Of a DNA stretch of 25,944 nt, positions 1-25,944 are shown in pieces. The notes under the pieces are model-generated. The model was not told the DNA's origin, did not search any database, and worked only from the letters and a program-made list of their open reading frames with translations. Every line of letters starts with the position of its first letter. The stretch's first letter is position 1. The stretch is taken from the IMG/VR virus record IMGVR_UViG_3300001680_000538, positions 1-25,944 of that record. One strand, given 5' to 3'. Source of the stretch: a virus. Both the position numbers and the translations under genes were made by a program.

Positions 1-1
1 A

Positions 2-751
2 CTTGCTTGGTCTGATGAAAGTTGTGAAAGAAGAGCACAGCCTATTTGGGATTTATTTAAATATATCAATGAAAAGTTCTTTGATAATGAAATGTCATTA
101 GATGGTTTTCCTGAAGAGATAGGTGGCACAAGACCTATGTGGAGTCCTAAGTTTGGTGAGGACTCTTCTATTCCTGGATTTGGAACTGTTCCTGATGTAG
201 GTAATCCTGTACCTATATGGACTGCATATTGTACTGGTAAATCAGGTGGTATAATGTTAGAGAATCCAATTGGAAATAAACCACGACGACCATCAAAGAA
301 ATTGAGAGGTTCTGCAGGACCTCATAGAGATGCTCCCGTTATTAGAGAAGCTGATGGGGAAGGTTATTATTCAATTGTATGTTGTATGAATCCAGTATGG
401 AAACCATCATGGGAAGGTGCAGCACATTATCACGAAACTGTTGATCCGACAGAAGCAGCAGAAACTCATTGGAAAAGAGGATATGGTATAGGTCACCCAA
501 CATCTGTACATCCACAAAGACCTGGTGCTGTATATCTAGTACCAAGTACTGCTATTCATACTGGTATGGATTTACCTATGCCAAATAGACCAGTGTATCA
601 GAGAAGATTGTTGTTTAGAGTTAAACGTAAATCAACTCCTGTATATGTACAACCAGCAGTAGATTGTCCAAGTTGTGATTGGAATGGAATTGTATCTGCA
701 AATGGTCATTGTCCTGAATGTAATACGTACTTAGATTTAACTTATAAATAG
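2..751 (+). CDS. 2OG-Fe(II) oxygenase-like protein with C-terminal zinc ribbon (5' end outside window)
   Basis: The reading frame is open to the left edge, so the true start lies upstream; the internal ATG at 92 is probably not the start. The visible 249 residues carry an H-x-D triad (GPHRDAP, near 314-334) and, about 80 residues later, a histidine (AIHTGMD) followed by an Arg-rich strand (YQRRLLFR). This is the spacing of the Fe(II)- and 2-oxoglutarate-binding double-stranded beta-helix dioxygenases. The tail has two CxxC pairs, CPSC and CPEC, separated by 11 residues, typical of a small zinc ribbon. T4-like phages of marine bacteria often carry such oxygenases, with largely unknown substrates (protein, tail or nucleic acid hydroxylation are possible). 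The family call is an inference from motifs; the zinc ribbon is seen directly. It ends within the TATAAATA box that precedes uvsY. Confidence 0.55.
   Translation, partial: LAWSDESCERRAQPIWDLFKYINEKFFDNEMSLDGFPEEIGGTRPMWSPKFGEDSSIPGFGTVPDVGNPVPIWTAYCTGKSGGIMLENPIGNKPRRPSKKLRGSAGPHRDAPVIREADGEGYYSIVCCMNPVWKPSWEGAAHYHETVDPTEAAETHWKRGYGIGHPTSVHPQRPGAVYLVPSTAIHTGMDLPMPNRPVYQRRLLFRVKRKSTPVYVQPAVDCPSCDWNGIVSANGHCPECNTYLDLTYK
743..750 (+). promoter_or_regulatory. Candidate T4-type late promoter upstream of uvsY
   Basis: The octamer TATAAATA matches the T4 late promoter box recognised by gp55. It lies 27 nt before the uvsY start, and a start site about 5-7 nt downstream would leave a leader of about 20 nt containing the ribosome site AAGGA. 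It overlaps the last codons and stop of the oxygenase-like gene, so part of it is constrained by coding. The octamer also occurs by chance elsewhere in this AT-rich window; only its position makes this copy credible. Confidence 0.45.
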
Positions 752-777
752 AAGTATATCATGAAAGGAATTATATT

Positions 778-1224
778 ATGGACGTACAAGAAATACTTGA
801 AATGTGGCAAGAAGATTGTCAAATCGATCAGTTCAAATTAGATGATGCAACTATAAAAATTGCAAGTCTTCACTCAAAATACTTAGGGCTAATTACAGTA
901 GCCAAAATCAAGAAGAAAGACAAAGACCTTAAATTCAAAATGCTACTTAAAGATAAGTGGTTATACTACAACGGTAAAATGAATAAGGGACAAATGGATA
1001 TGAGGTCTTGGGACTATGATCCGTTTAATGGTTTAAACAAACCTCTTAAAGGTGATATGAATTACTACTATGATGCTGATGCTGATATTCAAAAGAGCCA
1101 AGCTGAGATTGAGTATATGCAAACACTTATAGATACCCTTAAGGAAATCATGGATACTATAAGATGGAGACATCAGAGTATTAGCAATATCATCAAGTGG
1201 AGAAGTTTCGAAGCGGGCGTGTAA
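778..1224 (+). CDS. uvsY: UvsY recombination mediator
   Basis: 148 residues, close to T4 UvsY (137). UvsY loads the UvsX recombinase onto ssDNA covered with gp32. The acidic start (MDVQEILEMWQEDCQID), the basic central stretch (KIKKKDKDLKFKMLLKDKWLYY) and the C-terminal helix ending IRWRHQSISNIIKWRSFEAG match the family pattern. The start is fixed by AAAGGA about 10 nt upstream. It is immediately followed by uvsW, whose ATG overlaps its stop codon (TAATG), so the two are translationally coupled as a recombination/repair pair. uvsX itself is not in the window. Confidence 0.9.
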   Translation: MDVQEILEMWQEDCQIDQFKLDDATIKIASLHSKYLGLITVAKIKKKDKDLKFKMLLKDKWLYYNGKMNKGQMDMRSWDYDPFNGLNKPLKGDMNYYYDADADIQKSQAEIEYMQTLIDTLKEIMDTIRWRHQSISNIIKWRSFEAGV

Positions 1225-2723
1225 TGGAAATCAAGATAGCGGTAAAGAATAATGCATTTCTAACAGTAGATTGTGAGGATAAAGGTATTCTTCATGAATT
1301 GGGTGAATTCTTTACGTTCTATGTTCCTGGATACAAATATATGAATGCATTCCGCAATAAGATGTGGGATGGTAAGATTCGCTTACTCGATATGCGAAGC
1401 CAAACAATATATGCGGGGTTATATCAATACATTAAGGAGTTTGCTGATGAGCGAAATTACTATATTACTATCGATGATTCTAATTCACATTACTACGATA
1501 GACCTGACATCCATCATGATGACAATGTAGATTGGATTGATGCTCTTCCATTATCTTCTGGCGGTAAGAAGATTACTCCAAGAGATTATCAAAAAGAAGC
1601 TGTAAGCTATGCATTACGTCATAGGAGGGGTTTACTTATATCTCCAACTGCTTCCGGAAAGTCCTTAGTAATCTACCTTGCCATTCGTTACTTTTTAGAG
1701 TATAATAAGAAGAAGGTATTATTGATTGTACCAACCACTTCCCTTGTTAAACAAATGTATGGTGACTTTGAAGACTACTCTCAATTCGATGACACATTTG
1801 ATGTGGAACAATGCCATCAGATTATGGCAGGTTGTGATAAGAACGATAAATCAAAAGACATATACATTAGTACATGGCAGTCAATCTATAAGATGCCTTC
1901 TGATTACTTTCAACAATTTGGTATGGTTATTGGTGATGAAGCCCACAATTTTAAAGCTAAATCGTTGACTTCTATCCTAACTAAGTGTACACAAGCTGCG
2001 TATCGTTTCGGTCTAACAGGGACATTGGATGGCACTCAAACGCATAAACTAGTTCTTGAAGGATTGTTTGGACCGATAAAAAATATTACTACTACAAAGG
2101 CTTTAATGGATGCGGATTATTTAGCTGATTTAGATATCTCTGTATTGCTATTGAAGTGGCCAGTTGAATTGAGAAAGCAATTAACAAAGATTAAGTATCA
2201 AGATGAAATGAATGAGATTGTATCATACTTCCCGCGCAATAAATTTATTAGAAACTTAGCATTGGATCAAGATGGTAATACCCTTGTATTGTATCAGTTT
2301 GTTGAGAAGCATGGTAAGCCATTACATGAAATGATATTAAAGAAGGCTCATAAGAATAGAAAGATATTCTTTGTATCTGGTAATACTGATGCTGAGTCAA
2401 GAGAAGATATACGTAAGATTACAGAGAAAGAAAATGGTGCAATTATTGTAGCATCTCTTGGTACATTCTCTACTGGTATTAACATTAAGAACCTGCATAA
2501 CATTATCTTTGCTTCTCCAAGTAAGAGTCAGATTAGAATCTTACAAAGTATAGGACGTGGATTACGTAAGAGTGATGATGGAAGAGTTACGAAGATATTT
2601 GATATTGCAGATGATATTCATTGGAAGAAACGTAAGAATTATACCTTGAATCATGCAGCAGAACGAATTAAACTGTATGCAAAGGAACGCTTTAAATATA
2701 AAATCTACGAGATAGAAATATGA
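1224..2723 (+). CDS. uvsW: UvsW RNA-DNA and DNA helicase (superfamily 2)
   Basis: 499 residues from this ATG, against about 503 for T4 UvsW, which unwinds R-loops and branched recombination/replication intermediates and helps turn off origin replication late. Helicase motifs are visible: Walker A SPTASGKS (about 140-147), DEAH (238-241), FGLTGTLDG (motif III region) and SIGRGLRK (motif VI). The N-terminal domain carries MWDGKIRLLD, equivalent to the NWDGRIRLLD segment of T4 UvsW. A TTG 27 nt upstream would extend the frame, but the ATG overlapping the uvsY stop gives the family's N-terminus and is preferred. The 3' end overlaps the next gene (ATGA). Confidence 0.95.
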   Translation: MEIKIAVKNNAFLTVDCEDKGILHELGEFFTFYVPGYKYMNAFRNKMWDGKIRLLDMRSQTIYAGLYQYIKEFADERNYYITIDDSNSHYYDRPDIHHDDNVDWIDALPLSSGGKKITPRDYQKEAVSYALRHRRGLLISPTASGKSLVIYLAIRYFLEYNKKKVLLIVPTTSLVKQMYGDFEDYSQFDDTFDVEQCHQIMAGCDKNDKSKDIYISTWQSIYKMPSDYFQQFGMVIGDEAHNFKAKSLTSILTKCTQAAYRFGLTGTLDGTQTHKLVLEGLFGPIKNITTTKALMDADYLADLDISVLLLKWPVELRKQLTKIKYQDEMNEIVSYFPRNKFIRNLALDQDGNTLVLYQFVEKHGKPLHEMILKKAHKNRKIFFVSGNTDAESREDIRKITEKENGAIIVASLGTFSTGINIKNLHNIIFASPSKSQIRILQSIGRGLRKSDDGRVTKIFDIADDIHWKKRKNYTLNHAAERIKLYAKERFKYKIYEIEI

Positions 2724-3049
2724 TAAATAACTATATGGATGATGAACTTTCGTTGTCGTTAGACAATATTAATGTTAGATACTTTAAACTCATGAATGGT
2801 GAGTCTATAATTTCGTATGTACGGGATGATATAGATTCAATTGAACCAGTAATTCATTTAGAAGAACCAATGGTAGTATCAATGGATCCAAGTAAGCAAT
2901 TTACACTTTCTAAGTGGTTACCATTCTCTGATAATGTAGTTCATAAATTAGATGTGTATAATGTTATTATGGAAACTAATGTAAGTGATGATGTTAAAGC
3001 ACACTACCTTAAGATTATTAGAACTAACTCCTGGTGTAACTCAATCTAA
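2720..3049 (+). CDS. Sm-like small phage protein, copy 1
   Basis: 109 residues. The core VRYFKLMNGESIISYV, followed by a proline-flanked strand, WLPFSDN, and a C-terminal segment with VxDDVKxxYLK, has the layout of the small Sm-like beta-barrel proteins frequent in T4-like cyanophages. The gene at 25469 has the same order of motifs (RLISGEEIL, YVPYSDS, VDKYKEM), so the two look like paralogs. Sm proteins bind RNA as rings; whether the phage versions do is not known to me. It starts by ATGA overlap with uvsW, making it the last gene of the uvsY-uvsW operon. A leftward promoter at 3100-3128 would give an RNA antisense to its 3' end. Confidence 0.6.
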   Translation: MINNYMDDELSLSLDNINVRYFKLMNGESIISYVRDDIDSIEPVIHLEEPMVVSMDPSKQFTLSKWLPFSDNVVHKLDVYNVIMETNVSDDVKAHYLKIIRTNSWCNSI

Positions 3050-3099
3050 AGCATTACACTAATTACCCTCCTTATCCAGGGCTCCCATAACTTAATTAT

Positions 3100-3128
3100 A
3101 TTATACACCATTTCCCACCAAAGGTCAA
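3100..3128 (-). promoter_or_regulatory. Leftward sigma70-type promoter with no recognised gene
   Basis: On the minus strand the sequence reads TTGACC (3128-3123), 17 bp, TATAAT (3105-3100). It matches the plus-strand promoters of this window in spacing and in the bases after the -10 box (TATAATATAATT). The transcript would begin near 3093 and run antisense into the gene at 2720-3049. It contains a 9-codon reading frame (3088-3059) and a very strong ribosome-site-like TAAGGAGGG, but no frame of useful length follows. A regulatory or antisense RNA is inferred, not shown. Confidence 0.6.
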
Positions 3129-3153
3129 CAGTAAATAGTAATTAAATATGCTG

Positions 3154-3182
3154 TTGACTTCTCCTCGTAATTAAGGTATAAT
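3154..3182 (+). promoter_or_regulatory. Sigma70-type promoter for the gene 55-groES-47-46 operon
   Basis: TTGACT (3154-3159), 17 bp, TATAAT (3177-3182). A leader of about 28 nt leads to AGGAG and the gene 55 start at 3218. It stands back to back with the leftward promoter at 3100-3128: the two -35 elements form the 8-bp inverted repeat GTCAACAG / CTGTTGAC. No further promoter of this class was found until 9587, so it probably serves nine overlapping genes. Confidence 0.85.
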
Positions 3183-3217
3183 ATACTTAATATTAAAATA
3201 AAACATGCAGGAGCATT

Positions 3218-3811
3218 ATGTCAGAAGACAAACCCGAAAAGATTAAACCAAGAGATAAACCCCATTATGTCAATAATAGAGATTTCTCATACGCAGTAGT
3301 AGATTATGTAAAGGATGCAGCAGATGCTAATGAAAAGGGAGAGATCAATCCAGTAGTAACAGATTACATTGCTACATGTTTTATGAAGATATGTGAAGGG
3401 TTAAGTCATAAACCTAACTTTGTACGATATACATATCGAGATGAAATGGTAATGGATGGTGTAGAGAATTGTCTTAAAGCAATCCACAATTATAATATCG
3501 ATGCAGCAACCAGAACAGGTAAGCCTAATGCATTTTCATACTTCACTCAAATAGCATACTTTGCGTTCATTCGTAGAATTACTAAAGAGAAGAAACAAGC
3601 AGATATCAAATTCAAATTTATGGCACAAGCAGATGTTGAATCATTCATGTGTGGCATTGATGTGAATAGTCCAGTTGATCAATCCTTTATAGATACGTTA
3701 AGAGAGAAAATCTCTAAGGTGCATATGAAAGATGATGCTGTTAAAGAATTTGCAAAACAAGATAAAATTAAAGAAGAAGCAAAAAAGAAAGGATTGGAGC
3801 TATTTGTATGA
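3218..3811 (+). CDS. 55: Late-transcription sigma factor gp55
   Basis: 197 residues (T4 gp55 has 185). gp55 is the divergent sigma factor that directs host RNA polymerase to TATAAATA late promoters with the co-activator gp33 and the sliding clamp gp45. The central region with VENCLKAIHNYN, PNAFSYFTQIAYFAFIRRI and KEKKQ corresponds to the sigma region-2-like part of gp55. The hydrophobic C-terminus (GLELFV) fits the known clamp-binding tail at the end of gp55; that assignment is an inference. It is first in its operon, with AGGAG upstream of the ATG, and its stop overlaps the groES start (ATGA). Confidence 0.9.
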   Translation: MSEDKPEKIKPRDKPHYVNNRDFSYAVVDYVKDAADANEKGEINPVVTDYIATCFMKICEGLSHKPNFVRYTYRDEMVMDGVENCLKAIHNYNIDAATRTGKPNAFSYFTQIAYFAFIRRITKEKKQADIKFKFMAQADVESFMCGIDVNSPVDQSFIDTLREKISKVHMKDDAVKEFAKQDKIKEEAKKKGLELFV

Positions 3812-4074
3812 GAGTATTACATAAGAATGTGTTGATTGAACAGATTGAGATTGAAAAAGAAACCGTAACAGACTCAGGGTTAATTTTAACAGGAACATCT
3901 GAAGAAGGAATGTTCCAAAAGGCTAAGATTATCTCAGTTGGAGATAAAGTTGAAAGCGCTATGAAACCAGGTGATATTGCATTAGTATTAAAGGGTTCAG
4001 CTCAAGCAGTTAAGGGAGATGATGGGATAGAGTACCTACTTGTTGCTGATAGCAACATTGCAGCTATTCTGTAA
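3808..4074 (+). CDS. groES: GroES-type co-chaperonin
   Basis: 88 residues, the size of Cpn10. The order RVLHKNVLIEQIE, a mobile-loop-like segment (TDSGLILTGTSEEG), KAKIISVGDK, MKPGDIALV and a final YLLVADSNIAAIL follows bacterial GroES closely. T4 replaces GroES with the unrelated-looking gp31 to fold its major capsid protein in GroEL; a true GroES homologue here probably plays that role. Coupling by ATGA to gene 55 and by TAATG to the next gene places it in the late-switch operon, ready before capsid synthesis. Confidence 0.85.
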   Translation: MRVLHKNVLIEQIEIEKETVTDSGLILTGTSEEGMFQKAKIISVGDKVESAMKPGDIALVLKGSAQAVKGDDGIEYLLVADSNIAAIL

Positions 4075-4823
4075 TGAAAATAGGGATTGTAGGTTACGGT
4101 GTTCTAGGTAGAGCTGTATATGATGCTTTAAAGAATCATCATGATCTATTGATTATTGATCCGCCAGCTGGATATGGAGTTGGTATGCAATTTGGTTTAG
4201 ATGGTTATATATTATGCTTACCTACTCCTCAAGGAGATGATGGAGAGTGTGATTACTCTTTAGTTGAGTTCTATTTAGATCATATATCCAATTATGACTA
4301 CCCCACTAAAATTTTAGTTAAGAGTACTGTACCTCCAATTGATCTATGTGGGTTAGAGGAATTATATGATTTCACATATTCCCCAGAATTCCTAAGAGCT
4401 GAAAGTAGCATTGAAGATTTTAAACAACAAGACTTTGCTATATTCGCAGGTCACAATCCTGAATTCTGGTTTAAGTTATTAGCTAATGCTGACGTTGAAT
4501 TCGAGCAGGTTAAGTTTACTACTATACGTACAGCTGCCTATATCAAGTATGCTATTAATACGTTTCTTGCAACTAAGGTAACATTCTTCAATGAATTAGA
4601 AGCTTTGTTTGCAGGTGATTTCCTTGAACTAACTAATTGTATATCATTAGATTCACGTATAGGTGATAGTCATATGCAAGTACCTGGTCCTGATGGAAGA
4701 AGGGGATATGGTGGTATGTGCTTCCCTAAAGACACTAAGGCATTTGCTAAATATGCTAGGGATCAAGGTAAGCCATTAGAGCTTTTAGAGAAGGCAATTG
4801 AAATAAACGAGAAGATACGATGA
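4074..4823 (+). CDS. UDP-glucose/GDP-mannose 6-dehydrogenase-like protein, short form
   Basis: 249 residues. It shows the NAD-binding GIVGYGVLG motif at the N-terminus, LPTPQ, KSTVPP, SPEFLRAE, the central helix KYAINTFLATKVTFFNE and GRRGYGGMCFPKD. The last contains the catalytic cysteine of the family, which oxidises a nucleotide sugar at C6 (for example UDP-glucose to UDP-glucuronate). Full-length enzymes have roughly 390-450 residues; here the C-terminal sugar-nucleotide-binding domain is absent, and the frame ends just after the catalytic loop and one helix. It may use a shorter substrate or work with the two following sugar-nucleotide genes, to which it is coupled by overlap. Family certain, substrate unknown. 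Confidence 0.8.
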   Translation: MKIGIVGYGVLGRAVYDALKNHHDLLIIDPPAGYGVGMQFGLDGYILCLPTPQGDDGECDYSLVEFYLDHISNYDYPTKILVKSTVPPIDLCGLEELYDFTYSPEFLRAESSIEDFKQQDFAIFAGHNPEFWFKLLANADVEFEQVKFTTIRTAAYIKYAINTFLATKVTFFNELEALFAGDFLELTNCISLDSRIGDSHMQVPGPDGRRGYGGMCFPKDTKAFAKYARDQGKPLELLEKAIEINEKIR

Positions 4824-5521
4824 TAGGATTTACATGCAGCTCATTTGATCTATTACATGCAGGACATGTTGAGATGTTGAAAGAGTGTAAAGAGAATTGT
4901 GATAAACTAATTGTAGGATTGAATACTAATCCGATTAAACATGGCAAGTATCCAGTGCAGAATGTTGTAGAGCGATACTCCCAGTTATCTGCTATTAAGT
5001 ATGTTGATGAGATTATTCCTTATGCAACTGAAGCTGATTTAAGAGATCTGCTTAATCTATACCATATTGATATTAGATTTATTGGTGAAGATTATAAAGG
5101 GCGAGAGTTCACTGGTGATGATTTACCAATTGAAATCTTCTTCAATTCCAGACAACATGGATTCTCCACCAGTATATTAAAAGATAGAGTTATAAATCAG
5201 AAAGAAATCCTTGACGGGAATACAATTAAAGATACTGACACTTATAGGCTAATTGATAATACAACCCTTAATGAACTAACAGTATCAACTACAACATTAC
5301 ATCCTGATAAATCAACACGGGGTCATAGTCACGACAATCAAGAAGAAGTATATCATTTTCTATCAGGAGTTGGATTAATGTTAATCGATGATAATGAATA
5401 CTATGCAGAAGCTGGTAAAACATTTACCATTTCCGCCGGGCAATTTCATAAAGTAACTAACACAAGTCATCATGATGACCTAGCATTCTTTTGTGTATTT
5501 TCAGGAGGAAGAAACCATTAA
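4820..5521 (+). CDS. Cytidylyltransferase-cupin fusion protein
   Basis: 233 residues in two domains. Residues 1-130 form a glycerol-3-phosphate cytidylyltransferase-like nucleotidyltransferase, with HAGH at 13-16 and the STSILKDR signature at 117-124; such enzymes couple CTP to a phosphorylated polyol or amino alcohol. Residues about 145-233 form a cupin: GHSHDNQEE supplies H169, H171 and a glutamate, and H210 (GQFH) completes the usual metal set, as in sugar isomerases and dehydratases. The domain fusion is seen directly; that it makes or edits an activated sugar together with the flanking dehydrogenase and epimerase is inference from context. ATGA overlap couples it to the upstream gene. 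Confidence 0.75.
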   Translation: MIGFTCSSFDLLHAGHVEMLKECKENCDKLIVGLNTNPIKHGKYPVQNVVERYSQLSAIKYVDEIIPYATEADLRDLLNLYHIDIRFIGEDYKGREFTGDDLPIEIFFNSRQHGFSTSILKDRVINQKEILDGNTIKDTDTYRLIDNTTLNELTVSTTTLHPDKSTRGHSHDNQEEVYHFLSGVGLMLIDDNEYYAEAGKTFTISAGQFHKVTNTSHHDDLAFFCVFSGGRNH

Positions 5522-6239
5522 TATTTTAATGACAGGAAGTGATGGATACATAGGTTCACATCTAAAAGTAGTTTTACGAGATAATGGATATCATGTTAAT
5601 GAGTATCCAGGTGACGTTAGAGAAATTACAACAATGGCGTTTATTGATATTGATATGGTCATTCATTTGGCAGGTCAAGCGGGGGTTAGGGCATCATTTG
5701 ATCAACCAGAATTCTATTATGACAACAATGTTAATGGATCTAAAGCAATATTCAAAGCAACATATAAGTTAGACCTCCCTATAATATACACATCATCATC
5801 TAATGCAGCCGAATGGTGGACTAATCCATATGCTACAACTAAAAAGATAATGGAAGAAATCGCTCCTTTCAATTCACTTGGTATAAGACCACACACAGTG
5901 TATCCTGGCAGAGAAGACATGTTGTACTGTAGATTGAAGAACGACGTTAATTCAGTTGGTTATATCAACGGAGAGCACACAAGAGACTTCACTCATATTG
6001 AAGATTTTTGCTCTGCCCTGTTGACTTTAGTGGAGAACTATAGTATAATAGATGATAAGGTAGTCGATATTGGAACTGGTAAACCTACAAGAACATTAGA
6101 TGTAGCCAGGTCATTTGGGTGGGATGGAATAGTAAGATGGAATTCAACACCGAAAGAAAGAACGCATACCAAAGCTGATATAACATTATTAACCAAACTT
6201 GGATGGTCACCAAAACATGAAATTTGCAATACTAAATGA
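5517..6239 (+). CDS. NAD-dependent epimerase/dehydratase (extended SDR), probable ATT start
   Basis: About 240 residues, shorter than typical 310-350-residue family members. Visible are the cofactor loop GSDGYIGSHL, HLAGQAGV, TSSS and the catalytic YATTK (YxxxK), then HTRDFTHIEDFCSAL and DIGTGKPT, all standard in UDP-glucose 4-epimerase-type enzymes. Start choice is unusual: AGGAGG at 5503-5508 sits 8 nt before ATT at 5517, giving INILMTGSDG, the expected first strand. GTG at 5493 would put the ribosome site inside the gene, and ATG at 5529 cuts the strand and is 20 nt from the site. It overlaps the end of the cupin fusion and the start of gene 47 and completes a three-gene sugar-nucleotide block. 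Confidence 0.8.
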   Translation: MNILMTGSDGYIGSHLKVVLRDNGYHVNEYPGDVREITTMAFIDIDMVIHLAGQAGVRASFDQPEFYYDNNVNGSKAIFKATYKLDLPIIYTSSSNAAEWWTNPYATTKKIMEEIAPFNSLGIRPHTVYPGREDMLYCRLKNDVNSVGYINGEHTRDFTHIEDFCSALLTLVENYSIIDDKVVDIGTGKPTRTLDVARSFGWDGIVRWNSTPKERTHTKADITLLTKLGWSPKHEICNTK

Positions 6240-7275
6240 TACACACTGTGGAGTAAGAAATTCGTCAGAAATCTTTATGGAATACCAAAGGAAGTTCTAT
6301 GAAGATATATTCTTTCCGTATTGTAGAGATAATGATATCAAACAAGTAGTACACTTAGGTGATTACTACGACCATCGCAAGAACATTAATTTTAAAGCAC
6401 TAAACTATAACAGACAGATATTCTTAGAGCCATTACGAGATAATGGTATGACTATGGATATCATTCCTGGTAACCATGATGTGTTTCATAAGAATACTAA
6501 TGAGCTGTGTTCCCTTAAAGAGCTGTTAGGATACTATACATCTAATGTTAATATCTTCATGAAGCCAACTACTGTTACATATGATGGTGTTGATATTAAC
6601 TTCCTACCATGGATCAATAAAGATAACTATGACACGTCTATGAGATTTGTTAGGGATAATGATGGTATCTTATTAGGTCATTTAGAGATAGAAGGATGTG
6701 AAGTATTGAAAGGATTCAAGAGTCCTCATGGAATGAGTTCTAAATTATTCAAACACTATGATACGGTATTGACAGGACACTATCACACAAAGAGCCAAAA
6801 ACAAACTATTAGGTATTTGGGAAGTCAAATGGAGTTTACATGGAATGATGCCCATGATCCAAAACACTTTCACATTTTTGATACCGACACACTTGAGATA
6901 ACTCCAGTGCTTAATCCAATCACCTTATTTGAAAAGGTACATTATAATGATAGTGCTAGAGACTATACTGATTATGATGTAACCCATTTAAAAGATAAAT
7001 TCGTAAAGGTAATAGTTGATAAGAAGACTAATCCCTTTATGTTTGACAAATTTATTGATAAGATAGCAGTAATTAATACTCATGAACTAAAGATAGTTGA
7101 GAACTTCCAAGAGTTCTTAGGTGAGAATGTTAAGACTGATCTCGAGTCAATAGATAACACAACAGAGTTAATGAGTACATATGTCGATTCTGTATCAACA
7201 GATTTAGATAAGAATAAGATTAAAGTACTGATGAATTCACTATATAATGAAGCAATCAATGAGGAAATACAATAA
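6217..7275 (+). CDS. 47: Recombination endonuclease subunit gp47 (Mre11/SbcD-like)
   Basis: 352 residues from ATG 6217 (T4 gp47 has 339). Phosphoesterase motifs are in order: NDTHCG, HLGDYYDHR, IPGNHD, LLGHLEIEG and TGHYH, which bind the two catalytic metal ions. With gp46 it forms the Mre11-Rad50-type complex that resects DNA ends for recombination-dependent replication. A TTG at 6199 would add six residues; the ATG matches the family start. It overlaps the upstream epimerase by 23 nt. Unusually, a secreted-protein gene separates it from gene 46. Confidence 0.93.
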   Translation: MKFAILNDTHCGVRNSSEIFMEYQRKFYEDIFFPYCRDNDIKQVVHLGDYYDHRKNINFKALNYNRQIFLEPLRDNGMTMDIIPGNHDVFHKNTNELCSLKELLGYYTSNVNIFMKPTTVTYDGVDINFLPWINKDNYDTSMRFVRDNDGILLGHLEIEGCEVLKGFKSPHGMSSKLFKHYDTVLTGHYHTKSQKQTIRYLGSQMEFTWNDAHDPKHFHIFDTDTLEITPVLNPITLFEKVHYNDSARDYTDYDVTHLKDKFVKVIVDKKTNPFMFDKFIDKIAVINTHELKIVENFQEFLGENVKTDLESIDNTTELMSTYVDSVSTDLDKNKIKVLMNSLYNEAINEEIQ

Positions 7276-7661
7276 TGAAACACGAAAAAATTAAACTAGC
7301 AATGCTAACTACATTAATCGTAGGGGTATGGTTTATGTTCCCAGCAACAACATTAGCATCACACCACGAACGACACGCAGTAAGTACTCATCAATTTAAT
7401 ATTGATGATGCAATGAATAATAAGGATATAGTATTGCTAGCAATTGGTACTGCCGTATACTATAAAGAATACTGTGCAGGACTAACTAATATTGGTATGT
7501 CGTACCTCAATAAAGCTATTGCTAAACACAAGATAAATGTACACACAATGTCTAAAGAACAACAATATAAAGTTGGCTATAAACTAGCAGAAGGTTACCC
7601 AACATGCGGTAAGCTTAGATTTGCAATTTCAGATGCAGGTCTTGGAGCTATGATTCGATGA
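7275..7661 (+). CDS. Secreted or periplasmic protein of unknown function between genes 47 and 46
   Basis: 128 residues. The N-terminus has a textbook Sec signal peptide: basic KHEKIK, hydrophobic LAMLTTLIVGVWFMF, then a plausible cleavage site after TTLA near residue 28. The mature part is small and mostly helical, with only two cysteines (YCAGL and TCGKL), suited to one disulfide in the periplasm. No family is recognised; the pattern of a short helical domain with two cysteines recalls periplasmic inhibitor or lysis-accessory proteins, but that is only an analogy. It overlaps both neighbours (TAATG with 47, ATGA with 46), so it is made in step with two cytoplasmic nuclease subunits, which is odd for an exported protein. 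Confidence 0.7.
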   Translation: MKHEKIKLAMLTTLIVGVWFMFPATTLASHHERHAVSTHQFNIDDAMNNKDIVLLAIGTAVYYKEYCAGLTNIGMSYLNKAIAKHKINVHTMSKEQQYKVGYKLAEGYPTCGKLRFAISDAGLGAMIR

Positions 7662-9349
7662 TAGAGTTTGTATCGGTTGAATATAAGAATTTCTTATCAG
7701 CAGGTGCTAATTCAATTAAGATTGATTTAAACAGAGCTAAGTCAACTTTAATTGTAGGGCATAATGGCGCAGGTAAGTCATCTATATTAGACGCATTATC
7801 ATTTGGTTTATTTGGTAAGCCACATAGAAGTGTATCTAAAGCTCAATTGATTAATTCAGTTAACCTTAAAGGTGCTGAAGTAGATGTCCAATTCAAAGTA
7901 GCAGGACATTCATTCGAAGTTAAAAGAGGTATTAAGCCTAATAAGTTTGAGATATGGCAGGACGGATCAATGATTGATCAAACGTCTAATGCCAGAGACT
8001 ATCAGAAGTTCTTAGAACAGAACATTTTGAAACTCAACCATAAGTCATTCCACCAGATTGTAGTACTCGGATCATCTTCATTCATTCCGTTTATGCAATT
8101 ACCTACTAACCATAGAAGGGAAGTAATCGAAGACTTATTAGATATTAATATTTTTAGTAAGATGAAGAATATCATTAAGGAGCGTTCTTCTTCTATCAGA
8201 AGTTTGGCGAAAGAAGAGAAATCATCACTTGATGTACATAAGGGTAAGTTTGATTACCAAGAGAAGTATATTAGGAAGATGGAGTCTTTAAATAAAGAAG
8301 CAGAGGAAGATGTTGAATCGACTAACAAGGGGATTGATGTTCAAATAACATCATTGATGAAAGAAGGCATTAGTTTAAACGATAGCCTTAGTTCATATAC
8401 ATCTAATGCTCAAGAACAACTTGCTGAACTTCAAGAGATTAGAGATAATCTGAGGTCACAAATGACAGAAGTCAAAGTAGCTATAGAACACACTACAGAA
8501 GAGCATATGTTTTATATGAACAATGATTCGTGTCCTACATGTACTCAAGATATTACTCAAGAGTTGAAAGATGATAGGGTAGCTACAATCAAAGATGGTG
8601 CTAAGATACTACTTAAAGCTCGTACTGAAGTTACTGATGAGCAGGAAGAGAATAGACTATACATCGAAGCAATTCAAGCAGATCTTAAAGAGATTGCATT
8701 AATTGGTAATACGATGTCTAAGATTCAAAGTCAAATCGAACAATTGAAAGCATCTAAACGTAAAGTAGTAGATGCAGTAGATTTAGCGAGCGCTTACACG
8801 GAACTTAAAGACTTACAAACTAAAGCAGATGAATGTAGGGATCAGTTAGATGAATATAATGAGAAGATGTTATATAATGGTGTAGCATCTGAAATGTTAA
8901 AGGATACAGGTATTCGTACTAAGGTTGTTAAGGAGTACTTACCAGCAATGAATATGTTAATCAATCAATACTTACAAACACTAGACTTCTTCGTATCATT
9001 CAATCTTGATGAGAGCTTTAATGAGACTATCAGAAGCCGTCATAGAGACACATTTGTATATGCAAATTTCTCTGAAGGTGAGAAGCAACGTATCGATTTA
9101 GCATTACTATTTGCATGGCGTAAGATTGCTCAAATGAAGAATTCAACTAACACAAACTTATTGATTCTGGATGAGACATTTGATTCATCATTAGATACAG
9201 ATGGAGTTGATAATCTAATGAAGATACTGTATCATTTAGATGATAATACTAATACATTCGTAATCAGTCACAAACCAGACTTACTTGAGTCTAAGTTAGA
9301 TAAGAAGATTACATTTAAGAAACCTAATAACTTCTCTATGATAGCGTGA
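7658..9349 (+). CDS. 46: Recombination endonuclease subunit gp46 (Rad50/SbcC-like ATPase)
   Basis: 563 residues, matching T4 gp46 (560). It has Walker A GHNGAGKSS near residue 35, a long helical coiled-coil middle interrupted by a zinc hook CPTC near residue 291, the ABC signature FSEGEKQR near 471, Walker B LLILDETFDSSLD and a final switch histidine region VISHK. It is the ATPase partner of gp47 for DNA end processing. The gene starts by ATGA overlap with the secreted protein and ends by GTGA overlap with the small membrane protein. Confidence 0.95.
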   Translation: MIEFVSVEYKNFLSAGANSIKIDLNRAKSTLIVGHNGAGKSSILDALSFGLFGKPHRSVSKAQLINSVNLKGAEVDVQFKVAGHSFEVKRGIKPNKFEIWQDGSMIDQTSNARDYQKFLEQNILKLNHKSFHQIVVLGSSSFIPFMQLPTNHRREVIEDLLDINIFSKMKNIIKERSSSIRSLAKEEKSSLDVHKGKFDYQEKYIRKMESLNKEAEEDVESTNKGIDVQITSLMKEGISLNDSLSSYTSNAQEQLAELQEIRDNLRSQMTEVKVAIEHTTEEHMFYMNNDSCPTCTQDITQELKDDRVATIKDGAKILLKARTEVTDEQEENRLYIEAIQADLKEIALIGNTMSKIQSQIEQLKASKRKVVDAVDLASAYTELKDLQTKADECRDQLDEYNEKMLYNGVASEMLKDTGIRTKVVKEYLPAMNMLINQYLQTLDFFVSFNLDESFNETIRSRHRDTFVYANFSEGEKQRIDLALLFAWRKIAQMKNSTNTNLLILDETFDSSLDTDGVDNLMKILYHLDDNTNTFVISHKPDLLESKLDKKITFKKPNNFSMIA

Positions 9350-9567
9350 ATAAATTATTAGAGCAAGTAGGCGCAGTCACTGGCATATTTGGTGCTATCC
9401 TAATTGCAGCTAACTTCGAATACTCTAAATGGGGATTCGTAGCATTCGTTATTTCAAGTGCTTGCTTAGCTGTGATGGGATATCGTAAGGGAATGTATTC
9501 ATTCTTTGGAATGCAATTGTTCTTTCAAGTGATCAACTTCGTAGGAATATATCGGTGGTTTTTATAA
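9346..9567 (+). CDS. Small multi-pass membrane protein
   Basis: 73 residues starting at GTG, overlapping the gene 46 stop (GTGA). Three hydrophobic stretches (VGAVTGIFGAILIAANF, WGFVAFVISSACLAVMG and FFGMQLFFQVINFVGIYRWF) fill nearly the whole protein. The layout with a charged YRKGMYS turn resembles half of a PnuC or PQ-loop/SemiSWEET-type transporter, which works as an oligomer, but the identification is weak. It ends the operon that begins at gene 55. Confidence 0.6.
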   Translation: MNKLLEQVGAVTGIFGAILIAANFEYSKWGFVAFVISSACLAVMGYRKGMYSFFGMQLFFQVINFVGIYRWFL

Positions 9568-9586
9568 TACCCTTACTATAAAGGTG

Positions 9587-9615
9587 TTGCCTTTTCTTCC
9601 CTTTTAGAGTATAAT
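9587..9615 (+). promoter_or_regulatory. Sigma70-type promoter for the HEXXH-VWA operon
   Basis: TTGCCT (9587-9592), 17 bp, TATAAT (9610-9615). The segment 9608-9625 (AGTATAATGTAATTATAA) is identical to 12223-12240 in the promoter of the partner AAA+ gene, suggesting matched expression. A 32-nt leader contains AAAGGGA before ATG 9648. Confidence 0.75.
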
Positions 9616-9647
9616 GTAATTATAACAATCAAAAAGGGAACAAAGAA

Positions 9648-9872
9648 ATGAAGAAAATTACAGACACAGTTATACAGGCTATATGGGCTGAATCAAATAT
9701 CGACAAGAAGAAATCATTACTAGTCGAATTAGTTAACAACTTTCAATATAAAGCAAAGCAAGTACATTTCCTTGAGGCTATCGATAAAGCTAAGTCATTA
9801 GCTCGCCTCGATAAGTTATCTGCTGATTTGTTACTAGTTGGTGATGGTCACCGTATTGTTAAAACATACTAG
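9648..9872 (+). CDS. Small conserved-type phage protein, unknown
   Basis: 74 residues, soluble and helical: VIQAIWAESNIDKKKSLLVELVNNF, followed by a lysine-rich segment and LARLDKLSADLLLVGDGHRIV. I recall similar short proteins in T4-like cyanophages beside the VWA gene, but no function is recognised. It is first in its operon, 14 nt before the HEXXH-VWA gene, and follows a strong promoter. A helper of the neighbouring protein is possible but not shown. Confidence 0.6.
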   Translation: MKKITDTVIQAIWAESNIDKKKSLLVELVNNFQYKAKQVHFLEAIDKAKSLARLDKLSADLLLVGDGHRIVKTY

Positions 9873-9886
9873 AAGGAGTTTATATT

Positions 9887-11986
9887 ATGAATTTAAAAGC
9901 ACAAGATTACTTAGCCAAGTTACTCGCGAAGGAAAACCTTACGGTACAACATGGCAATTATAAGACAGCATCATTCGATGTTATCAATCGTGTATTGAGA
10001 CTTCCATTATGGGCTGACAAAGGTAAAGCTGTTTACGACTTACTAGTTGGACACGAAGTTGGACACGCATTATATACACCTGCTGACGGATGGCACGATT
10101 CAGATAAGACTATCCCAGGTGTACCACGCTCTTACATCAACATTGTAGAAGACATTAGAATTGAAAAGAAAATCCAGGTTACATACCCTGGAATCGTTCG
10201 TTCATTTAAGAAAGGTTATAAGACACTATTTGACGACAACCTATTCGGTACTGAAGGTAAAGATATATCTAAATACGGTCTTATGGACCGTTTGAATATC
10301 TTTGCAAAAGGACGTGGATGTATCGACATTGAGTTTTCAGCTGATGAGCAACCATTAGTTGATCAAGCCATGGCCGTTGAGACTTGGGAAGATGTTTTAG
10401 AATCATGTCAAGCTCTTAACGAATTTGTTAAAGCTAAACCAGAAGAGGAAAAAGAAAATGAAGATGAGACAGAGTCTTTACAAAGCCCAGAGGGTGAGGG
10501 AGAAACGGAAGAAGAAGGAGAAGAAAGCGGAATGTCTCAAGATGGTTCAGGAGATGATGAAGATGATTCAGAAGGTACTGAAGGACAATCGAGATCTGTA
10601 GAGGATGACGATTCTGATACCCTTACTGATGATGCTCAAAGAGATAATGAAGGGTCATTACTTGATAAGAATGAAAGAGGTATTCAAGACCGCTATTGTG
10701 CTGGAATCCACTCTGAAGACATTAAGTTAATGGTAACAAAGTTCGAAGAGCTTTTCAAGCAACGTAATGATGAATTTCACAGTATTCGTTACAATGGTAC
10801 AGGTGCTGAAAAATTCTACAAAGATATTGCTGATAAGATCAAACCTGTTGTAGGTCAAATGGCCCGTGAGTTTGAACGTAAGAAAGCTGCTTGGGAATAT
10901 GCAAGAAGTGCGGAAGCTAAGACTGGTTCATTAAACGTCAATAAGCTTCACCAGTACAAATATTCTGAAGATATCTTCTTGTCTGTTCAACAACTTGCCC
11001 AAGCTAAGAGCCACGGTATTGTTATGTTTGTGGACTTATCAGGTTCAATGGGAAACATCTTAGAAGACGTTATTCGTCAGACACTTACGATTGCTCAGTT
11101 TTGTGATAGAGTTAATATCCCATTTGAGGTTTACACATTCACTTCAGGTGCTAACGGTGTTCAAAAAGATGAATACAAACTTGGTCCTTCAACACTAGCA
11201 GGAGCTGTTCGAACTAAGATTGTTGAAGTTCTTTCATCAAGAATGAACAAGAAACAGTTTAAAGACGCTTGCAGACAACTTTCAACTGTTGGTGTTGCTT
11301 CATGGAAGTTGGCCGAAGACCCAAGTGTCCGTATGCAGTGGGATTGTGAGTTAGATCAAATGGGTTCTACACCACTTCTTCAAACAATGATTGCTTCTGC
11401 TGATATCATCACTTCTTTCCAAAAACGAAATGGTGTTCAAAAGACAAACGTAATTGTCCTGACGGACGGTTGGGCTGATAGCATTCACATCAATTCTGAT
11501 GATAATATTTCAGTTGATACGGGTCGTGAATGGGATGAGACATACTCTATTAATTTCAAAGGTAAGATGATCAAGGGTAAAGATACTCAAACCTTACTTG
11601 CTGGTGTTGTTAAAGCCGTTGGTAAGTATACTAATTCAAACATGCTTGGTTTCTACCTTGCTGATGATAAGGGTTCATTCTACCAAGGTTTACGATACGC
11701 AAGAAGTGCTGATAAGAAAGGATTATACAGTTCAGTGGAGAGTGAGAAGCAACGTAAGGATTTCCTAAAAAATGGTGTGACAGCAATGTCCAACAAAGCT
11801 GGATACGATGAATTCTTTATCATTAAGATTGCTACTCGCCGAGAGCTTGAGAATCGTACTGAGTCATTCGAACCAAAGAAGACTGAAGCGATTAAAGATA
11901 TTAAACGTGAGTTCCGTAAGTTTAGTAAGGGTAATAAGCACACCCGTCAATTAGTTAATAAAATCACAGATGCGGTTGCCGCATAA
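9887..11986 (+). CDS. HEXXH metallopeptidase-like protein with von Willebrand A domain (CobT-like)
   Basis: 699 residues. The N-terminal part has HEVGH at 56-60, a zinc-metallopeptidase motif, and NIVEDIRIEKKI near 86-96, where an acidic third ligand would be expected. Residues about 183-268 are a very acidic Glu/Asp/Ser linker. The C-terminal part is a von Willebrand A domain with an intact metal site D383-L-S-G-S-M and LTDGWAD. In phage genomes such proteins are often labelled CobT beside CobS, but the acidic linker, VWA domain and AAA+ partner at 12264 fit the wider MoxR-VWA type of protein-remodelling system. The metallopeptidase domain suggests it may also cut proteins. Substrate unknown. 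Ribosome site AAGGAG with the TTTATATT spacer. Confidence 0.8.
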   Translation: MNLKAQDYLAKLLAKENLTVQHGNYKTASFDVINRVLRLPLWADKGKAVYDLLVGHEVGHALYTPADGWHDSDKTIPGVPRSYINIVEDIRIEKKIQVTYPGIVRSFKKGYKTLFDDNLFGTEGKDISKYGLMDRLNIFAKGRGCIDIEFSADEQPLVDQAMAVETWEDVLESCQALNEFVKAKPEEEKENEDETESLQSPEGEGETEEEGEESGMSQDGSGDDEDDSEGTEGQSRSVEDDDSDTLTDDAQRDNEGSLLDKNERGIQDRYCAGIHSEDIKLMVTKFEELFKQRNDEFHSIRYNGTGAEKFYKDIADKIKPVVGQMAREFERKKAAWEYARSAEAKTGSLNVNKLHQYKYSEDIFLSVQQLAQAKSHGIVMFVDLSGSMGNILEDVIRQTLTIAQFCDRVNIPFEVYTFTSGANGVQKDEYKLGPSTLAGAVRTKIVEVLSSRMNKKQFKDACRQLSTVGVASWKLAEDPSVRMQWDCELDQMGSTPLLQTMIASADIITSFQKRNGVQKTNVIVLTDGWADSIHINSDDNISVDTGREWDETYSINFKGKMIKGKDTQTLLAGVVKAVGKYTNSNMLGFYLADDKGSFYQGLRYARSADKKGLYSSVESEKQRKDFLKNGVTAMSNKAGYDEFFIIKIATRRELENRTESFEPKKTEAIKDIKREFRKFSKGNKHTRQLVNKITDAVAA

Positions 11987-11995
11987 GGAGAAAAT

Positions 11996-12157
11996 ATGTT
12001 AGATGGATACCCAGATGCGAAGAAGCATCAGATAATTAGTTTCATTAAATCAGGATTGAGATTTGTAGGGTACGCAGCCCTTCCATTTTCAATCATTGTT
12101 GGTGCCGCCCTGCTTATCCTAGCAGAGGTACTTGGTGTTGTGGAGGAACTAGTTTGA
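11996..12157 (+). CDS. Small single-span membrane protein
   Basis: A 53-residue frame with a perfect AAGGAG 5 nt upstream of ATG, 9 nt after the HEXXH-VWA gene. It has a short charged N-terminus (MLDGYPDAKKHQ), one long hydrophobic stretch (about 23-48, GYAALPFSIIVGAALLILAEV) and an acidic tail (VVEELV). It lies between the metallopeptidase-VWA gene and its AAA+ partner, so it may anchor or signal to that system at the membrane; this is inference from position only. Confidence 0.65.
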   Translation: MLDGYPDAKKHQIISFIKSGLRFVGYAALPFSIIVGAALLILAEVLGVVEELV

Positions 12158-12201
12158 ATGATACCCACATTTTAAAGAAGGGTTTATGCTGTAAATAATT
12201 G

Positions 12202-12230
12202 TTGACATTTTGACCGTTATACAGTATAAT
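12202..12230 (+). promoter_or_regulatory. Sigma70-type promoter for the AAA+ ATPase gene
   Basis: TTGACA (12202-12207), 17 bp, TATAAT (12225-12230): perfect consensus in both boxes. The start region repeats 18 bp of the promoter at 9587. The leader ends in AAAGGATATATATT before ATG 12264. Confidence 0.88.
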
Positions 12231-12263
12231 GTAATTATAAACAATTGAAAAAGGATATATATT

Positions 12264-13415
12264 ATGAATTTACAAAAAGTACTAAAGTCTATCGCTGACA
12301 CATACGTTGATCAGTCTAATTTCACATTAAAAGAATTCGATGCTGTTGCATCTAAACTTGGTTATGGTAAGTATGCTGTTGCCAATCAATTCAGAAAGTT
12401 TCCAAAAGTAAGTAGAGGTATTTACAACCTTGAAGCTGCTTTGATTCCATTTCGTTCAATTGAAACATCTAACACTGTTGTTCAAAACGTTGGTGTTTCA
12501 TCTGTTTCAAATGATGAAGTTTACATCCCTGAAAAGGATGACACTTTTGTTGAGTGGGGTAACTTCAGAGACATCTTGAAGATTGTTAAGTCATATGAAT
12601 TCTACCCAACATATGTTACCGGTCTATCTGGTAATGGTAAAACATTCATGATCGAACAAGCTTGTGCAAAAGCTGGTCGTGAATATGTTCGTGTTCAGAT
12701 TTCACCTGAAACTGACGAAGATGATTTAATCGGTGGTTTCCGTTTGATTCAAGGAGAGACTGTTTTCCAGAAGGGACCAGTTATTAAAGCAATGGAGCAA
12801 GGTGCTTTACTTCTTATCGATGAGATCGATCGTGGAACAAATAAGATTATGGCTCTCCAAGGTGTTTTAGAAGGTAAGCCAATTCTTATCAAAAAGACTG
12901 GTGAAGTAATCAAACCAGCAAAGGGTTTCAATGTAATCTCTACTGCTAATACAAAGGGTAAAGGTTCTGATGATGGACGTTACACTGCTGCTACAATCAT
13001 TGATGAAGCATTCCTTGAGCGTTTCACAATCACTGTTGAACAGAAGTATCCATCTGCCTCAATCGAGAAGAAAATCTTATTGAAGCACATGGAGAAGTTT
13101 AACTGTGTTGATGATGAGTTTGCAAACCTTCTTGTTGGATGGGCTGATACGATTCGTAAGACATTCGAAGATGAAGGTATTGATGAAGTGATTTCAACAC
13201 GTCGTCTTTGTCACATCATTCAGACGTTCTCTATCTTCGGCAAACGAGACAAAGCAGTTGAGCTTTGTGTGAATCGTTTTGATGATGATACTAAAGAGTC
13301 ATTCATCGATCTTTACTCTAAAGTTGACGCTACTGTCACTTACGGTGAAGAAGAGTTAGTTGAGTCTTTAGTTGCTGAAGATGTTCAAGTGCCGTACGCA
13401 GAGTACAAACTTTAA
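12264..13415 (+). CDS. MoxR/CobS-like AAA+ ATPase
   Basis: 383 residues. After an N-terminal region of about 100 residues with an unrecognised fold come Walker A GLSGNGKT near 120-127, the MoxR-type segment SPETDEDDLIGGF, Walker B LLLIDEIDR near 184, a sensor-like STANTKGKG, and EAFLERFT with the arginine finger region. Similar phage ATPases are widely labelled CobS (cobaltochelatase), yet no cobalamin gene is near. Pairing with a VWA-domain protein at 9887 is the hallmark of MoxR systems, in which the ATPase drives the VWA partner to remodel or mature a target. It has its own consensus promoter rather than sharing an operon with the partner. Confidence 0.85.
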   Translation: MNLQKVLKSIADTYVDQSNFTLKEFDAVASKLGYGKYAVANQFRKFPKVSRGIYNLEAALIPFRSIETSNTVVQNVGVSSVSNDEVYIPEKDDTFVEWGNFRDILKIVKSYEFYPTYVTGLSGNGKTFMIEQACAKAGREYVRVQISPETDEDDLIGGFRLIQGETVFQKGPVIKAMEQGALLLIDEIDRGTNKIMALQGVLEGKPILIKKTGEVIKPAKGFNVISTANTKGKGSDDGRYTAATIIDEAFLERFTITVEQKYPSASIEKKILLKHMEKFNCVDDEFANLLVGWADTIRKTFEDEGIDEVISTRRLCHIIQTFSIFGKRDKAVELCVNRFDDDTKESFIDLYSKVDATVTYGEEELVESLVAEDVQVPYAEYKL

Positions 13416-13427
13416 GACGCAATGGTG

Positions 13428-13456
13428 TTGACTTTTGTGGTCAATTCCAGTATAAT
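13428..13456 (+). promoter_or_regulatory. Sigma70-type promoter for the sliding clamp gene
   Basis: TTGACT (13428-13433), 17 bp, TATAAT (13451-13456), followed by a leader with AAGGAG before the gene 45 start at 13482. Confidence 0.85.
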
Positions 13457-13481
13457 ATAGGTATCAAACGAAGGAGTTATA

Positions 13482-14144
13482 ATGATGCAATTAAGTAATG
13501 AAACTGTAGATGTATTAAAGAATTTTGCTGTGATTAACAGTAACATCGCATTTACCACGGACCAGACACTCAAGACTGTTGCAGTGTCTAAGAACCTTAT
13601 GGCCAAAGCAACAGTCACTGAAACATTCCCATATGAGTTTGGGGTATATGATTTACCTGAGTTCTTATCAGCGATGAGTATGTTTGACAATCCAGAATTA
13701 ACATTCGACGATAGTCAAAAGTTTGTCACTCTATCTGATAATGACGCTTCAATCAAGTACTTCTTCTCAGATGTGAATAACCTGGTAACAGCAAAGAACG
13801 AACCAAAGTTACCTGATGTCGTACTGACATTCACTCTATCTGCACAACAGTTAAATTCTATTCGAAAAGCATCAGCTGCTTTAAAGGTAGATCATCTTGT
13901 TGTTACAGTTGATAACAATGGTGTGAATGTTACTGTAACTGACCCAAAGAATGCTACATCTAATGAATTTAGATTGAGTGTTCAAGGGTCAGCTAAAAAC
14001 TCAACTGCTGATACAAACTTCAAGTTTAATATCAACAACTTTAAGTTTAATGTAAGTGATAAATATACCTTTGAGGTATCATCAAAAAACATTGCATCTG
14101 TAATGTCAAGTGATACTCAATATTGGTTAGCTTTAGAAAAATAA
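13482..14144 (+). CDS. 45: Sliding clamp gp45
   Basis: 220 residues (T4 gp45 has 228). The N-terminus QLSNETVDVLKNFAVINSNI followed by the YDLPEFL strand matches the T4 clamp (KLSKDTTALLKNFATINSGI, YDLNGFL). gp45 forms a trimeric ring that tethers the polymerase and co-activates late transcription with gp55 and gp33. Two adjacent ATG codons (13482 and 13485) are both possible; AAGGAG at 13471 fits either. Two small genes separate it from gene 44, unlike in T4. Confidence 0.92.
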   Translation: MMQLSNETVDVLKNFAVINSNIAFTTDQTLKTVAVSKNLMAKATVTETFPYEFGVYDLPEFLSAMSMFDNPELTFDDSQKFVTLSDNDASIKYFFSDVNNLVTAKNEPKLPDVVLTFTLSAQQLNSIRKASAALKVDHLVVTVDNNGVNVTVTDPKNATSNEFRLSVQGSAKNSTADTNFKFNINNFKFNVSDKYTFEVSSKNIASVMSSDTQYWLALEK

Positions 14145-14158
14145 AATAGGAGACAATT

Positions 14159-14356
14159 ATGTCAGAAGAAGTTCAATTAAGTCTGCAAGATGTTGCAGCA
14201 TGTGTACATATCATTGATATTGTATCAAAGCGTGGTGCCTTTGAAGGTGCTGAATTAGGTGATGTTGGAGCTGTTCGTAATAAACTAGCTGCATTCATTG
14301 AAGCAAATAAACCAGCTGAAGCTGAAGAAGATAATGCTGAGAGTGACGGAGAGTAA
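14159..14356 (+). CDS. Small acidic protein, unknown
   Basis: 65 residues, 14 nt after the clamp gene with TAGGAGA upstream. The first 50 residues look helical (LSLQDVAACVHIIDIVSKRGAFEGAELGDVGAVRNKLAAFIEAN), and the tail is a flexible acidic run (AEAEEDNAESDGE). Small proteins of this type occur next to the clamp in marine T4-like phages; I know of no function. Its operon position with gp45 suggests a replication or late-transcription accessory, unproven. Confidence 0.6.
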   Translation: MSEEVQLSLQDVAACVHIIDIVSKRGAFEGAELGDVGAVRNKLAAFIEANKPAEAEEDNAESDGE

Positions 14357-14359
14357 TTA

Positions 14360-14623
14360 ATGAGTGATAAACTATATACTGGCTTAGAGCCAATGAACGG
14401 TAATCTAAAAACAAACAGTTTCGGGATGAGAGTACATGCTACCTCTCGAGCATCACAGGTAGACAATCCTGGTACATTGAGACCTCCATTTGGAGGAACT
14501 TATGAACAATCATTGGTACCAAATCCAATGAATAGCAAGTATGATACTAAATCTGTATCAGATAGGGGTGGTTATAAGGCACGCATGAAGTCAGCGGAGG
14601 AGTTAGATCTTATGAGAGACTAG
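14360..14623 (+). CDS. Small phage protein of unknown function
   Basis: 87 residues, Gly/Pro/Asn-rich and probably largely unstructured (NSFGMRVHATSRASQVDNPGTLRPPFGGTYEQS), ending in a helix SAEELDLMRD. It starts 3 nt after the stop of the acidic protein, whose own end (GACGGAGAG) supplies the ribosome site. No recognised family. The gene 44 promoter begins directly after its stop codon. Confidence 0.55.
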   Translation: MSDKLYTGLEPMNGNLKTNSFGMRVHATSRASQVDNPGTLRPPFGGTYEQSLVPNPMNSKYDTKSVSDRGGYKARMKSAEELDLMRD

Positions 14624-14624
14624 G

Positions 14625-14653
14625 TTGACAATGCTAATGAAATAGCGTATAAT
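14625..14653 (+). promoter_or_regulatory. Sigma70-type promoter for the 44-62-regA-sbmA-tctA-tctC operon
   Basis: TTGACA (14625-14630), 17 bp, TATAAT (14648-14653), both consensus. No comparable promoter was found between here and 20043, so the transport genes downstream of regA are likely read from it. The leader carries GGAG before ATG 14681. Confidence 0.87.
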
Positions 14654-14680
14654 ATATTATTAAATACCATGGAGAAGTGA

Positions 14681-15619
14681 ATGAAAAGAGATGAGTTCTT
14701 ATGGGTCGAGAAGTATCGACCATCTACAATTGATGAATGTGTATTACCTTCACAGCTGAAATCTACATTTAAACAGATTGTAGAGACAGGTGAGTTACCT
14801 AATATGATGTTTACAGGTACGGCAGGTGTAGGTAAGACTACAGTAGCTAAAGCACTTTGTGAAGAACTGAATCTTGATTATATTATTGTTAATGGATCAG
14901 AAGATGGTAACATTGACACTCTCCGTGGTAAAATTAAACAGTTCGCTTCAACTGTTTCACTCCAGGGAGGTTATAAAGTAGTCATATTAGATGAAGCAGA
15001 TTACTTAAACCCCCAATCTACACAACCTGCGTTACGTGGGTTCATTGAAGAGTTCTCTAACAATTGTCGGTTTGTCCTTACCTGCAATTTTAAGAATCGA
15101 ATCATTGAACCATTACACAGCAGGTGTTCCGTCTATGAATTTAATGCTGGTACTGATAAAGTACAATTGGCAACCCAGTTCATGGACCGTTTAAAGCATA
15201 TTCTCGATCTCGAGAATATTAAATATGAAGATGTCGTTCTTGCTGAACTCATCATGAAGTACCTGCCCGATTGGCGTCGTGTTATAAATGAATGCCAACG
15301 TTATGGGATGAGTGGTACTATTGATACTGGAATTCTCGTTACCCTTTCTGAGACTAGTATCAAAGCATTGATGAATGATCTAAAGAGCAAGAACTTTAAG
15401 AATATGCGAATATGGGTTGCTGATAATATCGACGTGGAGTCTGCAAAATTGTTTAGGTTAGTATATGATCATATGACTAGCTTCGTAGACCCACAGTCGA
15501 TACCACAATTAGTAATGATTCTTGCTGACTACCAATACAAAGATAGTTTTGTCGCAGATCACGAATTAAACGTTGTTGCCTGTTTCACTGAAATCATGGC
15601 TAACATCAAGTTCCAATGA
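14681..15619 (+). CDS. 44: Clamp loader large subunit gp44
   Basis: 312 residues (T4 gp44 has 319). It starts with WVEKYRPSTIDECVLP, typical of replication factor C-type loaders, then has Walker A GTAGVGKTT, Walker B VILDEADYL, NFKNRIIEPLHSRC (sensor 1 and SRC arginine finger) and the sensor 2 region YLPDWRRVINECQRY. Four copies with one gp62 open the gp45 ring in an ATP-dependent reaction. The stop overlaps the gene 62 start. Confidence 0.95.
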   Translation: MKRDEFLWVEKYRPSTIDECVLPSQLKSTFKQIVETGELPNMMFTGTAGVGKTTVAKALCEELNLDYIIVNGSEDGNIDTLRGKIKQFASTVSLQGGYKVVILDEADYLNPQSTQPALRGFIEEFSNNCRFVLTCNFKNRIIEPLHSRCSVYEFNAGTDKVQLATQFMDRLKHILDLENIKYEDVVLAELIMKYLPDWRRVINECQRYGMSGTIDTGILVTLSETSIKALMNDLKSKNFKNMRIWVADNIDVESAKLFRLVYDHMTSFVDPQSIPQLVMILADYQYKDSFVADHELNVVACFTEIMANIKFQ

Positions 15620-16017
15620 CGAATGAACTAACAAGTAATCCGTTTAGCTACTTAAATGCTATTAACGGTAATGTGTATTATCACTTTAAAGATGTTAAGA
15701 TATCTAATAAGGATTACAATGCATTTATGATTAACCGTGGTTTATCTTACTTTCCTGATACAGTATTGTATGCTAATGAGATGAATCGATACCACCATTT
15801 GGATGGTAAACTCCAATTTGACTTTCTTATAAATATTGTAAGGAAGCGGAAGAGATTTTCCAAGTGGCACAAAGTGTCTAAGTCAGAAGACATAGATGCA
15901 ATCAAAGTATATTACAATTATAGTAATGAAAAAGCCCAAGATGTTTTACCGCTCTTTAATAATGATGAATTGAGAATTATAAAGGAAAAACTAAATCATG
16001 GTGGAATACAACAATGA
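15616..16017 (+). CDS. 62: Clamp loader small subunit gp62
   Basis: 133 residues, shorter than T4 gp62 (187). The opening NPFSYLNAINGNVYYHFKDVK and the segment YNAFMINRGLSYFPDTVLYANEMNRYHHLDGKLQFDFL identify the family: NPFxYLNAI and the MNRGLSYF-type motif are typical of phage clamp-loader small subunits. The shorter C-terminus is usual among marine T4-like relatives as I recall them. It overlaps gene 44 (ATGA) and regA (20 nt), keeping the T4 order 44-62-regA. Confidence 0.9.
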   Translation: MTNELTSNPFSYLNAINGNVYYHFKDVKISNKDYNAFMINRGLSYFPDTVLYANEMNRYHHLDGKLQFDFLINIVRKRKRFSKWHKVSKSEDIDAIKVYYNYSNEKAQDVLPLFNNDELRIIKEKLNHGGIQQ

Positions 16018-16417
16018 TGAACTGGTAAACTGGACACCAGATATGATGTTAGAAGTTATATTAATGCAACCAGATGATTTTTTAAAAATCAGAGAGACCT
16101 TAACCCGAATGGGTGTCGCGTCTAAACAAGATTCAAAGCTATATCAATCCTGTCATATACTGCACAAACAAGGACGATATTTCATTACACACTTCAAAGA
16201 ACTGTTTTTATTAGATGGTAAGCCCTCTAATCTAACAGCAAATGATGTCGGTAGAAGAAACACAATTGTACAACTAATGTCTGATTGGGGACTATTGGAG
16301 ATTGTAGATCACTCTGCAGTGGCTCATAAAACACCTCTTAATCAGATCAAAATTATATCACACAAGGATAAAACTAATTGGGAATTATGCCCGAAGTATA
16401 ACATCGGCATAAAATAA
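15998..16417 (+). CDS. regA: RegA translational repressor
   Basis: 139 residues (T4 RegA has 122). RegA binds ribosome sites of early phage mRNAs and blocks translation. The segment PDDFLKIRETLTRMGVASKQDSKLYQSCHILHKQGRYFITHFKELF and the final VDHSAV...ISHKDKTNWEL match T4 RegA nearly motif for motif. Relative to T4 there is an N-terminal extension of about 16 residues: the T4 start would correspond to the second Met of TPDMMLEVIL (16046), but AAAGGA precedes ATG 15998 while no ribosome site is seen before 16046. In T4, regA is followed by gene 43; here 9.4 kb of cargo intervenes. Confidence 0.93.
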   Translation: MVEYNNDELVNWTPDMMLEVILMQPDDFLKIRETLTRMGVASKQDSKLYQSCHILHKQGRYFITHFKELFLLDGKPSNLTANDVGRRNTIVQLMSDWGLLEIVDHSAVAHKTPLNQIKIISHKDKTNWELCPKYNIGIK

Positions 16418-16423
16418 TACATT

Positions 16424-17389
16424 ATGATAAAAGCTTTTTTCAACGGCTATGACAAGGTCTATGCATGGTCGACTCTAACATTCCTGGTTTTAATAGTAGG
16501 GTTTCAAGCATACCTCACACGCCAATTCAATGATTGGTATAAAGTCTTCTATGATGCACTAGAAGACAAAGACCAACCTGCATTCTTAGAAAGCTTTATT
16601 AATAGGGGCGATTTCCTATTATATGATGTCACAACATGGGGATTTATTCCCCTAGCTCTATTGGCAATTCTATTGTTTGCGTATACCCAGTTCATCGGTA
16701 ATAGATTCAGTTTTAGATGGCGTGAAGCTATGACTAAAGAATACTTGCCTAGATGGAAGATGATGGATAACCACACAGAAGGTGCAAGTCAACGTATCCA
16801 AGAAGACACTAGGAAATTTGCATGGTACATTTGGATTCTAGGGGAAGGCTTTATTAAAGCCATTATGATTTTGGTATTCTTCCTTCCTGTGTTATGGACG
16901 TTAAGTGAAGGCTTCGATATACCTGGTTATCTAATTTGGATTGCATTAGGAGTATCTGTTGGCGGCCTTGCTGTATCTACAGTTGTAGGTCGTAAGTTAC
17001 CCAAACTGGAATATAATAATCAGGTTGTTGAAGCAAGACTTAGGAAGGCATTAGTACGATGTGAAGATAATAAAGATGCGCATACCAATAGACATATATT
17101 AGAAGTATTCGCTGAGATGAAAGTGAATTACTATAGGTTGTATGATAACTACAAGTACTATTCACTATGGGAAAACCTATACTTCCAAGCTGGTGTAGTG
17201 ATTCCATATCTAATAGCAAGCCCACAATACTTTGCAGGACTAATCACATTAGGTACTCTTGTTCAAATTGGTAATGCCTTTGATAAGATACATGAAAGTA
17301 TGAGTTTCTTCACAGACAATTGGATGACTGTGACAGAGCTTAGGTCAGTGATAATTCGTTTGAAGGAGTTTGAAGCAGATATAGAATGA
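16424..17389 (+). CDS. SbmA/BacA-like peptide transporter
   Basis: 321 residues with several hydrophobic spans (about 15-33, 68-92, 146-166, 176-196, 260-280). WREAMTKEYLPRWK followed by EGASQRIQEDTRKFA is the family hallmark (E. coli SbmA: RWRTAM and EGAAQRVQEDTMRFA). KLPKLEYNNQVVEARLRKAL, NYYRLY and ITLGTLVQIGNAFDKI also align. SbmA/BacA are proton-driven inner-membrane importers of proline-rich and other antimicrobial peptides. E. coli SbmA has 406 residues; this one lacks about 85 at the N-terminus, beginning at the segment before WYKVFYDAL. It is 6 nt after regA and overlaps tctA. I know of no characterised phage copy; the role (peptide import, removal of periplasmic peptides) is open. 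Confidence 0.85.
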   Translation: MIKAFFNGYDKVYAWSTLTFLVLIVGFQAYLTRQFNDWYKVFYDALEDKDQPAFLESFINRGDFLLYDVTTWGFIPLALLAILLFAYTQFIGNRFSFRWREAMTKEYLPRWKMMDNHTEGASQRIQEDTRKFAWYIWILGEGFIKAIMILVFFLPVLWTLSEGFDIPGYLIWIALGVSVGGLAVSTVVGRKLPKLEYNNQVVEARLRKALVRCEDNKDAHTNRHILEVFAEMKVNYYRLYDNYKYYSLWENLYFQAGVVIPYLIASPQYFAGLITLGTLVQIGNAFDKIHESMSFFTDNWMTVTELRSVIIRLKEFEADIE

Positions 17390-18954
17390 GCATATTAGCA
17401 CTGCTAGCCGGTGTATTTTATGGATTGATAATTGGTATTATACCATCGGCAGGAGCAACAACTGGATTAGTATTACTCTTCCCATTCGTGGGATTGCTAG
17501 CTAGTGTGGATCCATATCTAGCTGTAATATTCATAACAGCAGTTGTTGCTTCATCTACTACTGGTGATACATTCGCTTCAGTCTTATTAGGAATACCAGG
17601 AGCTAATTCATCTGCTGCTACAATGGTTGATGGATTCCCATTAGCTCAACAAGGAAAAGCAACATATGCATTATCTGCTGCTATTACAACATCGACTGTT
17701 AATGGATTGTTTTACGGATCGTTAGTATTCTTCTTATTGCCATTCTATCACGACTTTGTAATACTACCTCCAATTGATGGGGGCATAGGACAAGCAGAGA
17801 TGTTTGCATTATGCGTTCTAGCTTTTGTTACAGTAGGTTTCATATCAAATTCCAATTGGATTAAGTCTTTGATGGGACTATCGTTAGGTGTTGGATTAGC
17901 AATGATAGGAACGGATCCTATTACTGCTGAACCTAGGTTCACGATGGGGTGGGACTTCTTAATAGGTGATGGAGTGGGAAAGGGTATAAGCCTCATACCA
18001 TTATTAGCAGGTGTATTTGCTATGCCTGAAATGATATTAGCATTACGAAACAAAGTACTACTATCAAGTAGTACAAACATTGACCACGACAAACAAGTAC
18101 GAGATGGGATACGCGTTTCATTTAAAGAGTGGAAGTTATCATTGAGAGGTGGATTTATTGGATCAGTAATTGGGTTTCTTCCTGGATTAGGTGGAGCTAT
18201 TTCTGATTGGTTAGCATACGGATCAACTGTAGCATCTAATCCAAATGAGAAGATACCATTTGGAAAAGGAAACATTAAAGGAGTGATTGGACCTGAAGGT
18301 TCTAACAATGCTCAAAAGGCAACTTCATTCATTCCTACTGTGTTGTTTGGAATTCCTGGAGCTCCATTTGCAGCAATTGTAATAGGATTATTTTCTATTA
18401 TAGGATTTGATTTATCATTAGATACAGTATCAATTGCTAATGATACGAAGTTCTTTGACTCATTGTCATTTGCGTTTCTCGGATCAACATTAGTAACTGG
18501 CATTATATGTTTGGTATTAATGAAGTACTTAACCGCAATTGCATACGTTCCATACAAGTATTACTTTCCAGTTATAGTTCTATTTGTAGGTTGGTCTGTG
18601 TGGGTATCAGGATTTGGTACATATGGATTAGAGAGCCTATTAATATTAGTAGTATTTACGTTATTAGGATTAGGTATGAAGACCTATGGTTTCTCCAGGC
18701 CTGCATTAATGATTGGATTCATATTAGGAGATAAGATAGAGCTATTAGGTCTTCAAGTATTGAGCATGTATAACATAGGTGGATATGCTCTTATAAATAT
18801 AATTCAAGATGATGTGGGACAAGGCAGGCTCAATGTATCATTAGGATATGGGAAAGACCTGCTTGACCATCCAGCATTTTTAGTTATATCATCATTGATT
18901 GTTTTGACGATGATATATAGTTATAGAAACAAAGGTAGTATTGATTATTCGTAA
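17386..18954 (+). CDS. tctA: TctA-like large permease of a tripartite tricarboxylate transporter
   Basis: 522 residues, full length for the family (about 500), with roughly 11-12 hydrophobic spans. Diagnostic segments are GIIPSAGATTGLVLLFPFV, SVLLGIPGANSSAATMVDGFPLAQQGKATYAL, GFLPGLGGAISDWLAYG and GPEGSNNAQKATSFIPTVLFGIPGAP, the repeated PG-loop and ANNA-type motifs of TctA. With a periplasmic receptor (TctC) and a small subunit (TctB) it imports citrate-like or other carboxylic acids using the ion gradient. TctC follows 12 nt later; no TctB is present here. The gene is intact, with no frameshift, and its base usage resembles its neighbours, so it does not look like a recent or decaying passenger. 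Confidence 0.87.
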   Translation: MSILALLAGVFYGLIIGIIPSAGATTGLVLLFPFVGLLASVDPYLAVIFITAVVASSTTGDTFASVLLGIPGANSSAATMVDGFPLAQQGKATYALSAAITTSTVNGLFYGSLVFFLLPFYHDFVILPPIDGGIGQAEMFALCVLAFVTVGFISNSNWIKSLMGLSLGVGLAMIGTDPITAEPRFTMGWDFLIGDGVGKGISLIPLLAGVFAMPEMILALRNKVLLSSSTNIDHDKQVRDGIRVSFKEWKLSLRGGFIGSVIGFLPGLGGAISDWLAYGSTVASNPNEKIPFGKGNIKGVIGPEGSNNAQKATSFIPTVLFGIPGAPFAAIVIGLFSIIGFDLSLDTVSIANDTKFFDSLSFAFLGSTLVTGIICLVLMKYLTAIAYVPYKYYFPVIVLFVGWSVWVSGFGTYGLESLLILVVFTLLGLGMKTYGFSRPALMIGFILGDKIELLGLQVLSMYNIGGYALINIIQDDVGQGRLNVSLGYGKDLLDHPAFLVISSLIVLTMIYSYRNKGSIDYS

Positions 18955-18965
18955 ATGGAGATAAG

Positions 18966-20027
18966 ATGAAAGTGAAAGGATTAGCATTAGCAGTAGGCAT
19001 TGCAATGTCAACAGTAGCAGTTGGTGAAACAATTTTTATGAGTCCACAGAAACCTGGAAAGGGTACTTCTGTATGGGCTAACATAGTTGCAGCAGAGTTT
19101 GCAAAAGCATTAGGGGAAGATGTACGAGTTACATACAATCCAGGTGCACGAGATATTGCAGGATTTAATAAGTTCCACAATACAGAGAGATTTAAAGATA
19201 ATGTAATCATGGTAAGTCATGGTGGCAATGGTATTGCTTATCTCCAAGAGAATGTGTTATATGACTACTCTCAATACGATTCTGTATGTCATCAAAACTT
19301 AAACATCATTATGGCTAAGACCAAAGGTCTAAATGAAGATAACGGCATTTCACATGCTATGGGTTCAGGTATGGTTCCAGAAGCATTTGCGATTGCAATG
19401 ATGATTGGTGGACCAGATCATTCTGTCGATGACTACATTGAAGTCTTCAAAGACAAAGTTGGTTGGATTTCAGGCATGAAAGGAGCTGAAAGAGACTTAG
19501 CATTTGCTAGAGGTGAACTATCATCTACAAGACAAAACCCTGCAAAGTATAAATCAAAGGTACTTCCATTGGTAGAACAAGGTATTGCAGAGACGTGGTT
19601 ACATCATGGTATCTTAGATATTCAGAATGGTGGACATAATGATGATCCGAATTATCCTGGTTTAAGATTTGAAGATGTATTCGAAGACAAATGGGGCGTA
19701 CAACCTTCTGGCGATTTCTATGATGCATACACCCTAGTACATTCGTGGAGAGATGCTATTCAAAAAGCATTGTGGGTAAACAAAGGTAATCCTAATACAG
19801 ATCTGTATAGACAAGCATGTACTAAGATGGCTAACGATCCAGAATCAATTGCAATCTTCCAAAAGAAGATTGGCAAGTACGATTGGGTCATTGGTGAAGA
19901 TGGTAACAAGACAGTTGAAATCCTACAAGGTATGACGACTGAAAGTGCCTTGAAGACACTCATCAAGTTCAATACAATGGCATTAGGCCTCAAATCAATC
20001 TATAAACCAGAAAGGGTATCTAAATAA
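18966..20027 (+). CDS. tctC: TctC-like periplasmic solute-binding protein
   Basis: 353 residues. Signal peptide: MKVKGLALAVGIAMSTVAVG with probable cleavage after residue 20. PGKGTSVWANIVAAEFAKALGEDVRVTYNPGARDIAGFNKF resembles the first lobe of tripartite tricarboxylate receptors, which capture a carboxylate and deliver it to TctA. The middle (IMAKTKGLNEDNG) and C-terminal helices are compatible but diverged. The gene lies directly downstream of tctA with GGAG before the ATG, last in the operon. The substrate cannot be read from the sequence. It could instead belong to a related receptor family (TAXI or TRAP type); the tctA neighbour favours TctC. Confidence 0.72.
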   Translation: MKVKGLALAVGIAMSTVAVGETIFMSPQKPGKGTSVWANIVAAEFAKALGEDVRVTYNPGARDIAGFNKFHNTERFKDNVIMVSHGGNGIAYLQENVLYDYSQYDSVCHQNLNIIMAKTKGLNEDNGISHAMGSGMVPEAFAIAMMIGGPDHSVDDYIEVFKDKVGWISGMKGAERDLAFARGELSSTRQNPAKYKSKVLPLVEQGIAETWLHHGILDIQNGGHNDDPNYPGLRFEDVFEDKWGVQPSGDFYDAYTLVHSWRDAIQKALWVNKGNPNTDLYRQACTKMANDPESIAIFQKKIGKYDWVIGEDGNKTVEILQGMTTESALKTLIKFNTMALGLKSIYKPERVSK

Positions 20028-20042
20028 ATTTTCGTTTACCTG

Positions 20043-20071
20043 TTGACATTCGACCTGAATTACAGTATAAT
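20043..20071 (+). promoter_or_regulatory. Sigma70-type promoter for the queE-queD-folE operon
   Basis: TTGACA (20043-20048), 17 bp, TATAAT (20066-20071). It is followed by the AT-rich ATAATTATA start region common to several promoters here and by AAGGAAGG before ATG 20106. Confidence 0.87.
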
Positions 20072-20105
20072 ATAATTATATTAACAATAAAGGAAGGTTT
20101 AGCAA

Positions 20106-20969
20106 ATGGCAAAGATTAGATATTCCGAGTACTTTTACAGTATTCAGGGTGAAGGTAAATGGGTAGGTACACCAAGTGTGTTTTTAAGAACATTTGGCTG
20201 TAATTTAGAGTGTAATGGATTTGGACAACCTCGGGATAATCATATGCCGATTGAAGATATGCCATACATGCAAATTGATGTTGATAACTACTCCTCTGTT
20301 GAGGAGTTACCTGTTGTTGATATTGGTTGTGACTCTTCTGCTTCTTGGAGTAAGAAGTATAAGAAGTTAAGTCCATTTGCAGATACGTATGACTTAGCAA
20401 TGGAGCTGGATGGATTACTTCCATCTAATGCTAACTTCCTAGAGCATGTACATTTAGTAATTACAGGTGGTGAACCTTTATTAGGTTGGCAGAAAGCATA
20501 TGTAGAACTATTACAACAACCTCAATTCGATAACCTATCACATCTTACATTTGAAACAAATGGATCAAAGATGGTACAACCAGTACTAATTGATTACTTT
20601 AATAATATCGATGATATGAATACTGAAGTAACATGGATGGTATCTCCTAAGTTATCCTTGACTGGTGAAGACCAAGAAGTTACAATTAATCCTGAATGCT
20701 TATTAGCAATGAATAAAGTTCATCACTCTAACATTAACTTGAAGTTTGTTATTAGAGATGAAGTAGACTTATGTGAAGTTAGAGCAGCAGTTACAGCATA
20801 TGAAGAAGCTGGTGTTGAAATCGAAGCTGTATTCTTAATGCCTGAAGGTGCTACATTAGAAGGACAAGAACTAACTGAGAAAGGCGTTGCTGAGATTTGT
20901 ATGGAACATGGATACAAATTTAGTCCACGCTTACACATTACATTGTTTGGCAATAGCTGGGGTACATAA
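20106..20969 (+). CDS. queE: QueE-like 7-carboxy-7-deazaguanine synthase (radical SAM) with split cysteine motif
   Basis: 287 residues. [26 protein letters not shown] is typical of QueE, which turns carboxytetrahydropterin into 7-carboxy-7-deazaguanine with S-adenosylmethionine and a 4Fe-4S cluster. [12 protein letters not shown] (GGEP motif) and FETNGS are also family features. The usual CxxxCxxC-D-T/S is rearranged: C32 and C36 are in place, but the position of the third cysteine is Phe, and Cys-Asp-Ser appears at 75-77 after a 38-residue stretch. I read this as an insertion between cysteines 2 and 3. It heads an operon with a phosphoribosyltransferase, queD and folE (TAATG overlap with the next gene). 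Confidence 0.85.
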
Positions 20970-21436
20970 TGACTAATTATACATTTGATGAGTATTTAAG
21001 AGACATCCTTGAAATGGAAGTTAATATTAAAAGACTAGTAGATAGGGGTCATAATGTACACCTAATTGGTATATATAGGGGATCACTACCAATTGCTGTT
21101 CATCTATCAAACATACTACCTGCTGAGATGTCTATTATTAAGTTTCAAGCTAGAGATGGCCAAGATAAAGAACCAACTTGGGTTATGGATAATACTAGGG
21201 AAGGCGATACATTAATAGTATTAGATGATATCTATGATTCTGGAAAGACTATGAAAGAGGTTAATGCCTTCTTAGAAGAAGAAAGACCTGGTTCATACAT
21301 TGAGAGTCATGTCTTAATTGGATCTGAAAAGGCTAAGAAAGATAATGTTTTTTATTACACAGAACACAATAAAGATTGGATTGTGTTTCCATGGGAGTTA
21401 GATAATGAAAGTAAAGTCAACAAAAGCGTGGCATAA
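20969..21436 (+). CDS. Purine-type phosphoribosyltransferase
   Basis: 155 residues. LIVLDDIYDSGKTM is the PRPP-binding signature of type I phosphoribosyltransferases, GIYRGSLPIAVHLS supplies the early loop, and the C-terminal WIVFPWE is typical of xanthine/guanine phosphoribosyltransferases of the Gpt type. These join a purine base to PRPP to make a nucleotide. It sits between queE and queD with overlaps on both sides, so the base might be guanine, feeding GTP to FolE, or a 7-deazaguanine intermediate; neither is shown. The end overlaps queD by 32 nt. Confidence 0.82.
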   Translation: MTNYTFDEYLRDILEMEVNIKRLVDRGHNVHLIGIYRGSLPIAVHLSNILPAEMSIIKFQARDGQDKEPTWVMDNTREGDTLIVLDDIYDSGKTMKEVNAFLEEERPGSYIESHVLIGSEKAKKDNVFYYTEHNKDWIVFPWELDNESKVNKSVA

Positions 21437-21959
21437 GTTACCTTGCGGTCACGCACAGTGGTTTGATGAAGAGTCAGATGGAAGTGCTGGTGCATGTTCA
21501 TCTGTACATGGGTATGATAGAAGTGTTAAAATGACATTTGCTGGTGAAGTAGATAAAAACGGTTGGATTGTTCCATTTGGAGACTTAAAGAGTGTTAAGA
21601 AGTTCTTAGAATATTACTTTGATCACACCACAGTTATTCCAGCAAACGATCCAAGATTAGATGCCTTTCATGAAGTTAATGAAATGACTGAACCACCAAT
21701 GTTCGATTTAAGAGTTTTACCTTATGGTGTATCAATGGAGATGAGTTCAAGATTCATTTGGGAACAAGTGAATCCGTTCATCATAGAAGTAACAGAAGGT
21801 AGATGTTATGTTGAAAAAGTAGAATCTATCGAACACGATTCGAACTCAGCATATGTAGAAGTAACAGAAGAAGAAGCAAGAAATCAAGCACAATCAGTAG
21901 AAGAGCTATTGATTATGAAACCAGAGTGGGAATGGATCTCACCAACAACAAAAGCATAG
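21405..21959 (+). CDS. queD: QueD-like 6-carboxytetrahydropterin synthase
   Basis: 184 residues. The order WHKLPCGH, CSSVHGYDRSVKMTFAGEVDKNGWIVPFGDLKSVKKFLEYYFDHTTVIPANDPRL and GVSMEMSSRFIWEQV follows the T-fold of QueD, which converts dihydroneopterin triphosphate to carboxytetrahydropterin. Compared with E. coli QueD the zinc motif HGH reads HGY; a similar form occurs in phage and some bacterial members as I recall, and the extra CGH near residue 14 may supply a ligand. The start is set by GGGAG 7 nt upstream, inside the end of the phosphoribosyltransferase gene. A non-homologous C-terminal tail of about 45 residues follows the core. Confidence 0.82.
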   Translation: MKVKSTKAWHKLPCGHAQWFDEESDGSAGACSSVHGYDRSVKMTFAGEVDKNGWIVPFGDLKSVKKFLEYYFDHTTVIPANDPRLDAFHEVNEMTEPPMFDLRVLPYGVSMEMSSRFIWEQVNPFIIEVTEGRCYVEKVESIEHDSNSAYVEVTEEEARNQAQSVEELLIMKPEWEWISPTTKA

Positions 21960-21970
21960 GAGAACGAACA

Positions 21971-22651
21971 ATGCATGATAAAGCAAAACAAAACGAGCAA
22001 TTAGGAAGAGAAGTCAACGAGTATTTAGTAAAGATGGGTGTGCAAACACCAATGACGGATCTAGTAGAAGTATCCAATGATATTAAACTACAACTGATAG
22101 AAGAGCAAACCAGAGATATGTTATTAACTCTTGGATTAGACTTAACAGATGATTCATTGATTGATACACCTACACGTGTAGCAAAGATGTATGTTAATGA
22201 AATCTTCTCAGGATTAAGAGCTGATACATTCCCTAAGTGTACTGCAGTAGATAACAAGATGACAAAGGGTGATGAGTTCGTAGTTGAACGTGACATTACA
22301 CTATTTTCTGATTGTGAACATCACTTACGACCAATCATTGGTAAGTGTCATATTGCATACATCCCAGGTAAGAAGGTATTAGGTCTATCTAAGATGAATC
22401 GATTAGTACATTACTTTGCACGACGTCCTCAAATTCAAGAGAGATTAACTCAACAAATTGCTCATGCAATGTCATTCATTACTCAAAGTGATAACATTAT
22501 TGTTATGGTTGACGCAGCTCATACTTGTGTATCTCAACGTGGTGTAATGGATACTAATTCAACTACTGTTACTCTAACTGCATTAGGTAAGTTTGGTGAG
22601 GCTAATTCTCCATTGAGAGCAGAAGCATTAGCAGCATTTACTAGAAAGTAG
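21971..22651 (+). CDS. folE: GTP cyclohydrolase I
   Basis: 226 residues from ATG 21971, chosen because AGGAG lies 8 nt upstream; an in-frame upstream start at 21926 would overlap queD and has no ribosome site. The enzyme opens GTP to dihydroneopterin triphosphate, the first step to 7-deazaguanines (and folate). The zinc set is visible: CEHH in FSDCEHHLRPIIGKCHIAYIP and the later cysteine in DAAHTCVSQRG. LGLSKMNRLV and RPQIQERLTQQIA are also standard. With QueD and QueE it gives the complete route from GTP to 7-carboxy-7-deazaguanine. Confidence 0.93.
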   Translation: MHDKAKQNEQLGREVNEYLVKMGVQTPMTDLVEVSNDIKLQLIEEQTRDMLLTLGLDLTDDSLIDTPTRVAKMYVNEIFSGLRADTFPKCTAVDNKMTKGDEFVVERDITLFSDCEHHLRPIIGKCHIAYIPGKKVLGLSKMNRLVHYFARRPQIQERLTQQIAHAMSFITQSDNIIVMVDAAHTCVSQRGVMDTNSTTVTLTALGKFGEANSPLRAEALAAFTRK

Positions 22652-22989
22652 TGGAGCGTAAAGAGAGAGGTGTTTATAGTGTATGGGATGGAGAACAATG
22701 TGTATATGTTGGATCTACATCACTACCACTACAATTCCTAGAACAAAATCATAGGCAATGGCAACGTAAAGGGTATTCAGGTACTAAATTTAGGAAGGCA
22801 TTGACAGAACAAAGAGCTAATGAAGGGTGGACATTTAAATGGGTCGTACCACGTCGTAAGAACTTAACGCAAACGTATATTGAGATCCAAGAAGAAGGAT
22901 TCATTCAATGGTTGAGACCTAAGTACAATGTTGACTTAACTCCATATGAATCATCAATTAGATATGAAAGATGTGAAAGAGTCTGTTGA
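22651..22989 (+). CDS. Small GIY-YIG domain protein
   Basis: 112 residues beginning at GTG that overlaps the folE stop by one base. RGVYSVWDGEQCVYVGST carries the paired GVY...YVG motif, FRKAL supplies the conserved arginine region, and IEIQEEGFIQWLRPKYNVD the glutamate and asparagine of the GIY-YIG nuclease core. There is no added DNA-binding domain, so it is unlike typical phage homing endonucleases of 200 or more residues. Cutting DNA is the usual role of the fold; here it could be a nuclease linked to the modified DNA or a trimmed homing relic. Strong ribosome signals are lacking, so coupling to folE is likely. Confidence 0.65.
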   Translation: MERKERGVYSVWDGEQCVYVGSTSLPLQFLEQNHRQWQRKGYSGTKFRKALTEQRANEGWTFKWVVPRRKNLTQTYIEIQEEGFIQWLRPKYNVDLTPYESSIRYERCERVC

Positions 22990-23014
22990 CTTTTGTATCA
23001 TTATGAGGTATAAT
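22986..23014 (+). promoter_or_regulatory. Sigma70-type promoter giving a probably leaderless mRNA
   Basis: TTGACT (22986-22991), 17 bp, TATAAT (23009-23014). The next ATG (23022) is 7 nt beyond the -10 box, exactly where transcription should begin, and there is no room for a ribosome site. The promoter overlaps the end of the GIY-YIG gene. Confidence 0.82.
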
Positions 23015-23021
23015 ACATAGT

Positions 23022-23396
23022 ATGAAAATCAAAAAACAAATGATATGGGTTAGGTTTCAAAAGGAAGGAATACACAAGTTCCCTGCTGCTTTAACTGAAC
23101 CTGAATTAGAAGACGTGAAGTTCTTAGGATATCCACATAGACATATCTTCCATTTCAAAGTTGGTATTGAAGTTAAACATGATGATAGAGACATTGAATT
23201 CATTCAATTCAAGAGATGGATAGAATCATTATATGAAGACATTCAAGGCCCACTTGTGTTGGATTATCAGTCATGTGAGATGATATCAGATGACCTTTGC
23301 GAAGCAATTAATTATAAATACCCTAATAGAGACATTACAATTAGTGTGTCTGAGGATAACGAAAACGGTTCACACACGGAGTATACCAATGATTAA
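23022..23396 (+). CDS. T-fold (QueD/PTPS-like) protein, probably non-canonical
   Basis: 124 residues. FLGYPHRHIFHFKVGIEVKHDDRDIEFIQFKRWIESLYED, a stretch with SCEMISDDLCEAI, and ITISVSEDNENGSHTEY reproduce the strand-strand-helix-helix-strand plan of pterin synthases. An HxH pair and a glutamate lie near the end, but the catalytic cysteine region and full zinc set of QueD are not apparent. It may bind a pterin or deazapurine, or have become structural. Its place between folE/queD and the DpdA-like gene supports a link to base modification. It has its own promoter and probably a leaderless transcript. Confidence 0.5.
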   Translation: MKIKKQMIWVRFQKEGIHKFPAALTEPELEDVKFLGYPHRHIFHFKVGIEVKHDDRDIEFIQFKRWIESLYEDIQGPLVLDYQSCEMISDDLCEAINYKYPNRDITISVSEDNENGSHTEYTND

Positions 23397-23577
23397 AATT
23401 AAAGCAATTAGAGAAGCAAAGAAACAAGACGACGAGATGTTTGGTTGGATTATAGACAAATTAGAAAACTCAAAACTTACTAACGATAAGATGAAGAAAG
23501 AGTTTGCTAAGAAGTTTGGAGCAGCAGCTGCGAAGAAGAACTTCGACGACATGGTCACTATGGCAATGGATGGCTAA
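23389..23577 (+). CDS. Small lysine-rich protein, unknown
   Basis: 62 residues from ATG 23389, with GGAG upstream and an 8-nt overlap with the T-fold gene; upstream in-frame starts would overlap that gene much further. Highly charged and helical (REAKKQDDEMFGWIIDKLENSKLTNDKMKKEFAKKFG), ending in an alanine-lysine segment and DDMVTMAMDG. No family recognised. A DNA- or protein-binding helper is conceivable from charge only. Confidence 0.55.
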   Translation: MIKIKAIREAKKQDDEMFGWIIDKLENSKLTNDKMKKEFAKKFGAAAAKKNFDDMVTMAMDG

Positions 23578-23609
23578 ACACTAAACAATATTATATTATG
23601 GAGAAGTAA

Positions 23610-24431
23610 ATGAGTAAGATTAAATTTTGTCATATATCGCCTAAAGCGTTTGACTACCATGCCGCTCAATGGAGTGGTATTCATCTAACACTAGCACATT
23701 TAGTTGAAGCTAGTGGACCCAACTACTGCATGCCCTTCCAAGATGGTAAAGATATCATCTTAGATAACAGTGCGTTTGAAATGTACAAACAAGGTAAACC
23801 AATGTATCCGTCCAATATGTTAATGGATATGGCTGCACAAATCAATGCCAACTATATCGTAATGTCTGACTATCCAGGTGAACCTGGTCAAAAGACTATT
23901 GATGCAGCAAAGAATTTAGGTCCAGCTTTCATTAAGAAGGGATATAAAACATTCTTTGTACCTCAGTCTAAAGTAGGTGACTTAGATGATTACATTGAGA
24001 CATTCGCTTGGGCATTAGAACAAGATTGGATTGATCTGATTGGTGTATCAATTCTTGGAGTACCTAATGCTTATGGTGTAGAGAAAGACAACAATCTTCA
24101 ACGATTCTTATCACGATGGAAGATTATGCAAGAACTAGAGTCTCGTGGATTACTTAATGAGAGCCATGAGAACAAACTACATTTCCTTGGTATGGTTGAT
24201 GGTCCTAACGAGATCGATTTAGTTAAAGACTATGCATACTACATAAACAGTTGGGACACTTCAGCAGCTGTTTGGGCAGGAATGAATGGTGTACGATTTG
24301 ATGAAACACCAACAGGTCTTATCAATGGTAAGATTGAATCTGAAGTAAACTTTAACATTAAGACGTCTGATAGACTTCCTGATGTTGATTACAATATGAA
24401 TTTTATTAATGGAAAGGAGTGTATATCATGA
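23610..24431 (+). CDS. dpdA: DpdA-like DNA 7-deazaguanine transglycosylase
   Basis: 273 residues. DIILDNSAFEMYKQGKP near 48-64 resembles the catalytic Asp motif of tRNA-guanine transglycosylases (DSGGF) in the form typical of phage DpdA (DNxAFE). YIVMSDYPGEPGQKTIDAA, DLIGVSILG and KLHFLGMVDGPNEIDLV follow the same barrel, in which later strands end in glycine-rich loops. DpdA swaps guanine in DNA for a preformed 7-deazaguanine, which can block host restriction. FolE, QueD and QueE just upstream would supply that base. The start has GGAG 6 nt before ATG. The end overlaps the next gene. Confidence 0.78.
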   Translation: MSKIKFCHISPKAFDYHAAQWSGIHLTLAHLVEASGPNYCMPFQDGKDIILDNSAFEMYKQGKPMYPSNMLMDMAAQINANYIVMSDYPGEPGQKTIDAAKNLGPAFIKKGYKTFFVPQSKVGDLDDYIETFAWALEQDWIDLIGVSILGVPNAYGVEKDNNLQRFLSRWKIMQELESRGLLNESHENKLHFLGMVDGPNEIDLVKDYAYYINSWDTSAAVWAGMNGVRFDETPTGLINGKIESEVNFNIKTSDRLPDVDYNMNFINGKECIS

Positions 24432-24919
24432 AACATATCATGGGACAATTCTCAAGGTCTAAATTGAGTGGAGTGAAGGAAGGAGATGTACAGCCAAATG
24501 CTGTAGATTTAAGGGTGGATAAGATATTTCGTATTGAAAGTAACTTATTTACTATCAACGAGAGTGAGAAGATTCATCGAGGTTCAACTGAGATTGTTCC
24601 GAATGAGAACGGTAATTGGTTCTTATCACCAGGTCACTATGAAGTGATTATGGAAAATAATATTAAAGTTGGAGAGAATGAAGCTGGATGGGTTATTACT
24701 CGATCCACTTTAAATCGTAATGGTATATTCTTAACTTCAGGATTATATGATTCAGGTTATGATGGATGTATGGCTGGTTGTATGCATATAGCTTGTGGTG
24801 ATGTTAAACTAACACGTGGCACTCGTATCGGACAATATCTATCATTTGATGCAGAAGCATTGCATTCATATGATGGTGATTATGGTCGTGGTAAGGGTCA
24901 TGATGAGAAGTACAAGTGA
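24428..24919 (+). CDS. dCTP deaminase/dUTPase-superfamily protein
   Basis: 163 residues from ATG 24428, placed 8 nt after AAAGGAG; the GTG at 24419 overlaps that ribosome site. QPNAVDLRVDKIFRI, WVITRSTLNRNGIFLTSGLYDSGYDGCMAG and GTRIGQYLSFDA align with dCTP deaminase (RSSLARLG, RIDPGWSG, PGMLIGALSF). The glutamate that serves as base in E. coli dCTP deaminase (in IVLEF) is replaced by Cys or Gly in GCMAGCM, so it may act as dUTPase or have changed activity. A nucleotide-pool role fits its place before dNMP kinase and DNA polymerase. Confidence 0.75.
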   Translation: MKHIMGQFSRSKLSGVKEGDVQPNAVDLRVDKIFRIESNLFTINESEKIHRGSTEIVPNENGNWFLSPGHYEVIMENNIKVGENEAGWVITRSTLNRNGIFLTSGLYDSGYDGCMAGCMHIACGDVKLTRGTRIGQYLSFDAEALHSYDGDYGRGKGHDEKYK

Positions 24920-25449
24920 TTGTAGCATTAACAGGATTAGCTGGGGTAGGTAAAGATACTGCTGCGGAGATAGTAGCAGAAATCCTAGGAGGAGCTGCAA
25001 TTATGGCATTAGCTGACTTACCTAAAGAGATGGCTGCTGTGCACTTTGATATTCCAGTCCACTACTTTCATGATAGAGATTTGAAAGATACTCCATTATC
25101 AGCAACTGGAAAGAGTCCTAGGTCAATGCTTGTTGGAATGTGGGATGAACTATTCGAAGAACGTGGAAAGGATTTCACCCTTCAATTGAATTTACGTAAG
25201 ATGAATGATATACTGCGCACTGAAAAGAACCTTGTAATATCTGATGTTCGTTATCCAATTGAGTTTGATTGGGTTGATAATGAGTGTATTACATTATTAA
25301 ATATACAAAGAGACAACATTACTAAGACGATCGATCACGTTACTGAAGCAGGTACCTTAAAAGGATTTCCCGTTGATAATAACGGAACTATCGATGATTT
25401 AAAGGTTACATTAACAGATATGTTTATGAACCCCACCTCGTTCATATGA
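24916..25449 (+). CDS. Deoxynucleoside monophosphate kinase-like protein
   Basis: 177 residues beginning at GTG within GTGA overlap. The P-loop GLAGVGKDT lies at 7-15, with ALADLPKEM, YFHDRDLKDTPL, SPRSMLVGMWDE and VISDVRYPIEFDWV. These match phage dNMP kinases (T4 gp1 type), which phosphorylate dNMPs from degraded host DNA to dNDPs. T4 gp1 is longer (241), so this is a compact form. A modified dNMP could also be a substrate in such phages, but DpdA modifies after synthesis, so the ordinary role is more likely. Confidence 0.78.
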   Translation: MIVALTGLAGVGKDTAAEIVAEILGGAAIMALADLPKEMAAVHFDIPVHYFHDRDLKDTPLSATGKSPRSMLVGMWDELFEERGKDFTLQLNLRKMNDILRTEKNLVISDVRYPIEFDWVDNECITLLNIQRDNITKTIDHVTEAGTLKGFPVDNNGTIDDLKVTLTDMFMNPTSFI

Positions 25450-25468
25450 ACAACAACTATGGAGAACT

Positions 25469-25744
25469 ATGGAAATAAAAATTATTAGACTAATTAGTGG
25501 CGAAGAAATCCTAACTGGATGGAATGAGACCATGAATATAGTAGACACCCCGATTGGAATGATATCTACACCGGAAGGCCAAATTAACTTTACACCTTAC
25601 GTACCTTACTCAGATTCAACTGAAATGGAGATACCAGATAGATCGATTCTATGGATCGTTAATCCAACAGAAGAGTTAGTAGACAAATATAAGGAGATGA
25701 CTGGCCAGATCGTAACGCCACCAATGCAAAAAATAATTACATAA
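25469..25744 (+). CDS. Sm-like small phage protein, copy 2
   Basis: 91 residues. EIKIIRLISGEEILTGW, MISTPEGQINFTPYVPYSDS, ILWIVNPTEELVDKYKEMTGQIV is the common layout of Sm-like proteins of T4-like cyanophages, and it parallels the gene at 2720-3049 motif by motif. GGAG lies 4 nt before the ATG. Function unknown; RNA binding is the obvious test. It is the last gene before the DNA polymerase promoter. Confidence 0.65.
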   Translation: MEIKIIRLISGEEILTGWNETMNIVDTPIGMISTPEGQINFTPYVPYSDSTEMEIPDRSILWIVNPTEELVDKYKEMTGQIVTPPMQKIIT

Positions 25745-25749
25745 ACCCG

Positions 25750-25778
25750 TTGACATTTGACGCAAATTACTATATAAT
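25750..25778 (+). promoter_or_regulatory. Sigma70-type promoter for DNA polymerase gene 43, probably leaderless
   Basis: TTGACA (25750-25755), 17 bp, TATAAT (25773-25778), both perfect consensus. The gene 43 ATG at 25785 is 6 nt beyond the -10 box, where the first transcribed base is expected. No ribosome site can fit in the mRNA from this promoter. Confidence 0.87.
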
Positions 25779-25784
25779 GACTCT

Positions 25785-25944
25785 ATGAACAAATTTTATA
25801 CTAGCGTCTGTCGACGTGGAAATAACATACTGTATCGTGGATACGAAGATGGTAAAGCTTTCGCAAGAAAGGTACCATTTCAACCTACGATGTATTATCC
25901 TACTAATGTGGAAACTGGATGGAAGACTTTAGATGGTCGACATG
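25785..25944 (+). CDS. 43: DNA polymerase gp43, N-terminal 53 codons (3' end outside window)
   Basis: The frame from ATG 25785 runs open to the right edge: MNKFYTSVCRRGNNILYRG, then FARKVPFQPTMYYPTN and ETGWKTLDG. T4 gp43 begins MKEFYISIETVGNNIVERY, with EVEYLPTMF, so the match covers the start, the GNNI turn and the PTM segment. This is the family B replicative polymerase with proofreading exonuclease. In T4 it directly follows regA; here it is 9.4 kb away and has its own consensus promoter. Confidence 0.88.
   Translation, partial: MNKFYTSVCRRGNNILYRGYEDGKAFARKVPFQPTMYYPTNVETGWKTLDGRH

Follow-up and report, generated by a model that had tools for sequence, protein, structure and literature searches.

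A putative zinc-peptidase/VWA protein and a MoxR-type ATPase encoded beside replication genes in a T4-like marine phage and in other mobile elements

Introduction

The locus studied here raises the question of what a phage does with a gene pair that resembles cobS and cobT and in which one partner carries a zinc-peptidase motif. In marine T4-like cyanophages, 'cobS' is a core gene that serves as an ecological marker and is counted as a vitamin B12 auxiliary metabolic gene (PMC9983427, PMC3037559), and the 'peptidase' label of its partner has been called a mistake (PMC8651126). The pair is already known as a combination: a MoxR-vWA system with an N-terminal metallopeptidase (ASV44729/ASV44728) was described in group 2.2 jumbo phages, with the proposal that it acts in virion assembly (Iyer et al. 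2021, PMC7824862). Compared by description, the jumbo-phage pair has the same domain order, metallopeptidase-vWA, and the same neighbouring MoxR ATPase as the pair analysed here, which differs in belonging to a T4-like marine phage and in lying in a replication-module context.

Results

Gene content of the locus

The window is the entire 25,944-base IMG/VR record IMGVR_UViG_3300001680_000538, in which the two ORFs of the pair occupy exactly positions 9887-11986 and 12264-13415, among the following features.

7658-9349, + strand: upstream neighbour, recombination nuclease gp46 (gp47 lies at 6199-7275)
9587-9615, + strand: sigma-70-like promoter TTGCCT-17-TATAAT, preceding a 74-aa ORF and then the peptidase-VWA gene
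9887-11986, + strand: putative zinc-peptidase/VWA protein, 699 aa (phrog_459 'peptidase'; distant CobT homologue; AlphaFold model, mean pLDDT 80.6)
9887-10435, + strand: N-terminal gluzincin-like domain, residues 1-183 (from motif conservation and fold matches to zinc peptidases)
10436-10672, + strand: acidic low-complexity linker, residues 184-262 (from composition; 186-243 predicted disordered)
10688-11983, + strand: VWA domain with preceding helices, residues 268-699 (from MIDAS residues and fold match)
12202-12230, + strand: consensus sigma-70 promoter TTGACA-17-TATAAT of the ATPase gene (motif match)
12264-13415, + strand: MoxR/CobS-type AAA+ ATPase, 383 aa (phrog_249; from AAA_5 and Walker motifs)
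13482-14144, + strand: neighbouring sliding clamp gp45, with its own promoter (TTGACT-17-TATAAT, 13428), followed by gp44, gp62 and regA

As the preliminary description had it, a single 699-aa ORF combines an HEVGH metallopeptidase motif, an acidic linker (34 D/E vs. 5 K/R in 79 residues) and a VWA domain with a complete MIDAS triad (D383-x-S385-x-S387, T495, D527), and the downstream ORF is a MoxR-like AAA+ ATPase (Pfam AAA_5, E = 2.5e-19) whose Walker A and B motifs read GLSGNGKT and LLLIDEID, with sequence matches to CobS, NorQ, CbbQ and Midasin in the PDB and a phage-specific N-terminal extension of ~75 aa. The one-span membrane protein noted between the two genes is present as a 53-aa ORF (11996-12157), but a search of 81 related viral loci detected no relative of this ORF or of the 74-aa ORF ahead of the peptidase-VWA gene (9648-9872), so that neither belongs to the conserved system. 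Both proteins match PHROG families over their full length (phrog_459, E = 4.6e-159; phrog_249, E = 8.8e-113). These families are the core 'peptidase' and 'CobS' genes of T4-like cyanophages (S-PM2, HTVC008M and others), with which the window shares the order gp46-peptidase-ATPase-gp45; the best isolates are only ~33% identical to the peptidase-VWA protein of the window, which is functionally undistinguished from them.

Conservation and predicted fold of the peptidase-VWA protein

The HEVGH motif comprises residues 56-60 on a helix spanning residues 47-63, and a second motif, N85xxE88D89xR91xE93, lies on helix 81-99, where E88 or E93 is a candidate third zinc ligand. All 71 of 71 relatives, with a median pairwise identity of 31%, keep H56/E57/H60, N85/E88/D89/R91/E93 and the MIDAS residues, whereas the middle positions of HExxH vary. 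In a first scan of IMG/VR, HEVGH was present in 75 of 80 loci, a count that could not prove conservation because the scan pattern itself contained HEVGH; the five loci missed by that pattern carry HECGH or HETGH. When the search was repeated with VWA-only patterns, leaving the N-domain motifs out of the query, HExxH and NxxEDxR were retained in all 73 complete N-termini, the remaining 7 being cut by contig ends. HExxH has been lost in two related phages, hairong and BUCTxx99, which indicates that the system can work, or decay, without the peptidase.

Because a fold search with the whole model was dominated by VWA matches, the N-domain was folded alone. The predicted domain matches almost exclusively zinc metallopeptidases (Ste24, abylysin, ArdC, BlaR1, selecase, BepA and PprI) at moderate strength (Z 4.8-6.4, below 8; Foldseek E about 0.1). 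As modelled, it has the HExxH helix, the subsequent helix with a glutamate and the small beta-sheet of gluzincins (Ste24, BepA, selecase/abylysin, BlaR1 and the DNA-linked ArdC and PprI), and it differs from them in lacking a sequence match, in its fusion to a VWA domain and in its coupling to an AAA+ ATPase. CobT is absent among the solved fold matches listed for the N-domain, which has no bearing on homology. The zincin head appears intact and looks competent for catalysis, and it may bind zinc and cleave protein. For the VWA half, the best solved fold match (Z 17.9) is the VWA domain of NorD in complex with NorQ, a MoxR ATPase, and the Midasin MIDAS domain comes next (Z 17.0). NorQ-NorD, RavA-ViaA and Midasin likewise combine a MoxR AAA+ ATPase with a MIDAS-type VWA domain; their partners are not known to have a zinc-peptidase domain.

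Relationship to CobT and CobS

The window proteins score far below the equivalog cut-offs for CobT (TIGR01651, 25.7 bits vs. 759.05) and CobS (TIGR01650, 67.8 bits vs. 558.55), and relatives from SSU5 and IncC exceed the cut-off of Pfam PF06213. Direct hhalign comparison of the T4-type N-domain with the CobT N-domain was not significant (E = 0.11); the T4-type N-domain aligns to the SSU5 form (E = 4e-13) and the IncC form (E = 8e-11), and the CobT N-domain aligns to the same two forms (E = 1e-5 for SSU5, and E = 6e-5 for IncC). On these profile comparisons, the N-domain is homologous to the CobT N-domain, by steps through the SSU5 and IncC forms. Together with the gluzincin-like fold, this stepwise homology makes CobT look like a catalytically dead cousin; HExxH is found in 0 of 98 cellular CobT proteins. 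In a phylogenetic tree, cellular CobS forms one clade (support 100/100) and T4-like CobS another (100/99), on long branches that leave their deep placement uncertain.

No cobalamin gene was found in the whole record, as had been noted for the vicinity of the pair. We found no CobN in the window record (the element's own sequence), in the records of 12 phages and plasmids that carry the pair, or in genome G341, which carries an SXT-type copy of the pair. The hosts E. coli and V. cholerae are not known to make corrins de novo by the aerobic route. The earlier judgement that CobS/CobT is a mislabel is right for function, where the name misleads, and wrong for ancestry. The retained peptidase site and the failure of the chelatase label suggest the opposite of the view that 'peptidase' is the mistaken name (PMC8651126).

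Gene neighbourhood and promoters

In 51 of 59 loci the ATPase gene comes after the peptidase-VWA gene, and in 3 more it comes before it (adjacent in 54 of 59); it was not detected nearby in four loci. The next recognised gene after the pair is gp45 in 44 of 47 loci, and 48 of 60 have gp46 upstream. Outside the T4-like phages, the SSU5-type, ICP2 and IncC/SXT/Rts1 pairs share the HExxH-NxxED N-domain, acidic linker, VWA domain, MoxR ATPase and replication or recombination neighbours at sequence identity below 20%; the IncC/SXT/Rts1 forms carry an extra DUF3150 gene, and the CobS N-terminus of the SSU5 forms differs from that of the window. SSU5 and Stenotrophomonas phage BUCTxx99 have the order primase/helicase, pair, DNA polymerase III alpha; in ICP2 the pair adjoins primase, helicase and DNA polymerase; in IncC it lies near ssb, bet and exo; and pSA20083039.1, Rts1 plasmids and an SXT-type ICE show a similar context. 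The actinophages GodonK and Kvothe have no replication neighbour of the pair. T4-like synteny is largely inherited, and neighbourhood is guilt by association.

The pair occurs in phages and phage-plasmids as well as in conjugative plasmids and ICEs but was rare in sampled chromosomes, with weak matches to the T4 form in 8 of 299 Pseudomonadota genomes. The one inspected match with HExxH turned out to be an SXT-type ICE copy. The pair is reported to be missing from T4 itself, cobS being listed as cyanophage-specific (PMC3037559), so it is not essential to T4-type replication. In a deletion study of Rts1, the MoxR and VWA genes were not among the 32 conjugation genes, which says little because an IS2 divides the VWA region of that plasmid.

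An identical 18-bp sequence, AGTATAATGTAATTATAA, occurs at 9608-9625 and 12223-12240, and a third copy with 2 mismatches lies at 20064 (0.16 sites expected by chance at ≤3 mismatches). Both identical copies are -10 regions of sigma-70-like promoters. The shared promoter start previously described is therefore real, but its upstream copy fronts the 74-aa ORF rather than the peptidase gene directly. Sigma-70-like promoters precede cobS in 11 of 65 loci, vs. 3% of random windows, and the T4 late motif was found upstream of cobS in none of the 65. By motif, the promoters of the pair are sigma-70-like and not T4-late.

Discussion

The recurrence of the pair beside replication and recombination genes, in phages and in drug-resistance plasmids, makes its job look like protein remodelling or cutting there. 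Our preferred explanation, held tentatively and at somewhat less than even odds, is an ATP-driven MoxR-VWA remodelling system with a zincin-bearing VWA adaptor that serves the element's DNA replication or recombination. By analogy with NorQ-NorD and CobS-CobT, the AAA+ ring (12264-13415) would dock the VWA domain in a physical complex; the MIDAS metal site may, as in Midasin, grip an acidic residue of the substrate; ATP turnover would pull or twist that substrate; and the zincin head, tethered by the flexible acidic linker, would cleave the exposed segment. The substrate would most likely be a protein of the element or of the host, located where DNA is being replicated or recombined. Of the preliminary reading as an ATP-driven maturation or cleavage machine, remodelling and cleavage remain the best mechanistic interpretation of the sequences, but 'maturation' hints at the virion, and context and promoters point to replication and recombination. 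The pair is probably not a cobalt chelatase, and virion assembly is probably not its main role.

Two alternatives are unlikely, and we rate them equally. The pair might fold and assemble structural proteins that the zincin head trims, as Iyer et al. (2021) proposed, citing an archaeal-virus MoxR-VWA system required for tail assembly (PMC7824862); in one relative (L034) the gene is flanked by gp3 and the capsid gene gp23. Against this stand the sigma-70-like rather than T4-late promoters, the replication and recombination context in most lineages, including plasmids and ICEs that have no virion, and the separate gp21 prohead protease of cyanophage S-PM2, which also carries the pair. The machine might instead remove or cleave a host defence or regulatory protein. 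ArdC and PprI, both among the fold neighbours of the N-domain, are DNA-linked zincins that act on restriction or a repressor, and the wide spread on mobile elements and rarity in sampled chromosomes fit such a role; however, PADLOC defence-system models gave no match except one weak MoxR match, and a place inside the T4-like core replication block is unusual for accessory counter-defence genes.

We consider it improbable that the zincin domain only binds substrate or metal and that the pair matures a metalloenzyme like NorQD: the closest VWA fold is that of NorD, a metal-insertion cofactor, and HExxH has been lost naturally in hairong and BUCTxx99, but the putative catalytic residue E57 varies no more than the two metal-binding histidines, and metal binding alone would not need such constancy. 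Least credible is a viral cobaltochelatase that hijacks host CobN for cobalamin, as suggested in a 2021 study of archaeal tailed viruses (PMC8651126), since the true homology to CobS and CobT and a CobN-family gene in the cyanobacterium Synechococcus elongatus are outweighed by the low equivalog scores, the absence of CobN from the records searched, the HExxH kept in mobile forms and the long-branch separation of T4-like CobS.

A broader version of the replication-linked reading, which we regard as doubtful, is that T4-like phages, phage-plasmids, IncC/Rts1 plasmids and SXT ICEs share an ATP-driven zinc protease at replicating or recombining DNA, functionally analogous to Cdc48-Wss1/Spartan-type clearance, with cellular CobT as a derived dead branch. 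If the peptidase site is indeed what is kept and the chelatase label what fails, many auxiliary-metabolism claims need revision, and a large group of mobile elements, drug-resistance plasmids among them, would carry a little-studied ATP-driven protease with E57 as a key residue. Among plasmid records, 2,329 have an IncC/SXT-type VWA match, of which the weak ones may cover the VWA domain only, and 1,013 have an SSU5-type match.

Architecture of the peptidase-VWA and MoxR gene pair

The window, which spans the entire IMG/VR record (25,944 bases), contains a T4-like core block with a peptidase-VWA gene and an AAA_5/MoxR ATPase gene (cobS) between gp46 and gp45.

Core genes and promoters
778, UvsY-like gene
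1197, UvsW-like helicase gene
3218, late sigma gene
6199, gp47
7658, gp46
9587, sigma-70-type promoter (TTGCCT/TATAAT)
9887-11986, + strand, peptidase-VWA gene (699 aa)
12202, sigma-70-type promoter (TTGACA/TATAAT)
12264-13415, + strand, AAA_5/MoxR ATPase gene (383 aa)
13428, sigma-70-type promoter of gp45 (same kind)
13482, gp45
14625, sigma-70-type promoter of gp44 (same kind)
14681, gp44
15616, gp62
15998, RegA

As the preliminary description had it, the 699-aa ORF combines a HEVGH peptidase motif (residues 56-60), an acidic linker (residues 184-262, 34 D/E vs. 5 K/R) and a VWA domain whose metal site (MIDAS) is complete. This protein matches phrog_459 'peptidase' (E = 4.6e-159), and the ATPase matches phrog_249 'porphyrin biosynthesis' (E = 8.8e-113). 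Relatives of the 699-aa protein occur in 463 GenBank phage records, mostly Synechococcus and Prochlorococcus phages, all at <60% identity. The combination is not new, because Iyer et al. (2021, PMC7824862) described metallopeptidase-VWA with MoxR in jumbo phages and both genes are long known as cyanophage core genes.

Conservation and predicted fold of the peptidase site

Strict invariance holds at 34 of the 699 positions across 71 relatives from IMG/VR, whose median pairwise identity is 31%; these positions include H56, E57, H60, N85, E88, D89, R91 and E93, as well as the MIDAS residues D383, S385, S387, T495 and D527. Because this set had been gathered partly with the HEVGH pattern, the search was redone using patterns from the VWA half alone. 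Of the 80 loci in this second search, all 73 with complete N-termini carried HExxH followed by NxxEDxR; in the other 7, the N-terminus is cut by contig ends. The inner residues differ (HEVGH, HEVSH, HETGH, HEISH, HECGH), with H, E and H constant. HExxH is missing from 98 of 98 cellular CobT proteins (Alphaproteobacteria), and was naturally lost in phages hairong and BUCTxx99. The unbiased search with VWA patterns, which appears to be added here, contradicts a published 'mistaken peptidase' statement (PMC8651126).

The AlphaFold2 model of the 699-aa protein (71-row alignment) had a mean pLDDT of 80.6, with residues 186-243 disordered. Modelled alone (pLDDT 85.3), the N-domain comprises a three-strand sheet, the HEVGH-bearing helix and a second helix with NxxEDxRxE. 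Zinc peptidases make up nearly all of its top PDB fold matches (Ste24, Z = 6.4; abylysin, 6.3; ArdC, 6.2; also BlaR1, selecase, BepA and PprI); at such moderate Z scores, the predicted similarity supports a zinc-peptidase fold without settling it. For the VWA half, the closest match is NorD in complex with NorQ (Z = 17.9); Midasin MIDAS matches at Z = 17.0. On the simplest reading, the pair would make up a remodelling ring of the MoxR-VWA type that bears a putative zinc-peptidase head: the two proteins would form a complex, and the head would bind zinc and cleave a substrate.

In Pseudoalteromonas phage vB_Psh_XG4 (L005 5676-7918), the VWA and HEVSH peptidase are separate adjoining ORFs, VWA first, upstream of gp45 and of an ATPase gene whose reading frame is apparently broken in this unverified record.

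Genomic context and promoters

The ATPase gene follows the peptidase-VWA gene in 51 of 59 viral loci and lies ahead of it in 3 others; past the ATPase, the first recognised gene is gp45 (44/47), and the nearest one upstream of the pair is gp46 (48/60). In SSU5 and Stenotrophomonas phage BUCTxx99, the pair lies downstream of helicase/primase and immediately ahead of DNA polymerase III alpha; it is likewise 5' of DNA polymerase III alpha in Rhizobium, Klebsiella and Pseudomonas phages, and in ICP2 primase, helicase and polymerase follow it. IncC, pSA20083039.1, Rts1 and an SXT-type ICE carry ssb, bet/recT and exo directly upstream, and an additional DUF3150 gene. Gordonia phages GodonK and Kvothe are exceptions to this replication/recombination context, which is common to phages, phage-plasmids, conjugative plasmids and ICEs, an observation that appears to be added here.

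In the conjugative plasmids and ICEs, DUF3150 always accompanies the pair as a third gene (L225 7621-8898, L226 5575-6930, L306 17524-18957; E = 5.9e-91 in IncC); it was not noticed among the phage loci examined. In Rts1 (L306 19030-22192), an IS2 transposase gene interrupts the VWA gene region that adjoins MoxR and DUF3150, so a functional VWA copy is probably missing from this prototype IncT plasmid. The T4-like contig L034 (5800-8300) has its peptidase-VWA gene between the capsid gene gp23 and gp3, not gp46/gp45, with no ATPase gene nearby. Nor was one detected within about 3-6 kb in four related phages with the peptidase-VWA gene (L069, L071, L090, L094), three of which have a second, 328-aa ORF with a HExxH string a few kb upstream.

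The identical 18-bp start region described for both promoters was found at 9608-9625 and 12223-12240; it is the -10 region of sigma-70-type promoters (spacer 17 bp), and a third copy with 2 mismatches lies at 20064 (0.16 expected by chance). The T4 late motif TATAAATA is absent near the pair and at chance level in the window. Across 81 related loci, sigma-70-like sites precede cobS in 11/65 and the peptidase gene in 9/78 (3% in random windows), and TATAAATA in 0/65 and 1/78 (2.3%). The 53-aa one-span membrane protein that had been described between the two genes has no relatives in these loci, nor does a 74-aa ORF, so neither is counted as part of the system. A 73-aa ORF (9346-9567), possibly a mini or truncated PnuC, aligns with the PnuC nicotinamide mononucleotide transporter family over no more than the family's initial portion (positions 3-66 of 175; E = 6.7e-8).

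Motifs, fold class and pairing agree with the proposed ATP-driven phage machine, read as one that would remodel or cleave proteins; context and promoter type suggest that mobile elements would use it for replication or recombination. A role in counter-defence is a possible alternative. The plasmids and ICEs that carry the pair have no virion, which weakens the suggestion by Iyer et al. that it serves virion assembly.

Relation to cobaltochelatase

The published proposal of a chelatase working by hijack fails on its testable features: the pair scores 25.7 and 67.8 bits against cobaltochelatase equivalog models (cut-offs 759 and 558.6), CobN was found neither in 12 carrier phage and plasmid records nor in one carrier genome, and T4-like ATPases (100/99) and cellular CobS (100/100) form separate clades, with long branches and deep order unresolved. 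To this extent CobS/CobT is a mislabel, as had been claimed; however, sequence comparison shows that the homology to the cobaltochelatase subunits is genuine. T4-type N-domains align with the SSU5-type (E = 4e-13) and IncC-type (E = 8e-11), and the SSU5-type aligns over 114 columns with cellular CobT (E = 1e-5), which retains the ExxRxE part but has lost HExxH. The Pfam PF06213 (CobT) cut-off is exceeded by SSU5 and IncC proteins whose HExxH is intact. The phage/plasmid forms and cellular CobT/CobS thus constitute one superfamily, within which cellular CobT seems to be a branch that is catalytically dead; we infer loss from an intact site because that site is widespread in mobile elements. This relationship also appears to be added here: within partial literature coverage, we found no paper joining the conservation test, dead CobT and the shared context.

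Other cargo of the window

An insertion of cargo unusual for a phage occupies 16424-20027, with regA on one side and a QueE-like gene on the other. It encodes an inner-membrane peptide transporter resembling SbmA/BacA (Pfam E = 9.5e-78) and a complete TctA subunit of a tripartite tricarboxylate transporter (E = 3.2e-87); a further ORF, of 353 aa, has an apparent signal peptide and matches nothing in Pfam or PHROG. A three-gene sugar cassette (4074-6239) encodes a UDP-glucose/GDP-mannose dehydrogenase, a cytidylyltransferase-cupin fusion and an NAD-dependent epimerase.
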